Below are positions 1-64,000 of a stretch of 64,000 nucleotides of DNA, one piece after another. Made by a program: the position numbers and the translations under genes. Positions within the stretch are counted from its first letter, which is position 1; each line of letters starts with the position of its first letter. The DNA is from Bacteriovoracales bacterium (GTDB lineage Bacteria > Bdellovibrionota > Bacteriovoracia > Bacteriovoracales > Bacteriovoracaceae): assembly GCA_030149295.1 (NCBI GenBank), contig JASBRV010000135.1, positions 124,001 through 188,000 on the forward strand. The letters run 5' to 3'. A model generated the notes under the pieces. The model saw only the letters and a program-made list of their open reading frames with translations. It was not told the origin of the DNA and searched no databases.

Positions 1-1
1 G

Positions 2-400
2 GTAGCAAGAAAGATAAATCGTTTTTACCTGCCGATGATTTCTTTGGTTTTTTTAGTGGGGCTCTCACCCTATCTTCGTTTTCTCTTTAAGGGGTCTTAC
101 ACGATGACTATCGGCTACTCATTAGAGGGGGTGAGTATGGTCATCCTTTTGGTTTATGTACTGACCATGGACGGCAGGGGCAAAATATTTACTATTCTTA
201 ATCATCCTGTTTTACGTCAAATTGGTGTTCTTTCGTATGGTCTTTATTTGTGGCAACAATTCTTTTTGGCCCACACCGTGGACTTTGGATCAACTCCGTT
301 GAGATTGTTTTACTTATATGGAACCGTAATACTACTTTATTTTATTCTGGAATACCCACTGGGACGACTTTCGAAAAAACTTCAACAGTCCTTCTTTTGA
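2..400 (+). CDS. Acyltransferase 3 family protein, C-terminal part
   Basis: The reading frame is open from base 2 to the TGA at 398-400, so this is the 3' end of a gene that begins before the window. The visible part has three or four hydrophobic helices and ends with a short basic tail. The LSYGLYLWQQ motif is typical of the last transmembrane helices of the acyltransferase-3 (OafA/YrhL) family, integral membrane enzymes that O-acetylate sugars or lipids. The catalytic His/Arg helices would lie upstream, so substrate and activity cannot be judged. It converges on the nitroreductase gene, with 27 bases between the stops. Confidence 0.7.
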   Translation, partial: VARKINRFYLPMISLVFLVGLSPYLRFLFKGSYTMTIGYSLEGVSMVILLVYVLTMDGRGKIFTILNHPVLRQIGVLSYGLYLWQQFFLAHTVDFGSTPLRLFYLYGTVILLYFILEYPLGRLSKKLQQSFF

Positions 401-427
401 TAGTTTTTTTTAATTAGTCCTAACTTT

Positions 428-1084
428 TTAGGAGTAGGTATCACAAATTTCTTGAAGGCTCTTTTTAGTGATGACGGGAACCTGAGCCTTCTCATGAGGG
501 AGACCTGCGGCTAAAAGCATAAAAGTTCTTTCATGAGCTGGGCGACCTAATTCATTGGCTAAGAAAGTCATTCTTTTGGGAGTATAAGTTAAAGTGCTCA
601 GACCACTTAGGTGAAGAGCACTAATAAGCATTCCTGTGGCAATACCTGCGGACTCTTTGGCATAATAATTTGTGCTTTTTTCCCCCACTTCATCGATTTC
701 AAAATGACGATAGAAAATCGCTATAAGGTAAGGGGCTTGTGTCATGAATTCTTTTTCAACGTTACAGTGAAGATGACTTAAGTCTTTTATCCATTGCTTG
801 TTAGGTTTTTCAACGTAGAAGCGATATTCTTCTTTTTCCGCAAGATCGCGCAAGTGCTTTTTAAGTTCGTTCTTTTCAATGATGACAAAGCTCCAGGGTT
901 GTTTATTTGCCCCGGATGGCGCAAGTCCTGCGACTTGAATGGCATTCATGATGATTTCGCGATTGGGTTTGAAGTCAGAGAAGTGACGGATTGTGCGGCG
1001 TCTTTTAAAGATGGGCACTAGTTCGCGGCTAACTTCGAGTAGCTGAGATTCTTTGAATTTTGGGGTCTGATAGCTTTCGAGCAT
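428..1084 (-). CDS. Nitroreductase family FMN oxidoreductase
   Basis: A 218-residue protein of normal nitroreductase length. RRRTIRHFS (residues 28-36) and PSGANKQPWSF (56-66) are the phosphate- and flavin-binding elements of the family, and the hydrophobic GIATGMLISALHLSGL helix follows. Such enzymes use NAD(P)H and FMN to reduce nitro, quinone or halogenated aromatic compounds; the spacing resembles the iodotyrosine-deiodinase/BluB branch, but substrate is unknown. An upstream in-frame ATG at 1150 exists, but GGAGGA six bases before the ATG at 1084 decides the start. It is divergent from a LysR regulator, which probably controls it (inference from layout). Confidence 0.85.
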   Translation of the reverse strand: MLESYQTPKFKESQLLEVSRELVPIFKRRRTIRHFSDFKPNREIIMNAIQVAGLAPSGANKQPWSFVIIEKNELKKHLRDLAEKEEYRFYVEKPNKQWIKDLSHLHCNVEKEFMTQAPYLIAIFYRHFEIDEVGEKSTNYYAKESAGIATGMLISALHLSGLSTLTYTPKRMTFLANELGRPAHERTFMLLAAGLPHEKAQVPVITKKSLQEICDTYS

Positions 1085-1135
1085 TTTGTATCCTCCTACT
1101 TCAGCCAATTTAGCCCTATAAAAGATATAAAGAAA

Positions 1136-1162
1136 TTGAAAAAAAATCATTTTAGGTATAAC
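1136..1162 (+). promoter_or_regulatory. Possible promoter of the lysR gene
   Basis: TTGAAA (1136-1141) and TATAAC (1157-1162) resemble -35 and -10 boxes, with a short 15-base spacer. The ATG at 1173 has no Shine-Dalgarno, and the -10 ends only 11 bases before it, so the transcript would have almost no leader. Sequence resemblance only. Confidence 0.3.
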
Positions 1163-1172
1163 TACTAAGCAT

Positions 1173-2060
1173 ATGTACTTAAGAGAACACCTCGAAAAAC
1201 TACACTACTTTTATGAAATCGCTCATTTAGGATCGATGAAACGAGCAGCTGAAGCCGTGTTTGTCACTCAACCAAGTCTTTCGAAATCAATGAAAATTCT
1301 TGAGGAAGTGGTTGGTCATGAGCTTTTTATTCGCCTTCCTCGTGGGGTGAAATTGACCCAAGCGGGAGAGGTTCTCTTTAATTACTGTCATGAACTTTTC
1401 TCTTCTTTGAAAGACGTGGAACAAAAATTTAAAAGTCTTGATGACCCAATGGCCGGTTCTTTGAGGGTGGGAACTTATGACTCAATTGGTATTTATTTTT
1501 GGCCTGGCTTTCTTAAAAAGTTTTTGTCTAAATATCCTAATCTCTCTCTGGAGATGAGTACTGGGCGTTCTCGTGAAATGCAGAGTTTACTTGAAAATGG
1601 TGAACTTGACCTCATCGTTGTGATTAATCCACAAAAAGGACCTCAGACCATTGTTGAAAAGCTTAATGATGACTCATTTAAATTTTATCAAACGACCAAA
1701 AAGAAAACACTCTTCTCAGATACGAAAACAGCTCCTTTAGTTTTGATGCCGGATAGTTTTGCGCCTGCACAGTCCCTAAAAGAGAAGATGGCCGCATTCA
1801 AAGTAGATGAAAGAAAGATTTATAGTATGTCTTCTCTAGAGTCTGTTAAGGAGCTGACCTTAAATGGACTTGGATTGGGGTTCCTCCCTGAGTTTGTTGC
1901 TCATAGTTTTGTAGAAAAAAACCTTCTTGAAGAGGTTGACCTGGGTCATGGCTCCAAAAAAGGTCTCTTTCCTCATAGTTTAGGTCTTGCCTATCATAAG
2001 TCTCGTCAAGGTCATCCTCTGGTTGAGACCCTAATTACCGAGATAAAAGAATCCCTTTGA
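1173..2060 (+). CDS. LysR-type transcriptional regulator
   Basis: A 295-residue protein, the usual LysR length. Residues 5-65 form the winged helix-turn-helix: MKRAAEAVFVTQPSLSKSMK is the classic recognition segment, and LFIRLPRGVKLTQAGE is the wing. The rest is the periplasmic-binding-like effector domain (residues about 90-290). It is divergent from the nitroreductase gene with an 88-base gap, the usual arrangement in which LysR proteins bind the shared intergenic region and regulate the neighbour. No effector can be inferred. The start codon lacks a clear ribosome site. Confidence 0.9.
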   Translation: MYLREHLEKLHYFYEIAHLGSMKRAAEAVFVTQPSLSKSMKILEEVVGHELFIRLPRGVKLTQAGEVLFNYCHELFSSLKDVEQKFKSLDDPMAGSLRVGTYDSIGIYFWPGFLKKFLSKYPNLSLEMSTGRSREMQSLLENGELDLIVVINPQKGPQTIVEKLNDDSFKFYQTTKKKTLFSDTKTAPLVLMPDSFAPAQSLKEKMAAFKVDERKIYSMSSLESVKELTLNGLGLGFLPEFVAHSFVEKNLLEEVDLGHGSKKGLFPHSLGLAYHKSRQGHPLVETLITEIKESL

Positions 2061-2122
2061 CTGTCTCTATAGTAAGGTCCTTGTCTAGGCTTTGAAACTT
2101 TGATTTGGTTTAAGATAGAACC

Positions 2123-2653
2123 ATGCAAGCTGACCCTCTCCAGATGAATTTACTTTTTGAATGGATATCTCGTTTTGAGCGGACGCCAGATCCGAAGCTC
2201 GATCAAAGAATTGAAGCGCTAGTCTCAGAAATGAAAAAGAGAGATCTCAACAAGGAAGAGAGGGACATTCTGACTAAAGTCACCCAGAGGTTTGAAGAAG
2301 CTAGGCAAACCCATAATCAAAAGGATCCACTTGAGAGTTTAAGGGAGGGAACCCTTGAAAGAGTCTATCTCAAATATCAGGGTCTCGTTTTTGATCTCAA
2401 AACCCGTTTTGATTATATCTCGCCCGATGTGGCCATTCAGGACGGGCTCGATCTCAGTGAATATGTAAGAGAGGTTATCGAAGAGATCTACCAAGACCTT
2501 AAGGAAAGTCATACTTGGGAAAATAAAGGTCTCAGAGAGTTTGAAATGGGCTTGAGTGAGCTCTATTCTCATTTTTCTAGAGAGCGTCTCAGGGAGCTCT
2601 ACCCTCAGTTTGCGAATCTTCTGAAAATATTACGCGATGCTGTGAAAAAGTAA
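2123..2653 (+). CDS. Conserved-looking hypothetical protein, helical
   Basis: I do not recognise this 176-residue protein. It is rich in charged residues (Glu, Lys, Arg), has no signal peptide or membrane segment, and is predicted by eye to be almost entirely helical; SEMKKRDLNKEERDILTKV looks amphipathic. It stands alone between lysR and a convergent peptidase gene. There is no Shine-Dalgarno before the ATG; TAAGAT at 2111-2116 could act as a -10 box seven bases from the start, giving a leaderless message. It is probably cytoplasmic; no function is proposed. Confidence 0.7.
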   Translation: MQADPLQMNLLFEWISRFERTPDPKLDQRIEALVSEMKKRDLNKEERDILTKVTQRFEEARQTHNQKDPLESLREGTLERVYLKYQGLVFDLKTRFDYISPDVAIQDGLDLSEYVREVIEEIYQDLKESHTWENKGLREFEMGLSELYSHFSRERLRELYPQFANLLKILRDAVKK

Positions 2654-2755
2654 GATTGGAGTTGTGTAAAATTACGTTGCGTGGCATAACCCTTTCACAC
2701 ACACAAAGCACTCCTCGAAAAATTTGGATTTGGGTTAATTTTTCAAGGAAATAGC

Positions 2756-2811
2756 GAATCAGAGGTATTCCCTCCGTTGGTGTTGGGTCTCTTTGGGACT
2801 ACCTCTGATTC
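2756..2811. repeat. Large inverted repeat between convergent genes
   Basis: Perfect 12-base arms GAATCAGAGGTA (2756-2767) and TACCTCTGATTC (2800-2811) flank a 32-base loop. After one mismatch, four further bases can pair inside the stem. It lies between two convergent stops, so a bidirectional transcription stop is possible, but no T-run follows on either strand. Confidence 0.6.
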
Positions 2812-2833
2812 CTCTTTCTATGCTCCAAATATT

Positions 2834-3769
2834 TTAAAAACGATCTGTAGCCTCAACGAGAACTTTGGTAATGCCTTCCTCTCCCAGCGAGTGACCTGCC
2901 GTTTGGATGAGTTGAAACTCAGCTTCTGGCCATGCTCTATGCAGCTCCCAAGCGCTTTCGGCCGGGCAAACAACATCGTAGCGACCCTGAACGATAATGG
3001 CAGGGATATGGCGAATCTTATCTATATTGTTGAGAAGGAAGTTTTCCTCAGTGAAAAAGCCCTTATTGGTGAAGTAGTGGCATTCAATTCGCGCGAAGGC
3101 TTGAGCAAAGCTATCACCACCAAAAGCTTCCATGAGCTCCTGGTCTTGGACAAGTTTTGAAGTGGAGGCTTCCCACACTGACCACGCTTTAGCGGCTTCA
3201 ATACGAATAGCTTCATCATCACTTGTTAAACGCTTATAAAAGGCTTGAATAAAATCATCCCTTTCTTCTTCAGGAATGGGTTCAATGTACTTTTCCCAAG
3301 CATCTGGATAAATGCGAGAGGCGCCTTCTTGGTAAAACCAATGAATTTCTTTTTTTCTAAGCATGAAGATACCGCGAAGAAAGAGTGCTGTGACTTTCTC
3401 TGGGTGAGTGACAGCATAACTTAGGGATAGGGTAGAGCCCCATGAGCCACCAAAAACTGCCCATGTTTCTATTCCTAAGTGTTCACGAATTTTCTCCATA
3501 TCGGAGACTAAGTCCCACGTCGTGTTTTCGCGCAGATCAGCAAAGGGAGTGGATTTTCCACATCCTCTTTGGTCAAACAAGATAATGCGCCACTTTTTGG
3601 GGTCAAAGAATCGTCTATACTTTGGCGCTGTGCCCCCTCCTGGCCCACCATGGAGAAAGACAACGGGGCGTCCTTCAGGGTTTCCGCTTTGCTCCACATA
3701 CACAGTGTGGATAGAGCTTACGGGGAGCATTTCGGTGTGGTAGGGTTCAATTTCTGGATAGAGGGCCAT
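2834..3769 (-). CDS. pip: Proline iminopeptidase (alpha/beta hydrolase)
   Basis: A 311-residue alpha/beta hydrolase of the S33 family, which removes N-terminal proline from peptides in the cytoplasm. Markers are the oxyanion segment FLHGGPGGG, the DQRGCGKS segment, the nucleophile elbow GGSWGSTL, the catalytic Asp in GRYDVVCP and the catalytic His in AGHSLGE. Length and order match bacterial Pip (about 315 residues). AAGGA six bases before the ATG is the ribosome site. It is monocistronic and divergent from DNA polymerase II. There is no signal peptide. Confidence 0.92.
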   Translation of the reverse strand: MALYPEIEPYHTEMLPVSSIHTVYVEQSGNPEGRPVVFLHGGPGGGTAPKYRRFFDPKKWRIILFDQRGCGKSTPFADLRENTTWDLVSDMEKIREHLGIETWAVFGGSWGSTLSLSYAVTHPEKVTALFLRGIFMLRKKEIHWFYQEGASRIYPDAWEKYIEPIPEEERDDFIQAFYKRLTSDDEAIRIEAAKAWSVWEASTSKLVQDQELMEAFGGDSFAQAFARIECHYFTNKGFFTEENFLLNNIDKIRHIPAIIVQGRYDVVCPAESAWELHRAWPEAEFQLIQTAGHSLGEEGITKVLVEATDRF

Positions 3770-3821
3770 GAGTATTCCTTTTTTTAGAGAGTCTAAAAGG
3801 ATTCGCCCAGGAGGTTAAGGC

Positions 3822-6158
3822 GTGGAGCAAAATATTGCCCCCGTTTACAAAGGTTTCTTACTGACGGCCCATGCTGAGGATATGGGTGGGAAGTTTATTT
3901 TACGCTTCTTTGGTCAAAGCGAAGAAGGTCCCTTCGAAATTGTTTTGACGCAAGAAAAACCTCTCTTCTTTGTGGATAGAGATGCCCAACTTAATAAGCT
4001 AGGTATTAACTTTGAAAGAAGAGCAGTGGGTCTCAAATCATTTGCAGGTTCAGCTGTCGATGCTTGTTACTTTCAAAGTCAAAATGACCTCTACAAAGTA
4101 AAAGATGATGGTGGAGTTCGCACTTATGAAGCTGATGTGCGAACCACCGAGCGTTTCTTAATGGAGCGTTTTATCAAGGGAAGTGTTGAATTCTCTGGAG
4201 AATATCAAATGGAAAGAGGGCTGCGCCTCTTTAAAAACCCTCAAATGAGAAAAGCTTCAAGTCCCGTGAAGGTAAGCTTATCGACTATGTCTTTTGATAT
4301 TGAGACCTCGCGAGGAAATGATCTCTATTCCATTGGAATTCATTATAAAGAAAGTGGACGAGAAGTTCGTCGTGTTCATATGGTGGGAGAGAATCAAGGA
4401 GCTCTTTCGGATGAAGATCAGGGAGAGCTATTTTATTATCCCGATGAGCGCTCCTGTTATCTTGCTTTTGAAAGAGATGTTGAAGAACTTGATCCTGATT
4501 TGATACTAGGCTGGCACGTCGTCGGTTTTGACCTCGCATTTTTGGATAGAAAGTGTCAGCGCTGGGGAATAAGTCTTAATCTAGGCCGCAAGCGATCCAA
4601 GGTTTTTATCACCGAGAGGCAAGGGGGAACTCAGTACGCCCGCCTTCATGGTCGTGTTGTTGTCGATGGACCTCCCGCTTTTAAAGCGGCGTTTTATCAA
4701 TTTGATAGTTGGAAACTTGATTTTGTGGCCAATGAAATCCTGGGTACGGGTAAAGATATTGAAGAGTCAGGTTTAGCGAAAGTTGAAGAAATTGAAAGAC
4801 GCTTTCGTGAAGATAAGGTTTCTCTGGCCAAATATAATCTTCTCGACTGTGTCTTAGTGACCGATGTTATGGAAAAAACGGGATTAATTTCTCTGATGCA
4901 AACGAGAGTCGAACTCTCTGGACTCTTAATGGATCGCCAAGGGGTATCCACTGCAGCGTTTGATTTTTTTATGCTTCCTCAAATTCATCGCAAAGGGTTT
5001 GTTGCTCCCAATGTTCTTGATATTTCTCGGGATGTCCACGCTGCTGGAGGACATGTGATCACTCCTGAAAGTGGTCTTCATCATCATGTGGTCGTTCTCG
5101 ACTTTAAGAGTCTTTATCCTTCTATTATCAAAACCTTTAAAATTGATCCCTACAGTCGTTTGATGAGTGAAAATGATCCTCTACAAACTCCTGCAGGAAT
5201 TAAATTTTCAAGAACTCACCATATTTTGCCGGAGTTTATTGATTCCCTCATGAAGAGGCGGCAATTGGCAAAGGATGAGGGAGATCCCTATCTTAGTCAG
5301 GCCATAAAAATACTGATGAATTCCTTTTACGGAGTCATGGGCTCTGCTGGAAGCCGTTTCTATCACGCTGACCTTCCTACTGCGATTACCGGCACAGGCC
5401 AGTGGATATTGAGAGAGACGATAGAATACTTTCAAAATGATGGTTATGAGGTTGTTTATGGCGATACAGACTCTGTCTTTGTTAAACTTCCAAGTGGTGA
5501 ACGCGTATTTGATAAAGCGGAGAAACTGGCCATCAGAGCTACTGAGCATCTAGAGAAGACTTTAAAAAAACATTTTAATGTTGAGAGTGAATTAGAGGTA
5601 GAGTTTGAAAAATACTTTCGAAAAATCTTCTTTCCGATTTTAAGAACAGGAGAGGGGGGAGCGAAAAAGAAGTACGCTGGTATTTTAACGAATAAACACG
5701 GCGAGTCCCAATTGCATTTTTCTGGAATGGAGTTTGTGAGGAGCGATTGGACGAAGCTTTCTAAGAAGTTTCAATACTCTCTCTATGAAAAGTTCTTTGA
5801 TGAAGTTGATTTGGAGGAGTCGATTCGAATGGTCGTTGCGGAATTAAAGAAAGGTGAACATGATCAGGATTTAATTTATAAAAAGCGACTTTCAAAAAAA
5901 CTCTCTGAATACACAAAATCTCTACCACCTCATGTACGAGCCGCAAAGATGGCCGAAGAAGCGGGATTTAAAGTGGATCGGGATGTCTTTTATGTTTATA
6001 CAAGAATGGGCCCTATGCCTATAGAGATGAATCCTTGTGATTATGACTATCAACACTATATCGACAAACAGATTCGTCCCATCGCTGAAGTGTTATTAGA
6101 GCCCCTTGGCCTTAGCTTCGATAATATCATTACCGGTGATCAACTAACTTTATTTTAA
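3822..6158 (+). CDS. polB: DNA polymerase II (family B)
   Basis: A 778-residue family B polymerase, close to the 783 residues of E. coli Pol II, a damage-inducible polymerase with 3'-5' proofreading. Exonuclease motifs are FDIET (D159, E161), GFDLAFLD (D237) and YNLLD (Y338, D342). Polymerase motifs are DFKSLYPS (427-434), KILMNSFYGVMGS (496-508) and YGDTDS (546-551). All catalytic acids are present. The start is GTG at 3822, fixed by AGGAGG at 3809-3814. The gene stands alone. No LexA-type box was recognised upstream, so regulation is open. Confidence 0.95.
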   Translation: MEQNIAPVYKGFLLTAHAEDMGGKFILRFFGQSEEGPFEIVLTQEKPLFFVDRDAQLNKLGINFERRAVGLKSFAGSAVDACYFQSQNDLYKVKDDGGVRTYEADVRTTERFLMERFIKGSVEFSGEYQMERGLRLFKNPQMRKASSPVKVSLSTMSFDIETSRGNDLYSIGIHYKESGREVRRVHMVGENQGALSDEDQGELFYYPDERSCYLAFERDVEELDPDLILGWHVVGFDLAFLDRKCQRWGISLNLGRKRSKVFITERQGGTQYARLHGRVVVDGPPAFKAAFYQFDSWKLDFVANEILGTGKDIEESGLAKVEEIERRFREDKVSLAKYNLLDCVLVTDVMEKTGLISLMQTRVELSGLLMDRQGVSTAAFDFFMLPQIHRKGFVAPNVLDISRDVHAAGGHVITPESGLHHHVVVLDFKSLYPSIIKTFKIDPYSRLMSENDPLQTPAGIKFSRTHHILPEFIDSLMKRRQLAKDEGDPYLSQAIKILMNSFYGVMGSAGSRFYHADLPTAITGTGQWILRETIEYFQNDGYEVVYGDTDSVFVKLPSGERVFDKAEKLAIRATEHLEKTLKKHFNVESELEVEFEKYFRKIFFPILRTGEGGAKKKYAGILTNKHGESQLHFSGMEFVRSDWTKLSKKFQYSLYEKFFDEVDLEESIRMVVAELKKGEHDQDLIYKKRLSKKLSEYTKSLPPHVRAAKMAEEAGFKVDRDVFYVYTRMGPMPIEMNPCDYDYQHYIDKQIRPIAEVLLEPLGLSFDNIITGDQLTLF

Positions 6159-6167
6159 TAAGTGAAA

Positions 6168-6881
6168 TTAGTCGCACAGACCCTGGCGCAGTACCTCTTT
6201 CGCCCTTCCTACCCCATAAGGTAGTTTTCCTCGCTCAATTTTTCGCTGCTCCTTCATAAAGAGCGACCTAACTTTGTTGGCGCACTTGAGGTCTTCTTTT
6301 GAAAAAGAGTCTTTGGCTTGAGATTCTGGGTTAAGTGAATATTGAGAAGAATAATAAAGATCAGGTGTTGGCGCATCGGCGAAAAACTCATCCTTTAATG
6401 AATTCCTCCAATCATTGACCTCTTTAACTTCATTAAAAAAAGCCGGGTCAATAATCATCGGTTTCACGACTTTTTCATCTTTGTGAAAGACACAAAGGGC
6501 GATCGCGGAATGTTTACTAAATTCAACAAAGCCTTCAAAGCTATAAGGAGTATTAACCACCATAGAAGGGTAGGACTCTAAATTGGCCCTAAAACTATGA
6601 ATACCCAATTTTTCATTAAGATCTTTGGCTCCTAGATAAGCACGCACATCACAACCATCAATGACGTACTTATAAGGAATATCTTCTTTTTTTGCGAGAT
6701 ATTCAAAAAGCTCTTGGGCCTTTGATTGGGAAAGGATCGTTAAAGGTTCATTTAGGAGCGGACTCTCATAAGACTGAGAAGCTTTTGGTAGTGATTCGAT
6801 TTGTGGGCATGGATTATGACCTTCGTTGCCAGTTGCCCAAAAGTTAAACAATAGAGTTATAGAGAGAAAGCGAACTTTCAT
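6168..6881 (-). CDS. Secreted protein-glutaminase-like (papain-fold) protein
   Basis: A 237-residue exported protein; residues 1-17 look like a signal peptide. DGCDVRAYL (C77), FSKHSAIALCV (H124) and PMIIDPAFF (D145) have the Cys-His-Asp order and local sequence of the protein-glutaminase deamidase family, which converts protein-bound glutamine to glutamate. That assignment rests on motif resemblance only. If right, it would act in the periplasm or outside the cell, possibly on prey or host protein. No pro-region is obvious. It is convergent with polB and divergent from the gene at 6991. The alternative is a cysteine peptidase or transglutaminase-like enzyme. Confidence 0.6.
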   Translation of the reverse strand: MKVRFLSITLLFNFWATGNEGHNPCPQIESLPKASQSYESPLLNEPLTILSQSKAQELFEYLAKKEDIPYKYVIDGCDVRAYLGAKDLNEKLGIHSFRANLESYPSMVVNTPYSFEGFVEFSKHSAIALCVFHKDEKVVKPMIIDPAFFNEVKEVNDWRNSLKDEFFADAPTPDLYYSSQYSLNPESQAKDSFSKEDLKCANKVRSLFMKEQRKIERGKLPYGVGRAKEVLRQGLCD

Positions 6882-6973
6882 GTGTTTTCCTTTACTTAGA
6901 CGGTTTTTTCCGATTTTTTTTCTTTACCCAAATAAATTTGCAAAGTCTGTTCCATTTAACAGTGAGCAATCTT

Positions 6974-6982
6974 TGATATATT
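6974..6982 (+). promoter_or_regulatory. Extended -10 element, leaderless start
   Basis: TGATATATT matches the extended -10 form TGnTATAAT at all but one position of the hexamer. It ends nine bases before the ATG at 6991, where no Shine-Dalgarno exists, so transcription would begin at or next to the start codon. Confidence 0.45.
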
Positions 6983-6990
6983 CTTATTTT

Positions 6991-7530
6991 ATGATTTTTA
7001 TTCCTGTAGGACTCTTTTTTGCTGCATTGGCTATCTACTTTCTTTATAAGAAATTTAAACCTCAGTGGGATAGGCAAAAGATTTTAGAAAAGAGTCAGCA
7101 TCAGATTCCTAGGTTTCAAGACGCAATTTTAAAGAGTGAGTGGTCAACGGATCACCTTAATGAAGCTCAGCTTAAGCGCTTATGTGAAAAGGCTCTCATC
7201 TTCTATCACGAAAAAAAATGGACATCCTCCTTTATAGAAGAACAAAAATTAGAGGAATCGATTAAAGCCTGTCTTCCAGTCGTTAATCGGGAAACCAATT
7301 ATTACCCCTCAGTAAGAACCCTTGAAAACCCAAGGCCTCTTCGCGAATGGCTTATTTTTCATCAAAGGCAATTCTCTGTGGAGAGAAGTAAGGCGGAGCT
7401 TAAGGAATTGAAAGGGGACTTTTGTCTGCTAGGTGAAGATTTCTTTCGTGATCCCCATCAATTTCGAAAGGATCAACCCCAAGCCTATGAAATCTTAAAC
7501 TCTTATTTTCAGCACTTTTCTATTTCCTGA
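6991..7530 (+). CDS. MtfA-like membrane-anchored protein without peptidase motif
   Basis: A 179-residue protein with one N-terminal transmembrane segment (residues 1-19). The rest resembles the flanks of MtfA/DgsA anti-repressor peptidases: FYHEKKWT and IKACLPVV match the N-terminal part, and LLGEDFFRDPHQF through YEILNSYF matches the C-terminal end of that family. The central part carrying HExxH is absent: the protein jumps from about residue 120 to the tail. Length is about 180 against about 265 for MtfA. It is therefore probably a non-catalytic relative or a decayed gene. The upstream in-frame ATG at 6826 overlaps the divergent gene; 6991 fits the -10 element better. Confidence 0.55.
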   Translation: MIFIPVGLFFAALAIYFLYKKFKPQWDRQKILEKSQHQIPRFQDAILKSEWSTDHLNEAQLKRLCEKALIFYHEKKWTSSFIEEQKLEESIKACLPVVNRETNYYPSVRTLENPRPLREWLIFHQRQFSVERSKAELKELKGDFCLLGEDFFRDPHQFRKDQPQAYEILNSYFQHFSIS

Positions 7531-7613
7531 TTTAGGTCATAGTAGAGCGTTCTCCTTTTCCGCTAGAATCATGCAACTTAATAATGAGTAGGATAAAAGC
7601 TAAAGGAAGTAAA

Positions 7614-8000
7614 ATGTTAAAGAAAAGTACAAAGATCACAACTTTGATCATGGCCCTTTTTCTAGGGTTCTCATGTGCAACTACCTCTGAGAAATCGGCC
7701 AATAGAATTTCTAGTAAAGTCATCTATTCTCTCATGGTGAAAGATGCGGTTAGTCTCGAGTCTATTTATAGCACTCAATTAAAGAAAAAATTAAAAGGAG
7801 AGATGTTTATTCAAGCGATCTCTGCCCTTGAAAAGCAAAAGGGAAAAATGGAGGGGATTGAGTTTGTCGAGCGTAAAGGCTCTGACATCTTTTATCAACT
7901 TCATATGAAAGAAGGGAAATCAGACCTTAAACTTAAATTTGATGAGAAAAATAAGCTTAATAAAATTTGGGTTGATGGAACACCCTTAGTAAAGGAGTAG
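7614..8000 (+). CDS. Small putative lipoprotein
   Basis: A 128-residue protein with a basic N-terminus, a hydrophobic stretch and LGFSC as a loose lipobox (glycine at -3 rather than leucine), so membrane anchoring through the Cys is likely. The mature part contains a repeated Lys-rich helix and two strands ending in KIWVDGTPLV; it resembles small DUF4878-like periplasmic proteins, but I cannot name a family. AGGAAG at 7604-7609 fixes the ATG at 7614 rather than an upstream ATG at 7584. It converges on the sulfide oxidoreductase gene with only five bases between stops. Confidence 0.65.
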   Translation: MLKKSTKITTLIMALFLGFSCATTSEKSANRISSKVIYSLMVKDAVSLESIYSTQLKKKLKGEMFIQAISALEKQKGKMEGIEFVERKGSDIFYQLHMKEGKSDLKLKFDEKNKLNKIWVDGTPLVKE

Positions 8001-8005
8001 GCTCA

Positions 8006-9196
8006 TTAAGCCCATCCTTTAAGCATTAGGTTCCAGTACATGCTGGGTAAAAGGTTTTTCTTAAGAATCCACATTGACCTTCGTGGTTGAGCCTGATCAA
8101 AGGGAAAGGTTTCTAAGATTTTTCCATCATAGCCAAACTCCGCCAAAATAACATGCCCTCGATCAACAACAAGAGGGCAGCTAGCATAGCCATCGTAGAG
8201 ATGGCTTGGCTTTTGGTTGGCAGAGAATTGGTACATATTTAGGGCACAAAGGGGTGCCTGTTTTCTGATGGCGGCTCCTGTCTTTGAACAGGGTAAGCTC
8301 GAGGCATCACCTATTGAAAAGATATTAGGAAATCTCTTGTGCTGCATTGTATGTTTATCGACTTCAACATAGCCAAGCTCATCACCCGTGGAAAGGGGAG
8401 AGCTTTTGATAAAATCAGGAGCGGACTGGTGTGGACTTACATGGATCATGTCGTAATTTATTTTTAATTCTTCACCAGTTTCCATATTTCTGGCAATGGC
8501 CACTTTATTCACTGAATCTATTTTGATGAGGTCGTGATGAAAAATGCCCTCAATGCCTCTTTCTTTCATTAGTTTTTCAAGCGAGGCTCTGTACTTTGGT
8601 ATTCCAAATATACCTCCACCTGCACTGAGAAATATGACTCTCGATTTTTCTCTGATTCCTTTTTGTCTAAAGGTCTCCTCTGCTAGCCACATGATCTTTT
8701 GAGGAGCTCCAGCACATTTGATGGGAGTACTAGGGAAGGTAAATATAGCGGTACCACCGGTAAAGCTATCAATCGTTTTCCACGTCTTTTCAGCTTGATG
8801 AAAGTCATAATTAGAACAGACTCCATTTTTGCCAAGAGTTTCCTCGAGGCCTTCAATTTTATTCCAATCTAGCTGAATTCCAGGAGCGACAAGGAGCATT
8901 TCATACTGAAGCTTTTTTCCATCTTGGAGAACAACCATATTATTTTCAGGATCAAACTCCTTTGCTTTGGTTTTTAGCCATTGAACGCCCTCGGGAATGA
9001 CACTGGCCATAGGACGAACAGTCTCTTCTTTTTTGGATACGCCTCCACCTACTAAGGTCCAAAGGGGCTGATAGTAGTGAACGTCAGATGGATCAATGAT
9101 CGCGATGTCTTCAGGGGAAAACTTTTTTAATAAAAGGGCGGCACCTGTAATACCAGCAGTGCCACCTCCTATGATAACGATCTTCTTTTTTTCCAT
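8006..9196 (-). CDS. sqr: Sulfide:quinone oxidoreductase, type II (mitochondrial-like)
   Basis: A 396-residue FAD enzyme. IIGGGTAG near the N-terminus is the FAD dinucleotide fold, and FSIGDASSLP is the second flavin-binding motif. Cysteines lie in GVCSNY, IKCAGAPQK and YASCPLV; the first two are the redox pair of type II SQR. The enzyme oxidises H2S at the membrane and passes electrons to quinone while forming persulfide. The gene is the last of a minus-strand series behind persulfide dioxygenase (29-base gap), the usual partner that removes the persulfide product. Confidence 0.88.
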   Translation of the reverse strand: MEKKKIVIIGGGTAGITGAALLLKKFSPEDIAIIDPSDVHYYQPLWTLVGGGVSKKEETVRPMASVIPEGVQWLKTKAKEFDPENNMVVLQDGKKLQYEMLLVAPGIQLDWNKIEGLEETLGKNGVCSNYDFHQAEKTWKTIDSFTGGTAIFTFPSTPIKCAGAPQKIMWLAEETFRQKGIREKSRVIFLSAGGGIFGIPKYRASLEKLMKERGIEGIFHHDLIKIDSVNKVAIARNMETGEELKINYDMIHVSPHQSAPDFIKSSPLSTGDELGYVEVDKHTMQHKRFPNIFSIGDASSLPCSKTGAAIRKQAPLCALNMYQFSANQKPSHLYDGYASCPLVVDRGHVILAEFGYDGKILETFPFDQAQPRRSMWILKKNLLPSMYWNLMLKGWA

Positions 9197-9225
9197 AAGT
9201 TTCTCTTTTTACGACTGTGAAATAT

Positions 9226-10077
9226 CTAAGATTTTAACCTTAAAGGTATCTTTAAGAAAGAGTCACCGCCCTTGCCAGGAAGCTTTCCTCCCCATGCGTT
9301 AAATTGAACACTTTGAAGAAGAAGTTGAGGTGCAGCAAGACTAGCATCTCGTGAATCTCTTCTGGTACAGAAGTCTTTTTCTTCAGTCCCCTCTTTGAAT
9401 TGGACATTCTCTCTTTTATGTAAACCTAACCTTGCGCGATCCCACACCATACGTCCGCCTGGCATATAGTCGTGGCCAGGATAAACGAGAATGGAGTCAT
9501 CAAGTTGATAGATCCTCTTAAGGGAGGAGTACATATCCTTTGAAGAACCACCAGGAAAGTCACAGCGGCCAGTGCCAAAATCAGGAGCGAAGAGTAGATC
9601 GCCTGTGAAAAGAGCTTCATCTTTAAAAAGATAACTCACGCACGCAGGTGTATGACCTGGTGTGGAAAGAACTTTAAATTTTAAGGTACCAGCGTTGACC
9701 TCTTCATTGTCCTTAAGTAAGCGATCAAAGCTTTGTCCTGCTGTCTCCTTTTCATTTTGAAAGAAGTCTTTGAATAGGGTTTGGACAGCTGTAATTTTCT
9801 CACCTATTGCGACTTTGGCTTGGGGAAAATTTTCTTGGATGAAAGCTGAGCCTGATAGATGGTCTGCATGGGCATGGGTTTCTAAGAGATAGTGGATGTT
9901 TAACTCAAGCTCTCTGACATAATCCATGACGAGTTCAGCGGATTTAGTTCCAATTGTTGAGCCTTTCGAATCATAGTCAAGAACACTATCAATAATGACG
10001 GCATCTTTGCTTTCTTGATCGTAGACGAGGTAGGTAAGAGTAAAGGTTGTTGGGTGAAAGAATGATTTAATTTGCAT
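9226..10077 (-). CDS. Persulfide dioxygenase (ETHE1/Blh type, metallo-beta-lactamase fold)
   Basis: A 283-residue MBL-fold protein. THAHADH (H68, H70, D72, H73) is the metal site, STPGHTPA supplies a further His, FTGDLLF the bridging Asp and YPGHDY the last His. The GTGRCDFPGGSS segment is characteristic of ETHE1-like persulfide dioxygenases, which use one Fe(II) and glutathione persulfide to make sulfite. GGAGAA before the ATG at 10077 decides the start over an ATG at 10113 that would overlap the upstream gene. Together with SQR, it forms a sulfide-detoxification pair; a glutathione synthetase gene occurs at 51.4 kb. Confidence 0.88.
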   Translation of the reverse strand: MQIKSFFHPTTFTLTYLVYDQESKDAVIIDSVLDYDSKGSTIGTKSAELVMDYVRELELNIHYLLETHAHADHLSGSAFIQENFPQAKVAIGEKITAVQTLFKDFFQNEKETAGQSFDRLLKDNEEVNAGTLKFKVLSTPGHTPACVSYLFKDEALFTGDLLFAPDFGTGRCDFPGGSSKDMYSSLKRIYQLDDSILVYPGHDYMPGGRMVWDRARLGLHKRENVQFKEGTEEKDFCTRRDSRDASLAAPQLLLQSVQFNAWGGKLPGKGGDSFLKIPLRLKS

Positions 10078-10097
10078 TTTATTCTCCAAGTTCTTCG

Positions 10098-10535
10098 TTA
10101 ACGATTGGCACATCTTTGAAATGCTGGAAGGTGTCGGTTTTGAGAAGCAGATCTCAAACGCTCAAAGACTTGTCTTACCTTTTCATCTTGAACATATGAA
10201 AATATCTCATCGTAAAGAGCGACATTTTCTATTTCGGCTTCAATACCGGCCTTACATGCTTCCTGTACTGATTGATAAAAACCGACTTTTCCGCCATAGG
10301 GATTAGGAGGGATAGATATTCCATATTCATGGAAGAGTCCTTCCAAAGCTTGTATGTGTCTAATTTCAGATTGAATAATTTGAGAAAATGGTCTTTGCTT
10401 ACCAAAGTCTTTCATAACCTGCTCATAAGTCGACTTTGCCTTATATTCGTCATCAAGGGCCATAAGTAGGGCTTTTTCTTGACTGGCAAAGAGCATCGGT
10501 GAGAGGAGGGTAAGGAGTATGGAGAAGAGTTTCAT
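10098..10535 (-). CDS. Periplasmic ferritin-like (DUF2202-type) protein
   Basis: A 145-residue protein with a clear signal peptide (LFSILLTLLSPMLFAS). The mature part has the repeated helix pattern of small ferritin-like proteins: DEYKAKSTYEQV, SEIRHIQALEGL, GIEAEIENVALYDEI and FERLRSASQNRHLPAF, with Glu and ExxH residues that could bind two metal ions. This is the pattern of DUF2202 proteins. A role in periplasmic iron, oxygen or peroxide handling is inference. AAAGGA favours the ATG at 10535 over the one at 10541. It is the first gene of the sulfide operon and follows the FNR-type sites. Confidence 0.75.
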   Translation of the reverse strand: MKLFSILLTLLSPMLFASQEKALLMALDDEYKAKSTYEQVMKDFGKQRPFSQIIQSEIRHIQALEGLFHEYGISIPPNPYGGKVGFYQSVQEACKAGIEAEIENVALYDEIFSYVQDEKVRQVFERLRSASQNRHLPAFQRCANR

Positions 10536-10598
10536 TTTCATTCCTTTTGTTAGAAACCATCTTTTCTTTTATTTTGGCTTCCCTTATGATGAATGTCT

Positions 10599-10612
10599 TT
10601 GACCTCGATCAA
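10599..10612. promoter_or_regulatory. FNR-type operator
   Basis: TTGACCTCGATCAA differs at one base from the FNR/ANR consensus TTGAT-N4-ATCAA, and it sits inside a longer palindrome TGACCT-N6-AGGTCA (10600-10617). Its centre is 70 bases upstream of the ferritin-like start (minus strand) and 53 upstream of the methyltransferase start. A class II FNR promoter centred here would place a -10 at 10571-10576, which reads CAAAAT on the minus strand. Confidence 0.6.
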
Positions 10613-10621
10613 GGTCATTTA

Positions 10622-10635
10622 ATGACAAAAGTCAT
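10622..10635. promoter_or_regulatory. Second FNR/Crp-superfamily-like palindrome
   Basis: ATGACAAAAGTCAT is a perfect palindrome with the same 5-4-5 geometry as the FNR site 23 bases away (about two helical turns). It could be a second site for the same or a related Crp/Fnr-family regulator. Confidence 0.45.
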
Positions 10636-10658
10636 GTTTTAACTACTCAGGAGAGAAA

Positions 10659-11258
10659 ATGTCGCATTTTAACCATGTTGCAAACGAATGGGATTCAGAG
10701 GGAAAAGTTCAGTTAATGGCCAAGCTCGCCGAAGAAACTCTTGCACAGCTCAACCTATCTGGAAAGAAGCTTGATATTTTAGATTTTGGATGTGGTACCG
10801 GCTTATTTGGACTCTCGTTCATCGATTGTGCCAACTCCTTAACTGGAGTGGATACTTCTGAGGGCATGCTCGAGGTCTTTAATGAAAAGGTGAAAGGTCT
10901 TTCTCACGTGAAAACTCATCTTCTTAATTTGGAGAAAGAGGACATGGTGGGATCCTTTGATCTGATTGTAAGTTCCATGACCTTTCATCACCTAGTTAAA
11001 CCAAGTTCAGTACTTTTAAAACTCTCTAAGCTAATTAGGGAAAAAGGAAAAATGGCCATTGTTGATCTCGTCACAGAAGATGGTAGCTTTCATCCTGATC
11101 CAAAGGCCATGGGGGTGCATCACTATGGGTTTTCCTCAGAGGAAATTCAGGCATGGGCAGAGGAAGTAGGCTGTGAAGTAAGTATCACCACGATTAATAG
11201 AGTAGAAAAAAATGGCAGGAACTATGATCAATTCCTTGCCATTTTTAATAAAGTCTAA
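10659..11258 (+). CDS. Class I SAM-dependent methyltransferase
   Basis: A 199-residue cytoplasmic methyltransferase. LDFGCGTGLFG (residues about 45-55) is SAM motif I, VDTSEGML the acidic loop of motif II, and FDLIVSSMTFHHL motif IV; the fold is of the UbiE/Methyltransf_11 type. The substrate cannot be told. AGGAGAG precedes the ATG at 10659. It faces the ferritin/sulfide operon across the FNR-like sites and overlaps the stop of the convergent cytochrome c peroxidase gene by four bases, suggesting membership of the same redox island. Confidence 0.85.
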   Translation: MSHFNHVANEWDSEGKVQLMAKLAEETLAQLNLSGKKLDILDFGCGTGLFGLSFIDCANSLTGVDTSEGMLEVFNEKVKGLSHVKTHLLNLEKEDMVGSFDLIVSSMTFHHLVKPSSVLLKLSKLIREKGKMAIVDLVTEDGSFHPDPKAMGVHHYGFSSEEIQAWAEEVGCEVSITTINRVEKNGRNYDQFLAIFNKV

Positions 11259-12268
11259 AGCTTTGCTATTTCAGGCATTTTACCTGTAAGTGATTCGAGA
11301 AAAACTGAAATAGCATCAATTTCACTTTTCTTTAATTCAACACCAAGTTGATGAGTTCCCATAAGGGAAATTGCCTCTTTTAAAGTTTTGACTGTCCCAT
11401 CGTGAAAATAAGGACCAGTTTTTGCTACATTTCTTAGAGACGGTACTTTAAAGAAGTACATATCATCATTGTTTTTTGTGACATTGAAGCGACCTTTATC
11501 TTCTGTCTCATAAGGAATCTCCAGGCCGATTTTCTGATAAAGGCCGCCTCCGACGCCAACCCCATTATGACAACTGGTGCAACCGACTTCATTAAATATT
11601 CTCATACCTTCTTTTTCATCGTTACTAAGGGCATCTTGGTTTCCTTTTAGGTAATCATCAAATCGACTTGGGGTGAGAAGATTCTTCTCAAATTGTGCAA
11701 TTGCATGAGCTAGGTTGTCATAAGTGACAGGGTCTTTTTCTTTAGGAAAAGCCGCTTTAAACATGTCGGTATAGCCTGAAAGCCTTTTGATTCTCTTGAT
11801 TGCTTCTTCCTCATTCGGGATGGCCATTTCAATAGGATTTAAAATAGGGCCTTTGGCCTGAGCCTTGAGATCTTCAGCTCTTCCATCCCAAAATTGGGCT
11901 ATATGAAGACTGGCATTATAAACAGATGGAGAGTTTCGATCTCCTCTTTGGCCTTTGTGGCCTGGGCTTGTCGCTTCATTATCAACACCAAACTTATCAA
12001 GCATATGACAGCTATTGCAGCTAATATCATTATTTAAAGATAAGGCTTTTTCAAAATAGAGTTTTTTGCCAAGCTTTACTTGAGCCACTGTGCTTTTATC
12101 CTCAAGCTTGAGAACCTGGTCAGGTAAGGGCTCAAAGATATCTTGCATGTCCTCAAGACTAATTTTGGCATAGTCGGGGTGGTTTCGGTTGATGTGATTT
12201 TTTGAACAGGAAATCAAAAATACACTAATTGTGACAAGGGAAAGAACCTTTGAAAGTTTTTTAAACAT
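11255..12268 (-). CDS. Di-haem cytochrome c peroxidase, lipoprotein
   Basis: A 337-residue CcpA/MauG-family protein. Haem motifs CNSCH (84-88) and CTSCH (230-234) mark the peroxidatic and electron-transfer domains; PSLRNVAKTGPYFHDG is the family's conserved C-terminal signature. It reduces periplasmic H2O2 with electrons from small cytochromes. Residues 1-21 end in the lipobox LISC, so it is tethered to a membrane rather than soluble. TTGGAG six bases before the ATG at 12268 decides the start. The FNR-type box 73 bases upstream fits the oxygen-responsive control known for ccp genes. Confidence 0.92.
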   Translation of the reverse strand: MFKKLSKVLSLVTISVFLISCSKNHINRNHPDYAKISLEDMQDIFEPLPDQVLKLEDKSTVAQVKLGKKLYFEKALSLNNDISCNSCHMLDKFGVDNEATSPGHKGQRGDRNSPSVYNASLHIAQFWDGRAEDLKAQAKGPILNPIEMAIPNEEEAIKRIKRLSGYTDMFKAAFPKEKDPVTYDNLAHAIAQFEKNLLTPSRFDDYLKGNQDALSNDEKEGMRIFNEVGCTSCHNGVGVGGGLYQKIGLEIPYETEDKGRFNVTKNNDDMYFFKVPSLRNVAKTGPYFHDGTVKTLKEAISLMGTHQLGVELKKSEIDAISVFLESLTGKMPEIAKL

Positions 12269-12334
12269 TTTTAACTCCAAATGAATAATTAATTTCATTC
12301 ATTTTAAAAATAAACCATTTTTAAGAAAAGCTAT

Positions 12335-12348
12335 TTGATGAAGATCAT
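12335..12348. promoter_or_regulatory. FNR-type operator between ccp and a beta-barrel gene
   Basis: TTGATGAAGATCAT matches TTGAT-N4-ATCAA at nine of ten defined positions. Its centre is 73 bases upstream of the peroxidase start. A class II arrangement predicts a -10 at 12307-12312, which reads TATTTT on the minus strand. It could also serve the plus-strand gene at 12396. Confidence 0.65.
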
Positions 12349-12395
12349 ATTTAAAAATTCAAACACCAGTAAAATATTAAAAAGAGACTTAAAGA

Positions 12396-12869
12396 ATGAA
12401 CGCTGCTAAATCAATATTATTTTTATCCATGTTTTTCCCTTCTCTCTCATTTGCTCTAGAGGATTCACGTCCTCAATCGGAAGGAAAAGATCATCTTTTA
12501 GAGGTGACAATCGGCCAGATAAAGATCAAAGAAAGAGAAGTCTTTGAAGCTGGATTTGATTATGAATACTTTTTCCCTAATGCTGATCATCATTTTTCCT
12601 TAGGAGTAGCGAGTGAAATTGAGTTTTTGAGTGAAGATGAGTACTACTTAGGGCCTCTTTTTAGTCTTTATTACTTTCATTATAAGTTGTTCGTGACTTC
12701 GGGGCTTCAAACAAATTTTTCAGGAAAGACTTTTTGGAAAAATAGACTAGGCCTTGGCTATGAGATTTTTGTAACAGATTCTTTTATTTTGATTCCTGGA
12801 ATATCTGTCGACAGAAGTGAGGGGGAGTACCATCGGGCACTTACTGTTGGAGCTGCAATTGAGTTTTAA
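12396..12869 (+). CDS. Small exported beta-barrel-like protein
   Basis: A 157-residue protein with signal peptide (SILFLSMFFPSLSFA). The mature part alternates polar and aromatic residues in short strands (EAGFDYEYFF, YLGPLFSLYYFHYKLF, RALTVGAAIEF) and ends in phenylalanine, the usual C-terminal signal for outer-membrane insertion. It is likely a small outer-membrane barrel of about eight strands; no family is recognised. It is divergent from cytochrome c peroxidase and shares the FNR-like box region, so it may be expressed under low oxygen. The ribosome site is weak. Confidence 0.6.
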   Translation: MNAAKSILFLSMFFPSLSFALEDSRPQSEGKDHLLEVTIGQIKIKEREVFEAGFDYEYFFPNADHHFSLGVASEIEFLSEDEYYLGPLFSLYYFHYKLFVTSGLQTNFSGKTFWKNRLGLGYEIFVTDSFILIPGISVDRSEGEYHRALTVGAAIEF

Positions 12870-12881
12870 GAGAATGCCTTT

Positions 12882-14873
12882 TTAAATCCAGTGATAACTA
12901 GTACCCCAAGAACTCTTTGCTAGAGCAATCACTTCATTGACTAGAGAGTTTGGAACTGCAAATCCATCTCCTTCCTCAAAAGGATTGTAGTGATATGCAT
13001 AGAGTCGGGCAGCAAAGTGCTCAAAGGGAAGTGATGATTCTCCCATCTTTTCACCGTTTCCATGGACCGTGGGCTTAATTCCTTGCCCCCAGTTTTGACG
13101 GCCTTCATTATTGGGATTGAAAAAATAAACCCTCACTCCATCAGATTCAGGATGAATTGCAACTCTTTGAATGGAGACAGCATGAAGGCCAATAAGACTT
13201 CCGTGTGAATTGGTGATAAAAATACCCACAGGATTTGCATAAACCAAAGAAGATTCTTCCGCATAGTCTGGGTGATGAGTAGAGTAAAATCGACGAACAA
13301 AATTTTCGAAATCTCTGACGTATTTCTGTGTTATGTCTAAAACCGATTCAAAACCAAAGTTAACCATCCTGCCATACAGAGCAGGATTTACCCATTTATG
13401 AGGATCCTCTCCTCTTAATTGACACCTTCTAAGTATTTCTCCGTAAAGTGCATTGAGGTGTGGGGTAATAATAAGGGATACAGGGTCTAAGTCGGGATCA
13501 AAACTAATTTGATGAATATCAAAATAGTCGCTTGAATTGAGAAGTGCGCCTTCAAAATTAATTTGAACGACATCGTTTCTCGCAACAGTTGATAAAGTGT
13601 CTATAAGGTAGCCCGGATTATACTGACTCCAAAGACTTAGCGCGCGAGCTGCTTGGCAAGTTGGATTTTTTCCCTGACCTATACCAAGAGGCTGACCTAG
13701 TACGGAAATTAATCCACTAATGATGAAAGCATTAGGTGTAATACTGTCATTATATTTTCTTCTTTTGAGGAGTCTCTGTGCCACCGTTTCCGTGACGGAG
13801 ACTTCGACGAGCTTTTTAAAACCATTAAGTACGGAAGCCTGGCTAAAAAGGTGTCTTTCGAGAAAACAAGTGAGTCCATATAACGTATTTGAGGTAGAGG
13901 GGCGAATGGCCATCTTAATGATGTTATAAACCATTTCTTTATGCTCATTAAGATGAGCTTGACCAGATTCATTGAGTCCAAGGCAAAGTGCTACCATTTC
14001 TGGTTGGTGCCTTACTAGATGACGAATTAAAATAACTCCCCAGATATTTCCTAAGCCGGTTTCTCTTAGGAGAGCACCGACATTAAGTGCTTCTTTTTCA
14101 AGCTCCTGGGGACTTAATTTTTTTATAAGTTTTCTGTAATCAAGTGGATGTTCACACTCTTTTGATAGAGGAGTAGGGCCGAAAACAGATTTGAAAAAGG
14201 GAAACAAGGACTGATAAGACTTTTGATTCTTAAGCTTGGGGTTTTTATCGACAAGCTCTTGACCTGACTCGACTAGGGCCGAAATATGATCAGTCACAAT
14301 AGGTCTTTGATGAGCGAGTTCTACGACCTCTTTAGAATATTCAACAAAAAGGTCATCACTATCTATGCTTTCCACTAAGTTGCTAAGAAAACGTCGTGCA
14401 ACTTTTAATTGATTTTCATAGACTCGGTTCTCTTCAGTCACTGTATCAAAGAGAATATCCATATTGTGAGCTAAGACCTCTATCAAGAAGGTCTCAGCTT
14501 CTTCTTTTGTCATATGATGACTTGAGATTTTAGAGTTTACAATACAAAGCACGCGAAGATTACTCAGTATTTCGACATAAGGATATAGCGCTCCGGCTAA
14601 AAAGGTACCACGCACTAATTCAGGAAGTAACTTATCGACACGCTCCCATCCTCCTCCTTCAAAAAAACCGGCCTCTGTTATTTTTGGAGCAAGTCTTAAG
14701 AGATATTGAAAACCTTCAGGGGTCTTGTCGAGTTCTCTGACAAATTGAAGGATTCTCTCCTTAAATGTGTCTTTTTCTAAAGGAGAAGCCGACTGCAGAT
14801 CTTTTGCAGCTTGCAAAATTTTATCATATAAAATTCTTGAGGTTTCATTTTCTATTTTTTCAGGTGAAGACAT
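12882..14873 (-). CDS. Large protein with papain-like Cys-His-Asn C-terminal domain
   Basis: A 663-residue protein without signal peptide or membrane helix. Residues 1-380 are helical and resemble no family I know. Residues about 395-600 carry Q400 and C406 in GIGQGKNPTCQAARALSLW, H564 in LIGLHAVSI and N586 in VYFFNPNN: the order and spacing of a papain-like site (oxyanion Gln, nucleophile Cys, His, Asn). A peptidase, transglutaminase or amide ligase/amidase activity is therefore inferred. The ATG overlaps the ATP-grasp stop by one base (TAATG), so the two are translationally coupled and probably act on the same substrate. Confidence 0.6.
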   Translation of the reverse strand: MSSPEKIENETSRILYDKILQAAKDLQSASPLEKDTFKERILQFVRELDKTPEGFQYLLRLAPKITEAGFFEGGGWERVDKLLPELVRGTFLAGALYPYVEILSNLRVLCIVNSKISSHHMTKEEAETFLIEVLAHNMDILFDTVTEENRVYENQLKVARRFLSNLVESIDSDDLFVEYSKEVVELAHQRPIVTDHISALVESGQELVDKNPKLKNQKSYQSLFPFFKSVFGPTPLSKECEHPLDYRKLIKKLSPQELEKEALNVGALLRETGLGNIWGVILIRHLVRHQPEMVALCLGLNESGQAHLNEHKEMVYNIIKMAIRPSTSNTLYGLTCFLERHLFSQASVLNGFKKLVEVSVTETVAQRLLKRRKYNDSITPNAFIISGLISVLGQPLGIGQGKNPTCQAARALSLWSQYNPGYLIDTLSTVARNDVVQINFEGALLNSSDYFDIHQISFDPDLDPVSLIITPHLNALYGEILRRCQLRGEDPHKWVNPALYGRMVNFGFESVLDITQKYVRDFENFVRRFYSTHHPDYAEESSLVYANPVGIFITNSHGSLIGLHAVSIQRVAIHPESDGVRVYFFNPNNEGRQNWGQGIKPTVHGNGEKMGESSLPFEHFAARLYAYHYNPFEEGDGFAVPNSLVNEVIALAKSSWGTSYHWI

Positions 14874-16081
14874 TATTTATAGAAATCCTTCTTCTCGTAG
14901 TTAACGAGACGTTCACGCATTTCTTCAGCATTGTCACCATAGAAGAATACCGTTCCATAATGGTCTCCGAAGGCGACTCGCTCTGCAACCTTGGAGGTTG
15001 CAGGAGTGAAGAGGTTATGGTGGTCATAGTAGGGGTCAGCTAAGAGACCTTCCGGTAAATCCACATCTGAGACAACCTTAGATTTAGGATAAACCATTAA
15101 GCAGCCAGCATATCCCTTGTGATCCTCTTCCTTGGGAAAAAACTTATCAAGTTCTTCTTGAGATGTGTTTGGGTTAGTGCACAGAGCAAGGGCGACGTAA
15201 GGGTCAAAACCATAAACTTTTTGGATTAACTCAAACATATGCCCACCAGGCACCCGGGCAGCGACTTCTCCAAAACTAATTTTTCCATTGGAGGTGAGGA
15301 AGTATTCTGGATGAATCATTCCATATTCGATACCGAAGGCTTCAATGAGCTCTTCAACGGCAGAGCGAATCTTTTCTCTATTTTCATTTAGCTTTGGCGA
15401 GCATGGTATAAAGTTACTATGACCAAGTTTTACGTACTCTGTAACATTGAGGAATTGAATCTTTCCTTTGTGTATAAAAACCTCACAACTAAATTCTTGC
15501 CCGTCTAAATGACTTTCTAATAAGCAGGGAAATTCCTCTTCTTCTATTTCCTTAACATCGTCTTCCGATTTTATGAGACGGTGACCCTTACAGCCAGCGG
15601 CGTCGAGAGGTTTGAGGTGAACGGGAAAGTGTTCCTCTTCTTTAAGTTTTAATAATGCTTCATTTACGCGATTGAGAAATTTTAAAACACTTTCTTTGTT
15701 GTCGGCTTCTTCAAAAACTCCGACCTTAATCCCTGCCATTTGTGCCTTTCTTTTCATCATCGCTTTATTCCTAAAGAGGTAGTAGCGATTAAAAAGACGA
15801 GGATCATCTCGAAAATGACTATTAAGAAAGCCTGCCCATTCCACTGTCTCTTCAAACAAAGGAAGAGCACAATTGACACCCATTTGTTGCAGGTCTTTTA
15901 CGATATTTACTGATTGCTCATTGAGCTTTCCAAAATTCCAAGCATAGTGGGGAATGCCTTTTTCTTCCATGTAGCTTGAAAAGTCGGAGGGGACAACACC
16001 GACGAAGTCTATGCCTGCTTTTTCTAGAGAGGAAAAGGCTTGAATGCTAAAGCCGAGTACGGCCATCTTTTGGTTGTCCAT
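14873..16081 (-). CDS. ATP-grasp ligase
   Basis: A 402-residue ATP-grasp enzyme, the family that joins a carboxylate to an amine or thiol through an acyl phosphate. An N-terminal pre-ATP-grasp domain begins MAVLGFSIQAF; HLKPLDAAGCKGHRL holds the nucleotide-binding Lys and glycine loop; FGEVAARVPGGH is the metal/substrate-binding segment found in the carbamoyl-phosphate-synthase-like branch. GAGGAG six bases before the ATG sets the start. The substrate is unknown. It overlaps the papain-like gene, and an 89-base gap separates it from the ClpP-like gene upstream. ATP-grasp/papain-like pairs are described as peptide-tagging or amide-bond systems (Iyer and colleagues on amidoligases). Confidence 0.82.
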   Translation of the reverse strand: MDNQKMAVLGFSIQAFSSLEKAGIDFVGVVPSDFSSYMEEKGIPHYAWNFGKLNEQSVNIVKDLQQMGVNCALPLFEETVEWAGFLNSHFRDDPRLFNRYYLFRNKAMMKRKAQMAGIKVGVFEEADNKESVLKFLNRVNEALLKLKEEEHFPVHLKPLDAAGCKGHRLIKSEDDVKEIEEEEFPCLLESHLDGQEFSCEVFIHKGKIQFLNVTEYVKLGHSNFIPCSPKLNENREKIRSAVEELIEAFGIEYGMIHPEYFLTSNGKISFGEVAARVPGGHMFELIQKVYGFDPYVALALCTNPNTSQEELDKFFPKEEDHKGYAGCLMVYPKSKVVSDVDLPEGLLADPYYDHHNLFTPATSKVAERVAFGDHYGTVFFYGDNAEEMRERLVNYEKKDFYK

Positions 16082-16170
16082 ATTGGGCTCCTCTGATTGA
16101 TGGTTGTGAGCCCGATTGTTACATACTTGTCAGATTATTTTTACCTTTCGACAAACTTTCCGTTTATTTT

Positions 16171-16866
16171 TTAGGGATGTCTAAAGAAGGCTTGAAGAAA
16201 TGCTCTCTCATTTCTCTCAAGTTTATGAGAAAGCTCCTTAGCAAAGCCAGTATCTAAGAGCTCTTGACTGTGTATTTTGTAAAGCGCATTGTTCGGTTGT
16301 TTGAAAAACCTTCTTCGGTTTTTCATAACATAGGCTTTATTAACTCCTTCAAACTCAGAGAAGTAACGTGCCATACTTCTGGTGCTTTGAACGGGAATAC
16401 GCCTGCCAAAAAATTTCACAAGAGTTCTATGCACACCTAGGTTGATAAGGGGATCATCGCCGGCGATTCTATTTTCTCCTTTAAGAAAAAGAGTGGTGCA
16501 CATAGAGGAGCATCGGCCATCGAGATAGGTCGTTAAACTCTTTTTCCCTTTTTTAGTAATAAGGGTGTTGATGAAGGACTTATGTTTTTGAACGGAGCCT
16601 CCTCCTCCATAGCGAATATAAAGGTGGATTTCTTTATTGCTTTTCACTTGCTTGAGAAACTTTTCAACTGGGTCAAAGTTTATGTCGCTGAGAGTTCCGT
16701 ACCAAGTAATGAGCTCTTGAGTCTTATTCCTATAGAGTCTCAAAGCCAAATATTCGTTTTCTTGCTTTAAAGAAACTTCCTCGACCAAACTCATACCTCG
16801 GGCATCAAATGATAGGGCATAAAAAGAGAGTAAGAAGATAAAGCATTGTTTCGAGGGTTTAATCAT
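16171..16866 (-). CDS. Periplasmic ClpP-fold (COG3904-like) protein
   Basis: A 231-residue exported protein; residues 1-24 are a signal peptide. YGGGGSV (about 86-92), RCSSMCTTLFLKG (S121 at the nucleophile position) and LGVHR (H146) follow the ClpP/crotonase layout of oxyanion glycines, Ser and His seen in the predicted periplasmic COG3904 family. Whether it is an active peptidase is unproven. The start at 16866 is chosen because the signal peptide begins there; an earlier ATG at 16962 adds an unlikely extension. It is transcribed towards the ATP-grasp and papain-like genes and could be the first gene of that unit. Confidence 0.65.
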   Translation of the reverse strand: MIKPSKQCFIFLLSFYALSFDARGMSLVEEVSLKQENEYLALRLYRNKTQELITWYGTLSDINFDPVEKFLKQVKSNKEIHLYIRYGGGGSVQKHKSFINTLITKKGKKSLTTYLDGRCSSMCTTLFLKGENRIAGDDPLINLGVHRTLVKFFGRRIPVQSTRSMARYFSEFEGVNKAYVMKNRRRFFKQPNNALYKIHSQELLDTGFAKELSHKLERNERAFLQAFFRHP

Positions 16867-17178
16867 AGGGTTCTCTTTTAGTGGGGTTTTAGTGAGGCTA
16901 ATATAAGGGAAAAGGGGATTGTGTGGTGCGCAAGCTGAAGAATTTACAGGCTTTCTATCCAATGGAGTTCACATAAACGATAGTTTCTTCAAGATTTTCC
17001 CTTTCAGTGGCAAGTGTGCGGGGTTGGATTAATGGCTAAGTTTATTGAGAATATTATTATCCAGAAATCATTAGAGATAGGTCGCCTCATTGTGATGGGA
17101 AGTAGCCTGATTTCATGTTCATCAAATTCCTTAAAAAGGGCCGTGCCTAACTTTGCTAAGTCCTCGGAAAGGCGTACC

Positions 17179-17337
17179 ATGAGGATAGAACTCATGCGCT
17201 TATGGGCGGAAATGGAGTATTTTCGCCTTATGGGAGATGAAGTAAAGGCGAGTTCTCTAGAGAGAGATTATGCCATTTTAGAGCGCGAGATAACCAAATT
17301 GGAGCTCGAATCAGAAAACTCTCTGTCTTCACGATAA
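17179..17337 (+). CDS. Small helical protein upstream of yihY
   Basis: A 52-residue reading frame beginning at an ATG preceded by GGAAAGG (17168-17174). RLWAEMEYFRLMGDEVKASSLERD looks like one long amphipathic or coiled-coil helix with a second shorter one. The frame continues upstream without a stop to about 17014, where an alternative lipoprotein-like start (SLISC) would give 107 residues, but that version lacks a ribosome site. The stop is immediately before the YihY coding region, suggesting coupling. No family is recognised. Confidence 0.5.
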   Translation: MRIELMRLWAEMEYFRLMGDEVKASSLERDYAILEREITKLELESENSLSSR

Positions 17338-17363
17338 TTTTCAAAGAAGCCTGGAAACTCTAT

Positions 17364-18119
17364 GTGAGAAGGCATGCTTCTCAATTTGCAGCAGCGAGCT
17401 CATTCTATATCATTCTTACCATTGTTCCTTTCCTTCTCCTTATGACCAGAGTTGTGGGACTTTTTTTTAGCGGACCACAAGAGGTTTTTGAGTATGTCGT
17501 AGAGCTTTCAGGGCAAACATTTCCAGAGATTGCTCCAGAACTTCTTTTAAAAATCAAGAATCTGGTAGCAAAGCCACTTTTCGGTGGGACCTCCTTTACT
17601 TTGATTAACAGTATTGTTCTTGTGGCTTCTTGCCTGACGTTTTTTAATTCACTTTGGTCGGGACTCTTTCTTTTGAGTGGGGATAAAATGTATTTATCTT
17701 GGAAAAGGCACTTGAGAGGTTTTGCCCTGTTGGGTCTTATGATCTTAATTGTCTTTTTCTCTTTTCTTTTACAGCCCTTGTTTAGATGGATCGGACTTCC
17801 CTTTGGAAGTTTACTTTGGCAGTTCTTTTTATTTTGGCTCGCTTTCACTGTAGCCTTTCACTGGCTTTTTGGGGCACAAGGAAAAAAGAGGGAAGCTGCT
17901 CTCGCAAGTGGTGTTTTCGTTCTCCTTCTTATTAGCTCGAAAGGTTTATTTTGGTTATACCTTTATCTCATTCGCCAATCAGTAGCAGTCAATTACGGAG
18001 AATACTACCTGATATTTGTAGGAGCTCTATGGGTTTACTTTTTGATGAATCTTTTCTTTTATTGTTTGAGCCTATGTATTGTAATGAGGGACAAAGACCC
18101 TTTTCAAGAGGGAGATTAG
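17364..18119 (+). CDS. YihY/BrkB-family inner membrane protein
   Basis: At least 251 residues with six hydrophobic helices and the family pattern AAASSFYIILTIVPFLLL near the N-terminus, plus KGLFWLYLYLIRQSVAVNYG later. The family's function is unsettled. The GTG at 17364 is the only conventional start, yet the frame upstream (17337-17363) codes residues IFKEAWKLY, which match the usual family N-terminus. Real translation may begin at the ATT at 17337, overlapping the upstream TAA by one base. It is followed at 40 bases by yggT. Confidence 0.82.
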   Translation: MRRHASQFAAASSFYIILTIVPFLLLMTRVVGLFFSGPQEVFEYVVELSGQTFPEIAPELLLKIKNLVAKPLFGGTSFTLINSIVLVASCLTFFNSLWSGLFLLSGDKMYLSWKRHLRGFALLGLMILIVFFSFLLQPLFRWIGLPFGSLLWQFFLFWLAFTVAFHWLFGAQGKKREAALASGVFVLLLISSKGLFWLYLYLIRQSVAVNYGEYYLIFVGALWVYFLMNLFFYCLSLCIVMRDKDPFQEGD

Positions 18120-18159
18120 GACTCTTGAAGTATGAAGCACTATCGGAGATAATAGACCA

Positions 18160-18381
18160 ATGATAAGGATACTCATTAACCTTTACATTCTTCTTCTTAT
18201 TGTCGACGTGATCCTGAGCTATCTTCCCCAATATCGTCACCATCAATGGGCAATGACCATTAAGAAAGCTGCGGATTTCACCTGTCGACCGATAAGAAAT
18301 GTGATGCCTCCAGATATGCCTTTCGACTTTTCGCCATTGATTGTGATCATGGCCCTTAACCTATTTGTTGCCCTCTTTTAG
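18160..18381 (+). CDS. YggT-family membrane protein
   Basis: A 73-residue protein with two hydrophobic helices (residues 3-20 and 57-73) and the YggT signature CRPIRNVMPPDMPFDFSP between them. YggT proteins sit in the inner membrane and have been tied to osmotic tolerance and to cell-division or photosystem placement, without a settled mechanism. This is a single-copy short form. GGAG lies upstream at about 18148. It is co-directional with yihY and probably co-transcribed. Confidence 0.85.
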   Translation: MIRILINLYILLLIVDVILSYLPQYRHHQWAMTIKKAADFTCRPIRNVMPPDMPFDFSPLIVIMALNLFVALF

Positions 18382-18474
18382 AGAACTCAAGACGGTAAAC
18401 TTGTCATTGCGTGTCTTTTTATTCAAAATATTAAATAGACCTGTTTCAAGGATGAATACTAAGGTGGTTTTATA

Positions 18475-19314
18475 ATGTCACGAATGACGTTGGATCTTAA
18501 CACTCTCGCTCAAGAGACACTTGAGCTTTCAGAAAATATTCGCGCCAATATGGGTAAGGAGTTCCTTGAAGCTCATCAGGGAGAGTTTGTCTTTGATGAA
18601 AATTGGGAAAATAAGTGGGATGAGACTTCAGGTGGGATCCAAGAAGAGTCGATTCCAGAAGCTCCCGGTCTTTTTTATAAGCTAGAAAAAGGAATTTCTA
18701 CTTTTTGTCTTAGAGGTGCGGTCTCTGAAGATCTTTCCTATGATATGGAGATATTAGAAAGCGGAGAGGGAGAACTTAGTCAGAAATTAAAACTTACTGG
18801 TGATGAAGATCACGAACATATAGGATTCTTTGCTTGTAAAGATCTTGCCATTGCTGAGACGATTTATGATCAAATGATTAATAGACGCTTTCCCCGGCAG
18901 GAGGCCATGCTTTGTAACCTAAGTGATCCTGGATTCTCTTGGTGGATGGATAAAGGACCCCTAGGGTTTAAAGTTTATTTTCAAAGCCATGGCATCGAAA
19001 GAGATGATTCACTTCTTCAGCTGGGGCCATTGGGTGATCCTATGATTGCGGCCCGAAGGCTAAGCCGTTCATTAAGCTATTTAAAAAATCTTTTTCCCGT
19101 TAATGAGTTTTCCGCAACTGATAAATCTTTCATGGTTAGTACCACACCATCTGCTCAGGCTAAGATGGAGAAGTTCTTTTTGCTTTTTGAAACAGGAGAG
19201 GACTCTCTTTTATCAGAGGATTTAATCCAAAATGATCCTACATTTTCTCTTTATCTCCGTGAAATAGCTGCTTTGCGTAGATTCTGGCTGCAAGCGACAG
19301 TTGATTGTTTTTAA
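18475..19314 (+). CDS. Hypothetical cytoplasmic protein
   Basis: A 279-residue acidic protein that I do not recognise. It has no signal peptide or membrane segment. The first 60 residues are helical and acidic, the middle (residues 65-200) alternates strands, with CNLSDPGFSWWMDKGPLGFKVY as a distinctive aromatic patch, and the last part has helices around ARRLSRSLSYLKNLF. AAGGTGG eight bases before the ATG supports the start. It lies between yggT and the ftsB-like gene. Confidence 0.7.
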   Translation: MSRMTLDLNTLAQETLELSENIRANMGKEFLEAHQGEFVFDENWENKWDETSGGIQEESIPEAPGLFYKLEKGISTFCLRGAVSEDLSYDMEILESGEGELSQKLKLTGDEDHEHIGFFACKDLAIAETIYDQMINRRFPRQEAMLCNLSDPGFSWWMDKGPLGFKVYFQSHGIERDDSLLQLGPLGDPMIAARRLSRSLSYLKNLFPVNEFSATDKSFMVSTTPSAQAKMEKFFLLFETGEDSLLSEDLIQNDPTFSLYLREIAALRRFWLQATVDCF

Positions 19315-19372
19315 AACTGAGTAAAGCACTTTTGTCTTGCAGTAAATGGCGGGGGACATTAAACTTGTAATT

Positions 19373-19405
19373 ACAGGACGTTAACGCCAATAAAAACAGG
19401 ACGTT
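19373..19405 (+). repeat. Direct repeat ACAGGACGTT in the ftsB-like leader
   Basis: Two exact copies of ACAGGACGTT begin at 19373 and 19396, 23 bases apart. The second contains the AGGA that probably serves as ribosome site for the GTG at 19409. It may be a regulator or translation-control site, or chance. Confidence 0.4.
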
Positions 19406-19408
19406 TTT

Positions 19409-20062
19409 GTGGAATTTTCATTTGAATCAGAAAGGCCCAGGCCAAAATCTGCGGCTTCATCATCTTCTAATATCGGATCTGACAGATTACGAAAGGCGAT
19501 TGAGAGAAATCGTGCCAAGCAAGCAAAGCGTGAGAGTGGAGCTTCTACTTCTAGTCCGGCTCAGGCGGCATCGCGCCGAACAATAGGCTCGCAAGACAAT
19601 GTTGAATTTACAACAACGCTGAGAAAGGGAAACCATCGTGCCCCTGCACCTGTCAGTTACGGGAGTGCTAAAGAACCTACCGTTGTCACGAGAACGGCAA
19701 GAAAGAGTACGACCAAAACTTTAGCAAAGGCTAAACCAAGAACTCGCACAACGAGGAAAAAAAGTAAGATTCTTCAAAGTACTAATGAGTATGTCGTAAA
19801 GGGAATTTGGGTTTTCTGCGCCATCTTACTTTTGCGTTTGGTTTTCTCAGATGGTGGTGTGAGAGATTTTTATGCTAAGAAGGAAGTTCTTCAAGGCCGT
19901 CATAAAGAATTAGCTCGTATTGAGGAAGAAAATAAAAATCTTCTCAAAGAAATCGATCATCTTAAAAAAGATCCCCAATACCAAAAGAAGGTTGTGAGAG
20001 AGCATCTTGGCTATATTGCCAAAGACGAGTATCTGATTTTATTTCCAGAGCAAGTTAATTAA
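19409..20062 (+). CDS. FtsB/DivIC-like septum formation initiator with basic N-terminal tail
   Basis: A 217-residue protein. Residues 1-125 are low-complexity and basic (many Arg, Lys, Ser, Thr). They are followed by one transmembrane segment (VKGIWVFCAILLLRLVF, about 131-147) and a coiled coil (LQGRHKELARIEEENKNLLKEI), then the short FtsB-like tail VREHLGYIAKDEYLILF. FtsB links the late division proteins FtsL and FtsQ. Typical FtsB is about 100 residues, so the cytoplasmic extension is unusual and could bind DNA or RNA (inference). The start is GTG. The stop overlaps that of ftsH by eight bases. Confidence 0.75.
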   Translation: MEFSFESERPRPKSAASSSSNIGSDRLRKAIERNRAKQAKRESGASTSSPAQAASRRTIGSQDNVEFTTTLRKGNHRAPAPVSYGSAKEPTVVTRTARKSTTKTLAKAKPRTRTTRKKSKILQSTNEYVVKGIWVFCAILLLRLVFSDGGVRDFYAKKEVLQGRHKELARIEEENKNLLKEIDHLKKDPQYQKKVVREHLGYIAKDEYLILFPEQVN

Positions 20063-21890
20063 AAATCTTAGCGATTTCTTCTTTATCGAGTGTTTCTGAA
20101 TTAAAGAGTTTGTCAGAGAGTTCCTCTAATTTAGACTTATTCTCTTCCAGTAAATTCATCACAAAAGTTTCACGCTCTTTTAAAATGGAGTGAACTTCAT
20201 CATCGATTTTCTTTGCTGTTTCCTCTGAAAAGTCATTTGGACGACTAATTTCTTTGCCGAGAAAAGGATGAGTATTGTCGAGGTCATAAGAGGTCAGACC
20301 GAAGCTGTCGCTCATACCAAAGTTGGCGACCATATTGCGCGCAATTTTTGTCGCTCGTTTAAGGTCGTCCTGAGCCCCTGTTGTAATGTCACCAATAAGA
20401 AGTCTCTCGGCCATGCGACCACCTAATAAAATGGCGATTTGAGTAAGTAGATAACTTTTAGAGTGATTGACTTGATCTTCTTTTGGAGTTTGTTCTGTGA
20501 AGCCTAGGGCACGACCTCTAGGAATAATAGTGATTTTGGTTACGGGATTTGAGTGGGGAGAGAGGATGGCCACTACTGCGTGTCCTGATTCATGAACAGC
20601 GACGACTCTTTTTTGCTCTTGAGAGAGGTGTTCATCTCTTGGATTTCCCATAAGAACTTTGTCTCTCGCTTCTGAGAAATGGTGTGCATTCACAGTTTTT
20701 TGCTTTTCTCTTGCAGCGAGAAGGGCGGCTTCATTAACCAAGTTTTTTAGCTCTGCTCCAGAAAAGCCTGGAGTAGATTTGGCGATGTCTTCTAGATTAA
20801 CGTTTTTATCCACAGGAATTTTTTTTGCATGAATTTCGAGGATAGCCGCTCTAGATTTAACCATAGGGAGATCCATAACCACTTGGCGATCAAAGCGACC
20901 AGGGCGAGTTAGGGCACTATCCAAGACATCTGGACGATTGGTAGCCGCTAAAACCACAACGGATTCGCCTGTAGAGAATCCATCCATTTCGGCGAGGATT
21001 TGATTAAGGGTTTGCTCTCTTTCATCATGACCACCGCCAAGTCCGGTACCGCGGGAGCGACCAATGGAATCAATCTCGTCGATAAAAATAATAGAAGGCG
21101 CTTTTTCTTTTGCTTCTTTAAAAAGTTTTCTTACTCGACTTGCCCCCATACCAACATAAAGTTCAATGAACTCAGAGCCACTTAAACTAAAAAAAGGAAC
21201 GCCAGCTTCTCCTGCTACAGCTTTGGCCATAAGAGTTTTTCCTGTTCCCGGAGGGCCTACCATAAGTACCCCTCGAGGTAGTTGGGCACCCATTTCGTTA
21301 AAATGTTCAGGAGTTTTTAAAAAATCGACAATTTCATGCAGGTCAGTCTTAGCATTTTGACTCCCGGCCACATCGTCAAAAGTGACATTGGTGCTTTTTT
21401 CTAGTTCAAACTTTTTATCTTCACCCATAAAAGGTGGACGACCCATTCCCCCCATTTTTTTATTGAGACTACGAGAAGAAAAATAGAAAAATCCTATAAT
21501 AAAGATCCAAGGGAGAAAACTAATGAGCACTCGAGTCCATGTTTCATTTTCTTCATTCTTAGCCTTGATTTCAATGCCACGGGATTGAATCATATTGAGA
21601 AGGTTGGGGTTTTCTATTTGAGGCAAAGGGCTTATCAGTATGAAGGGCTTGGAGTTCTCACTATCAGCTGAGGAGACTCTCTCTTGTGCCATAATAACTT
21701 TCTCTTTAAAAGTAACAGATGAGACTTGGCCACTTTCGATCGCCTTGATGATTTCAGAGTAGGCTACTTTCTTTTCTTTCAGTTCTTGGCCAGTTTTTCC
21801 TAGGTAGCTTGAAACGGAAAGTGCAATGAGAAATAAGAAAAGCCATAAGGCCAATGTCTTATTGGGTTTAATTTTTTCTTTGGCAGACAT
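20055..21890 (-). CDS. ftsH: ATP-dependent zinc metalloprotease FtsH
   Basis: A 611-residue inner-membrane AAA protease that degrades unneeded or damaged membrane and regulatory proteins. Two membrane helices (about 12-30 and 121-138) flank a periplasmic loop. Walker A GPPGTGKT (212-219), Walker B IIFIDE (267-272), the second-region-of-homology arginines ([10 protein letters not shown]) and the zinc site HESGH (433-437) are all intact. GAGGA precedes the ATG. The order differs from the common tilS-ftsH layout: here it follows a DUF192 gene by nine bases on the same strand. Confidence 0.97.
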
Positions 21891-21899
21891 ATTGATCCT

Positions 21900-22445
21900 C
21901 TAGTTCGTCTTTTTAATTGGACTTAACTTTTGTCCGACTTGGAGAGACTTGCTTAGGGGTGAGGAGCTCGCTAATTCTAAAACATAGCGGGCCATGACCA
22001 CGGGGGTGCGAGCAATTTTAGGCGGCTCTTTCATTCCTGGATGTGCTGGCACCTTTCTCTCAACGTGGATAATAGTATATTCGGTATCAAGAAAAAAGAT
22101 GTCGAGATCGATGAATGTATTGGGCATCCAAAAACTTCTTGGACCTGTCTTTGGATAGACAAAGAACATAGCTTCATTTTCTTTGAGTTGTTCAGGCTTA
22201 ACACCGCTAAGACCTTGGGTTTGTTCTTTTGTGCTACGAGCAACATAGGCCTTAATTAAGCTACCATTAACTGTGGCAAAGGATTTTTGCTCATAAGACT
22301 TGAAATCAGCATAGACTTTACCTGCCTCTGATGCACTGTGTTCACTATCGCTATGGCAACTCAAGCTCAAGCAAGAAAAAAGCAAGAGTAACAATTGGAA
22401 TTTTTTGAGGAAATGATGGTCGGTTTGCGTTATAGTCGGCTTCAT
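21900..22445 (-). CDS. DUF192-family lipoprotein
   Basis: A 181-residue protein with signal sequence and a lipobox-like LSLSC, then the DUF192 domain: ARSTKEQTQGLSG, FFVYPKTGPRSFWMPNTFIDLDIFF and LEL near the end are family hallmarks. The family's role is unknown; members are secreted or membrane-anchored. The ATG at 22445 is chosen because the longer form from 22490 would overlap the divergent aspS start. No Shine-Dalgarno is visible; a weak -10 (TATTCT) lies seven bases upstream. It is followed closely by ftsH. Confidence 0.82.
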   Translation of the reverse strand: MKPTITQTDHHFLKKFQLLLLLFSCLSLSCHSDSEHSASEAGKVYADFKSYEQKSFATVNGSLIKAYVARSTKEQTQGLSGVKPEQLKENEAMFFVYPKTGPRSFWMPNTFIDLDIFFLDTEYTIIHVERKVPAHPGMKEPPKIARTPVVMARYVLELASSSPLSKSLQVGQKLSPIKKTN

Positions 22446-22474
22446 AGCGATAGAATACTGAGGAGAAGTACACA

Positions 22475-24262
22475 ATGGCCACTCAATCAATTGGAAATCA
22501 AGGACTTTTACGCACTCATACCTGCGGGGAGTTGCGTGAGGATCAGGTCGGGACGAAAGTCACTCTGTGTGGCTGGGTCAACAAGTCGAGAGACCTGGGG
22601 GGACTCTATTTTATCGACCTGCGTGATAAATATGGTCTTACTCAATTGAGTTTTAAGGAATTTAAGGGTGATGCCTCTCTTCTAAAAAAATGCCACCTTG
22701 AATCGACAATCATGGCAAAAGGAGAGGTTAGAATGCGACCTCCTGAAGCTCAAAACAAAAATATGACAACGGGCTCGATTGAAATCATGGTGGAAGAACT
22801 TGAAGTTCTTTCGGCCTGTGACATTGATAACCTGCCTTTCTTACCCCATGGGGAAAAAGAGGCGACAGAAAATCTTAAATTAAAGTATCGCTATTTGGAT
22901 TTGCGAACGAGTCGTCTCCAGGAAATTTTAAAAATTCGCTCTCAAGCGACAATTGACGTGAGAAATATTCTTAATGGTGAAGATTTCATTGAAGTCGAAA
23001 CACCCATCCTTTATAAGTCGACGCCAGAAGGCGCGCGAGATTATGTGGTTCCTTCACGAGTTCATCCGGGCCAAGTTTATGCCCTCCCTCAGTCACCACA
23101 AACCTTAAAGCAACTCCTCATGATTGGAGGAGCTGATAAATATTTTCAAATTTGTCGCTGCTTTCGTGATGAAGATCTAAGAGCTGATAGACAGCCTGAA
23201 TTTTCTCAAATTGATATTGAGGTTTCTTTTTCAACTCCTGAGTACATCAAATCAGTTGTCGAGAAGATTTTAAAGAAACTCTTTAAGTTAGAAGACTCAT
23301 TTTCCTTACCTGTGATGAGTTTTCAAGAGGCCGAAGAAAAATATGGATCTGATAAACCCGATCTACGTTTTGGTCTTGAGCAGAGAATAGTCACAGAACT
23401 TTTCAAAGACTCTGATTTCGCTGTTTTAAGTAAGCCTGCTAATGAAGGTGGTATGATCAAGGCAATGTTTGTTCCTGAATCAGATGGATCTTTTTCACGA
23501 AAGGATACTGATGGTTTTGTTGATGTCGTTAAGCCTCACGGTGGAAAAGGTGTTGCCTTCTTTAAAGTTAAGGATGGAGTGCGAAGTGCCGGCATTTCAA
23601 AGTTTGTTGATGATGCTCTTTTAAAGACATTAGAAGAATCAACTGGTTTCTCTGGTGACGGGACATGGCTTTTCTTTGCCGATAAAAATCACGATGTCGT
23701 TCACTCTAGTGCAGATGCTCTACGTAGGCATCTTGGAAAGAGTTTAGGTCTTATCCGAGAAGGTTATGCTTTTGCATGGATTAATGACTTTCCACTTTTT
23801 GAATATGATCAAGAAGAAGGTCGCTTCTATGCCAAGCACCACCCTTTTACCATGCCAAAAGTAGAGGACGTCGATAAATTCCTCCAAGGTGGAGAGAAAA
23901 ACTGGTCTCAGGTTCGTGCTGAAGCTTATGATGTGGTTTGTAACGGTTATGAATTAGGGGGAGGTTCGATTCGTATCCACAGAGGTGATGTTCAAAAGAG
24001 AATGTTTGAAGCCTTAGGCATGAGTGAAGAAGAGACTCAATCCCAATTCGGATTCTTTCTCGAAGCCCTTCGTTATGGTGTGCCTCCTCATGGTGGCTTA
24101 GCTTTTGGTCTTGATCGCCTGATTATGCTCATGACAGGAGCGGAGTCTATTCGCGATGTCATTGCCTTTCCTAAGACAACCTCTGCAACGGATCTCATGG
24201 CCCAAGCTCCTTCGAAGCCAAGTGCTGCTCAGCTAGAAGAGTTAAAGATAAAGCTTCTTTAG
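22475..24262 (+). CDS. aspS: Aspartyl-tRNA synthetase (bacterial type)
   Basis: A 595-residue class IIb synthetase that charges tRNA-Asp in the cytoplasm. It has an N-terminal OB-fold anticodon domain (VTLCGWVNKSRDLGGLYFIDLRD), class II motif 1 (FIEVETPIL), motif 2 (FRDEDLRADRQPEFSQID), the bacterial GAD insertion (about 285-420) and motif 3 (GLAFGLDRLIML). Length is as in E. coli (590). GAGGAG precedes the ATG at about 10 bases. The start is divergent from the DUF192 gene with only 29 bases between, so promoters must overlap coding sequence. Confidence 0.97.
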   Translation: MATQSIGNQGLLRTHTCGELREDQVGTKVTLCGWVNKSRDLGGLYFIDLRDKYGLTQLSFKEFKGDASLLKKCHLESTIMAKGEVRMRPPEAQNKNMTTGSIEIMVEELEVLSACDIDNLPFLPHGEKEATENLKLKYRYLDLRTSRLQEILKIRSQATIDVRNILNGEDFIEVETPILYKSTPEGARDYVVPSRVHPGQVYALPQSPQTLKQLLMIGGADKYFQICRCFRDEDLRADRQPEFSQIDIEVSFSTPEYIKSVVEKILKKLFKLEDSFSLPVMSFQEAEEKYGSDKPDLRFGLEQRIVTELFKDSDFAVLSKPANEGGMIKAMFVPESDGSFSRKDTDGFVDVVKPHGGKGVAFFKVKDGVRSAGISKFVDDALLKTLEESTGFSGDGTWLFFADKNHDVVHSSADALRRHLGKSLGLIREGYAFAWINDFPLFEYDQEEGRFYAKHHPFTMPKVEDVDKFLQGGEKNWSQVRAEAYDVVCNGYELGGGSIRIHRGDVQKRMFEALGMSEEETQSQFGFFLEALRYGVPPHGGLAFGLDRLIMLMTGAESIRDVIAFPKTTSATDLMAQAPSKPSAAQLEELKIKLL

Positions 24263-24274
24263 TTAAAAGAGATT

Positions 24275-24910
24275 TTAGCTGGCAAAAAGATCGAGTTGAT
24301 CATTTTCTTCAGTGAGAGATCCTTGGAGTTCTTCTTCTTTGTGTTGAAGAGCTTCAAACTCCTCATCAGTAAGAACCTCTGTTTGCGAGAATAGATCAGG
24401 AATTCCTCTTTCATCTTTTCTTAGAAAGACCAAAGCAAAGAGAATGCTGTAAGCAACATAGCATGTGGTGTAGCCCATCGTTCGCATAAAAGATTCCATA
24501 AAGGAAAGTTCATAGGGGTCTCCTTCATGGCTAACGACACGAAGATTGAATATTGTTTTTCCAATAGTCTTTCCATGTCCTAAATAAAGAGAAATCAAGA
24601 AATAAGAGAAGAAGGTAAAGACTAGAGTTTGAAGGCGCATCTGATAAAGGTTATCAACAAGGACTTCCTTAACTCTTGCAGGGGCCTTGAAGAAAGAGTC
24701 ATTTACAAAAACCATGTAAGAGAGAACGAGGGCCTTTTGAATAATACCTATAAAGAAAAGGTCCGTACAAAAAGCATAGAATCTCTTCTTTAGCTTGCCT
24801 TTGGTCAGGCTGTTGGGGACCTGATTAATTTTAGGCTCACTCCCGGCATTAGCTTGAGAGTGACTTTGGGGATTGGGAAATTTAATAATGTTATTCGACT
24901 CGAAACTCAT
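24275..24910 (-). CDS. RDD-family membrane protein
   Basis: A 211-residue protein with an RDD domain: FYAFCTDLFFIG (the Arg-Asp-Asp region, here LKKRF..CTD), three to four hydrophobic helices, and GKTIGKTIFNLRVVSHEG, the family's most recognisable segment. RDD proteins are small inner-membrane proteins of mostly unknown role; some are sodium/proton antiporters. The N-terminal 35 residues are polar, and the tail is very acidic. It is convergent with aspS (12 bases) and lies just downstream of mutS on the same strand. Confidence 0.82.
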   Translation of the reverse strand: MSFESNNIIKFPNPQSHSQANAGSEPKINQVPNSLTKGKLKKRFYAFCTDLFFIGIIQKALVLSYMVFVNDSFFKAPARVKEVLVDNLYQMRLQTLVFTFFSYFLISLYLGHGKTIGKTIFNLRVVSHEGDPYELSFMESFMRTMGYTTCYVAYSILFALVFLRKDERGIPDLFSQTEVLTDEEFEALQHKEEELQGSLTEENDQLDLFAS

Positions 24911-24973
24911 ACATCTTTATCGGTGATTTAATCCATGTGAATGAGGGAAAGAGACTCAGGAGGAAGAGTTTTC

Positions 24974-27649
24974 CTACTGTATTTTCAGCTGGTTAAGGCC
25001 TTCTTTGATATTTTGAATCTTATTCATCACCTGAAGGGGAGTCATATTGTTTACATCAATTAATGAAATCTCTTCTTCAAGCTCCTCAAGATAAGCCGGT
25101 ATTTTCGCCTCGACTTGAGTTTGGGGAAAAAATTCCAATTGAGTAGAGTTCCTTTTCTCTAAGATTGAATGAGGAGAAGGTGATCCTTGCTCTTGTTCCA
25201 GCCCCTTTAAGATTTCCGAAGCCCGATGAAGAAGCCCAGGCGGAAGACCTGCTAATTTAGCGACGTAGATACCAAAGCTTTGACTGGCTCCCTTTTCAAT
25301 AAGTCGGTAAAGAAATTGCACATCTCCATCTTTATTTTTTGTTTCAACAGTTAGGTTCTTAGCTTCTTTAAGACTTTCGGCGAGTTCAATGAGCTCATGA
25401 TAGTGGGTAGCAAAAAGAGTGTAACAGGCCGTTTGATGAATAAGATGCTCTACTAAGGCCCAGGCAATACTGAGACCATCATAGGTTGAAGTACCTCGAC
25501 CCACTTCATCTAAAATAACGAGGGAGTTCTTGGTGGAGTGACGGATAATTTCCGCTGTTTCTGCCATCTCTACCATAAAGGTTGATTGACCCTTGAGGAT
25601 ATCATCACTTGCTCCTAGACGACTAAAGAGAAAGTCACAGAGGTTAAGTTTTGCTTCAGCTGCAGGAACATAGCATCCGACTTGGGCCAGGATTTGAACG
25701 ATGGCCACCTCACGCATAACGGTCGTTTTACCGGCCATGTTGGGACCAGTGATCAGTCCGAAATAACAATCCTTATCTAAATTGAGGTCATGTGGAACAA
25801 ACTGATCCTTTAAAATACTCTTAATGAGTGGATGCCATGCTCTTTTTAAAGAGAGTTCTCCACCCTCCTTTAAAGTTGGCTTTTGAAAATCGTCCTGAAA
25901 GGAAATCCAGGCCAAAGATTGAAGAGAATCGAGCATAGCAATATTATCAGCGAGGTTTTGAATGGCACTATTGAGTGTGACCATTTTCTCAACAAGCTGG
26001 TTAAAGATTTCTCTTTCTAACTTTTGTAGTTTCTCTTTTGCCGTTGTGATTTCTTTTTCAAATTGATTGAGCTCTTCCGTTGTGTAGCGCTCACTATTTA
26101 CTAAGGTTTGTCTTCTGTTAAAGCTCTTGGGAACTTGAGAAGTGTACGACTTTGAAATCTCGATGAAGTAACCAGCAACATTGTTGGACTTGACTCTCAG
26201 TTTGGGAATCCCAGTCTCTTCACGGTACTTTTCTTCAAGCTTTGTCAGCTCATCGGAAGCATTTTGGCTAAGCCTAGCGAGCTTATCTCTTTGTTTAGAG
26301 GCACCGGCCTTGATTAAGTTGCCCTTATCAAGTGAGGCACCGACCTCATCGTTAATTGTTTTTTGAATCTCCTCTTTTAAAGTGGAGAGTTCTTTGATTT
26401 CTTTTGGTTTTAAAGGAATAAAGAGGTTTTTCAGTTTAGATTTAACTTCTGAAAGAATTTCCTCATAAGCGCCTACTGCATAAGCAGTATTTAAAAGATC
26501 ACTGGCGGTTGCCTTATTTGTGGAAACCTTAGCAAGGATTCTTTCTAAGTCGCGGACTTCACCAAGGGATTCTCTCACTTGATTGTGAAATTCGTGGTGA
26601 TCAAGGAAGGTCTCAATGATTTTTTGACGATTTTCAATTTCTTCTAGTTGATAAAGAGGAGCTGTGAAGAGTTTTCTCAACTGACGAGAGCCTAGTGCTG
26701 ATTGGGTTTTGTCCATATACCCTAGAAGGCTTTCTTTATAAGTCTCCCGACTTTTTGGCAGGATCTCTAAGCCCTGCAAAGTGCTCAAGGTCACTTTCAT
26801 TTCGCTTTGTTCGTTGAGTAGACGAAAGGGTCTAATATGAAAAAAGCTATCTAAGTTTTGAGTAGAACAAACATAGTAACCTAAGGCGCCAATTGCCTTT
26901 AATAGTGCCTGGTGATTCTTGAGCGTTTTATCTCTCTTATAACCAGGTATGAGTTTTTCAAGATATATCTCAGTATATTTTGGATTAAAATAGTCATCGC
27001 TTAGGTAGGTTTTTAAAACACCTAAATGATCTAGCGCTTTTTCAACCTCAGGACACTCATCCCATTGACCCATGTGAGTAATGATTTCTCGAGGAGAATA
27101 GAGAAGGACTTTATTAATAAATTCTTCAACACTATGGAGTGTGGTTCCGACAAATTCGCCAGTCGTAAAATCAAGGGCGATAAAATGAATTCGTTCTTCC
27201 TCATGGGTAGACTTCTCTCGAAAGCTTGAAATCATGAAGCGCTGTTCTCGCGATTCTGTTTTATCGAGGTCAAAGGGCATACCAGGGCTTACCACTTGAG
27301 TGACAGCTCGTTTCACTATTCCTTTGGCATCTTTTGGGTCTTGGACTTGTTCGCAGATAGCGACCTTTAAACCCATATTACTTAAGCGATCAATATAAAC
27401 GGCTGCTGCATGATGAGGGATTCCGGCCATGGGAATGGGAAAGTCTCCCACTTTTCCTCGATGGGTAAGGGTGATGTTGAGTTTCTTAGAGGCTTCAACA
27501 GCATCCTCAAAGAAAACTTCGTAAAAGTCGCCCATGCGAAAGAGGAGGAGGTGATCACTATAGTTTTCCTTGATTGAGCTGTATTGCTCCATCATGGGGG
27601 TGAGTTTGACCTTGGAGTCGAGAACCATCTTGAGTGTGGTGTGCGACAC
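24974..27649 (-). CDS. mutS: DNA mismatch repair protein MutS
   Basis: An 891-residue mismatch sensor. The N-terminal mismatch-binding domain holds FRMGDFYEVF with the Phe-x-Glu wedge, followed by connector, lever and clamp domains, the ATPase with Walker A TGPNMAGKT, the ABC-like signature (STFMVEMAE), Walker B LVILDEVGRGTST and the switch THYHEL. Length is slightly above E. coli MutS (853). The start is GTG at 27649, five bases after AAGGAG. It is divergent from the lipopolysaccharide-transport genes. No mutL is in the window. Confidence 0.97.
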   Translation of the reverse strand: MSHTTLKMVLDSKVKLTPMMEQYSSIKENYSDHLLLFRMGDFYEVFFEDAVEASKKLNITLTHRGKVGDFPIPMAGIPHHAAAVYIDRLSNMGLKVAICEQVQDPKDAKGIVKRAVTQVVSPGMPFDLDKTESREQRFMISSFREKSTHEEERIHFIALDFTTGEFVGTTLHSVEEFINKVLLYSPREIITHMGQWDECPEVEKALDHLGVLKTYLSDDYFNPKYTEIYLEKLIPGYKRDKTLKNHQALLKAIGALGYYVCSTQNLDSFFHIRPFRLLNEQSEMKVTLSTLQGLEILPKSRETYKESLLGYMDKTQSALGSRQLRKLFTAPLYQLEEIENRQKIIETFLDHHEFHNQVRESLGEVRDLERILAKVSTNKATASDLLNTAYAVGAYEEILSEVKSKLKNLFIPLKPKEIKELSTLKEEIQKTINDEVGASLDKGNLIKAGASKQRDKLARLSQNASDELTKLEEKYREETGIPKLRVKSNNVAGYFIEISKSYTSQVPKSFNRRQTLVNSERYTTEELNQFEKEITTAKEKLQKLEREIFNQLVEKMVTLNSAIQNLADNIAMLDSLQSLAWISFQDDFQKPTLKEGGELSLKRAWHPLIKSILKDQFVPHDLNLDKDCYFGLITGPNMAGKTTVMREVAIVQILAQVGCYVPAAEAKLNLCDFLFSRLGASDDILKGQSTFMVEMAETAEIIRHSTKNSLVILDEVGRGTSTYDGLSIAWALVEHLIHQTACYTLFATHYHELIELAESLKEAKNLTVETKNKDGDVQFLYRLIEKGASQSFGIYVAKLAGLPPGLLHRASEILKGLEQEQGSPSPHSILEKRNSTQLEFFPQTQVEAKIPAYLEELEEEISLIDVNNMTPLQVMNKIQNIKEGLNQLKIQ

Positions 27650-27785
27650 GACTTCTCCTTTCGTTTTTGAGGCGAGTGGGAATTATGACAAAAAGACTCA
27701 GGAAAAGGCAAGGTTGTTGCGCTGCCAAATTTTGACGTAAGGTTTTGTAAGTCCTTAAAAAGGTGAGCTTTTTTAGCCGTGACCG

Positions 27786-27794
27786 TGCTAGAAT
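27786..27794 (+). promoter_or_regulatory. Extended -10 element, leaderless lptC start
   Basis: TGCTAGAAT matches TGnTATAAT except one hexamer base and ends eight bases before the ATG at 27802, which has no Shine-Dalgarno. A second possible promoter, TTGACG-N17-TTAAAA (27732-27760), lies further upstream and would give a leader of about 30 bases. Confidence 0.45.
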
Positions 27795-27801
27795 TCCTTC
27801 A

Positions 27802-28788
27802 ATGCTTGCTAAAAAACAGACGGCCTTGTTTTTTCTCTTTTTATGTCTTTGCTTTGCATTGATGGTGGTCTCCTTAGTGGGGAAATGGGATGGTGGTGTC
27901 TTTCGCGATATTGATCCCAATGAAAAGCAATATAAGTCCATGCAGGAGAGCTATTTCAAGGATATTATTTATCATCTCCTTGATGAGGATGAGCCGAGTT
28001 TTCATTTAACCGCTGATGAACTCACCATTAATTCCACAATTGAGAAGATCTTCTTTATCAATCCCGTTGGCTTCACCTATACCCAAAAAAAGGAAAAGGT
28101 GAACTATAAAGGTCATCATGGCTTCTTTGATCAAAAGAAGGAATTTTTGGTTCTTGAGAAAGACACCGTGATCGATATGGGAAAAAGTGAGGGGAAGGCC
28201 GATAAGGCATCCTATGATATGCCCCAGGATCGAGTTCATTTGGTAAATAATGTGAAGACTAAGACTTTTTCTGAAGATGAGGGAGATTGGATCTATATAG
28301 ATTCCAATGAGGCTTTCTTTTGGCCTGGGCTTGAGCGCAGTCGTTACGTGGGGGATGTCAATGGTCTCATTGATCGAAAGCGGGTCTATGAGGATGATAT
28401 GACCTTCAGTTCCTATGAGCTTCTCCTTAATATGGTGAATTTGAAGGCCGATTTAAATGGCGATGTTGTCATGAAAAAACGGTACCTTACGGCCACAAGT
28501 CTGCGCGGAGAGATCTTTCTTGAGAACTATAATAAAAAACTCAAGTATTTTGTCCTTTATGACGATGTGAAGGTAGTAGAAAAAGTGATGCTTGATGGGA
28601 AATTTATTGAGCGGAAGTCCTTCTCAGAGAAGTTAGAGGGCATTCCGAGTGTGAATAAGATTATTCTTACGGGCTATCCCAAAGTGTATCAGCTTAGTGA
28701 TGTCATCAAGGGAAATAAAATTGTCCTAAGAGAGAACACTGAAGTGGTGGAAGTAGATGATGCTAACACCAAATTTAAGGTTGAATAA
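27802..28788 (+). CDS. lptC: LptC/LptA-like lipopolysaccharide transport protein
   Basis: A 328-residue protein with a single N-terminal membrane anchor (ALFFLFLCLCFALMVVSLVG) and then about 290 residues of repeated strands. Residues about 45-190 resemble LptC (FTADELTINS-like and YDMPQDRVHLVNNVK segments), and residues about 190-310 resemble an OstA/LptA jelly roll (LNGDVVMKKRYLTATSLRGEIF). It thus appears to combine the LptC anchor with an LptA-like bridge. It would take lipopolysaccharide from the LptB2FG transporter across the periplasm. The next gene is lptB. The start is chosen from the -10 position; an in-frame GTG at 27763 adds 13 residues. Confidence 0.78.
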   Translation: MLAKKQTALFFLFLCLCFALMVVSLVGKWDGGVFRDIDPNEKQYKSMQESYFKDIIYHLLDEDEPSFHLTADELTINSTIEKIFFINPVGFTYTQKKEKVNYKGHHGFFDQKKEFLVLEKDTVIDMGKSEGKADKASYDMPQDRVHLVNNVKTKTFSEDEGDWIYIDSNEAFFWPGLERSRYVGDVNGLIDRKRVYEDDMTFSSYELLLNMVNLKADLNGDVVMKKRYLTATSLRGEIFLENYNKKLKYFVLYDDVKVVEKVMLDGKFIERKSFSEKLEGIPSVNKIILTGYPKVYQLSDVIKGNKIVLRENTEVVEVDDANTKFKVE

Positions 28789-28819
28789 CGGGAAGTTATA
28801 CAAAACCGAAAAGAGGAAT

Positions 28820-29563
28820 ATGGAAGGAACAACAACTGAACCTAAATTTTTAAAAGCGACGAACCTTAAAAAAACTTACGGTGAAAGAACTGTTGTGAAA
28901 GGGGTTTCTTTGGATGTCGCTCAAGGAGAAGTTGTCGGTCTACTTGGCCCAAATGGGGCTGGAAAGACGACATCTTTTTATATGATGGTCGGTCTCGTTA
29001 AAGCCGATGAGGGAACGATTGAGCTATCTGGTGACGATCTCACCAATTTTCCCATTCACATTAGAGCTTTGCGAGGCGTTGGTTATCTGCCCCAAGAAGC
29101 TTCTGTCTTTCGAGATTTAACAGTCGAAGCGAATATTTTTACGGTTCTCGAAAATCGAGAACTACCAACAGTAAAAAAGAAAAACCTTCTCAACAGCTTA
29201 ATCGCTGACTTTGGATTGAATCATATTCGTGAATCTAAAGGAGGGGATTTGTCTGGGGGAGAAAGAAGACGAGTGGAGATTGCTCGTGCCTTGGCCCTTG
29301 AGCCGAAATTTATTCTTCTTGATGAGCCCTTTGCTGGTGTTGATCCGCTTGCGGTGAGTGACATCCAAGGAATTATCAGGGGGCTAAAAAAGAGAAATAT
29401 TGGTGTCCTTATCACGGATCACAATGTGAGAGAAACTCTCGGCATTGTGGATAGGGCTTATATTATGAATTCAGGAGAGCTGCTAGTGAATGGTACTCCT
29501 GAGGAAATTATCAACAATGAAAGGGCACGGAAGTTCTATCTAGGTGAAGAATTTAAAATGTAA
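28820..29563 (+). CDS. lptB: Lipopolysaccharide transport ATP-binding protein LptB
   Basis: A 247-residue ABC ATPase that powers extraction of lipopolysaccharide from the inner membrane. Walker A is GPNGAGKTT, the Q-loop is YLPQEASVF, the signature is LSGGERRR, and Walker B is FILLDEPFAGVDP, followed by the switch His in ITDHNVRE. GAGG three bases before the ATG at 28820 fits better than an earlier in-frame ATG at 28757 that overlaps lptC. The lptB-rpoN-hpf order is the classic proteobacterial arrangement. Confidence 0.95.
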   Translation: MEGTTTEPKFLKATNLKKTYGERTVVKGVSLDVAQGEVVGLLGPNGAGKTTSFYMMVGLVKADEGTIELSGDDLTNFPIHIRALRGVGYLPQEASVFRDLTVEANIFTVLENRELPTVKKKNLLNSLIADFGLNHIRESKGGDLSGGERRRVEIARALALEPKFILLDEPFAGVDPLAVSDIQGIIRGLKKRNIGVLITDHNVRETLGIVDRAYIMNSGELLVNGTPEEIINNERARKFYLGEEFKM

Positions 29564-29586
29564 CACTTTTTATAAGGTGGCCCTTT

Positions 29587-31035
29587 ATGGCAATTAAAAT
29601 TTCGCAAAACTTAAAGATGACTCAGAATCTTATGATGACGCCTCAGCTTCAGCAGGCGATTAAGCTTCTGACTCTGACTCACCTTGAGATGACGAATGTG
29701 ATCGCTGAGGAAATGGTCGAGAACCCAATGCTTGAAGAGTTTGATGGCAGTAATGGGGATCAGGAGTCTGCTGAAAAAGTAGAGCGTCTTGAAATGCAAA
29801 ATAAAGAAGCAACTTCTGACTCTTTTAATGAAGAAGGGCCCGTCAATAAAGATGAATTTGATTGGCAGTCTTATATTGAAACTTACAACAGCACCTCGAG
29901 TTCTCCACCGAATATGGCAACTCGGGATATGGACGACCTTCCCAATTATGAAAATATCGTCTCTCAAGGACAAACTCTCGCAGAGCATCTTGAATGGCAA
30001 CTGCGCATGGAGGACCTGGGTGAAGAAGAGTTAGAATTTGCCCTTCGTATTATCCATAACATTAATGATGATGGTTACCTTTCTCTTCCTTTTGAAGAGA
30101 TTGTGGCCAATACTGATCTCGATAGAGAGGATGCCGAAGAGATTTGGCAAATGGTTAAAGGGCTTGATCCTGTGGGATGTGCTTGTGAAACATTAACAGA
30201 TTGCCTTCTTTCTCAAGCAAGAATTGCAGAAGAGAGAAGTCCGCTCTTAGAAAAAATAATTCGCGATCACCTCAAAGATTTGGAGGGGCGTGATTATGGA
30301 AAAATTGCCAAGTCTTTAGGAGTTGAGAGAACCCAAGTCGAAGAGACGACTGAGCTTCTTAAAAACTTTCATCCAAAGCCAGGCCGACTGATTTCTAGTG
30401 GTGACACTCATTATGTCGTCCCAGATATCTATGTGGTTCAGGTGGGTAGCGAGTTTCAAGTCAAAGTCAATGATGAAGGTGTGCCGAGACTAAAGGTCAG
30501 TCAGCTTTATCAAAAAATGCTTTCTCAAAAAGATGACAAAGAGGCTCATGACTATGTTCAAGAAAAACTAAAGAGTGCATTGTGGTTAATTAAGTCTATT
30601 CAAAATAGACAAAGAACCATTTATAAAGTTTCTCAGGCCATTGTAGCCCAGCAGCAAGACTTCTTTAAGAAGGGGCCAAAACATCTCAAACCAATGATTC
30701 TAAAAGATATTGCAAACGAAATTGGTATGCACGAATCAACCGTGTCTCGAGTTACGACTAATAAGTATATGCACACACCCATTGGTCTTTTTGAACTCAA
30801 GTACTTCTTTAATACGGGTGTTGGTGGAAAGAATGGTGGAATCGATGTTTCCAGTGAAGTCTTGAAACTTAAGATCAAAGAATTGATTGGAAATGAGAAT
30901 CCTAAGAAGCCTTTATCTGATCAAAAGATTGCAACGCTTCTGAGTCGTGATGATGTGAAGGTTGCCCGTCGTACTGTTGCCAAGTATAGAGAATTACTGG
31001 GAATCCTGTCTTCTTCGAAAAGAAAGCTTAAGTAA
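29587..31035 (+). CDS. rpoN: RNA polymerase sigma-54 factor
   Basis: A 482-residue sigma-54. Region I, the glutamine-rich activator-response segment, is NLKMTQNLMMTPQLQQAIKLL; region II is acidic and linker-like (about 50-110); the core-binding domain follows; and the C-terminal helix-turn-helix (ESTVSRVTTNKYMHTPIGLFELKYFF) and the RpoN box ARRTVAKYRE bind the -24/-12 promoter. All parts are intact. The ATG is 23 bases after lptB, so the genes are co-transcribed. A matching -24/-12 sequence occurs in this window at 42262. Confidence 0.97.
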   Translation: MAIKISQNLKMTQNLMMTPQLQQAIKLLTLTHLEMTNVIAEEMVENPMLEEFDGSNGDQESAEKVERLEMQNKEATSDSFNEEGPVNKDEFDWQSYIETYNSTSSSPPNMATRDMDDLPNYENIVSQGQTLAEHLEWQLRMEDLGEEELEFALRIIHNINDDGYLSLPFEEIVANTDLDREDAEEIWQMVKGLDPVGCACETLTDCLLSQARIAEERSPLLEKIIRDHLKDLEGRDYGKIAKSLGVERTQVEETTELLKNFHPKPGRLISSGDTHYVVPDIYVVQVGSEFQVKVNDEGVPRLKVSQLYQKMLSQKDDKEAHDYVQEKLKSALWLIKSIQNRQRTIYKVSQAIVAQQQDFFKKGPKHLKPMILKDIANEIGMHESTVSRVTTNKYMHTPIGLFELKYFFNTGVGGKNGGIDVSSEVLKLKIKELIGNENPKKPLSDQKIATLLSRDDVKVARRTVAKYRELLGILSSSKRKLK

Positions 31036-31081
31036 TAGGGGTTAAATGTTCGAAAAAGAACTAACCTAAAAAATGAAAGAA

Positions 31082-31104
31082 TCCCTAAACGAGAGGTTTA
31101 GGGA
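31082..31104 (+). promoter_or_regulatory. Hairpin just upstream of the hpf ribosome site
   Basis: TCCCTAAAC and GTTTAGGGA form a perfect nine-pair stem around the loop GAGAG. It ends seven bases before GGGAGAG, the ribosome site of hpf. No T-run follows, so it is more likely an RNA stability or translation element than a terminator. Confidence 0.55.
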
Positions 31105-31123
31105 ATATAAGGGAGAGCATTTT

Positions 31124-31498
31124 ATGAAAGTAACTATTTCCTTCCAGCAATTAGAGCATACTCCATCTCTCGATACGAGGATAAAGGAGAAAACTAACAA
31201 ACTCAAAAAGTATATGGAGGGGAAAATTCACGCTAAGTGGAGTTGTTACGTTGAAGATCATCAGCATTATGCAGAGATTGATTTGGTTGGGCCCAAGTGC
31301 GAATTCCATGCTTCGGCTCACTCGGACAGCCTTTATAAATCCATTGATCTGGTGATTTCCAAACTAGAAAAACAAATACAAAAGAAAAATAGTAAACGAA
31401 AAAATAAAATTCATCGTAAAAATCCTCATCCTGAGATTCTTGATGTTGAGCAAGCTTGGCTCGATTACGATGAAGACAATTTTAAAGATATTGCCTAA
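31124..31498 (+). CDS. hpf: Ribosome hibernation promoting factor (short form)
   Basis: A 124-residue HPF/YfiA-family protein that binds the 30S subunit at rest and favours inactive ribosomes. It begins MKVTISFQQLEHTPSL and contains the typical VEDHQHYAEIDLVGPKCEFHASAHSD beta segments and SLYKSIDLVISKLEKQIQK helix. The lack of the long-form C-terminal dimerisation domain matches the gammaproteobacterial type. An in-frame ATG at 31073 exists, but GGGAGAG supports 31124. It follows rpoN, as in many genomes. The stop overlaps the convergent RND gene by four bases. Confidence 0.92.
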   Translation: MKVTISFQQLEHTPSLDTRIKEKTNKLKKYMEGKIHAKWSCYVEDHQHYAEIDLVGPKCEFHASAHSDSLYKSIDLVISKLEKQIQKKNSKRKNKIHRKNPHPEILDVEQAWLDYDEDNFKDIA

Positions 31499-33825
31499 TG
31501 AGTGATGGGGGAGGCCGTATTGTGGCCTTCCTCTTTTCCTTTTTTACCACCAATCATTATCATGAAAGCCGGTAAAAAAATCAGATCAACAAGTAATGCT
31601 GCCATCAAGGTCACGGCACAGAGAATTCCAAAGTTCACATTTGGTAAGAAGTCCCCAAGGATATAAAGGCCAAAAGCTGAGCTTAATATTAATGTCGTAA
31701 TGATTAGAGCGCTTCCCGTATATTCAAAAATCGTTGTTATATTTTTCTCAGTACTCCAGCCTAAGTCTTCATGTTTGTAGTAATTGGAGAGAAAATGAAT
31801 GGTGTCATCCACTGCAATCCCTAAACAGACACTCGCAACCAAGGAAGTTCCTAAATTAAGATCCATGCCAAAAAGGGCCATCGTTGCGGCTCCGAAGGTT
31901 AGGGGGAGGAGGTTGGGAATGAGAGAGATAAGACCAATCTTGAGAGAACCAAAAAAGAGACTCAAACAAAGGGCGACAAAGAGCATGGCCATAAAGATAG
32001 AGCGCACAAAGGTTTCAACCACATAATCGATCATATCTTGGAAGAGATTGGCTTTCCCTGCAATTTTTAAATCAAGGCCTAGCTCTTTCGCCTTGGCCTT
32101 GATCTTATCGCGGTATATGGCCCATGCTTGGGTGTCATAGACAGTCCATAAGAGAGAGATTCTTAAAGCGCTATAATCAAGTGAGATGCGATTATTGATG
32201 TCCATTCCTGGAGGAACGCTCAAAGTGTAAAGAAAGAGGTATTGGGCCACTTCGTTTTGAGTATTAGGAATTTGATAAAAGCTCTCATCATTATTGTGGA
32301 GGACTTGATTCATCTTCTTGATGATATCTAAAACCGAGACAGTGTTATTCACCGGCTCCAGGGATCGTAACCATTGATTAAATTCTGAGACCTTTTTGAG
32401 AAATTGCGGATCTTTCGCCTTATCAACACCACCAGCATCAATGATAAGATCAGGTCCAGCACTGCCGCCCACGTGACGCTTAACCGCTTCATTGGCTATT
32501 GAAATGCTGGCGTCCTCACTAAAGTAACTGTCAGGGTCTGCGTTGGTGCGGATGTCTTTGGCCAAATAAAGACCGCCAAGTGCCAAGATAAAAGTAACTA
32601 AGACAATGGGGTAACGGTTTTTTAAAATAAAATTGTAAAAGGAGAGACTCAAATTTGACGTTTCTTTTTTCTCACTAAAAATGGGAGGGATTTTGTAATC
32701 GATCTTTAAGAGTAAAGGAATGAGAAAGAAGATCGTAAAAAGCCACGCAAGCATACACCCTAGTCCGGCGAGAAGTCCTAAATGTCTGATAGGAACAAGT
32801 TTTGTGGCCATTAAACTAAAGAGACCAATTCCAGTGGAAAATGAGGTGAGAAAGGTCGGTACGAAATTCTTCTTCACCGTATTTTCAATGGCCAAAATTT
32901 TATCCTGACCCTTTCCTCGAAATTGAAAGAAATTCACCATGATGTGTACACTATCAGCTATGCCAATCGCCACCAGGATAATGGGAAGAATAGCTAAAAT
33001 GGCACTAAAGTGAATACCCAGCCAAAAACCAAGTCCAAGTGTTGCCGTCACCGTAGTGAAAACGATGACAAAGGGGAGAACCATGGCCTTGAAACTTCTA
33101 AAGACATAAAAGAGGTAGGCAATAATCAAAAGCAAAAGCAGAGGCAGGATCTTTTGTACATCACCCATCGAAACTTCTTCAAAACCATAGTTGAGTGCTG
33201 CTTTTCCTGTTAAGTAAAAGTTGAGGTCTTTAGAACTTTGGTTTTTAAGAATCTTACGCGCCTCTAGGTTAATGTCTTTGTATTTTAGAGTTTGAACATT
33301 TGAACTTACAAGATGAGCAAAAATTAGAGCGAGTTTTGCCTTTTCATCGATAAGATAGCCCTTAATTACAGGGTCGTTGGAGGCGATGAGTTTTCTCTCC
33401 TGAAGAAAACTTTTTTCAAATCGATCGCCAATAAAAGGCTCGACAATGATTTCGTCATTTTCTGAGGTAACGTAATTATAATTGGCGAGTGACTCAACTC
33501 TTATCACCTGAGGGATTTGCCAAGCAGATTCTGTGATCGATTGAATCGTTTTCATGTGCTTGGGCTCAAAAAGGTTCCCTTTCACACCCTCTTTAAGTTC
33601 AACAGCAATAACGAGAGTTTCATCATTGCCAAAGGTCTTTTCCAAGTAATTAAGAGTATCGAGTTTGGGGTCACTTTCTTCAAACCAGATGCGAACATCA
33701 TTTTTTGTAGAGAATTGGGTCAATCCGGCGCTCAAGGCGAGAATAATAAGAAAGGTGATAGCCGTTGTTTTCCCACCGTGGCGCTCAATGAGAGAGAGGT
33801 AGGATTTGATGATTTTATTAACCAT
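31495..33825 (-). CDS. RND/MMPL-family exporter
   Basis: A 776-residue membrane protein with two repeats of one helix, a large periplasmic loop and five or six helices, the RND pattern. IGIADSVHIMVNFFQF and LGIAVDDTIHFLSNYY are the paired conserved transmembrane-4 segments with the proton-relay Asp. It belongs to the branch of predicted exporters that includes lipid, hopanoid and siderophore transporters. The ATG overlaps the stop of the GH3-family gene (ATGGTTAA), so the two are translationally coupled and probably share a substrate (inference). No membrane-fusion partner is adjacent. Confidence 0.88.
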   Translation of the reverse strand: MVNKIIKSYLSLIERHGGKTTAITFLIILALSAGLTQFSTKNDVRIWFEESDPKLDTLNYLEKTFGNDETLVIAVELKEGVKGNLFEPKHMKTIQSITESAWQIPQVIRVESLANYNYVTSENDEIIVEPFIGDRFEKSFLQERKLIASNDPVIKGYLIDEKAKLALIFAHLVSSNVQTLKYKDINLEARKILKNQSSKDLNFYLTGKAALNYGFEEVSMGDVQKILPLLLLLIIAYLFYVFRSFKAMVLPFVIVFTTVTATLGLGFWLGIHFSAILAILPIILVAIGIADSVHIMVNFFQFRGKGQDKILAIENTVKKNFVPTFLTSFSTGIGLFSLMATKLVPIRHLGLLAGLGCMLAWLFTIFFLIPLLLKIDYKIPPIFSEKKETSNLSLSFYNFILKNRYPIVLVTFILALGGLYLAKDIRTNADPDSYFSEDASISIANEAVKRHVGGSAGPDLIIDAGGVDKAKDPQFLKKVSEFNQWLRSLEPVNNTVSVLDIIKKMNQVLHNNDESFYQIPNTQNEVAQYLFLYTLSVPPGMDINNRISLDYSALRISLLWTVYDTQAWAIYRDKIKAKAKELGLDLKIAGKANLFQDMIDYVVETFVRSIFMAMLFVALCLSLFFGSLKIGLISLIPNLLPLTFGAATMALFGMDLNLGTSLVASVCLGIAVDDTIHFLSNYYKHEDLGWSTEKNITTIFEYTGSALIITTLILSSAFGLYILGDFLPNVNFGILCAVTLMAALLVDLIFLPAFMIMIGGKKGKEEGHNTASPITH

Positions 33826-35389
33826 GGGTCGCTCGTTTCCAGTTAGTCATAGCATCTGCCAACTGGCGGTTGTTCATAAGGCGAGGCACCTTATTTTGAT
33901 GGGTCATTTTGTTGATGGACTTCATGTATGAGACAAATCCACCCTTTTCAATACTGCTAATCAGTGGTGGTACTAAAACACTTCCCTCGATTAGGAGCTG
34001 ATAATTGTCGCTCAAGGAGCAAAGATTCAGGTTGAGATCGCTTATAAAGAGATTCCAGTCTTGTGGTTCTTTCTCGAATTCAATAAGCCATTCATGCCTG
34101 TTACCTTGTGAGGTAATATGAGGAGCAACGGAAAAGTCATTAACTTTGGCACGGTGAGAGTCAGCGGCTTTTTGAAGAGCTTCCTCAACTTGCTCACTAA
34201 TGAGGTGCTCTCCGGAGTTTGATATGAAATGCTTGGTGCGACCAGAAACCTTTAAGCGAAAGGGGGAGGTTGAAGTGAAGGTCACCGTATCTCCGAGGTC
34301 ATAGGCCCAAAGTCCGGCAAGAGTGCTAATGATCATCGCATAGGGAATACCTGTCTCTACTTCAGATAGACGTATTCTCGGTGGATTTTTACTGTCAATA
34401 AGATCGAGAGGGATGAATTCGTAGAAAACCTCTCCATTTGGTACAAGGAGAAGCTCATTGCTACCTTGGCGGTCTTGAAAAGCAAAGAAGCCTTCCGTTG
34501 CACTAAAGACTTCCAAACGATGAAAGGCTCCACCAATGAGTTCTTCCATGCGGCTTTGATAGGGCCCATAGGCAACACCACCATGGGTGATAATTTCTAG
34601 GTGCGGAAAAACTTCTTTTATCGTCTTCTTTCCTGTCTTCTCTAAGATGCGCTCAAAGTAGCGAATGATCCATCCGGGAAAACCACCGACCATGCCGACA
34701 TTTTGTCCGATAGATTCCTCCACCGTCTTAAGCATTTTCAAATCCCAGTCCTCTATTTTATTGGTTTCGACACTGGGGATGCGTTGCTTTTTCATAAAGC
34801 GAGGAATGTGGCGATTGAAAATTCCCGTAATCTTTCCGTAAAGAAGTCTTCCTTTTTTTTGCAACTTGGGGTTGGCAGAGAGAATGACCATTTTCTTTAA
34901 GAGAGGAGAGTAGTTCTTCGTTTCTCGTAAATAGGTTGCCGTGCAAAGGACACTTGATTTCATTCCTTTAGAGAGAGAATCTTTTGTCACCGGGATATAT
35001 TTTTCTCCTGATGTTGTCCCTGAAGTTGTCGCTAAGTAAAGAGGTCTACCTGGATAAAGAACGTCCTTTTCTCCTGCCTGTATTTTATGAATATACGGAA
35101 GAAGGCGCGCATAACTATGAACGGGAACTTGGCTTACAAACTCTTCGTATGTGGTTAAAGCCTTTAGTTGATGATCTCGGCCGAAGGAGGTCTTTTCCAC
35201 TTTCTTCATGAGCCTTTTAAATAGTTGTTCTTGCTCTTTTAGAGCATGACTTTCAAAGAGATCAATTTTTCGTGCCATTCGCGCGAAATAAGGTTTAAAG
35301 AATAGGTTGTTGAGGGCCTGAGTTTTCACTGGTGAGAAAGTTATCAAGGAAAAGTTCCTTTTAAAAACCCAATTTCTAACAAAGGACAT
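33818..35389 (-). CDS. GH3-family acyl-adenylating enzyme
   Basis: A 523-residue protein of the GH3 family, first known as plant auxin- and jasmonate-amino acid synthetases. LYLATTSGTTSGEKYIPVT is the ATP-binding motif of adenylating enzymes; HGGVAYGPYQ, VFSATEGFFAFQD, YDLGDTVTF and FISNSGEHLISEQVEEAL follow in the family's order. GH3 enzymes activate a carboxylic acid and transfer it to an amine. The bacterial substrate is unknown. The next gene is an overlapping RND exporter. The ATG at 35389 lacks a good ribosome site; a TTG lies three bases upstream. Confidence 0.85.
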   Translation of the reverse strand: MSFVRNWVFKRNFSLITFSPVKTQALNNLFFKPYFARMARKIDLFESHALKEQEQLFKRLMKKVEKTSFGRDHQLKALTTYEEFVSQVPVHSYARLLPYIHKIQAGEKDVLYPGRPLYLATTSGTTSGEKYIPVTKDSLSKGMKSSVLCTATYLRETKNYSPLLKKMVILSANPKLQKKGRLLYGKITGIFNRHIPRFMKKQRIPSVETNKIEDWDLKMLKTVEESIGQNVGMVGGFPGWIIRYFERILEKTGKKTIKEVFPHLEIITHGGVAYGPYQSRMEELIGGAFHRLEVFSATEGFFAFQDRQGSNELLLVPNGEVFYEFIPLDLIDSKNPPRIRLSEVETGIPYAMIISTLAGLWAYDLGDTVTFTSTSPFRLKVSGRTKHFISNSGEHLISEQVEEALQKAADSHRAKVNDFSVAPHITSQGNRHEWLIEFEKEPQDWNLFISDLNLNLCSLSDNYQLLIEGSVLVPPLISSIEKGGFVSYMKSINKMTHQNKVPRLMNNRQLADAMTNWKRATHG

Positions 35390-35495
35390 CAATTTCTTAC
35401 AATGTCCGGTTATTTTTCTGGTTATTTCTTACACCGATTGTCAGTTATTGGGATGAATCGTTAATTTCTCGTTAACGAATAGTTAGGAGAAACTT

Positions 35496-36374
35496 ATGAC
35501 GAAATGGATTTTACTTGCCCTGGTATTTTGCTCAGCATCATTTGCTTGTGATCATCATGGATCAGAAGGGATTACTATTGAAAATAGTCTCTGGATTGGG
35601 CCTCATGATAAGAATGCAGCTGGTATCTCAGAGAAAGAATTTAATGAAGCCATTGATGAAGTGGAATCCATCTATAAAGAGATCGTTGCTGACCATGGTG
35701 CCTCTCTTAAAATTTTTCGCAAATGGGATGATGGAACCGTCAATGCCTACGCAAAACAAGATAATAATGTTTTTGAAGTTCATATGTTTGGTGGACTTGC
35801 TCGCCACGAAACCATTACAGCAGACGGTTTTCGTCTTGTTGTTTGTCATGAGCTAGGTCATCATCTAGGCGGAGCACCAAGAAAAACTGACTGGTTTGGA
35901 AGCGTCCGTTGGGCAGCGAATGAAGGTCAAGCTGATTACTGGGGTGTCTCAAAATGTTTTAGAAAAGTGTTGGAACACAATGGCGACAGCCTAAAAGTTG
36001 TGAAAAAGATGGATGTTGATCCTGCCGTGACCAAGTCGTGCTCTGACAAATTTGCAGATGCAGAGCAGGCCGCAATTTGTGTGCGTTCGGCCCTAGCAGG
36101 GAATTCCCTATCTTCACTCTTTCATGCTCTAAGAGGGCTTACAGATCCTCTTTCTTATACAACGAAGGATCCTGCTGTTGTTAAGAGTACTTTTCATGGT
36201 CATCCTCTTCCTCAGTGTCGTCTCGATACTTACTTTGAGGCAGCTCTTTGTGACATCGACTCTTCTATTGATACAGATATGGATGATGTAAATATCGGAA
36301 CATGCAATCGCACGAAAGGTGATGAAACAGGCTTGAGACCTTTATGTTGGTTCAACCCTGAACAGTATAATTAA
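35496..36374 (+). CDS. Secreted zinc metalloprotease-like protein
   Basis: A 292-residue exported protein with signal peptide (ILLALVFCSASFA). VCHELGHHLGGAP (H118, E119, H122) is a zinc-peptidase motif. The position that holds His in metzincins is proline here, and NEGQADYWG with E143 about 25 residues later could supply a gluzincin-like third ligand. The mature protein has many cysteines (eleven or so), which suggests disulfides in the periplasm or outside. The function is probably proteolysis of external protein; no named family is claimed. GAG/AGGAG-like AGTTAGGAGA precedes the ATG. Confidence 0.75.
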   Translation: MTKWILLALVFCSASFACDHHGSEGITIENSLWIGPHDKNAAGISEKEFNEAIDEVESIYKEIVADHGASLKIFRKWDDGTVNAYAKQDNNVFEVHMFGGLARHETITADGFRLVVCHELGHHLGGAPRKTDWFGSVRWAANEGQADYWGVSKCFRKVLEHNGDSLKVVKKMDVDPAVTKSCSDKFADAEQAAICVRSALAGNSLSSLFHALRGLTDPLSYTTKDPAVVKSTFHGHPLPQCRLDTYFEAALCDIDSSIDTDMDDVNIGTCNRTKGDETGLRPLCWFNPEQYN

Positions 36375-36383
36375 AAGAGATAA

Positions 36384-36415
36384 TTTCATTGGCCAGGTTC
36401 GCCTGGCCTTTGAAA
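36384..36415. terminator. Bidirectional hairpin terminator
   Basis: GGCCAGG (36391-36397) and CCTGGCC (36402-36408) close a TTCG tetraloop. After a two-base internal loop, TTTCA and TGAAA pair again. It lies between the metalloprotease stop and the convergent TonB-receptor stop and probably ends both transcripts. Confidence 0.7.
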
Positions 36416-36423
36416 TCAGAAGT

Positions 36424-38643
36424 TTAAAAAGTTTGATTAAATCCAGCGACAATTGTTCGAGGTGAGCCAGGTCTAAGACCAAAGGGTCTTAAGCCCACTA
36501 AATAAGTATTATCAAGGATGTTGTTGACTCTGAGAAATGCTCTGCCTTTTTGATTGTATTGATAAGAAAAAGCGGTATCCACAACCCCATAAGAAGGAAT
36601 AAGGCGCCTGCCCTCAGCAACAGATTGATCTGCTACCTGATCTTTCCATAACATATTTATATCCATAGCAAATTTTCTGAAACTCACGCCCGTACCAAAG
36701 CTGATCTGGTTTTGAGGCACGTAAGGCATGGGATCTCCAGCACGAATAATATTATTTTCTTCCGTTGGTCCCCAAGCAGGATTTGAGTTGGCAAAACTCG
36801 TATTAAATCGAGCAACAGTAAAGGTGTAACCAAGACGAACAGGGAATCTGAACGCACCTACAGCGAATTCATGTGAAGCAATGGACTCTAGACCAAAGAT
36901 CTCTCCCGCGCCACCATTGAATTCGACATCCAGCTGGGACTCATCACATCCTTCAGCAAAGGTACAAGATCCCTTTAGGTTTTTGTAGTCGCTGTAAAAG
37001 GCAATGGCTTCCATATAAAAAGGAGCTTTGAGACGAAAACCAGCTTCATAATTGATTGCCACTTCATTCTCAATTGCTTCGCTTTGACCGGGTCCAACTA
37101 ATGTAATGCCTTTGTTGACACCGCCTAATAGAACTAGATCGTTATTTACGGAGTAATTAAAGCCAATACCAGGAACAAAAACTCTTTCTGTATTGGTTTC
37201 AATAACAGGATTTTGACCTATTCCACGTGGGTCTCTACGATGATCGACTTGCTCAACACGAGCTCCGATTTTGGTAGTAAGATTACCTGTTATAATTTCA
37301 TCTTCTAAAAAGAGAGCAATCGCCTCTGAGCGGTCTTTATTTTTGCTTGTGGTTTCTAGAAATACCTCATCATAAATAAGCTCTCCATCAACCATCGTTG
37401 CGGCTTGCTCAGTATGATTTCTTGCAACTTGGTCGCGATGGAGTCGTAACCCAATTTGAAGCTCATGAGCGATAGGGCCAGTGTTTAAACTTAAATCGAC
37501 TTGAGATTGAACACCTTGAGAAAAGAAAGTGCGATCGTTTGAGCCGATTCTTAATCTCTCAGTATCGTCTCTTGAGTCGCGATCACCACGAAGGAGTCCA
37601 ATAATATTATCTGGATCCACATCATTGTTGAGAGCTGTTCTAAAATCCTGACGGTTAAAAAGATTATTAAATTTGACCCAGTTTCTTCTCATTTGATGGT
37701 GGTAAACAGTACTTTTGGCTTTTATCCATGATGCTGGCTTAATAGAGTAGGAGCCTTGGATGGCGTAGCGCTGCCATTGAAGGTTATCGTCTTGAGAAGC
37801 AGCGTAACGTGTAAAGGCATCATTGTTAAAGTCTGCGGTTGAGGTTCCTAGATAAGTTTCGTCACTATCCTCATCTGCAAAGGAAAACTTAAATTCCAGT
37901 CTTTGATTGTATCCAGGGAGTTTTTGGCCTAGTTTCACCAAGAAATCATTTTGTTCGAAGTCAACATCCTCACCACTGGGAAGAGAGCGTAGAAGATCAC
38001 CTTCTTTTCTACTTGCCTGAACGAGCCAACTGAAATTCCCTAAGGAACCTCTATTTAAAAGTACTGCTTGGTTAAAAGTGCCTCCACTCATTTCGACTTG
38101 GGTCTCCTGGGGTCCATCGAGAAGCTTTGTGACCATATTAATGGCGCCACCGACAGAGTTAGGACCATATTTTACAGAACTCGGCCCTTTGAAGACTTCC
38201 ATGGAGGACATACGGTTGGTGCTTGGGAAATAGTAAGCTGCGGGGGCAGAGTAGGGTGCCGGACCCATAAGGATTCCATCTTCCATAATGGTGATTTTTT
38301 TTGAACGCACAGGATGTGCCCCTCTAACTCCAATATTGGGACGTAGGCCTAGACCGTCTTCTTCTTGAATATAAACGCCTGGAACTTTATCTAGAATACG
38401 ATTCACATCCTCATAATTGAACTTTTTGAGCTCTTTTTGGTCGATAAAGTGAGCAGAACCAGGAGTGTAAAAAGCCTTTTCTTGGGAGCCGATGACATAA
38501 ATAACATCATCATCACCATTTGATGGTTGTCCCAGTTTATCTTCACTAGAAGAGGGGGCGGCTAAAGAAGCCTCGCTTGTTCCTTGGGCAAAGCTTTTTA
38601 CGGAAGATAATAAAAGTATAAGAAGCAAAGACTGAGTAAACAT
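36424..38643 (-). CDS. TonB-dependent outer membrane receptor
   Basis: A 739-residue receptor. After a signal peptide comes a TonB-box-like segment (DDVIYVIGS), a plug domain (VNRILDKVPGVYIQEEDGLGLRPNIGVRG, FKGPSSVKYGPNSVGGAINMVT) and a 22-strand barrel ending in AGFNQTF with the terminal phenylalanine. It is similar to FecA-like ferric-chelate receptors. It imports a ligand too big for porins, powered by TonB. The ATG overlaps the imelysin stop by one base (TAATG). With imelysin, DUF4856 and tonB upstream, iron or another metal is the likely cargo. Confidence 0.92.
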   Translation of the reverse strand: MFTQSLLLILLLSSVKSFAQGTSEASLAAPSSSEDKLGQPSNGDDDVIYVIGSQEKAFYTPGSAHFIDQKELKKFNYEDVNRILDKVPGVYIQEEDGLGLRPNIGVRGAHPVRSKKITIMEDGILMGPAPYSAPAAYYFPSTNRMSSMEVFKGPSSVKYGPNSVGGAINMVTKLLDGPQETQVEMSGGTFNQAVLLNRGSLGNFSWLVQASRKEGDLLRSLPSGEDVDFEQNDFLVKLGQKLPGYNQRLEFKFSFADEDSDETYLGTSTADFNNDAFTRYAASQDDNLQWQRYAIQGSYSIKPASWIKAKSTVYHHQMRRNWVKFNNLFNRQDFRTALNNDVDPDNIIGLLRGDRDSRDDTERLRIGSNDRTFFSQGVQSQVDLSLNTGPIAHELQIGLRLHRDQVARNHTEQAATMVDGELIYDEVFLETTSKNKDRSEAIALFLEDEIITGNLTTKIGARVEQVDHRRDPRGIGQNPVIETNTERVFVPGIGFNYSVNNDLVLLGGVNKGITLVGPGQSEAIENEVAINYEAGFRLKAPFYMEAIAFYSDYKNLKGSCTFAEGCDESQLDVEFNGGAGEIFGLESIASHEFAVGAFRFPVRLGYTFTVARFNTSFANSNPAWGPTEENNIIRAGDPMPYVPQNQISFGTGVSFRKFAMDINMLWKDQVADQSVAEGRRLIPSYGVVDTAFSYQYNQKGRAFLRVNNILDNTYLVGLRPFGLRPGSPRTIVAGFNQTF

Positions 38644-39980
38644 TAGTCGTTATCTCCTTGCGCCTGGGCAGGTGCTGAGAACTCTTGAAGAGCACTGAGG
38701 TAATCATTTTTGAGAAGGTCTGTGATCTTTCTCATATCCCAAACAAGAGCGCAGACTTCTTCTTCGCGGTTTTCAGAGGTGGTGACTTCACACTTTGTGC
38801 GATCAATATTTTTAAGCGCTTCCTTCAGAGTTGTTTTTTCTTTAAGAGCACGAATATTAGTGAGAAAGTTATCAACATGAGATTTCATTTGATCAGATAG
38901 TTCATCAAACTCCCGGCTTCTAAGGAGGTCGTCGAAGCCATTACCGTTAACACCAGTTTTGGGATTGATCCCAAAGAAGAGGTGACGAAAGCCTTCTACT
39001 GAAGCTTCTATGGCTTCAAAACCATAATCGGCATAGAGGTGCTCTGATTTTTCAGGACAAGAGGTATCAGGACATTTAGTTAAGGATCCGCGTACGCGAA
39101 TCTCAAACCCCGCAGGATAAGCTAATTTTAAATCACTTGTGCTCTTGTATAGATGAAAAAGAGCTTGGGAAATTTTATTGGTAATTTCAAGAGGGCTTCC
39201 TTCTCCTCCTCTAAGCATAGCTGCTGTGTAATAGCCTTCTTGGGGAGACCATCTTTTGGCTAACTCATCAGCCTTTTTGACCATGTCTGAAAGTAAGTGC
39301 TTGGAGTAAGTACAGACTGTTTTTTCTCTTTCAAGAAGAGGGCGCTCAAACCATCTCACTACACGAGGGTTGGCACGAATACAGCGTGTCTTGTTAGGGT
39401 CTGCGAAATAAAGGGCTTCGAGAGTGTCTAAACCACGAATGTTATAGTTGTTAATAACATTTAAGCTTGGGAGGCGACTTGTCCCTCTAACACTTAAGAG
39501 AAATAACTGGGTATCAACGTTACACCTTGCTTCACCGTCGAAGGTGTAGAGGCTATCCATCGTCGTGTCTGAACCATCATCGACAGGTCCAAACCTCATT
39601 ACATCAATTTTATGGTAAGTAGCCATGGCCTTTTTCCAATTCTCTTGAATTGGCTTACGAAGCGTTTCAAGTTGTTCTGTTTTAAGCTCTGTAAAAGCAT
39701 CAAGTGAGCCACAGTGTTGGTTAATTGATTGATCTAATTCACGGATATTTTGTTTAAGTTCCTGAACCAGAGGTTCTACGACAAGAGATCCCGTATTGGC
39801 GATGAGCTTCTCAAGTGTGAATTCACCACTATTGATTTGATTAGAGCCTGAGAGCAGGAGGTCGACATTATTTACTTCTGGGGTAGTGGGAGGAACTGCT
39901 TGTTCAATATTCTTTTGAGTAAAGTCATCACAAGAAAAAAATGAGGTAAGAACGAGAGTTGTTAAAGCAAGTTTTTTCAT
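38643..39980 (-). CDS. Imelysin-family lipoprotein
   Basis: A 445-residue protein with signal sequence and lipobox-like SFFSC. It has the two four-helix bundles of imelysins, seen in NNYNIRGLDTLEALYF (the IrpA-type motif) and FRHLFFGINPKTGVNGNGFDDLL (the partner motif of the second repeat). Imelysin/IrpA proteins are iron-regulated periplasmic proteins; peptidase activity is doubtful, and metal or chelate binding is favoured. It sits between DUF4856 and the TonB receptor, and the stop overlaps the receptor start, so equal expression with the receptor is expected. Confidence 0.88.
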   Translation of the reverse strand: MKKLALTTLVLTSFFSCDDFTQKNIEQAVPPTTPEVNNVDLLLSGSNQINSGEFTLEKLIANTGSLVVEPLVQELKQNIRELDQSINQHCGSLDAFTELKTEQLETLRKPIQENWKKAMATYHKIDVMRFGPVDDGSDTTMDSLYTFDGEARCNVDTQLFLLSVRGTSRLPSLNVINNYNIRGLDTLEALYFADPNKTRCIRANPRVVRWFERPLLEREKTVCTYSKHLLSDMVKKADELAKRWSPQEGYYTAAMLRGGEGSPLEITNKISQALFHLYKSTSDLKLAYPAGFEIRVRGSLTKCPDTSCPEKSEHLYADYGFEAIEASVEGFRHLFFGINPKTGVNGNGFDDLLRSREFDELSDQMKSHVDNFLTNIRALKEKTTLKEALKNIDRTKCEVTTSENREEEVCALVWDMRKITDLLKNDYLSALQEFSAPAQAQGDND

Positions 39981-40019
39981 TTTTTGTTATCCATAGTTTT
40001 CGTCGTTAGACCCTAAAGA

Positions 40020-40042
40020 GGGGTAGTCAAAATAACTACCCC
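40020..40042 (-). terminator. Intercistronic hairpin between DUF4856 and imelysin
   Basis: GGGGTAGT (40020-40027) and ACTACCCC (40035-40042) form a perfect eight-pair stem around a seven-base loop, 24 bases after the DUF4856 stop and 39 bases before the imelysin start. Without a T-run it may be partial attenuation or protect the upstream transcript. Confidence 0.55.
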
Positions 40043-40066
40043 ATGGGAAATCTTAGTATTTATTGC

Positions 40067-41515
40067 TTACCAATTAATCACGTTATTTTGTGAGAATCCG
40101 TAAGTTTTACCTATCATGTCGCGAGCCTCTGTAAGCTTGGCAACATAGGCATCAACTTGGGCTTTTGGGGCATGGGGAAGAACTGGTTTGTCATCCATTA
40201 GCACATGAAGTTGATCAAAGGTTGCATCCGGCATGAGGGCTTTGGGGTTAAATTGAAATACAAGGGCATAGCCTTTCATTTCACCCCAAAACTTTGCCCA
40301 GCTAAGAAAATCGTATCCCCTCGTCCCATAAGCTTTATATTGCTTAAGAGTTTTGTTGATGTAGTGAATGGTCACGCCAGCAAAAGACTTTTCCCAGACA
40401 GTCAGTGCAACTTGAGCATAGGCTTCAACATAGGTTTTGTAGTTTGCTGGTCTTGTGGCAATCAACTGACGACCTTTGATGAAGGCTTCCATGATTTCTT
40501 TGGAAAGATCGAGATCACCATCTATAGCTGTAACGTCAAGACGAGGGACATTTCTGGCCGAGCCAACAATTTTTTCATCTAATAAAGAAATGAGTCCATC
40601 ATTATTTGTGTCGATAGATCTCTTTTGAAAGGCATCCATGTCGTCATAGGAAAGGGCGTCGCGAGCTGCTCCGAGGTAACCAAAACCTTCGTCCCAGAAG
40701 TGCTCCATCGCCGTGTAGTTTACACCTGGCTTTTGTGGCTCATTATTATCTGCATTTAAACCTTTATTAGGACCGAGATCAGTAGAAAGGTAATCACGCG
40801 CAGCTTGTGAATAGGCAACAGCACCGTAGAGAAATTTTTGGACAAGTTGAGCGTAGTCAACACCATCAGCTGTCACAGAGGCGAGGTCAACGGGGTTTGT
40901 AGGAAGAGAGCCATTTGGTGGCGTAAAGGCTTTTCCGTTAGCAGCATTGTTAGCATAGGCTTCAAACCACAGATTCATCAACTCATCAGGGGTATTCGCT
41001 CCCTTCCAGCCATAGAGCTTGCCGCGACGAAGAGGATTATCCACTCCCGCAATTTTGCCTCTTAAGTCTTTATTGGTGCCATCAATTTCGCTGTAAAAGA
41101 ATTCGTAAAGAGGCATTTGCTGATCATTCAGGTCTTTCGCTTTAATTAAGAATTCAGAATCTCCAGAGATTGCTCCTGAAACATTGCGATCCGCTGGTAA
41201 AACAGTTTTATAATCGTAGTAGCTCATGAGCATTTTCTTCGCATCAGCTGCACTACCTGGGTAAGAACCAGTTTTATAGCTATTCATGCGATCTTTAATA
41301 TCTTCCATAAGAATATTTCTTATAACTTGGCCCGTGTACTTAACAGAGCTTGAACGAGTGAAGCGGCTATTAAAGTCGTAGGTGCTAGGAGCTGCATCTG
41401 TCACAGCCTTGATTTCAGCAGGAGCATTTTTTAGGGTCTCTACAGCTTGGGTGTACACATTTGCGTGGACTATGGGCGTTGCTGCCAGAGTTAGTAATGA
41501 TAGGGATAATTTCAT
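40067..41515 (-). CDS. DUF4856-domain exported protein
   Basis: A 482-residue protein with a signal peptide ending VHA/NVYT. YDFNSRFTRSSSVKYTGQV near the start and AMEHFWDEGFGYLGAA in the middle are characteristic of DUF4856, a family common in marine bacteria beside imelysin and TonB receptor genes. DTNNDGLISLLDE is an EF-hand-like calcium loop. It is probably a periplasmic or surface substrate-binding protein for the iron/metal system (inference from neighbours). AGAGG precedes the ATG. It is co-directional with tonB upstream and imelysin downstream. Confidence 0.85.
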   Translation of the reverse strand: MKLSLSLLTLAATPIVHANVYTQAVETLKNAPAEIKAVTDAAPSTYDFNSRFTRSSSVKYTGQVIRNILMEDIKDRMNSYKTGSYPGSAADAKKMLMSYYDYKTVLPADRNVSGAISGDSEFLIKAKDLNDQQMPLYEFFYSEIDGTNKDLRGKIAGVDNPLRRGKLYGWKGANTPDELMNLWFEAYANNAANGKAFTPPNGSLPTNPVDLASVTADGVDYAQLVQKFLYGAVAYSQAARDYLSTDLGPNKGLNADNNEPQKPGVNYTAMEHFWDEGFGYLGAARDALSYDDMDAFQKRSIDTNNDGLISLLDEKIVGSARNVPRLDVTAIDGDLDLSKEIMEAFIKGRQLIATRPANYKTYVEAYAQVALTVWEKSFAGVTIHYINKTLKQYKAYGTRGYDFLSWAKFWGEMKGYALVFQFNPKALMPDATFDQLHVLMDDKPVLPHAPKAQVDAYVAKLTEARDMIGKTYGFSQNNVINW

Positions 41516-41572
41516 TAAATTCCTCTCTTTATTTTTGAGTTGTTAATTTAGTGTGAGAGAGTTTTAGGAGAG

Positions 41573-41594
41573 AAAGTTTGGTAAGTCAAACTTT
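41573..41594 (-). terminator. Hairpin at the tonB stop codon
   Basis: AAAGTTTG (41573-41580) and CAAACTTT (41587-41594) form an eight-pair stem around six bases, overlapping the last base of the tonB stop codon. It could reduce read-through from tonB into DUF4856 or stabilise the tonB message. Confidence 0.5.
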
Positions 41595-42193
41595 TAGTTG
41601 AGCCTGAAAACTAATGTCTTAGAAATATTATATAACTGCTTTTGGTTTTCAGATAACTGCTTGAAAACCCATTGCTTTGCTGCCTCAAGTGCGGAGTTAT
41701 CGAGGAGGTCATGGCCAGAACTTTGGGTCAAAAGAACTTCTTTAACTTTCCCACTGCCTTGAACAACAAGAGCGATTTTTACGGTACCAGTTATCCCTCT
41801 TCTTACGGCCAGGCGAGGAAAGTGGGGATGAACATAATTTTTAATGGCGCTTTCAAAAGCCAATACCTGTTGCTTGGGCGGTTGAGCCGGTTCTTTGACG
41901 ATCTCTTCTTTCTTTATTGGTCTTACTTTTTTTCGGGATTTTTCTTTAAGAGGTTTTTTCTTAACGATCTTCTTTTGTAAGGGAGCAGGCTTTTCTAGAG
42001 GTTTTTCTTTCCTTACCTTTAATTGCACCTTAAGCGATTTTTCCATGTTTAAGGATTGAATGGCGGGAGAAAAAAGGAGAGTTTTCTTTTGATAAAAAAG
42101 GGCCGCCATATGGATCCCCAAGCTCACAACTAGGAAAATGCGAAACGCCTTTTGGGCCATGGGAATGGATGAGGATGAGGTGGCAATATTCAT
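41594..42193 (-). CDS. tonB: Energy transducer TonB
   Basis: A 199-residue protein with one N-terminal membrane helix (FRIFLVVSLGIHMAALFY, including the His that TonB uses), a long Lys/Pro/Glu-rich periplasmic linker (residues about 55-105) and a C-terminal TonB domain (FPRLAVRRGITGTVKIALVV, SSGHDLLDNSALEAAKQW). It passes proton-motive energy from ExbBD to outer-membrane receptors. ExbB and ExbD are not in the window. The start at 42193 is chosen because TGTTATTAT ends eight bases upstream and no ribosome site is present. It is the first gene of the iron unit. Confidence 0.9.
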   Translation of the reverse strand: MNIATSSSSIPMAQKAFRIFLVVSLGIHMAALFYQKKTLLFSPAIQSLNMEKSLKVQLKVRKEKPLEKPAPLQKKIVKKKPLKEKSRKKVRPIKKEEIVKEPAQPPKQQVLAFESAIKNYVHPHFPRLAVRRGITGTVKIALVVQGSGKVKEVLLTQSSGHDLLDNSALEAAKQWVFKQLSENQKQLYNISKTLVFRLN

Positions 42194-42200
42194 GTCGCGC

Positions 42201-42243
42201 ATAATAACAATGAGGTTGATGTTTGACAATTCAAACTGTTATT
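42201..42243 (-). promoter_or_regulatory. tonB extended -10 inside nested inverted repeats
   Basis: On the minus strand, TGTTATTAT (42201-42209) is an extended -10. The same bases contain AATAACA (42203-42209, plus strand), which pairs with TGTTATT (42237-42243). Inside, GTTTG and CAAAC (42221-42236) form a second repeat. A repressor binding here would cover the promoter; a Fur-type consensus is not evident. Confidence 0.45.
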
Positions 42244-42261
42244 AGCGTAAAAAAACTAAAG

Positions 42262-42277
42262 TGGCATTGGTTGTGCA
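42262..42277 (+). promoter_or_regulatory. Sigma-54-like -24/-12 promoter
   Basis: GTGGCATTGGTTGTGC has GG and GC separated by exactly ten bases. TGGCAT matches five of six bases of the -24 box TGGCAC, and GTGCA matches four of five bases of the -12 box TTGCA. Transcription would start near 42287, ahead of the metzincin-like gene at 42365. No enhancer-binding protein is encoded nearby. Confidence 0.5.
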
Positions 42278-42333
42278 ACTTATTTAGGAAAAAGGCTTGA
42301 GAAGCTCTCTAAAGCCATTAATTGATGAAAAAA

Positions 42334-42352
42334 GTGTCTAACCACTAGACAC
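42334..42352 (+). promoter_or_regulatory. Hairpin or operator ahead of the metzincin-like gene
   Basis: GTGTCTA (42334-42340) and TAGACAC (42346-42352) are perfect arms around ACCAC, ending four bases before the GAGGA ribosome site. In RNA this stem could affect translation; in DNA it could be a repressor site. Confidence 0.5.
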
Positions 42353-42364
42353 CTGTGAGGATCT

Positions 42365-43555
42365 TTGAAGAAAGAACTAATAAAAATCATTCTTTTGGCC
42401 GCATTTTTCTTAAATGGATGCGGGGTAAGAGAAATTAGTGAAGTAGCCCCCAAGGTAACAACGGTATCACCAACAAGTGTGCTTATTGCTGAAGAGGGCG
42501 GCTGTGAAAAAGATATCACTCCCGAGTCCACTGAGTTTTTAACAAAGATTGAAGAGTTTTATACGACGGTAACTTTAGACATCGCTGCCATGAATCGCGA
42601 GCAGGGGCTTGGTCTGGCAACTCCTAGTTCTGTCGGGACAGGAGTCTATTTGTTTGGGACAGCTCAAAAGCCCTTGAGAATGAGTCTCCCAGTATTAAAC
42701 ACTAGTTTTTCCAATCTCCAGAGGGAATGGAATAAACTAAAGGAGGAAGCAGAGGAGTTGAATGACTTTTCTCGTCGGCTCAATGCTCTTTTAATTAAAG
42801 CGAGACGATTTCAAGCTCTCTCATGTCAAAGAGAGGAGTTGCAAGATAGAGCCTTTAATGATGTTCGAACCTTTCTCATCTATAAGCAAAAAAATCAAGA
42901 TCCCCTTGAGTTATGCAAAGTTTTTAAGGAAGGACCAATCTGTGAAATGGAGAAATTACTATTAAAAAGAGGGGGAAATCTCAATCAATTTAAAAGAAAC
43001 TATGAAGGACCTTTCTTAAGAAGGTTGGAAAATTTCTATTCCTATGAACCAACCCTGAAATTTCAATGTGTGAAAGTCGAGGATCAAGAACAAAGAACGA
43101 TTATCATCCCAATTGAGTTCGACGAGATTTTCTACCGTAAAGTTCATAGTTCTTTTGGTGCACTTAATACTTTGGTCGCGAATAAATGGAGCAATGATAA
43201 TCTGATAATTAAGTTTGTTCCTTATGAGAAAGAATTGCACAAACAAAGAATTAAAATTAAATGGTCTAATAGTCACCTTAGTTATGTGAAGAAAACCCAA
43301 AGGGATATTATCTATATGTCTCCCTTCTTGGGTTTTAATAGTCTTTTGCTCACTCTTGCACACGAACTGGGGCACAGTTTAGGCTTTTCAGATTGCTATC
43401 ATGAGTTCTATGACAAAGAGGAAAAACAGATTATTTATTATTCATTGGATGAGACAGGGAAAAATCTAATGTGTCATCTCGATCCTCTGGCAAAGATTCC
43501 TAATGATTATATGAAAAAGATTGAGCAATCTTTGTGCTCAGATCCCTCGTTATGA
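42365..43555 (+). CDS. Metzincin-like zinc metalloprotease lipoprotein
   Basis: A 396-residue protein with signal sequence and lipobox FLNGC, so it is membrane-anchored. AHELGHSLGFSDCYHEF carries H333, E334, H337, G340 and D343: HExxHxxGxxD, the metzincin site with Asp as third ligand, as in snapalysin. Residues 30-290 are mostly helical and of unknown fold. The start is TTG at 42365, preceded by GAGGA at short spacing; no ATG fits the signal peptide. A sigma-54-like promoter lies about 90 bases upstream. It is convergent with the TerB-like gene. Confidence 0.72.
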   Translation: MKKELIKIILLAAFFLNGCGVREISEVAPKVTTVSPTSVLIAEEGGCEKDITPESTEFLTKIEEFYTTVTLDIAAMNREQGLGLATPSSVGTGVYLFGTAQKPLRMSLPVLNTSFSNLQREWNKLKEEAEELNDFSRRLNALLIKARRFQALSCQREELQDRAFNDVRTFLIYKQKNQDPLELCKVFKEGPICEMEKLLLKRGGNLNQFKRNYEGPFLRRLENFYSYEPTLKFQCVKVEDQEQRTIIIPIEFDEIFYRKVHSSFGALNTLVANKWSNDNLIIKFVPYEKELHKQRIKIKWSNSHLSYVKKTQRDIIYMSPFLGFNSLLLTLAHELGHSLGFSDCYHEFYDKEEKQIIYYSLDETGKNLMCHLDPLAKIPNDYMKKIEQSLCSDPSL

Positions 43556-43558
43556 TTC

Positions 43559-44077
43559 CTATTTTTTTAGTGATCCCAAATGTTGAATCACTTGAGCCCT
43601 TGCAGCGATAAAATGCTTATGCTCTAGTAAGAGTCCCTTGCCAATATTTCTAATTTCCTCATTTTCCTTGTTTTCGACATTTTCATCAGCTGCTGCAATG
43701 GCAAAGAGGACTTCAAGGATTTTAAAACGCTCTTCTTCGCTTAAGCTCTCTCTTAATGGAAGGCAGTAAAGATGATTTTCTATTCCTGCTAAATCGACAA
43801 TTTCTTCTACACAAAGCCCAGCAAGGGTTTTGGCTTCTTCTTCACTCATTGAAAACCACGTTTTTAGAGACTCATAAATTAGTGACTCTTCATTTTCACA
43901 CACGTCTAGGTCGGCATTTGCCACCCTTGCCATCAAGCCGGAGAGGCACGCTGCTTTAAGATGGAAGTCTTCATCTTTTTGAGGAAAACCCATGGTAATT
44001 TTCTCATGGAGTCGGCTTGTAAAAGAAGCGGTATGAGATTTTTGTAGTGATTCTTTAAAGCGGTTCCATAAGCTCAT
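43559..44077 (-). CDS. TerB-like protein
   Basis: A 172-residue cytoplasmic protein with the helical TerB fold: KAACLSGLMARVANADLDVCENEE and LEVLFAIAAADENVENKENEEIRNIGKGL are the two TerB repeats with the ADxxVxxxE acidic metal-binding motif. TerB-like domains occur in tellurite resistance and in membrane- or phage-linked stress systems; here no other ter gene is nearby, so a general stress or envelope role is the most that can be said. It is divergent from clpS across a palindrome-containing region. Confidence 0.82.
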   Translation of the reverse strand: MSLWNRFKESLQKSHTASFTSRLHEKITMGFPQKDEDFHLKAACLSGLMARVANADLDVCENEESLIYESLKTWFSMSEEEAKTLAGLCVEEIVDLAGIENHLYCLPLRESLSEEERFKILEVLFAIAAADENVENKENEEIRNIGKGLLLEHKHFIAARAQVIQHLGSLKK

Positions 44078-44097
44078 TTGGGCTCCTAAATTGTTTG

Positions 44098-44116
44098 TAT
44101 TTGTCTATGACAAATA
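44098..44116. promoter_or_regulatory. Palindromic operator candidate upstream of terB-like and clpS
   Basis: TATTTGTC-TAT-GACAAATA is a perfect palindrome with eight-base arms, 21 bases from the terB-like start. Its size and symmetry fit a dimeric repressor or activator site. Confidence 0.45.
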
Positions 44117-44159
44117 ATGTTAGGAAATCTCTAGTATTTTCGCAATCTTGCTAGGCGTT

Positions 44160-44177
44160 TAGGCTTTAGACAGCCTA
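44160..44177 (+). promoter_or_regulatory. Small hairpin in the clpS leader region
   Basis: TAGGCT (44160-44165) and AGCCTA (44172-44177) flank TTAGAC. It may be a leader hairpin or part of a regulatory site; the evidence is the inverted repeat only. Confidence 0.3.
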
Positions 44178-44246
44178 CCTATTAAGGTCAAATTCAGTTA
44201 AAATAGAAAAAGGTCTAAGATGTGTTTTTTAGGAGTTAGACAGCGA

Positions 44247-44606
44247 ATGAATTTAGACGACCTTGACTTTAACATTTTTGCTCCCATCTTAAGTGGAGAA
44301 GAGGATCACGAAGAGGGCAGTGGTGTAGCTACGGTTATAAAGCCGAAAGTAAAGAAACCTCGCCTCTATAAAGTCCTTCTTCATAACGATGATTATACGA
44401 CAATGGAGTTTGTCGTTTATGTTTTACAAAAACACTTTGGTAAGTCTCTCGCTGATGCCCAAGGGATTATGTTGAAAGTTCATAATGAAGGAGTAGGCAT
44501 TTGTGGTGTATTCACTCACGAGGTTGCAGAAAGTAAAGTGGCTAAGGTTTCGCAAGAGGCCAAGGAAAACGGCCATCCCCTTAAGTGCAGCATAGAACCT
44601 GAGTAG
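44247..44606 (+). CDS. clpS: ClpS adaptor protein
   Basis: A 119-residue adaptor that hands N-end-rule substrates to ClpAP. The core YKVLLHNDDYTTMEFVVYVLQKHF holds the Asn-Asp-Asp of the N-degron pocket and the conserved YTTMEFVV; FTHEVAESKVAKVSQEA completes the domain. AGGAG at 44231-44235 is eleven bases from the ATG at 44247, slightly long; an upstream ATG at 44220 has no ribosome site. The 35-residue acidic N-terminal part is longer than in E. coli. The next gene, ten bases on, is clpA. Confidence 0.95.
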   Translation: MNLDDLDFNIFAPILSGEEDHEEGSGVATVIKPKVKKPRLYKVLLHNDDYTTMEFVVYVLQKHFGKSLADAQGIMLKVHNEGVGICGVFTHEVAESKVAKVSQEAKENGHPLKCSIEPE

Positions 44607-44616
44607 AGGTAAAGTT

Positions 44617-47004
44617 ATGATGTCAAAAAAATTAGAAGTCATTATTAATGGTGCTATCAAAAAAGCCAATGAACTCAAGCATGAGTATCTCACCCTTGAG
44701 GCTATGCTTCTTTCCATGCTCGATGATGAGCAAGTTTCTGAGGTTATTAAAAATTGTGAAGGTAAGCCAGAAGAGATTCGATCTGAGCTTGAGGAATTTC
44801 TTGAAACCAAGGAAAACTTTAGCATTTTAAGCGATAGGGAAGTCGAAGAGTTAAGCAAAAAGCAATTTGTGGATGATGAATTACGAAAACTTGCTAAAGA
44901 ATCTGGAATTGTTTATCAGCCCGAGATCAGTCTTTCTCTTCAAAGAGTTATCCAACGTGCAGCTATTCATGTGCAATCTTCCGGGAAACGCCATATTAGA
45001 GGAATTAATCTTCTCGTGGCCATGTTTCAGGAAAAAGAATCCTATGCTCTTTATACTCTTCAAAAGAGAGGAATTGAGCGCTTTGATGTTGTTAAATACA
45101 TCTCTCATGGCATAGATCAACCAGAGACTGCCCATGAAGAAGGTTTAGGTGCTCAAACAGAAGCACCTGCTGACTACGTGGAGACTGAAGCGAAAGGAAA
45201 AGCTCCGAAATATAAATTTTTGGAGCAATATGCCCTTAATCTTAATGAGCTTGCTTCAAAACAAAAAATAGATCCCGTTATTGGTAGGGAAGACGAGATA
45301 CGCAGGATTATTCAGGTTCTTTGTCGCCGTAGGAAAAACAACCCTCTCCTTGTTGGGGAAGCTGGGGTAGGTAAAACAGCAATTGCTGAGGGACTTGCCT
45401 ATTGTATCGACCAGGGAGAAGTTCCCGAAGTCCTAGAGGAGACGACAGTTTATAGTCTCGATATGGCTTCATTATTGGCGGGGGCAAAGTTTAGAGGTGA
45501 CTTTGAGCAAAGGCTTAAAGGGGTCGTTAAAGACCTCACCGCTTTAGGGGAAATAGGAAAGCAGCCTATTCTTTTCATCGATGAGATTCATACAGTCATG
45601 GGAGCTGGAGCGACTGCTGGTGGTAGTATGGATGCTTCAAATCTCCTCAAGCCATCTTTAACTTCTGGAAGAATTCGTGTTCTTGGCTCTACAACTTATG
45701 AGGAATACCGAAAATTTATTGAAAAGGATTCTGCATTTAGCCGTCGATTTCAAAAAATTGATGTTGAAGAGCCCTCTCTTGAGGACACTTTTAAGATTTT
45801 ACAAGGTTTAAGGCCTAAATTTGAAGAGCATCATGGGGTTAAGTACTCAAACAGTGTCTTAAGGGCAGCGGTTGACCTCTCAAGTCGTTATATTACGGAC
45901 AGAAAGAACCCTGATAAGGCCATTGATGTTATCGATGAAGCAGGGGCTTACACCCAATTACTGGCCAATAAGCGCTCCAAAATCACTAAGAAGGATGTTG
46001 AAGGAATTGTGGCCAAGCTGGCAAAGGTTCCTAAACTCAATGTAGCTGGCGATGAAAAACAAAAGCTAAAGGATCTCAAAAAGAATCTTTTGATGACTAT
46101 TTATGGTCAAGATCAGGCGGTTCAAAAAGTGGCAGATGCTATTTTACTGTCTAGAAGTGGACTTGGGACTGAAGAAAAACCAATGGCAAGTTTCCTCTTC
46201 AGTGGCCCAACAGGGGTCGGTAAAACTGAATTAGCCCGTCAACTCGCTTTTAATCTCGATAGCCATCTTGAAAGAATTGATATGTCTGAGTATATGGAAA
46301 AACATGCTGTCAGCAAGCTCTTGGGAGCCCCTCCCGGATATGTTGGATATGACCAAGGTGGTCTTTTAACGGATGCTATTAAGAAAAATCCTCATTGTAT
46401 CCTCTTATTAGACGAGATTGAAAAGGCCCATCCAGATATTTATAACGTTCTATTACAAGTTATGGATAACGGCCGATTGACTGATAGTCAGGGGCGAACC
46501 ACGGACTTTAGAAATGTCGTCATTATTATGACAACTAATGCTGGAGCTAAAGAAATGGAAGGTGGTTCGATCGGACTATCTGGTATGATGGCTAAAGAGG
46601 CAACTCATAAGCGCGATCAAGCTATTAAGAACTTTTTTACGCCTGAGTTTAGAAATAGACTTGATGGAATTGTTCATTTCAATAGGCTAGGAACGGATTT
46701 CATCATCCGAATAGTGGATAAGTTTTTAACAGAACTTGAAGCAAAATTAGCTAAAAAGAATGTTCATCTTGATGTTGATGATGAAGTGAAGGAATGGATG
46801 GCCGAAACGGGATATGATCCCAAAATGGGTGCTAGACCCTTGTCGAGAATGGTCGATATTCACATCAAGAAACCCCTCTCCCACGAAATTCTCTTTGGAG
46901 AGTTAGAAAAAGGTGGAAGTGTTAGAGTAAAACTTGTGGATAAAGATGGTGAAAACCCTCTTGGTTTTGAGTTTCATACTGAAAAGCAGCTAGAGCCCGT
47001 ATAG
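44617..47004 (+). CDS. clpA: ATP-dependent Clp protease ATP-binding subunit ClpA
   Basis: A 795-residue Hsp100 unfoldase. The N-domain (residues 1-145) binds ClpS. The first AAA domain has GEAGVGKT and LFIDEIHTVMGAG; the second has GPTGVGKT, LLLDEIEKAH and a C-terminal D2 small domain. The IGL tripeptide loop that docks to ClpP is suggested by GGSIGLSGM at about residue 652. Length is slightly above E. coli ClpA (758). GAGG precedes the ATG. clpS and clpA form a two-gene operon ended by a strong terminator. Confidence 0.96.
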   Translation: MMSKKLEVIINGAIKKANELKHEYLTLEAMLLSMLDDEQVSEVIKNCEGKPEEIRSELEEFLETKENFSILSDREVEELSKKQFVDDELRKLAKESGIVYQPEISLSLQRVIQRAAIHVQSSGKRHIRGINLLVAMFQEKESYALYTLQKRGIERFDVVKYISHGIDQPETAHEEGLGAQTEAPADYVETEAKGKAPKYKFLEQYALNLNELASKQKIDPVIGREDEIRRIIQVLCRRRKNNPLLVGEAGVGKTAIAEGLAYCIDQGEVPEVLEETTVYSLDMASLLAGAKFRGDFEQRLKGVVKDLTALGEIGKQPILFIDEIHTVMGAGATAGGSMDASNLLKPSLTSGRIRVLGSTTYEEYRKFIEKDSAFSRRFQKIDVEEPSLEDTFKILQGLRPKFEEHHGVKYSNSVLRAAVDLSSRYITDRKNPDKAIDVIDEAGAYTQLLANKRSKITKKDVEGIVAKLAKVPKLNVAGDEKQKLKDLKKNLLMTIYGQDQAVQKVADAILLSRSGLGTEEKPMASFLFSGPTGVGKTELARQLAFNLDSHLERIDMSEYMEKHAVSKLLGAPPGYVGYDQGGLLTDAIKKNPHCILLLDEIEKAHPDIYNVLLQVMDNGRLTDSQGRTTDFRNVVIIMTTNAGAKEMEGGSIGLSGMMAKEATHKRDQAIKNFFTPEFRNRLDGIVHFNRLGTDFIIRIVDKFLTELEAKLAKKNVHLDVDDEVKEWMAETGYDPKMGARPLSRMVDIHIKKPLSHEILFGELEKGGSVRVKLVDKDGENPLGFEFHTEKQLEPV

Positions 47005-47034
47005 TGTCATCTAAATAGACTTGTTTTTTTTAAG

Positions 47035-47062
47035 AAACCTCCCTTTTGGGAGGTTTTTTTTT
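47035..47062 (+). terminator. Rho-independent terminator of clpSA
   Basis: AAACCTCCC (47035-47043), loop TTTT, GGGAGGTTT (47048-47056), then a T-run to 47062. It is a textbook intrinsic terminator 30 bases after the clpA stop. Confidence 0.93.
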
Positions 47063-47390
47063 ATCTAAATGGATAAAAGAGGCTGATAAAAGTGTCACTT
47101 TTTTCCCAAAAAAGAGATAAAACTCCACTAAAACAACGTAAAAAGACACCTTTTTTTAAAAAAAAGAACAGCCTTTTCAAGATAAAAAAACACTTAATTA
47201 GTGTAAAAAAATTCCTTTTTCCAAAACTTTTTTTATTCTTTGAAAATGAATGAATGACCAGTATTAAAGGGCTTGTCGAAAGTTTGAGCCCCGGTCGTTT
47301 TAGAAAAAACTTTAATTATAATTAAAGAATGTTTTTGATTGTGGCGAAAAAGACTTAAGCCCTAAGACAGGAATATGGTGACATTTTTGT
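47063..47390. other. AT-rich non-coding stretch upstream of the lysine-repeat gene
   Basis: No credible gene is visible. The stretch is full of A- and T-runs. It holds two small inverted repeats, AAAAGTG-T-CACTTTT (47088-47102) and ACACT-TAATT-AGTGT (47190-47204). Phased A-tracts of this kind can bend DNA, which would suit regulation of a DNA-binding protein gene (inference). Confidence 0.5.
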
Positions 47391-47419
47391 TTGCGTTAAA
47401 ACAAATTTGTGTTTATTCT
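47391..47419 (+). promoter_or_regulatory. Possible promoter of the lysine-repeat gene
   Basis: TTGCGT (47391-47396) and TATTCT (47414-47419) are separated by 17 bases. The spacer contains the perfect palindrome ACAAATTTGT (47401-47410), a possible operator site. Confidence 0.4.
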
Positions 47420-47451
47420 TTTAATAGGTATTACAACCAGGAGGACGTCAA

Positions 47452-47724
47452 ATGGCTGTTAGAAAAAAAGCTACAAAAAAGAAAGTAGCAAAAAAAGCAA
47501 CGAAGAAGAAGGTAGCTAAGAAAAAAGCTACTAAGAAGAAAGTAGCTAAGAAAAAAGCTACTAAGAAGAAAGTAGCTAAGAAAAAGGCAACTAAGAAGAA
47601 AACTGCCAAGAAAAAAGCTACTAAAAAGAAAGCTACAAAGAAAAAAGTAGCTAAGAAAGCTACTAAAAAGAAAGTAGCTAAGAAAAAAGCTACAAAAAAG
47701 AAAGTAGCTAAGAAAAAGAAGTAA
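47452..47724 (+). CDS. Lysine-repeat histone H1-like DNA-binding protein
   Basis: A 90-residue protein composed almost only of Lys, Ala, Thr and Val; 52 of 90 residues are lysine. The unit ATKKKVAKKK recurs with small variations over the whole length, and the DNA repeats with it. This is the pattern of bacterial H1-like proteins (Hc1/Hc2, AlgP C-terminus), which condense DNA or bind RNA without sequence preference. AGGAGG eight bases before the ATG predicts strong translation. There is no folded N-terminal domain, so it is a pure tail protein. It is monocistronic and followed by a strong terminator. Confidence 0.88.
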   Translation: MAVRKKATKKKVAKKATKKKVAKKKATKKKVAKKKATKKKVAKKKATKKKTAKKKATKKKATKKKVAKKATKKKVAKKKATKKKVAKKKK

Positions 47725-47751
47725 TCTACACCTTAGAGTGAGATGAAATTG

Positions 47752-47781
47752 AGGCCTCCCGTTTGGGAGGCCTTTTTTTTT
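47752..47781 (+). terminator. Rho-independent terminator of the lysine-repeat gene
   Basis: AGGCCTCCC (47752-47760), loop GTTT, GGGAGGCCT (47765-47773), then eight T residues to 47781. Confidence 0.93.
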
Positions 47782-48148
47782 AAGGCGTTATCGGCAGGAA
47801 AGCCGATAATGCCGCGAAACCCAGGCGAGGGCAGGAGCCCGAGATCGGGTAAGCTTCGCAAAATTCTAAAATTCAAAACTTTACCGACTCTTAGAATTTG
47901 TAGGAAACTCTCTTGTAAAGCTTTAAGTAATTTCAGTGACTTAGAGGTCTGCTTTGAGCTTAAATGGCAGGAGAGGGCCTCTCGCCTATTTTCCATTTTG
48001 ATTTGGGCCTATGGGAGACCTAGGAAAGATTTTAGAAAGGCTGAGAATGGCGATGAGAAAGTTGCCAAGAATACTCAGCCTTGTTAGTTTGTAGCGCATT
48101 AAGCTACGATTATTTCGTCGTTATAAACCTTTTCAATGGAGATTCTTT
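47782..48148 (+). other. Structured non-coding region, candidate small RNA
   Basis: About 367 bases without a convincing gene but with four perfect stems. They are TTATCGGC/GCCGATAA (47788-47809), AAATTCTAA/TTAGAATTT (47861-47899), AGAGG/CCTCT near 47942-47983, and AAGGCTGAG/CTCAGCCTT with an inner TGGC/GCCA (48037-48082). The segment 47810-47855 is more GC-rich than its surroundings. It does not carry the conserved motifs of RNase P RNA, tmRNA or SRP RNA. It could be an independent RNA or the long leader of miaB. Open frames on both strands look spurious because they run into the neighbouring terminator or begin inside a stem. Confidence 0.4.
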
Positions 48149-49624
48149 ATGACGGCTTCGACAGGACTTGGCTCCCGCAATAGTGAGCTACCTCAAGAGC
48201 AATGGGTTGTTGACCCAGAAACCGGAAAGAAAACAGTAAAAGTCGGGGATTTAGAATTCCCTGAACGAAAAGTATGGATGCATACCTTTGGTTGTCAGAT
48301 GAATTATCATGACACGGAAAGAGTGCTTTCTCATCTTGAAGGCTTGAACTTTAAGAAGACCGACAAGCAAGATGAAGCTGACTTGGTTCTTTTTAATACT
48401 TGTGCCATTCGTGATCTTTCAAATCAGAAGTTCTATTCCAAGCTGGGAGACACTCAGCACCTAAAAAAGAAAAACCCTAATGTAAAAGTTGGTGTTGGTG
48501 GATGCGTGGCCCAGACAGAAGGGAAGGAGCTTATAAAGAAATATAATCACCTCGACTTCTCCTTTGGAACTGATGTCATCGATACCATCAATGAACTCGT
48601 CTATAGAAGTTATGCCGGTGAAGATCCCTTTGCGATAAATACTTGGGACAGGTCTCAAAACTTTTCTATCGAAACGAAGGTCACTCATGGTTCACCCCAA
48701 GCTTTCGTGAATATCATCAAGGGTTGTAATAAAGTTTGTAGCTACTGCATCGTTCCTTTCACAAGAGGAAAAGAGAAATCACGTCGTCTCAAGGAAGTCG
48801 TCGATGATGTGAGAAAGCTGGTTGAATATCAAGGAATTCAAGAAGTGACTCTTCTCGGTCAAAACGTGAATTCCTATGGGAAAGAAAATGGTGAATCTCT
48901 CGGACAATTGATTACAGAACTAGATAAGATCGATGGCCTTGAACTCATTCGCTACACAACCAGTCACCCGTATGATGTTAGTGATGAGCTTATTGCCGTT
49001 CATGGGGAGGCGAAAAAACTTTCTCGTCACCTTCATTTACCTGTTCAATCTGGTTCAACAAGTTGTCTCAAAAGAATGAGAAGAGAATACACCGTTGAAC
49101 ATTATCTCGGGCTTTTGGAAAAATTAAGAAAATCAAATCCCAATATTGTTTTAAGTACTGATATCATTGCTGGCTTTGTGAATGAGACTGAGGAAGAGCA
49201 TCAAGCTACCTTAGATCTCTTAACTAAGGCCCAGTATGATTTTATCTATTCCTACGCTTATTCGATGAGGGCGAAAACTAGGGCCTCACGTATGGAGGAT
49301 AACTTAACGGATGATATCCGTGGTGCGAGATTGAGAGAAATTCAATCTCACCAAACTAAAATCCAAGAAAAGATTCGTCAAACACTCGTTGGAAAGCGCT
49401 TTACTGTGCTTGTTGATGGTCATGGTTTTAAAGGTGGTATAAAAAAGTGGAAAGGTCGCACCAATTGTATGCGGATTGTTCACTTTGAGCCAGAAACTCC
49501 AGAGCAAGATCTCCAATGGCATTGGGTTGATGTCGAGGTAACTTCTGCTACGGCTTTTTCCTGTCAGGGCGTGATCAAAAAGGTTCATGGTCGCCGTATG
49601 AGCCCTGATATCACAAGATATTAA
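48149..49624 (+). CDS. miaB: tRNA-2-methylthio-N6-isopentenyladenosine synthase MiaB
   Basis: A 491-residue radical-SAM methylthiotransferase that modifies A37 of tRNAs reading UNN codons. The N-terminal domain holds three cluster cysteines (C49, C85, C119), the radical-SAM motif is CNKVCSYC (C183, C187, C190), and a C-terminal TRAM domain includes VLVDGHG. Length is slightly above the usual 440-475, because of about 40 extra residues before VWMHTFGCQMN. GGAGA is upstream of the ATG. It is monocistronic with its own terminator. Confidence 0.95.
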   Translation: MTASTGLGSRNSELPQEQWVVDPETGKKTVKVGDLEFPERKVWMHTFGCQMNYHDTERVLSHLEGLNFKKTDKQDEADLVLFNTCAIRDLSNQKFYSKLGDTQHLKKKNPNVKVGVGGCVAQTEGKELIKKYNHLDFSFGTDVIDTINELVYRSYAGEDPFAINTWDRSQNFSIETKVTHGSPQAFVNIIKGCNKVCSYCIVPFTRGKEKSRRLKEVVDDVRKLVEYQGIQEVTLLGQNVNSYGKENGESLGQLITELDKIDGLELIRYTTSHPYDVSDELIAVHGEAKKLSRHLHLPVQSGSTSCLKRMRREYTVEHYLGLLEKLRKSNPNIVLSTDIIAGFVNETEEEHQATLDLLTKAQYDFIYSYAYSMRAKTRASRMEDNLTDDIRGARLREIQSHQTKIQEKIRQTLVGKRFTVLVDGHGFKGGIKKWKGRTNCMRIVHFEPETPEQDLQWHWVDVEVTSATAFSCQGVIKKVHGRRMSPDITRY

Positions 49625-49647
49625 GTAAAATCAGCCAGTTAGAAGAG

Positions 49648-49675
49648 AAAGGGAGGTAAAAACCTCCCTTTTTTT
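49648..49675 (+). terminator. Rho-independent terminator of miaB
   Basis: AAAGGGAGGT (49648-49657), loop AAAA, ACCTCCCTTT (49662-49671), then further T residues to 49675. Confidence 0.92.
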
Positions 49676-49700
49676 ATGCCTGATTTCAGATCGCGGTAAT

Positions 49701-50324
49701 ATGAAAGAGATGATGAAGAGAATGATCCTCTTTTTTTTGGCCGCCACTTTTTGCTCACCATGCTTCGCTTTGGTCGAATTGAACGGTGAATACGGCTTTA
49801 GCACCCAAAAATATGGAAGTGACCGCAGTAACGAGATTAACTCCACAACCTTTGGAGGAGCGATCGCTCTTTATCTCTTTGACACTACAGCGATTGAAGT
49901 CAATTACTCCCAGACAGAAACCCTGACGACAGAAAATAATACAATTTCTATCGATTCAACCTTTGATCTCATCTCTCAAGAGAATAATGTTTTGGTTTAT
50001 TCTTATGGCGTTGGAATTAGACAGGCTTTTGCCTCTCGTAAAGCCCGCTTTCGTCCCAGTATTAGCTTAGGCTATGCCAGGCAGTTTATTAGGGACACAA
50101 CGAGGGCGAGCTTTCGCAATAATACGACTGGAGCTATTTTTGATGTTAGTGAGTCTCCCACGAAATTAAGAGATGATTCCGTTTTTGGCAGCTTTAACAT
50201 AGAATTGAGGCTGACTCAGAGGTTGTCTCTTCGTGGATCAGTAAAAACTATCTTTAGGGCCTTTGAGTTTGATAGAGCACAGGATAATTTGCGCTACCTC
50301 ATAGGCTTCTCATGGTTCTTATAA
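49701..50324 (+). CDS. Outer-membrane beta-barrel protein
   Basis: A 207-residue protein with signal peptide (MILFFLAATFCSPCFA). The mature part has about eight amphipathic strands (VELNGEYGFSTQKYG, FGGAIALYLFDTTAIEVNYS, LVYSYGVGIRQAF, FRPSISLGYARQF, SVFGSFNIELRLT, LRYLIGFSWFL) and ends with an aromatic residue, as outer-membrane barrels do. It resembles OmpW/OmpA-type small barrels; the ligand is unknown. Several in-frame ATGs occur in the first eight codons, so the exact start is uncertain. The stop overlaps the next gene by 13 bases. Confidence 0.75.
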   Translation: MKEMMKRMILFFLAATFCSPCFALVELNGEYGFSTQKYGSDRSNEINSTTFGGAIALYLFDTTAIEVNYSQTETLTTENNTISIDSTFDLISQENNVLVYSYGVGIRQAFASRKARFRPSISLGYARQFIRDTTRASFRNNTTGAIFDVSESPTKLRDDSVFGSFNIELRLTQRLSLRGSVKTIFRAFEFDRAQDNLRYLIGFSWFL

Positions 50325-51364
50325 AACCTCTTTTCTTAATCTCCCTTATTTGCCTCTCAAGTTGTGCCAAAATGGGTTATCTTTGGAATCAAGGCTGGGG
50401 TCAAATGTCGTTACTCTCTAGGGCGAGAGATAACCAAGAGGTGCTTAAAGATCCCAATGTCTCTGCTGCAGATAAATTAAAAATTAAGAGGGTAGAAGAG
50501 TTTAAAAGCTACTTTTTCACTTACTGGAAGCGTAAACCTAGTGGGATATACAGTGAGACAACGTTTTTGGACCAAGAAGCTGTCACCTACCTGGTAATTG
50601 CCTCGCCTTATGTTGAAGTGAAGGCGATTGATCACTGCTTTCCCTTTATGGGGTGTTTTCCTTATTTAGGATTCTTTTCACAAGAAAAAGCCCAGCGCTT
50701 TGCCAAGGGACTCCAAGAAGATAGTTATGAGACATATGTAAGGCCTGTTTATGCTTATTCAACCTTGGGCTACTTTGAGGATAAGATTCTATCGAGCTTT
50801 TTTTATTATGATGATTATCAATTAGCGGAGCTAGTATTTCATGAGCTTTTTCACACTATATTTTTTATTAAGAATGAAGTTTCTTTGAATGAAGCACTAG
50901 CGACGCATTTTTCCCGTTTAATGGCCTTTGAGTATTTTAACCTAACAAAGAACAAGATAGAGGCTAAAAAGGCTGAGAGGGCTAAATCTGTGGCCCTAAA
51001 CCGACTCTTTTCTCAAGAGATTAAAAAATACAACGAGTTTTTAAAGAAATCGAATGTGAAGACACCAAAAGAGATCAAAAAACTGAGAAAAGACTATCTT
51101 AAGAAAAAACTTTTGGTGCGCATGAAAGAAAAATGTGAAGAATTGGCCGTCAAAAGATGTTTTCCTCTAGAAAAAGAATGGAATCACGCCTCGCTAGCAG
51201 CTTTTATGACCTACGAGAGTAAGGGAGAAGAGCTTGAGAGTTTGCAAAGGGAAAAAGGCTTAAGCACGAGAGAGTTTTTCGCTTTTTTATCCAAAAATTA
51301 CGAAGAGTATGAGGAACTAGATGTGGAAGAGAAATTTTCAAAATGGCTCTTTCATAAGAAATAA
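50312..51364 (+). CDS. Predicted zinc aminopeptidase lipoprotein (COG4324 type)
   Basis: A 350-residue protein with signal sequence and lipobox ICLSSC. VFHELFHT (H177, E178, H181) with E194 in SLNEALATHF gives HExxH plus a downstream glutamate, the gluzincin arrangement. RDNQEVLKDPNVSAADKLKI and GYFEDKILSSFFYYDDYQLAELVFHE are close to the predicted aminopeptidase family COG4324/PF10023. It likely trims peptides in the periplasm. It starts inside the end of the beta-barrel gene, so the two are coupled. Confidence 0.82.
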   Translation: MVLIKPLFLISLICLSSCAKMGYLWNQGWGQMSLLSRARDNQEVLKDPNVSAADKLKIKRVEEFKSYFFTYWKRKPSGIYSETTFLDQEAVTYLVIASPYVEVKAIDHCFPFMGCFPYLGFFSQEKAQRFAKGLQEDSYETYVRPVYAYSTLGYFEDKILSSFFYYDDYQLAELVFHELFHTIFFIKNEVSLNEALATHFSRLMAFEYFNLTKNKIEAKKAERAKSVALNRLFSQEIKKYNEFLKKSNVKTPKEIKKLRKDYLKKKLLVRMKEKCEELAVKRCFPLEKEWNHASLAAFMTYESKGEELESLQREKGLSTREFFAFLSKNYEEYEELDVEEKFSKWLFHKK

Positions 51365-51369
51365 AGTGG

Positions 51370-51378
51370 TGCCATAAT
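51370..51378 (+). promoter_or_regulatory. Extended -10 element, leaderless gshB start
   Basis: TGCCATAAT matches TGnTATAAT except one base and ends seven bases before the ATG at 51385. No Shine-Dalgarno precedes that ATG. Confidence 0.45.
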
Positions 51379-51384
51379 CGCTTT

Positions 51385-52380
51385 ATGACCTCAAAGCTTG
51401 CTGTGCACATCCTATTTATTGATCCACTAGAGAAATTAAGTCTCAAAAAGGATAGTTCTCTGCAGTTGGCCTTAAGCCTTCAGGAGAGAGGTTATGAGGT
51501 CTATCTTTTGTTCGAAAAGGACTTCTATTTCGATAATAGCGATAAGCCTATGCTTAAAGTTTATAGCTTTAAGGGCTCTTTTTTAGAGGATGGTTGCTAT
51601 CTTAAAGATTTTTTCGTTCTCAAAGAGAGTTGGCAGTCCTTGGATAGCTCTTCAGTTCTTCATATGCGTATTGACCCTCCTTTTGATAGTCGATATTTGC
51701 GATATTTGTGGATGCTTAAAGCACTTCAAGATAGTTTTGGTGTCATTGTTCTTAATGATCCTCAAGGGGTCGCTGGTCACAATGAGAAAATGATTTGCTA
51801 TCAGCTTCAAAATTCTGCTCAAACTTATGTTGGAAGTTCCATTGATGGCTTTCTTAAGTTTTTTCGCCTTCTAAAGAGAGATAAAGATTTTGAAGGTCTC
51901 ATTTTAAAGCCTTTGGATCTTTATCAAGGTATTGGTGTTGAAAAAATTGATAAGGATAAAGAAGAGCCTGAAGTCCTGAGGATATTTCAGGAAAAACTTG
52001 TGGCCTATAGCGGACCTGTTGTCGCCCAGCCTTTTCTTAAAGAAGTTTATTCAGGAGAACTTCGCTCCATTTTTTTCAATGGTAAGCACCTAGGAACGAT
52101 TATAAAGAAACCACCGCAAGGGGAGTTCCTCGCAAATATTGCAAGAGGGGCAAAGTTTGAAAAAGTGGATCTCGATGAAAAAGTATTAAAAGAGTGTGAA
52201 CGAATGTCTCATGAGTTTTCTCAAAAAGGAGTTCCTTGGATTGCTTTTGATATCTTAGGTGACACAATCCAAGAGGCAAACCTCACTTGTCCAGGGCTCT
52301 TGGTAGAGGTTTCGAAAGCTCATGAAAAGAATTTGGCTTTTGATCTTATTGAAGAATTAGAAAGCTATTTAAGTTCCTAA
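51385..52380 (+). CDS. gshB: Glutathione synthetase-like ATP-grasp enzyme
   Basis: A 331-residue ATP-grasp protein of GshB length (about 315). VLHMRIDPPFDSRYL, VLNDPQGVAGHNEKM, VAQPFLKEVYSGELRSIFF and ANIARGAKFEKVDL match, in order, the substrate- and ATP-binding segments of prokaryotic glutathione synthetase, which joins gamma-glutamylcysteine to glycine. Some positions differ (for example the LKPL loop is less glycine-rich), so a related ligase is possible. Glutathione would supply the persulfide dioxygenase at 9.2 kb. No gshA is in the window. The stop overlaps a convergent lipoprotein gene. Confidence 0.82.
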   Translation: MTSKLAVHILFIDPLEKLSLKKDSSLQLALSLQERGYEVYLLFEKDFYFDNSDKPMLKVYSFKGSFLEDGCYLKDFFVLKESWQSLDSSSVLHMRIDPPFDSRYLRYLWMLKALQDSFGVIVLNDPQGVAGHNEKMICYQLQNSAQTYVGSSIDGFLKFFRLLKRDKDFEGLILKPLDLYQGIGVEKIDKDKEEPEVLRIFQEKLVAYSGPVVAQPFLKEVYSGELRSIFFNGKHLGTIIKKPPQGEFLANIARGAKFEKVDLDEKVLKECERMSHEFSQKGVPWIAFDILGDTIQEANLTCPGLLVEVSKAHEKNLAFDLIEELESYLSS

Positions 52381-53177
52381 TTTGCTCTAGGTCCTGGTAG
52401 ATCTTTAGTTCCGTCTGTTGCTAATTGAATTTCGACCTCAAAGCATTCAGTGAGCCAGACCCTGTCATATGGACATAGACCAAGGGCCTCACCTGTTTCA
52501 TATGTATACTGTGATCCGCTCGCCTGATGACTAATGCAACTGTAGTCCCATTCAACATTGAGAAGTTCAATAATTAGTGGATCTGAAGTAATTGGAAAAA
52601 GGCCTTCAAATTCATAAACCCTTGATGGGCAATCAACTGGAACATCTCTAAATTGATGATAGGCCCCTATTCCAGAAGTGGTAACTGAACGTACATTAAC
52701 GCCAATATTCATCTTTTTGAAAGGACTACTGGTGTAGTCACAACTTATGCCTCGACTGTCAGTTCCACGGTTTGTTCTACGAGGTATTACCCTGATACTA
52801 AAACGATCATCAGTATAGAAAATATTTTGATTGAAAGTTGAAGGGAGGTCACTAGCAGTACTAAAGGCAATTTCCCATGAGTTTTTACCATGCATTACTG
52901 CTGGAGGGCTGTTAAGTCTGTAGTAGTTAAGAGACTGTCCAGCATCTGCGATGCCTGGTTCGCTTGGAGAGCCGTAGGGACAACTGCTTGAGCTTCCGCC
53001 GGAAGTTGATCCGCTGGTCGAGCTTCCCGTTGTTGAGCCTGAAGTAGTTCCGATGGGATTCGTGACATTTCCAGAGTTGTTACTGCCTTTGCTGGCAGTT
53101 TTATCCGAACATCCACTGAGTGCGAATCCTAAAAGAAGCACAAAACTAGTTGATAAAATGACTCTTGCCTTTTTCAT
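52377..53177 (-). CDS. Lipoprotein with Gly/Ser/Thr linker
   Basis: A 266-residue protein with a good signal sequence and lipobox ALSGC. Residues 26-68 are a flexible low-complexity linker of Ser, Gly, Thr and Asn. The remaining 200 residues look all-beta with six or so cysteines (SSCPYGS, ISCDYTSS, VDCPSRVYEF, SCISHQ, LCPYDR, ECFEVEI), suggesting disulfide bonds and exposure outside the inner membrane. I recognise no family. It is likely anchored at the outer membrane, presenting a domain on a tether. Confidence 0.75.
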   Translation of the reverse strand: MKKARVILSTSFVLLLGFALSGCSDKTASKGSNNSGNVTNPIGTTSGSTTGSSTSGSTSGGSSSSCPYGSPSEPGIADAGQSLNYYRLNSPPAVMHGKNSWEIAFSTASDLPSTFNQNIFYTDDRFSIRVIPRRTNRGTDSRGISCDYTSSPFKKMNIGVNVRSVTTSGIGAYHQFRDVPVDCPSRVYEFEGLFPITSDPLIIELLNVEWDYSCISHQASGSQYTYETGEALGLCPYDRVWLTECFEVEIQLATDGTKDLPGPRAN

Positions 53178-53313
53178 GTTCTAATCCTTATTAGTCAGGC
53201 TTTTACTGTAAACTTATCGGCTATCGTCAAGATTTCTTAAACTTTGCTAAGTTATTGTTAATTCGAAGAGATGGAACTTGTCTTCTATGGGTCTTAAAGC
53301 ATAAAATAATACT

Positions 53314-53706
53314 GTGGAAAATGATCTAGAAGCCCTGGAAGGCTTAGCACTCAAAAATTATCCTTTGGCATTTGCTCTCTTTCCTGATGAACTTATGGCG
53401 ACGCAATTGCTTATTGATACCGTAAGTAAGTATGTGAGAGTTATTCAATCTGCGGAAGATCTTCATGATGAGAGGCGTGAGATTCGATTTCTACGAAACC
53501 TCATGGGGTTGGCCCAATTGAGAGGAAGTCATTTTCAACAAGGTAAAAAAGAGGAAGCGTTTTATTCTCTCGACATTAAGAAGCGGGCAATCCTCTTCTT
53601 AAGGGAGAAAAGAGGTTTTTCTCTTCTTCAAATTTCAGAAATTCTAGAGACTAGTACAGATGATACCTATCGCCTTTTAAATCGCGCTCGTGAGGTGATT
53701 CTTTGA
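53314..53706 (+). CDS. Reduced sigma-70/ECF-like protein with only region 4
   Basis: A 130-residue protein. The C-terminal half (LDIKKRAILFLREKRGFSLLQISEILETSTDDTYRLLNRAREVI) is a sigma region 4-type helix-turn-helix, which binds -35 boxes. The N-terminal half is helical but shows no recognisable region 2, the part that melts the -10, and is too short (normal ECF length is 170-190). It may be a degenerate sigma factor or a regulator that competes for the -35. The start is GTG at 53314 without a ribosome site. It overlaps the next gene by four bases (TTGA). Confidence 0.62.
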   Translation: MENDLEALEGLALKNYPLAFALFPDELMATQLLIDTVSKYVRVIQSAEDLHDERREIRFLRNLMGLAQLRGSHFQQGKKEEAFYSLDIKKRAILFLREKRGFSLLQISEILETSTDDTYRLLNRAREVIL

Positions 53707-54158
53707 AAAGCTCTTATCTTTATTCACCAGAAAACAAAGACCTCTATCAAGATACTCTCAATGAGTATAATCAAAAAAAATGTGTTTTCTCCCGCAATCT
53801 GATTGCCCTGTTAGAAACGGCAAGCCTTAAACAAGGCCCTTTTTATCAAAAGCATATAAAGGAATGTAGTATTTGTCAGAAGATGGCCCAAGAGTTTTCT
53901 GAAAAAGAAAAGCTTATCAAAGCGGCCATTCCTGTCGCTCGTACACCTAATGATCTTGGGGAAAATATTAAAGCGGACTTAAAAGAGGCCCTAGGTTACT
54001 TAGAAAAGAAGTCTCGACCGGCTCCACGGTGGTCAAGAGAATTAGCAAAAGATGCTCTTAAAGACTTTTTTATCACTATGCCGAAAAGCCAAAGTTTTCT
54101 CAAGGGAGTCATTCTGGCTTTTGGGCTATGGGGCGCTTTAAAACTCTTACTTTATTGA
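53703..54158 (+). CDS. Anti-sigma factor-like membrane protein with zinc-binding motif
   Basis: A 151-residue protein. HIKECSICQ (HxxxCxxC) near residue 56 is the zinc anti-sigma (ZAS) motif, and the last 20 residues (FLKGVILAFGLWGALKLLL) form a membrane helix. This is the layout of anchored ECF anti-sigma factors, though the periplasmic part is nearly absent, so the signal may come from the membrane or cytoplasm. The start is TTG overlapping the sigma-like stop (TTGA). The pairing supports a sigma/anti-sigma unit (inference). Confidence 0.65.
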   Translation: MKSSYLYSPENKDLYQDTLNEYNQKKCVFSRNLIALLETASLKQGPFYQKHIKECSICQKMAQEFSEKEKLIKAAIPVARTPNDLGENIKADLKEALGYLEKKSRPAPRWSRELAKDALKDFFITMPKSQSFLKGVILAFGLWGALKLLLY

Positions 54159-55096
54159 TTAATTCTTAATTGGTAATAAATCGTAAATTGTTCTTTATTT
54201 TCTATTATCGCTTTGGGTGGATTAGGAAGAGATCTAATTTCTCTAAGAGTCGTTTCAAAGAGCTCGTGGATATCATCGTTATGCGAGCTTCGAAGAATTT
54301 TAATTCTTAAAATATTTCCTTCTCTATCAAAATCAATTTTTCCCGTAAGAAGGTGACGTTCTGTACGCATTGCTGTTTGAACTTGAGGAGTGTTTAGTAC
54401 TTTAGAGTGGTAAGAAGAGAGAAAAGCATTCACGTAACTTAAAAAAGTTCTCTTTTGAAAGCTGTAAAAAATCTTTTCCACGGAGTTAAGCTCATCCTCT
54501 GAAACCCCTTCTGGTGGCTCAAAATGGAGGTTAAATCCCGTTCTCTTAAGGACATCTGCCTGAGAGGACTGAGTGCTTAGGTTTTTCAGCATCTCTTGGC
54601 GAAGTCCTTCCTGTCGAGCAAAGTTCTGCATGGCCTCTTTGCTTCTTAGTGCAGTAAGAGGGATACCGCTTTCTGCAGCTTTGATTTCTTTTTTGATAAT
54701 CGGCTCTTTTTCCTTTTTTTCCTGGACCCTTGGGGGCTCTCTTAATTTGGAAATTTCTTTGAGGGACTTAGGGTCAATTTTGGTTTGCAGATTTCTTAAA
54801 GAGAGTCCCTTAGCTCCAGCAGGTCTTTGGCTTTTTTTATTCTTTCCCATGTCTCCACGTGGGGTTTTGATGCTAAAGTTTTTCTTTCCATTTTTGACTC
54901 CTACAACTCTGTATTTTTTCAGCTCTTCCTGACTGATACGCTCAACTTCAATGGATCTGTCTCTTACATCTCCTCTTTGGGCGGGAAAATATCCATTATT
55001 TGTTAAAAAATTAATGAGGATGATTAAGCCTAGAAAGAGGGCATGAACCAGGAAACTGTGAATGGATGCGGTTGCAAGTCTTTTAGTTTCAGTCAC
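54152..55096 (-). CDS. TonB-family protein
   Basis: A 314-residue protein with one N-terminal membrane helix (FLVHALFLGLIILINFLT), a 200-residue charged linker (Lys/Glu/Pro-rich) and a C-terminal domain (TGKIDFDREGNILRIKILR, LFETTLREIRSLPNPP) that matches the TonB C-terminal fold. It differs clearly from the tonB at 41.6 kb in linker and length, so it may serve other receptors or a gliding/export machine. The start is GTG with a weak ribosome site. It is convergent with the anti-sigma gene (seven-base overlap). Confidence 0.75.
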   Translation of the reverse strand: MTETKRLATASIHSFLVHALFLGLIILINFLTNNGYFPAQRGDVRDRSIEVERISQEELKKYRVVGVKNGKKNFSIKTPRGDMGKNKKSQRPAGAKGLSLRNLQTKIDPKSLKEISKLREPPRVQEKKEKEPIIKKEIKAAESGIPLTALRSKEAMQNFARQEGLRQEMLKNLSTQSSQADVLKRTGFNLHFEPPEGVSEDELNSVEKIFYSFQKRTFLSYVNAFLSSYHSKVLNTPQVQTAMRTERHLLTGKIDFDREGNILRIKILRSSHNDDIHELFETTLREIRSLPNPPKAIIENKEQFTIYYQLRINQ

Positions 55097-55250
55097 ATAG
55101 AAAGCCTATCACGTCCCAATAGATTGTCACTAGCCTAATACTTGGGCAAAAGGGACAAATATTCCCTGACTTGACTAAAATGGCGCTCCTTGTAAACATA
55201 ATTTAGGGGCGTTTTATGCCCAACATTCACTATATAAGAAGGTGGAAACC

Positions 55251-56732
55251 ATGAAGGTTAACCTAAAGTCGCTAATTCACGGAAGATCTAAGGCTTTATC
55301 TATGTTGAGTCTCTTTGCTCTCATAGGCTTAAGTAGCGCACTTCAACACTTCTCGAGTCAGACGAGTAGAGTCTTGGCCCTTCAAGATGGTTTACAAACC
55401 TGTTTCACCAGAGTTCACAATACTTATACGGCCCGACTCATTGGGAGCGGCTCTGAATATCTCACAAATAACTTTGTCCAAACCACTGAAGAGTGCATGG
55501 GTGAGGTTATTCGTGTTTATGAAAATTTGAACCTCGCTAATAATATGATTCTTGATGATTTAAATGCGATTGCTAAAGACCTTTCTTGGTTTCATCAAAA
55601 GGCCGTCGCTACTGCAGGTGGTGATGGACTCTTTGAAGGCAACCCAGAAAATGTTCTTCTTTCTACGCTAGGGGCACGTTACGAAAAACTTGAAATCAAA
55701 AAAGAAGAAGTGAATCAAGGGTTGATTAACGCCAAGACAATGATTACAGGTAGAAAAACGAATTTTGCTTTTCTCTTTTATGGCGTCGCTGCCATTGTGC
55801 CTTTGCTTTTAGCCTTTGAGTATTTTCAAAGAAGAAGAAAAGAAGAAGTTCTTGAAAAGAGTGAAAAAGAAGCGAAAGAGTTACTTAAAGAGGGGATTCA
55901 AGACTCTCACAAAGTCCACGATCTTGTGGTCGGTACACTCTCTGCCATGGGTCTTTATCATGTCGTTAAAGTTTTTGAGATCAACAGGGTTACAACGCTT
56001 CAAGAGGGTAAGCCTTCACCTGATGTAAAAGAGAAGGCCTCTAAAGAGGTTAGGAATCAGAAAACAAAGTTGGAAGACACTGCTGGTAAACCAGTCATGG
56101 TTGCCACCAAAAATGCTAACGCGCGCGAGGATCAGGTTAACAAAATTTGGAGTCAACCTGAAAGAAAGACTAAAGAACTTCCTGAGCGGGAATCTTTTGA
56201 GCTTGAGGATGCAATTACTAATGTGATTGATCATATTTCATCGAAAATTTTCACACTTGGTATTAAATTAGACATTAAGACTGAACCAGTAAAAGTTTAT
56301 GGTGAAAGAGAACCCATTGAGCAGGCTTTTTATAATTTACTGATTAATGCTATTGATAATTATAACTTTGATGATCCCCATAAATTTTTAAGTATTACAA
56401 CGAGAAAACTTGGTAGTACTGTCCTCGTTGATTTCTTCGATTCTGGAAATCAATACAGTCTAGAGTTTTTGAGACAAGTTAAGGGGCTCATTGAAACAGA
56501 AGAGGAAAATGTAGATCTTTCAGTGGCTCAAGGACTCATAGAGGAACAAGAATCCAAAATCTCATTTGAAAATGTTGCCAATGAGGATGGAAAACTTGTG
56601 GGGAGAAAGGTTCAGGTTGTTCTTCAAGCAGCGAGAACTCAAACGGAAAAAAAATCAAAGAGAAAACTTGCGAGTGTTGAAAAAACGACCAAGAGAGAGC
56701 TCCTCAAAAAAATAAAAGAAAAACAAGTTTAA
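55251..56732 (+). CDS. Histidine-kinase-like membrane sensor lacking a clear phospho-acceptor
   Basis: A 493-residue protein with two membrane helices (about 17-33 and 172-190) around a helical periplasmic domain. After a charged coiled stretch (about 195-290) comes an HATPase-like region: EQAFYNLLINAIDNY (N-box) and VDFFDSGNQ (G1). The G2 glycines are replaced by DLSVAQGLIEEQ, and no conserved H-box (HE.R.P) is visible. It may be a pseudokinase or bind ATP without signalling by phosphate. AAGGTGG supports the ATG at 55251. The Lys-rich tail is unusual. No response regulator is adjacent. Confidence 0.6.
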   Translation: MKVNLKSLIHGRSKALSMLSLFALIGLSSALQHFSSQTSRVLALQDGLQTCFTRVHNTYTARLIGSGSEYLTNNFVQTTEECMGEVIRVYENLNLANNMILDDLNAIAKDLSWFHQKAVATAGGDGLFEGNPENVLLSTLGARYEKLEIKKEEVNQGLINAKTMITGRKTNFAFLFYGVAAIVPLLLAFEYFQRRRKEEVLEKSEKEAKELLKEGIQDSHKVHDLVVGTLSAMGLYHVVKVFEINRVTTLQEGKPSPDVKEKASKEVRNQKTKLEDTAGKPVMVATKNANAREDQVNKIWSQPERKTKELPERESFELEDAITNVIDHISSKIFTLGIKLDIKTEPVKVYGEREPIEQAFYNLLINAIDNYNFDDPHKFLSITTRKLGSTVLVDFFDSGNQYSLEFLRQVKGLIETEEENVDLSVAQGLIEEQESKISFENVANEDGKLVGRKVQVVLQAARTQTEKKSKRKLASVEKTTKRELLKKIKEKQV

Positions 56733-56744
56733 TGAATCAAAAAA

Positions 56745-56766
56745 AGACTTTACTTTAAAAAAGTCT
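56745..56766. terminator. Bidirectional terminator-like hairpin
   Basis: AGACTT (56745-56750) and AAGTCT (56761-56766) form a six-pair stem with an A-run on the left and CTTTTTG on the right. It lies between the kinase-like stop and the end of the convergent ChaN-like gene. Confidence 0.5.
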
Positions 56767-58407
56767 CTTTTTGTGCTCTTTGTAAGCACTTTCCGGCAAG
56801 AGGGTGCGCAAGAAGTTTTGAAATGAATGGTGGCCAAAGTTGCTATGGCATAGATAGGTCATAAGTTCTTTATATTTTGGATCATTTCTTAGAAGAAAGT
56901 CTTCATAGAGAATATCCCCGAGGTAAAAGCCTATCTTGCGGGCACTTTCATAAGCATGAATGAGGGATTTCGTCTCAAAGTTTTGAATAAGAGGCTTTGA
57001 GCCATCGCATTCTATAATGTTAAGAGTTGTTTTAAGAATTTTCCTATGCTCTTTGTTTTCTGGGGTATCTTCTTCTTTTAATCTCTCTTTAAAATCGCGG
57101 TAACGATCACACTTTCTAAATGGATTAATGACCTTACTTGAAAGATAGCCCATTGTGTTTTGTTTAACCATTAAGATGAACTTTTCAGTGAGAGGATTTT
57201 CCATAAAGACATTTTCATAATTAATGTCGTTTTTTCTAATGGTGATATCTTGGAGATGGAGACCACAAAGAAAACTCATGCGATTTATGGAATAAGAGGA
57301 GCAATAATAATTATTAGAAAAAGGGATACGAAAAACGCGTCCACTAGAAACGAGTCCTTTGAGGAAGTTACTCAGAGTTGCTTTGGGGACTCTTCCAATT
57401 TTGTCGAGAACAAGACTTAAGTTTTGATGTTCATAGAGGTTAAAGTCCTCTAGCTCTTCTTCTGTGGCATCAAACTCTAGCGCTCCTTTAATCTTGCGAC
57501 ATAAGAAAATAAAGTTTTCTGGTACGTTAGAGTGAAGGTTGAGAACTCCCGTATCAAGAATGTAGTCGTGAAGATCAAATTCTGGATCATCCGAAAGGTT
57601 TTCATACCAATAAATGATACTCTCGTATTTAATCCATGGAGGTGACGTTTGAAGGCTGAATTCTCTGGGCGAGAACTTTACGATATGATTATGTTTTTCG
57701 ATATCAAGTTCATGAATCTTCCAATACACCTCGTCTAGGTTTTGGTGAATGATGGTATCTTGATAGTGAGCAAGAATGGGGGTGACTGCTTTTCTCAGTT
57801 TAGCCGGTAATTTATTGGGGACTATATGAAGTTCACCAATGAGTACAAGAAGCCTCTCTTGAGGATTTTTTAGAACAAAGTTTTTGAGTACTTCTGCCGC
57901 CCTCTCATCTCTTTGATCTAAATTTCCTCTACTATTGATAGCGATAATGGATAATTTGTGAGCACGGGCCATCTCAAAGAAAGGCCTGTAATAAGTCCAA
58001 GGGAAGCGCCAGGTATCGTGATAATTAATTGCTTCTAGGAACTCTAATTCTGTAATTTGACGATTGAGGTATTGCTCAATAACTATCTGATGATCTTCAT
58101 GAACAAGTTCAACGCCCAGGCAAAACTTCTTCTTCTGCTTAATAAGCTCCCTTGTTAGCCTTTCTAGGTTTCGTGAGTTTTGGTCAAAAGAATGAAAGTC
58201 TCCAAGAAAAACAACATGAGAGCTTCTTATTGATTGAAAAAGTTCTTCTGTAGTAGAAGGACTAAAGTCTCTGCGAGCATATTTCCTTTGATTTCTCTCA
58301 TAGCTTTTAAGTTCTTTAGATACTTCACCTTCAAGGGCCTTGGCCCTCTTTCTAAGACTTTTATAGATAGAGTGGTGAAGTTCCCAGACTTTCTCTCTGT
58401 CAGACAT
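56755..58407 (-). CDS. ChaN-like protein with large C-terminal extension
   Basis: A 550-residue protein. Residues about 45-260 match the ChaN/PF04187 haem-binding family, which is related to EreA/TraB-type folds: VVFLGDFHSFDQNSRN, CLGVELVHEDHQ, INYHDTWRFPWTYYRPFF and VLIGELHIVPNKLP. The known members are lipoproteins; here no signal peptide exists, so the protein should be cytoplasmic. Residues 260-550 are helical and not recognised. TAAAAT at 58414-58419 (minus strand) lies seven bases before the ATG with no ribosome site, so it may be leaderless. It is transcribed after the methylase-like gene. Confidence 0.68.
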   Translation of the reverse strand: MSDREKVWELHHSIYKSLRKRAKALEGEVSKELKSYERNQRKYARRDFSPSTTEELFQSIRSSHVVFLGDFHSFDQNSRNLERLTRELIKQKKKFCLGVELVHEDHQIVIEQYLNRQITELEFLEAINYHDTWRFPWTYYRPFFEMARAHKLSIIAINSRGNLDQRDERAAEVLKNFVLKNPQERLLVLIGELHIVPNKLPAKLRKAVTPILAHYQDTIIHQNLDEVYWKIHELDIEKHNHIVKFSPREFSLQTSPPWIKYESIIYWYENLSDDPEFDLHDYILDTGVLNLHSNVPENFIFLCRKIKGALEFDATEEELEDFNLYEHQNLSLVLDKIGRVPKATLSNFLKGLVSSGRVFRIPFSNNYYCSSYSINRMSFLCGLHLQDITIRKNDINYENVFMENPLTEKFILMVKQNTMGYLSSKVINPFRKCDRYRDFKERLKEEDTPENKEHRKILKTTLNIIECDGSKPLIQNFETKSLIHAYESARKIGFYLGDILYEDFLLRNDPKYKELMTYLCHSNFGHHSFQNFLRTLLPESAYKEHKKRLF

Positions 58408-58446
58408 ATTTCTATTTTAGACAATTTTAGGAATTAAGAGGGATTT

Positions 58447-61293
58447 TTATACTTGAGTGAGTTGCTTGGTAAACTCTTCTTTTATGAGATTTTGGATAAG
58501 GCCTTCTATTTCATCCATGTGAGAACGAGAGTTTTCAAGTTGTGAGAAAAGGGCTTTTAGATCAGATGCTTTAGGAATGTAAAGGTTTTGCAATAGGCTT
58601 AAGAGAGATTGTCCTTTCGCTTGAGACAGAATGAATTCAATGAATTTTAATAGCTCTTTCTCACCATAGAATTGAATAAGGAGAGATGATTGAGCATAGA
58701 TATCTAGGCAATTTTCTTTGTCTTGTGAAAACCTCGCTTCAGAGAAAGGTTTGTCGAGGTCTTCCTTGCTTTCAATCAAAAGTTCCGTGTAAATTTCTTC
58801 ATTAGGGTAAATACAAGTTGTTTCAAGTTCACCTAGAGACTTGAGAATCAAGGGGTTTTGAAAATCAACACCTTTGATTTCCGTTTCGCTATTTGTCTCT
58901 TTAAATCTTTTTAGGCCCATATCCACGTGTACTAGCAGACTCAGGTAAGCCCATACCGATTGAGATTTTAGGAGGGAGAGTTCTTTTAGCTCTTCTTTGA
59001 CGAGGTTGTTGATTGCACTTGGGTCTGATTCAAGAAAGCTATGAGCAGTAATAGATAAGAGCTTTGATTCCTTAAATTGGCTTTGCTCAATATTGATGCC
59101 TTCTCCAAAAAAGCGAGGAACGAGGAGAGACCTAAGGCGACCTTTAAGTTTACTTGGTCCTCCTCTGAGGCAGATCTGAACGATTTGTTGACCTAGAGGG
59201 CAATCAAAAAAAGCACGTAAAAGATTGTGGTTGAAATTGGAGATCTTTTGAGTGATCGCATAGTAAGAAAAGTAGGCTTCACCATACTCTTGTCGTTTAG
59301 CCGAGTAAGCAGAGCTGGGGCAAATTTCAACTTGTGGGTAAAGATTTTCACGATGGTCAACAATGAGTATTTGATGGCTTCCATTGCGAGGAGATTGATC
59401 TGCACTACCTAATAAGCGCCGTTTTAAATCGAGTCTATTAGGGGCGTCGAGATCATCAATATGAAAGTATGTTTCAAAAGGAACACAGTTTACAGTAAGG
59501 TTTTTAAAGAACCTAGGATGGGTTACTTGATCTTTTTCTCCAGTGAGTGAGCTAAGAAGTTTTCCTTCCACAATAGCATCTTGATGAAATTCAAGAGTCA
59601 GTTTGTGCTCTAGAATTTTATGGTACATCGAGGTGGAGAAAGAGGACTTCGTCTTAAAAAAATCATAGAGACCGGTGACCAGAGATTCAAAGTGAGAAAA
59701 TTGGCTTAAGGTTCCAGAAGTCCTAAATGTGAGACAAGGCTCCTGAAGAATATTATCTTGTGAATTTGGTGTTAAATTCAAGAGGTTTAAGGTTGAAGCC
59801 GTTCTCTTTTTCAATATATAAAGATAATTAGCGACCTCGCCCTTGCCTTTGAGCTTTTCAAAGTTAAAAAGGCACTCCACTTTAAAGTCTCTTAAGAGAG
59901 TCGCCACTTTTTTGGACTGACTGGGGACAAAGAGCTTTTGATTGGTGAGAACGATCAGATGACCATTATCTAGTAGTTTCTCTTTTTGAGAGTTAATTTT
60001 ATTGATAAGAAAATGATGGGGGTTTTTCTTAGGCAACTTTCCAATATTGAGAACAATGCGATCATACGCTAGCTCTCTACTATTAAAGAGATTGAATTGA
60101 CCAGCCCCTTGATCTTTTTGTTTGCGATACTTCTCTTTGGTGATTCGGCTAAGAAGTTCTTTAACATTCAAGTTTTTATCGTGAGCGAAGTTTACAAGAA
60201 AAGTGAGAAATTGTAGCTCTTGGGCCAATCGGACAAAGCACTCAGCCGCTTGGTCATTACTCGTAAACTCTGGACAAAGAACCTCTGACCACGCTTGATT
60301 TAGGTTAGATTCTTGAGCCAACCAATGACTTTGACTAAGAGACTCAACATTGTCTCCAGTGAAAAGAGTGCTAAGGACTTCTGGTTTTAAAATATAGTTC
60401 TTTCGAGGGTAGCTAAAGTTTTCATATTCTTTCCATTGAGGAAAGAAAATAAGAAGCTCATTAATGAGGCGACCAAAAGAACGGTGAGAAAGAGCATGAC
60501 TATAGTCTTTATCCTCAAAACTTAATAAAGAGGGGTCTCTCTCTGCACTCCGAAAGCTATTGATCTTCATTATCTGAGCAATGGAGAGGTCTTTAAAATA
60601 AGGAATACTTTTTTCAATGGAAGAGATAAGGTTATGCGTTGGTCTGTACCAGGTGTATTGATTGATTTTAAAAGCTTCGCAAGAGATCTCTGATTGAGAA
60701 CCTTTTCTAAAAAGCTGATGAGTGAAGCTCGTAGGGTTGATGAGATGATTCTCGTTGTATTCAAATTGAATAGCGTGAGAGTAGGTTATTAAAAACTTAA
60801 GGCGCAGGAGAAAGTTGGTCGCCACTCGAAAAGAATATAGGTCACAAAAAGTATCAAGCTCCTTCACAAAAAGACTATGAGGGTTTTTTAATTCTCTCCA
60901 AAAAACATCACCCTTTTTTAGCTCATCAAGTTCGTCTTTAACTTTAAGAGAGCGTAAATAGCTGACAAATTCATTGTGAATGGCCAGGGAGAGGCTTCTT
61001 GGAAAGTTTTCATGAGCTTTAAAGCACTGCTTGGCGTCTTCCCAAAGCTTCTCTTGCAATTTTTTTATGCTGAGAGCGGACTTTGAGAAAAGTGAACCAC
61101 CTGACCAGCCCGGAATAAAGTATCGATCAGGCCTGAAGGCAGAACTTTCCATGGGCAGAGGGGGAAGGTGGGATTGGTCTGCCCTCTCAAGAGTGTAAGA
61201 ATTGGTCACAGAGGTGCATAGGGCTTCTTCTAAAGCCGTTTCTTTATTTAATTTTCCAAGCCAGGAGTTGGCACTAAAGCCTTTTTTAGCCAA
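58447..61293 (-). CDS. Large protein resembling a degenerate N6-adenine methylase
   Basis: A 948-residue cytoplasmic protein. YDRIVLNIGKLPKK (about 410-423), ILNKIN-like helix, LLDNGHLIVLTNQKLFVPSQSKKVATLLRDF and GEVANYLYILKKR follow the order of motif IV to motif VIII of type I/TaqI-like N6-adenine methylases, but NPPY is replaced by LNIGK and no DPxxGSG SAM motif is present. A later LRGGPSKLKGRLRSLLVPRFF resembles the target-recognition part of such enzymes. It is likely a non-catalytic DNA-binding relative. The start is TTG after GGGAG. No restriction gene is adjacent. Confidence 0.45.
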   Translation of the reverse strand: MAKKGFSANSWLGKLNKETALEEALCTSVTNSYTLERADQSHLPPLPMESSAFRPDRYFIPGWSGGSLFSKSALSIKKLQEKLWEDAKQCFKAHENFPRSLSLAIHNEFVSYLRSLKVKDELDELKKGDVFWRELKNPHSLFVKELDTFCDLYSFRVATNFLLRLKFLITYSHAIQFEYNENHLINPTSFTHQLFRKGSQSEISCEAFKINQYTWYRPTHNLISSIEKSIPYFKDLSIAQIMKINSFRSAERDPSLLSFEDKDYSHALSHRSFGRLINELLIFFPQWKEYENFSYPRKNYILKPEVLSTLFTGDNVESLSQSHWLAQESNLNQAWSEVLCPEFTSNDQAAECFVRLAQELQFLTFLVNFAHDKNLNVKELLSRITKEKYRKQKDQGAGQFNLFNSRELAYDRIVLNIGKLPKKNPHHFLINKINSQKEKLLDNGHLIVLTNQKLFVPSQSKKVATLLRDFKVECLFNFEKLKGKGEVANYLYILKKRTASTLNLLNLTPNSQDNILQEPCLTFRTSGTLSQFSHFESLVTGLYDFFKTKSSFSTSMYHKILEHKLTLEFHQDAIVEGKLLSSLTGEKDQVTHPRFFKNLTVNCVPFETYFHIDDLDAPNRLDLKRRLLGSADQSPRNGSHQILIVDHRENLYPQVEICPSSAYSAKRQEYGEAYFSYYAITQKISNFNHNLLRAFFDCPLGQQIVQICLRGGPSKLKGRLRSLLVPRFFGEGINIEQSQFKESKLLSITAHSFLESDPSAINNLVKEELKELSLLKSQSVWAYLSLLVHVDMGLKRFKETNSETEIKGVDFQNPLILKSLGELETTCIYPNEEIYTELLIESKEDLDKPFSEARFSQDKENCLDIYAQSSLLIQFYGEKELLKFIEFILSQAKGQSLLSLLQNLYIPKASDLKALFSQLENSRSHMDEIEGLIQNLIKEEFTKQLTQV

Positions 61294-61568
61294 TCCTAAG
61301 CTCCCAGAATTGTTGATCTTTCATTTTGATCTTTTGTTCTCTGTCGTTGTTGTGGGTAAGAAATTTAACGTAAATTAAGGGATGTTGTCATTGAGGAATA
61401 TAGGAAAAACAATAACATCGCCAGTGTAAGAATGATGGCTTTTGACAAAAATATGACACCCCTGTAGGCAGCAAGTAATTGAGAGCTAGACTCTAGTAAT
61501 ATTAAGGCTAAAGACTTAATTCAAGGTGTCCGAATAGAGGGAAAACGACTAATTGCTTGGAGGCAAAT

Positions 61569-62144
61569 ATGTCAGATCAAGATAATTCAATGGACCAAAG
61601 CTTTAATGATGCTGAGCTGCAAGACATCATGAACGAAATCGAAAATCTCGAAAAAGAGTTCGTTGAGGATGAAGGGGCAGAAACTGAGGCCCAAGCTAGT
61701 GAGGAGGAGACTCCCCAGGCAGAATCTCAACCAGAGGAAGAAGTCACTGCTGCTGAGGTGCAAGAAGAAGAGTCTGTAAGCGCTGAAGCCGAGGAAGAAG
61801 CGGAGCAGGGCTTTGTTGACGCATCTGAAACACCAGAAGCGCAAACAGAAGAGCATGAAGAAGAGACCTCCAATGTCGTTTCTCTATCATCAGCTAAGCC
61901 GGTCGCTACAACGGGTGAAGAAGGTCACATGAGCTTTAGCGGTTCAGGTCAAATGAATATGGAACTCACTTTTGATTTAGGTGAAGAAAAGGCTACGGTG
62001 AGCGTTTCCGATGGAAAGCTGCAAGTGACTATGAATGGTGTCAATCTTTCTTTGAGCGAGGAGGGTTGCGAAGTGAACATGACTGGTGGGGTTAAATTCC
62101 ACGTTCCAGTTAGTGGTCAGGGAACAGCTAAAAAAGCTGCTTAA
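61569..62144 (+). CDS. Acidic protein with beta-rich C-terminal domain
   Basis: A 191-residue protein. Residues about 10-105 are extremely acidic (Glu/Asp with Ala, Gln, Thr) and probably disordered, with an amphipathic helix at the start (DAELQDIMNEIENLEKEFVED). Residues 115-185 are a compact, repeated-strand domain (GQMNMELTFDLGEEKATVSVSDGKLQVTMNGVNLSLSEEGCEVNMTG), with a bacterofilin- or ferredoxin-like look but no named match. GGAGG six bases before the ATG at 61569 gives the start. It lies in front of rsmD with a 27-base gap. Confidence 0.72.
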   Translation: MSDQDNSMDQSFNDAELQDIMNEIENLEKEFVEDEGAETEAQASEEETPQAESQPEEEVTAAEVQEEESVSAEAEEEAEQGFVDASETPEAQTEEHEEETSNVVSLSSAKPVATTGEEGHMSFSGSGQMNMELTFDLGEEKATVSVSDGKLQVTMNGVNLSLSEEGCEVNMTGGVKFHVPVSGQGTAKKAA

Positions 62145-62171
62145 TTAGAGTTTTCTAGTTAACATTCAAAA

Positions 62172-62747
62172 ATGACAATAAAGATTCTAGGGGGACTGGC
62201 AAAAAGCCGGTCCCTTTTTATTCCAAAAGGAAAAACTACACGCCCCACCTCAGTTCTTCTTAAAAGACGCGTGTTTGATGCCTATCAGAGCTTAGAGGGT
62301 TATAGCTTTGTTGATCTATGTGCAGGCTCTGGTGCCATGGGGATTGAGGCATGGTCTCGAGGGGCAAGTGAGGTGATCTTAGTGGAAAACCATATTCAAG
62401 CCATTCGCTGTATCGAACAAAATATAAAGGTGATTAAAGAGTATTACCCAGATGAATGGAAAGAGAGGCCGATTAAGTTAGTTAAAGGTCAAGCTGAGAA
62501 CTGGTCTGGCCTTAAAGGGCTCGCTCAAAAATCTGAGTCGATTTATTTTTTTGATCCCCCTTATGAAGACCACAAACTTTATGAAAGAGTTGGTTTGCCT
62601 CTTTTGGAAAAGAGGAGGGATTATGAGGTGTGGATTGAATCTGATAAGCAAAAAGGCCTCAAAGAGGATTATTGGCACGAGCAGGGCTTTTTTCCCCAAA
62701 AGGTCTATTCTCAAGGTACAAGTTATCTCGCTATTTTTAGAGATTGA
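62172..62747 (+). CDS. rsmD: 16S rRNA guanine-966 N2-methyltransferase RsmD
   Basis: A 191-residue methyltransferase. GGLAKSRSLFIPKGKTTRPT at the N-terminus, VDLCAGSGAMGIEAWSRGA as SAM motif I and FFDPPYEDH as the catalytic DPPY motif define RsmD. It methylates G966 of 16S rRNA in the assembled 30S head. It is followed 79 bases later by coaD, the near-universal neighbour of rsmD. No ribosome site is evident; TAACAT seven bases before the ATG is a weak -10. Confidence 0.93.
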   Translation: MTIKILGGLAKSRSLFIPKGKTTRPTSVLLKRRVFDAYQSLEGYSFVDLCAGSGAMGIEAWSRGASEVILVENHIQAIRCIEQNIKVIKEYYPDEWKERPIKLVKGQAENWSGLKGLAQKSESIYFFDPPYEDHKLYERVGLPLLEKRRDYEVWIESDKQKGLKEDYWHEQGFFPQKVYSQGTSYLAIFRD

Positions 62748-62826
62748 GCTAAGCGTAATCCATAAGAAAGTATGACAAATCACGAGAAGGTTCGCTAAAA
62801 TGCAGGCATTAGCGAGGAGAACTCTC

Positions 62827-63300
62827 ATGAAAACGGCCATCTATCCGGGTACCTTTGATCCTTTTACCCTAGGTCACGACGACATTTTGAAAAGGGCCCT
62901 TAGGGTATTTGATGAGATCACGGTTCTCGTCGCTGTATCTCCGGCAAAGAAGGCTTTATTTTCCCAAGATGAGAGAGTGAGAATGATTAGGGAGCATCTC
63001 GCTGATGAGCCGAGGGCAAAGGTTGATTCTTGGAATGGTCTTATTGTTGAGTACGCTAAAAAGCACAATATCAATGCTATCGTTAGAGGGTTAAGACCTA
63101 CCGGAGACTTTGAAATGGAATTTCAAATGGCTTCGATGAATAATAAGCTCTACCAAGAGATTGATACTTTCTTTCTTCCCACCAGTGGCAACCATTACTT
63201 TGTGAGCTCTTCATTAGTGAAAGAACTTCATAAGCACGGAAGAGACGTATCTGAGTTTGTGCCGACCGGAATTTTAAATCAATTAAAACCTAGCAAATAG
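62827..63300 (+). CDS. coaD: Phosphopantetheine adenylyltransferase CoaD
   Basis: A 157-residue hexameric nucleotidyltransferase that makes dephospho-CoA. TAIYPGTFDPFTLGHDDI has the T/HxGH motif of the family (here TLGH), and VRGLRPTGDFEMEFQMASMN and FVSSSLVKEL are further conserved segments. Length equals E. coli CoaD (159). GAGGAGA precedes the ATG at 62827; an earlier ATG at 62800 is less likely. It is followed at 17 bases by the aminotransferase gene. Confidence 0.95.
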   Translation: MKTAIYPGTFDPFTLGHDDILKRALRVFDEITVLVAVSPAKKALFSQDERVRMIREHLADEPRAKVDSWNGLIVEYAKKHNINAIVRGLRPTGDFEMEFQMASMNNKLYQEIDTFFLPTSGNHYFVSSSLVKELHKHGRDVSEFVPTGILNQLKPSK

Positions 63301-63317
63301 AGTCTTTAAGGAGTCAC

Positions 63318-64000
63318 ATGGAATTAAGTGATAGAGTCCAAAAAATTTCTGAAAGTATAACATTGAAGTTAAATGCTAAAGCCGTTCAATTGGCTTCAGA
63401 GGGAAAGAAGGTTTACAACCTAACGGCAGGACAACTTCCCTTCAGACCAATGAGCTCTTTTGTGGATCTCATTAGAAGTGAAAGTGACTTCTTAAAATCT
63501 TTTCAATATAGCCCTGTTGCTGGTTTTCCCGAGCTCAAGAAAAAGGTCATTGATAACTTTCAAGAGACGAGAGGAATAGACTTAGAAAAAGCAACTAATG
63601 GGGTGGAGTTTGATGCGGTTATTTCTAATGGTGGAAAACATTGCTTAACAAATGTTTTTGGCGCTCTTTTAAATCATGGTGATGAAGTCCTTATGTTTTC
63701 TCCTTATTGGGTGAGTTATCCTGAAATGGTGAAATTCTGTGGCGCTAATCCTGTAGTTGTTGAAACCAGTCCGTTTGATGTTTTCATCCCTTCCCTTGAA
63801 GAGTTTGAAAGAAAAATCACAGACAAGACAAAGATTGTTGTCATCAATAGTCCTAATAATCCAACGGGAACTCATTATCGAGATGACTGGATGGCGGCTT
63901 TTGCTGAAGTGATGGTCAAATATCCAAATATAGCTATCATCTCTGATGAGATCTACTATCAGCTTTATTATTATGATCCGAAGCCGACTTATTTTTATCA
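63318..64000 (+). CDS. Pyridoxal-phosphate aminotransferase class I/II, N-terminal part
   Basis: The gene begins at the ATG after AAGGAG (63308-63313) and runs off the window, so only about 227 residues are visible. YSPVAGFPELKKKV, ISNGGKHCLTNVFGALL, VINSPNNPTGTHY and IISDEIYYQ are the aspartate/aromatic aminotransferase markers: PLP-phosphate loop, the conserved Asn-Pro region and the Asp that binds the pyridine nitrogen. The catalytic lysine lies beyond the end. The probable substrate is aspartate (AspC/AspB type), but other amino acids are possible. Confidence 0.9.
   Translation, partial: MELSDRVQKISESITLKLNAKAVQLASEGKKVYNLTAGQLPFRPMSSFVDLIRSESDFLKSFQYSPVAGFPELKKKVIDNFQETRGIDLEKATNGVEFDAVISNGGKHCLTNVFGALLNHGDEVLMFSPYWVSYPEMVKFCGANPVVVETSPFDVFIPSLEEFERKITDKTKIVVINSPNNPTGTHYRDDWMAAFAEVMVKYPNIAIISDEIYYQLYYYDPKPTYFY

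Follow-up and report, generated by a model that had tools for sequence, protein, structure and literature searches.

We asked what function could tie an ATP-grasp ligase to PAP, the protein encoded immediately downstream of it in the 64,000-nucleotide stretch of Bacteriovoracales DNA that we analysed (hereafter the window; Table 1). The initial annotation had the ligase stop codon and the next start codon sharing a single base, and base 14873 does belong to both open reading frames. This one-base overlap is not general: in relatives the annotated ligase-PAP gaps range from overlaps up to more than 100 nt, and the aligned parts of the two genes lie 7 to 784 nt apart, with a median of 114. A sigma-70 consensus scan of positions 12700-17100 found no promoter-like site ahead of the ligase. 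A ClpP-like gene at 16171-16962, whose Pfam score was below the cut-off, was left out of the system; a tblastn search of the 80 loci described below detected no relative of this gene.

Table 1. Features of the ligase-PAP locus, in positions of the window
Feature	Position	Strand	Basis
ATP-grasp ligase gene (402 aa), upstream member of the pair	14873..16081	-	open reading frame in window sequence
PAP gene (663 aa), downstream of the ligase	12882..14873	-	open reading frame in window sequence
Shared base: PAP start ATG overlaps ligase stop TAA, reading TAATG	14873..14873	-	sequence
Shine-Dalgarno-like AGAGGAG 5' of the ligase start	16088..16094	-	by eye
Codon of Q400, putative oxyanion-hole residue, 6 residues N-terminal of C406	13674..13676	-	invariant 57/57
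Codon of C406, putative nucleophile, helix start	13656..13658	-	invariant 57/57; helix 406-418 in model
Codon of H564, putative catalytic histidine, GLHAVS	13182..13184	-	invariant 57/57; inside strand 560-573 in model
Codon of N586, putative third residue, FFNPNN	13116..13118	-	invariant 57/57; directly after strand 580-585

Relatives of PAP were found at 80 loci spanning 11 phylum labels. The ligase lies upstream on the same strand in 65 of them and is arranged otherwise within the locus in 5. Ten loci have no ligase; seven of these belong to genomes that carry one elsewhere, and in the remaining three the PAP match starts 30 nt or less from a contig end. In 729 genomes from three groups, both genes were present in 108 and one gene alone in 0. 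Each gene occurred in 2 of 368 Bdellovibrionota, in 4 of 241 genomes from the order of a Cyclobacterium (window PAP as query) and in 102 of 120 from the genus of Marinobacter salarius, each time in the same genomes. When a Cyclobacterium PAP was the query, 45 of 196 genomes of Cyclobacterium's family were matched; this set, searched for PAP only and excluded from the co-occurrence count, comes from a different genome draw and is not directly comparable with the 4/241, and either gene may have distant copies that fall below the thresholds. Moreover, ligase and PAP distances co-vary (Mantel r 0.917 in 49 genomes, a value reached by 0 of 2000 permutations). Pairing is strict in the genomes searched, and the separation of the two genes among homologues, which the initial annotation had named as a reason to abandon its reading, was not seen. 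An apparent ligase-PAP fusion in one locus (L016, a 992-aa open reading frame) was rejected: the ligase and PAP matches sit in different frames, and the 992-aa frame is therefore merely open upstream. Marinobacter genomes hold up to five PAP matches each. A tree is consistent with transfer between phyla.

The ligase matches Pfam PF13535 above the cut-off (E 8.9e-10), and its model has a pLDDT of 91.3. Its first 8 Foldseek matches include RizA (4wd3), BL00235 (3vot) and YwfE/BacD (3wnz/3vmm), purine-type ligases and carboxylases ranking between and behind them; no protein-tagging ligase is among the 50 structural matches listed. NCBIfam matches, which include dapdiamide A synthase and PylC, are partial and all below cut-off. 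Residues E259, E272 and R276, which we take to be metal and phosphate ligands, are invariant in an alignment of 49 rows; E272 and R276 align with the GEIAMR stretch of RizA, and E259 with the glutamate of its HLE stretch. Two features expected of an ATP-grasp L-amino acid ligase are present: the fold, with its closest structures among such ligases, and conserved acidic and arginine residues. By sequence and model, the ligase resembles RizA, BL00235 and BacD, which are L-amino acid ligases for small molecules, matching them in fold and motif region but differing at 16-18% identity in the Foldseek alignments. Those enzymes are not known to act with a papain-like partner.

For PAP, the initial annotation had placed Q400, C406, H564 and N586 in papain-like order behind some 390 helical residues. 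The positions are correct, and none of the four residues varies among the 57 PAPs aligned (the window protein and 56 of the 80 fetched loci, 24 incomplete or near-duplicate loci having been omitted at the analyst's choice). The same annotation had counted poor conservation of these residues as evidence against its reading; they are conserved here and also in 14 of 15 Marinobacter rows, the fifteenth being a 338-aa frame without that region. Second PAP copies in two loci (L005 and L081), likewise outside the alignment, keep all four as judged by eye. Among the 6 cysteines of PAP, C406 is the only one invariant in the 57 sequences, and 37 of the 48 invariant columns fall within residues 391-663. 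The spaced motif alone (Q-x5-C ... H[AGS] ... N with loose spacing, papain serving for comparison with Q19/C25) is not significant: when PAP was shuffled 5000 times, 443 of the shuffled sequences contained it, and for this reason the pattern was not counted as evidence and invariance was used. The ordered, conserved Q, C, H and N/D active site expected of clan CA cysteine enzymes is present in PAP.

The AlphaFold model of PAP (pLDDT 90.6, pTM 0.88) is helical over about residues 1-393 and papain-like in element order over about 394-663, with C406 opening a helix, H564 within a strand and N586 immediately following another strand. Searches of Pfam, NCBIfam and PADLOC gave no match and a sequence search of the PDB none that was significant; Foldseek against the PDB gave nothing at E 0.001, and the papain-like Foldseek matches were weak and ranked below many helical-repeat proteins. 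Neither CHAP nor the BtrH and phytochelatin synthase families are among the 25 listed of the 34 families weakly matched by the 57 members. Alignment of the C-terminal part by hhalign with C1 (23 rows) and C39_2 (17 rows) proteins of its own phylum, the two papain-type families to which the sets were limited, gave no significant result; with C1, nothing but the region around H564 aligned. Frames in these sets were chosen automatically, and the C39_2 set used 17 of 18 rows (L123 was lost) and kept one in a plainly wrong frame (L139). PAP is a putatively papain-like family with a large helical part and no match to any named family searched.

What, then, surrounds the pair? Its recurrent neighbours are metabolic: an alanine racemase gene, genes of ornithine/arginine biosynthesis and, in Marinobacter, putrescine genes. 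The racemase gene directly follows PAP in 48 of 80 loci and is an extra copy: two further Alr copies were found in 8 of 8 genomes checked, one of them within an open frame of more than 800 aa in 6 of the 8. Outside the Bacteroidota-Balneolota-Rhodothermota branch, it occurs in one labelled locus only, whose bin is probably mislabelled. Ornithine/arginine (arg) genes are present in 18 loci, as a raw count, and the other 62 have none in the stretch covered; the arg-linked loci belong to Nitrospirota, Planctomycetota and, in three arrangements, Bacteroidota. These genes were named by eye at first; ten were checked in NCBIfam, nine of them being confirmed above the curated cut-off, and the rest were named through clustering. 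The argB of locus L013 had no NCBIfam match at E 1e-60. In Marinobacter, a PAP copy of about 650 aa without ligase alongside adjoins putrescine genes in 5 of 7 fetched loci, where the Pot/Puu-like scores mostly fall short of the curated cut-offs set for their best families; this linkage probably reflects a single ancestral location within one genus. A GNAT-type gene precedes the pair in 6 loci (Pfam checked for one). No family was found in more than 3 of the 126 neighbours scanned (of 158 listed), and no arg, alr or polyamine gene was recognised adjoining the pair of the window.

We propose, with about even confidence, that the pair is a cytoplasmic small-molecule amide system in which the ligase makes an amide and PAP breaks or transfers it. 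The ligase would use ATP to activate an amino acid or short peptide at its carboxyl group and then join it to an amine, most likely from the ornithine/arginine/polyamine branch. PAP would cleave or transfer the same type of amide through C406, H564 and N586, with Q400 in the oxyanion hole, and its large helical part would probably recognise the substrate or regulate the activity. In the Bacteroidota-Balneolota-Rhodothermota branch, the extra alanine racemase may bring in D-alanine, as substrate or product. We infer the catalysis (hydrolysis or transfer), the cytoplasmic location and every substrate of the pair; what we observe is strict pairing, invariant putative active-site residues, the ligase fold, the extra racemase, recurrent arg genes and putrescine genes beside a PAP paralog.

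Such a make-and-break logic has a precedent. Glutathionylspermidine synthetase/amidase combines an ATP-grasp-type ligase and a CHAP papain-like amidase in one fused protein, with a polyamine substrate. By analogy, the ligase and papain-like cysteine amidase of the pair would make and break one amide, from unrelated parts, and the polyamine substrate resembles the arg/putrescine context. In contrast to the fused enzyme, the pair consists of two genes with a ligase of the L-amino acid ligase type, and PAP has no CHAP match (the window PAP has no Pfam match) and about 390 additional helical residues. The NAGGN osmolyte system is composed of a GNAT/ATP-grasp protein, an amidotransferase and a peptidase; it likewise places an ATP-grasp enzyme and a peptidase in a small conserved operon, and the GNAT-type gene ahead of the pair adds to the likeness, but the enzymes of the pair differ and no amidotransferase was seen recurring beside it. 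Butirosin synthesis also uses an ATP-grasp ligase. According to PMC10318531, CHAP proteins include glutathionylspermidine synthetase/amidase, and BtrH and phytochelatin synthase have a cysteine papain-like fold acting on small molecules. PAP, papain-like in the element order of its model, differs from both in lacking any Pfam match in the window protein. Searches of the open PMC literature, whose coverage leaves out most subscription papers, listed no paper that describes such a pair in its title or abstract opening.

The initial annotation had read the locus as a peptide-tagging or amide-bond system. Conserved pairing, invariant residues and papain-like element order bear this out in part, but protein tagging, in which a protein would receive an amino acid from the ligase and lose it again through PAP, now looks unlikely. 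A ligase with a cysteine protease is indeed a logic known for tagging, and the helical part of PAP weakly matches helical-repeat proteins, which often bind proteins. However, the nearest ligase structures include free amino acid ligases and no tagging ligase appears among the 50 listed, the neighbours are metabolic, and the small acceptor protein sought by neighbourhood survey did not recur across phyla near the pair: none was common to phyla among neighbour open reading frames of at least 70 aa or among 612 of 25-110 aa (72 loci) lying no more than 1.5 kb from the pair. The only conserved small neighbour worth mention, of about 90 aa, is confined to Nitrospirota. We also regard as improbable a role in cell-wall or D-amino-acid metabolism, in which the ligase would make a D-alanine dipeptide, for or against the envelope, that is then trimmed by PAP. 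No murein gene was seen recurring beside the pair, the racemase is absent from the loci of most other phylum labels, and the arg and putrescine links would be left unexplained, even though the racemase right after PAP, with its two further Alr copies, argues for this role, as do two genes scoring below cut-offs, one ThiO/D-amino-acid-dehydrogenase-like (L017), the other 3-hydroxy-D-aspartate-aldolase-like (L061).

A minor but genuine possibility is that PAP is a biosynthetic acyltransferase or transpeptidase extending the dipeptide of the ligase, the product serving salt-living bacteria as a soluble metabolite for stress or storage, possibly as an osmolyte. The genes were never apart in 729 genomes, which fits such an enzyme since one acting in removal would need the pairing less strictly, and near-core presence in Marinobacter points the same way. 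Among the 80 record titles, many (by impression rather than by a count against a baseline) refer to bacteria that are marine, halophilic or from soda lakes, and an mnhE, a mechanosensitive-channel or, in one case by eye, a potassium-channel-like gene adjoins it in single loci. Such salt-related neighbours are nevertheless few, and Peribacillus kribbensis, a soil bacterium, carries the pair. BtrH and phytochelatin synthase offer a parallel, being papain-like transferase-type enzymes according to PMC10318531. A defence or toxin-antitoxin module, finally, is most improbable: the patchy distribution (2/368 Bdellovibrionota) and a tree consistent with transfer between phyla would suit it, but PADLOC gave no match, no relative was found in phage or viral-contig collections, and near-core presence in Marinobacter, where a genome may hold as many as five PAP matches, speaks against it together with the metabolic neighbours.

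To return to a small-molecule amide system made of ligase and PAP, we tentatively speculate that it may represent a widespread, undescribed amide metabolism, in which prokaryotes of many phyla would build and remodel a small ornithine- or polyamine-derived amide (with D-alanine in one branch) by means of an ATP-grasp ligase and a new papain-like family with a large helical domain. In Marinobacter this family would have expanded, one variant possibly acting on putrescine uptake and catabolism as a hydrolase or transferase. With 48 invariant columns in a diverse 57-row alignment, PAP spans 11 phylum labels, reaches 102 of 120 Marinobacter genomes and is accompanied by the ligase in every PAP-bearing genome of the paired searches; such a family must do something specific. 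Despite this spread, Pfam, NCBIfam and PADLOC contain no model for it, and the search of solved structures turned up no relative. Since ligase and PAP depend so strictly on each other, their function can be tested directly in marine bacteria that are culturable and non-pathogenic, and what they likely produce would belong to a class of metabolites so far not looked for.

The ATP-grasp ligase and PAP, a protein with a helical N-terminal and a papain-like C-terminal part, are encoded in the window as the initial annotation had described: both genes lie on the minus strand and share base 14873 within TAATG, and Q400, C406, H564 and N586 of PAP are all at the positions given there.

Coordinates of the gene pair and of associated features
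Feature	Sequence	Position	Strand	Remark
ATP-grasp ligase	window	14873-16081	-	402 aa, upstream gene
PAP	window	12882-14873	-	663 aa, 3' of the ligase gene
ORF upstream of ligase	window	16171-16962	-	263 aa, TTG start
PAP adjoining ligase	L147 (M. salarius)	9042-10058	+	338-aa open frame
PAP and mnhE-type gene region	L063 (Natronospira)	7966-13909	+

We asked to which family PAP belongs. The window protein matched nothing in Pfam and NCBIfam up to E 1 and nothing in PADLOC up to E 0.1, and a single PDB sequence at E 0.5. In a single scan, 84,980 species genomes yielded 141 relatives, of which the 80 best were retained as loci; the window PAP and 56 of these formed a 57-row alignment. Scanned singly against Pfam, 57 PAP relatives gave scattered weak matches to 34 families, the commonest occurring in 3/57 and the best at E 0.0013, while the 57-row profile reached a best E of only 1.9 against PDB. 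A profile comparison with two papain families from the same phylum gave no significant similarity. The proposed active site stood firm, since Q400, C406, H564 and N586 are among the 48 invariant columns, 37 of which lie in residues 391-663, and C406 alone is invariant out of six cysteines. In the AlphaFold model of PAP (mean pLDDT 90.6, pTM 0.88), the chain consists of helices only up to residue 393; beyond it a helix begins at C406, H564 sits inside strand 560-573, and strand 580-585 stops just ahead of N586. The predicted order of secondary elements in the C-terminal part is papain-like. With the whole chain, Foldseek returned nothing from PDB at E 0.001; papain-like matches were weak (staphopain 1cv8, probability 0.35; a pandoravirus papain-like peptidase, 0.21; TDE0362 9mdk, 0.16) and were outranked by many helical-repeat proteins. 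PAP is probably a papain-like enzyme of a new family, a membership that we treat as likely rather than demonstrated.

The partner matches PF13535 above the Pfam cut-off, and its model (pLDDT 91.3) retrieves L-amino acid ligases with Foldseek: RizA ranks first, BL00235 second and third, and YwfE/BacD sixth to eighth, with one purine-type ligase and one carboxylase in between. A 49-row ligase profile found RizA in PDB at 1.9e-10. The ORF upstream of the ligase matches a ClpP-type family weakly (below cut-off, E 0.012), and tblastn over the 80 related loci found zero relatives of it.

The claimed pairing was borne out. The ligase lies upstream of PAP on the same strand in 65/80 loci, is otherwise arranged within the locus in 5/80 and is absent from the locus in 10/80; a genome search located it elsewhere in 7 of these 10, and in the other three (L025, L042, L071) the PAP match starts 30 nt or less from a contig end. 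Paired searches found the two genes in the same genomes each time, 2/368 in Bdellovibrionota, 4/241 in the order of a Cyclobacterium and 102/120 in the genus of Marinobacter salarius; summed over 729 genomes, which are related and hence non-independent, both genes occurred in 108, one alone in 0 and neither in 621. PAP and ligase distances across 49 genomes correlate (r 0.917), a value reached by 0/2000 permutations. Going by record titles, the 80 loci fall under 11 phylum labels, of which several are represented by a single bin and one is archaeal. The PAP tree clusters mainly by phylum. The window PAP and a Bacteriovoracaceae relative are placed among Nitrospirota, Planctomycetota, Bacillota, Eisenbacteria and the archaeal bin, and that of an Oligoflexia relative among Bacteroidota, a mixed placement consistent with transfer. 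The Rickettsiales label of bin L030 is probably wrong, because its PAP joins Marinoscillum in the tree and its neighbours are similar. Tandem PAP genes with one ligase per locus occur in Peribacillus kribbensis (L005) and a gammaproteobacterial bin (L081), the second copies retaining the active-site residues as judged by eye.

Marinobacter genomes hold up to five PAP matches, and 14/14 full-length paralogs checked retain the active-site residues. A group of about 650 aa, chosen by ORF length and fetched as seven loci, has no adjacent ligase. In four of them (L156, L157, L159, L160) it adjoins a PotF-like gene of a putrescine transporter, with PotG/H/I-like genes also present where checked, and in L157 the first possible PAP start codon is 3 bases past the potI stop. 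In L149, PAP lies beside genes best matching gamma-glutamylputrescine synthetase, PuuC and L-pipecolate oxidase (NCBIfam); the stretches around PAP in L155 and L158 contain neither pot nor puu-type genes. These Pot/Puu-like scores fall short of the cut-offs set for their best-matching families, but the PotG-like protein clears the broader polyamine-transporter cut-off TIGR01187. The position is likely a single ancestral location within one genus. The shortened PAP of L147, about half the usual length, lacks the active-site part; full-length counterparts occur in other genomes of the genus. A malate:quinone oxidoreductase-type gene (NCBIfam for the L150 copy, blastp relatives of it in L147, L148 and L153) is close to either the ligase or PAP in each of the four loci, at two distinct genomic positions.

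Clustering of neighbours in the 80 loci and the window genome's own locus showed that few genes recur near the pair across phyla. An alanine racemase gene lies immediately 3' of PAP in 48/80 loci, including 46 from Bacteroidota, Balneolota or Rhodothermota. The copy tested scores above the alr equivalog cut-off, and two additional Alr matches were present in 8/8 genomes examined, one of them, in 6/8, in an open frame above 800 aa that by length alone would suit a MurF-Alr fusion. Arginine genes are present in 18/80 loci (raw count): argG in four Nitrospirota loci, argC-B-D-J with GNAT genes in the planctomycete L013, argC in L004, argD-C-G beside the ligase-PAP-racemase trio in seven Cyclobacterium, and argB-D-C-J or part of it 3' of the trio in Marinoscillum and L030 and 5' of it in L053, with proA also upstream in L018. 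For internal comparison, 126/158 other nearest neighbours were scanned with Pfam, and no family was present in more than 3. Nine of the ten arg genes tested passed a curated NCBIfam cut-off; argB of L013 had no match at E 1e-60. Six Nitrospirota loci (L006, L007, L009, L010, L011, L042), and no other phylum, encode a conserved, roughly 90-aa protein 3' of PAP (no Pfam match, one copy scanned), followed by a sodium:dicarboxylate symporter gene. In Natronospira, an mnhE-type Na+/H+ antiporter subunit gene begins 30 nt after PAP, and the same-strand genes beyond it resemble the same antiporter by eye. In Marinoscillum (L018, L023, L032), a conserved 272-280 aa protein (cluster c28; the one copy scanned against Pfam gave nothing above cut-off) immediately follows the racemase.

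The nearest known logic is that of glutathionylspermidine synthetase/amidase, in which an ATP-grasp-type ligase is coupled to a papain-like amidase. The amidase belongs to the CHAP proteins, according to PMC10318531. A CHAP match is absent from PAP, so membership of that family fails and we claim a likeness in mode of working only. A fungal precedent is the E-64 pathway described in PMC12568646, with an ATP-grasp enzyme and putrescine, cadaverine or agmatine amides as end products; there, in contrast, the amine is added by a different enzyme. Peptide tagging, the other reading first offered for the pair, was not supported, as the small ORFs up to 1.5 kb away include none that recurs across phyla.

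The ligase/PAP pair is real and conserved and, going by the open-access papers and libraries searched, undescribed. As to its substrates, direction and physiological role, we infer the following: an amino acid ligase, an enzyme with an invariant cysteine that never occurs without it in the paired searches, ornithine, arginine or polyamine neighbours and an extra racemase together fit a small-molecule amide, which would be made by the ligase and then cleaved or handed on by PAP.
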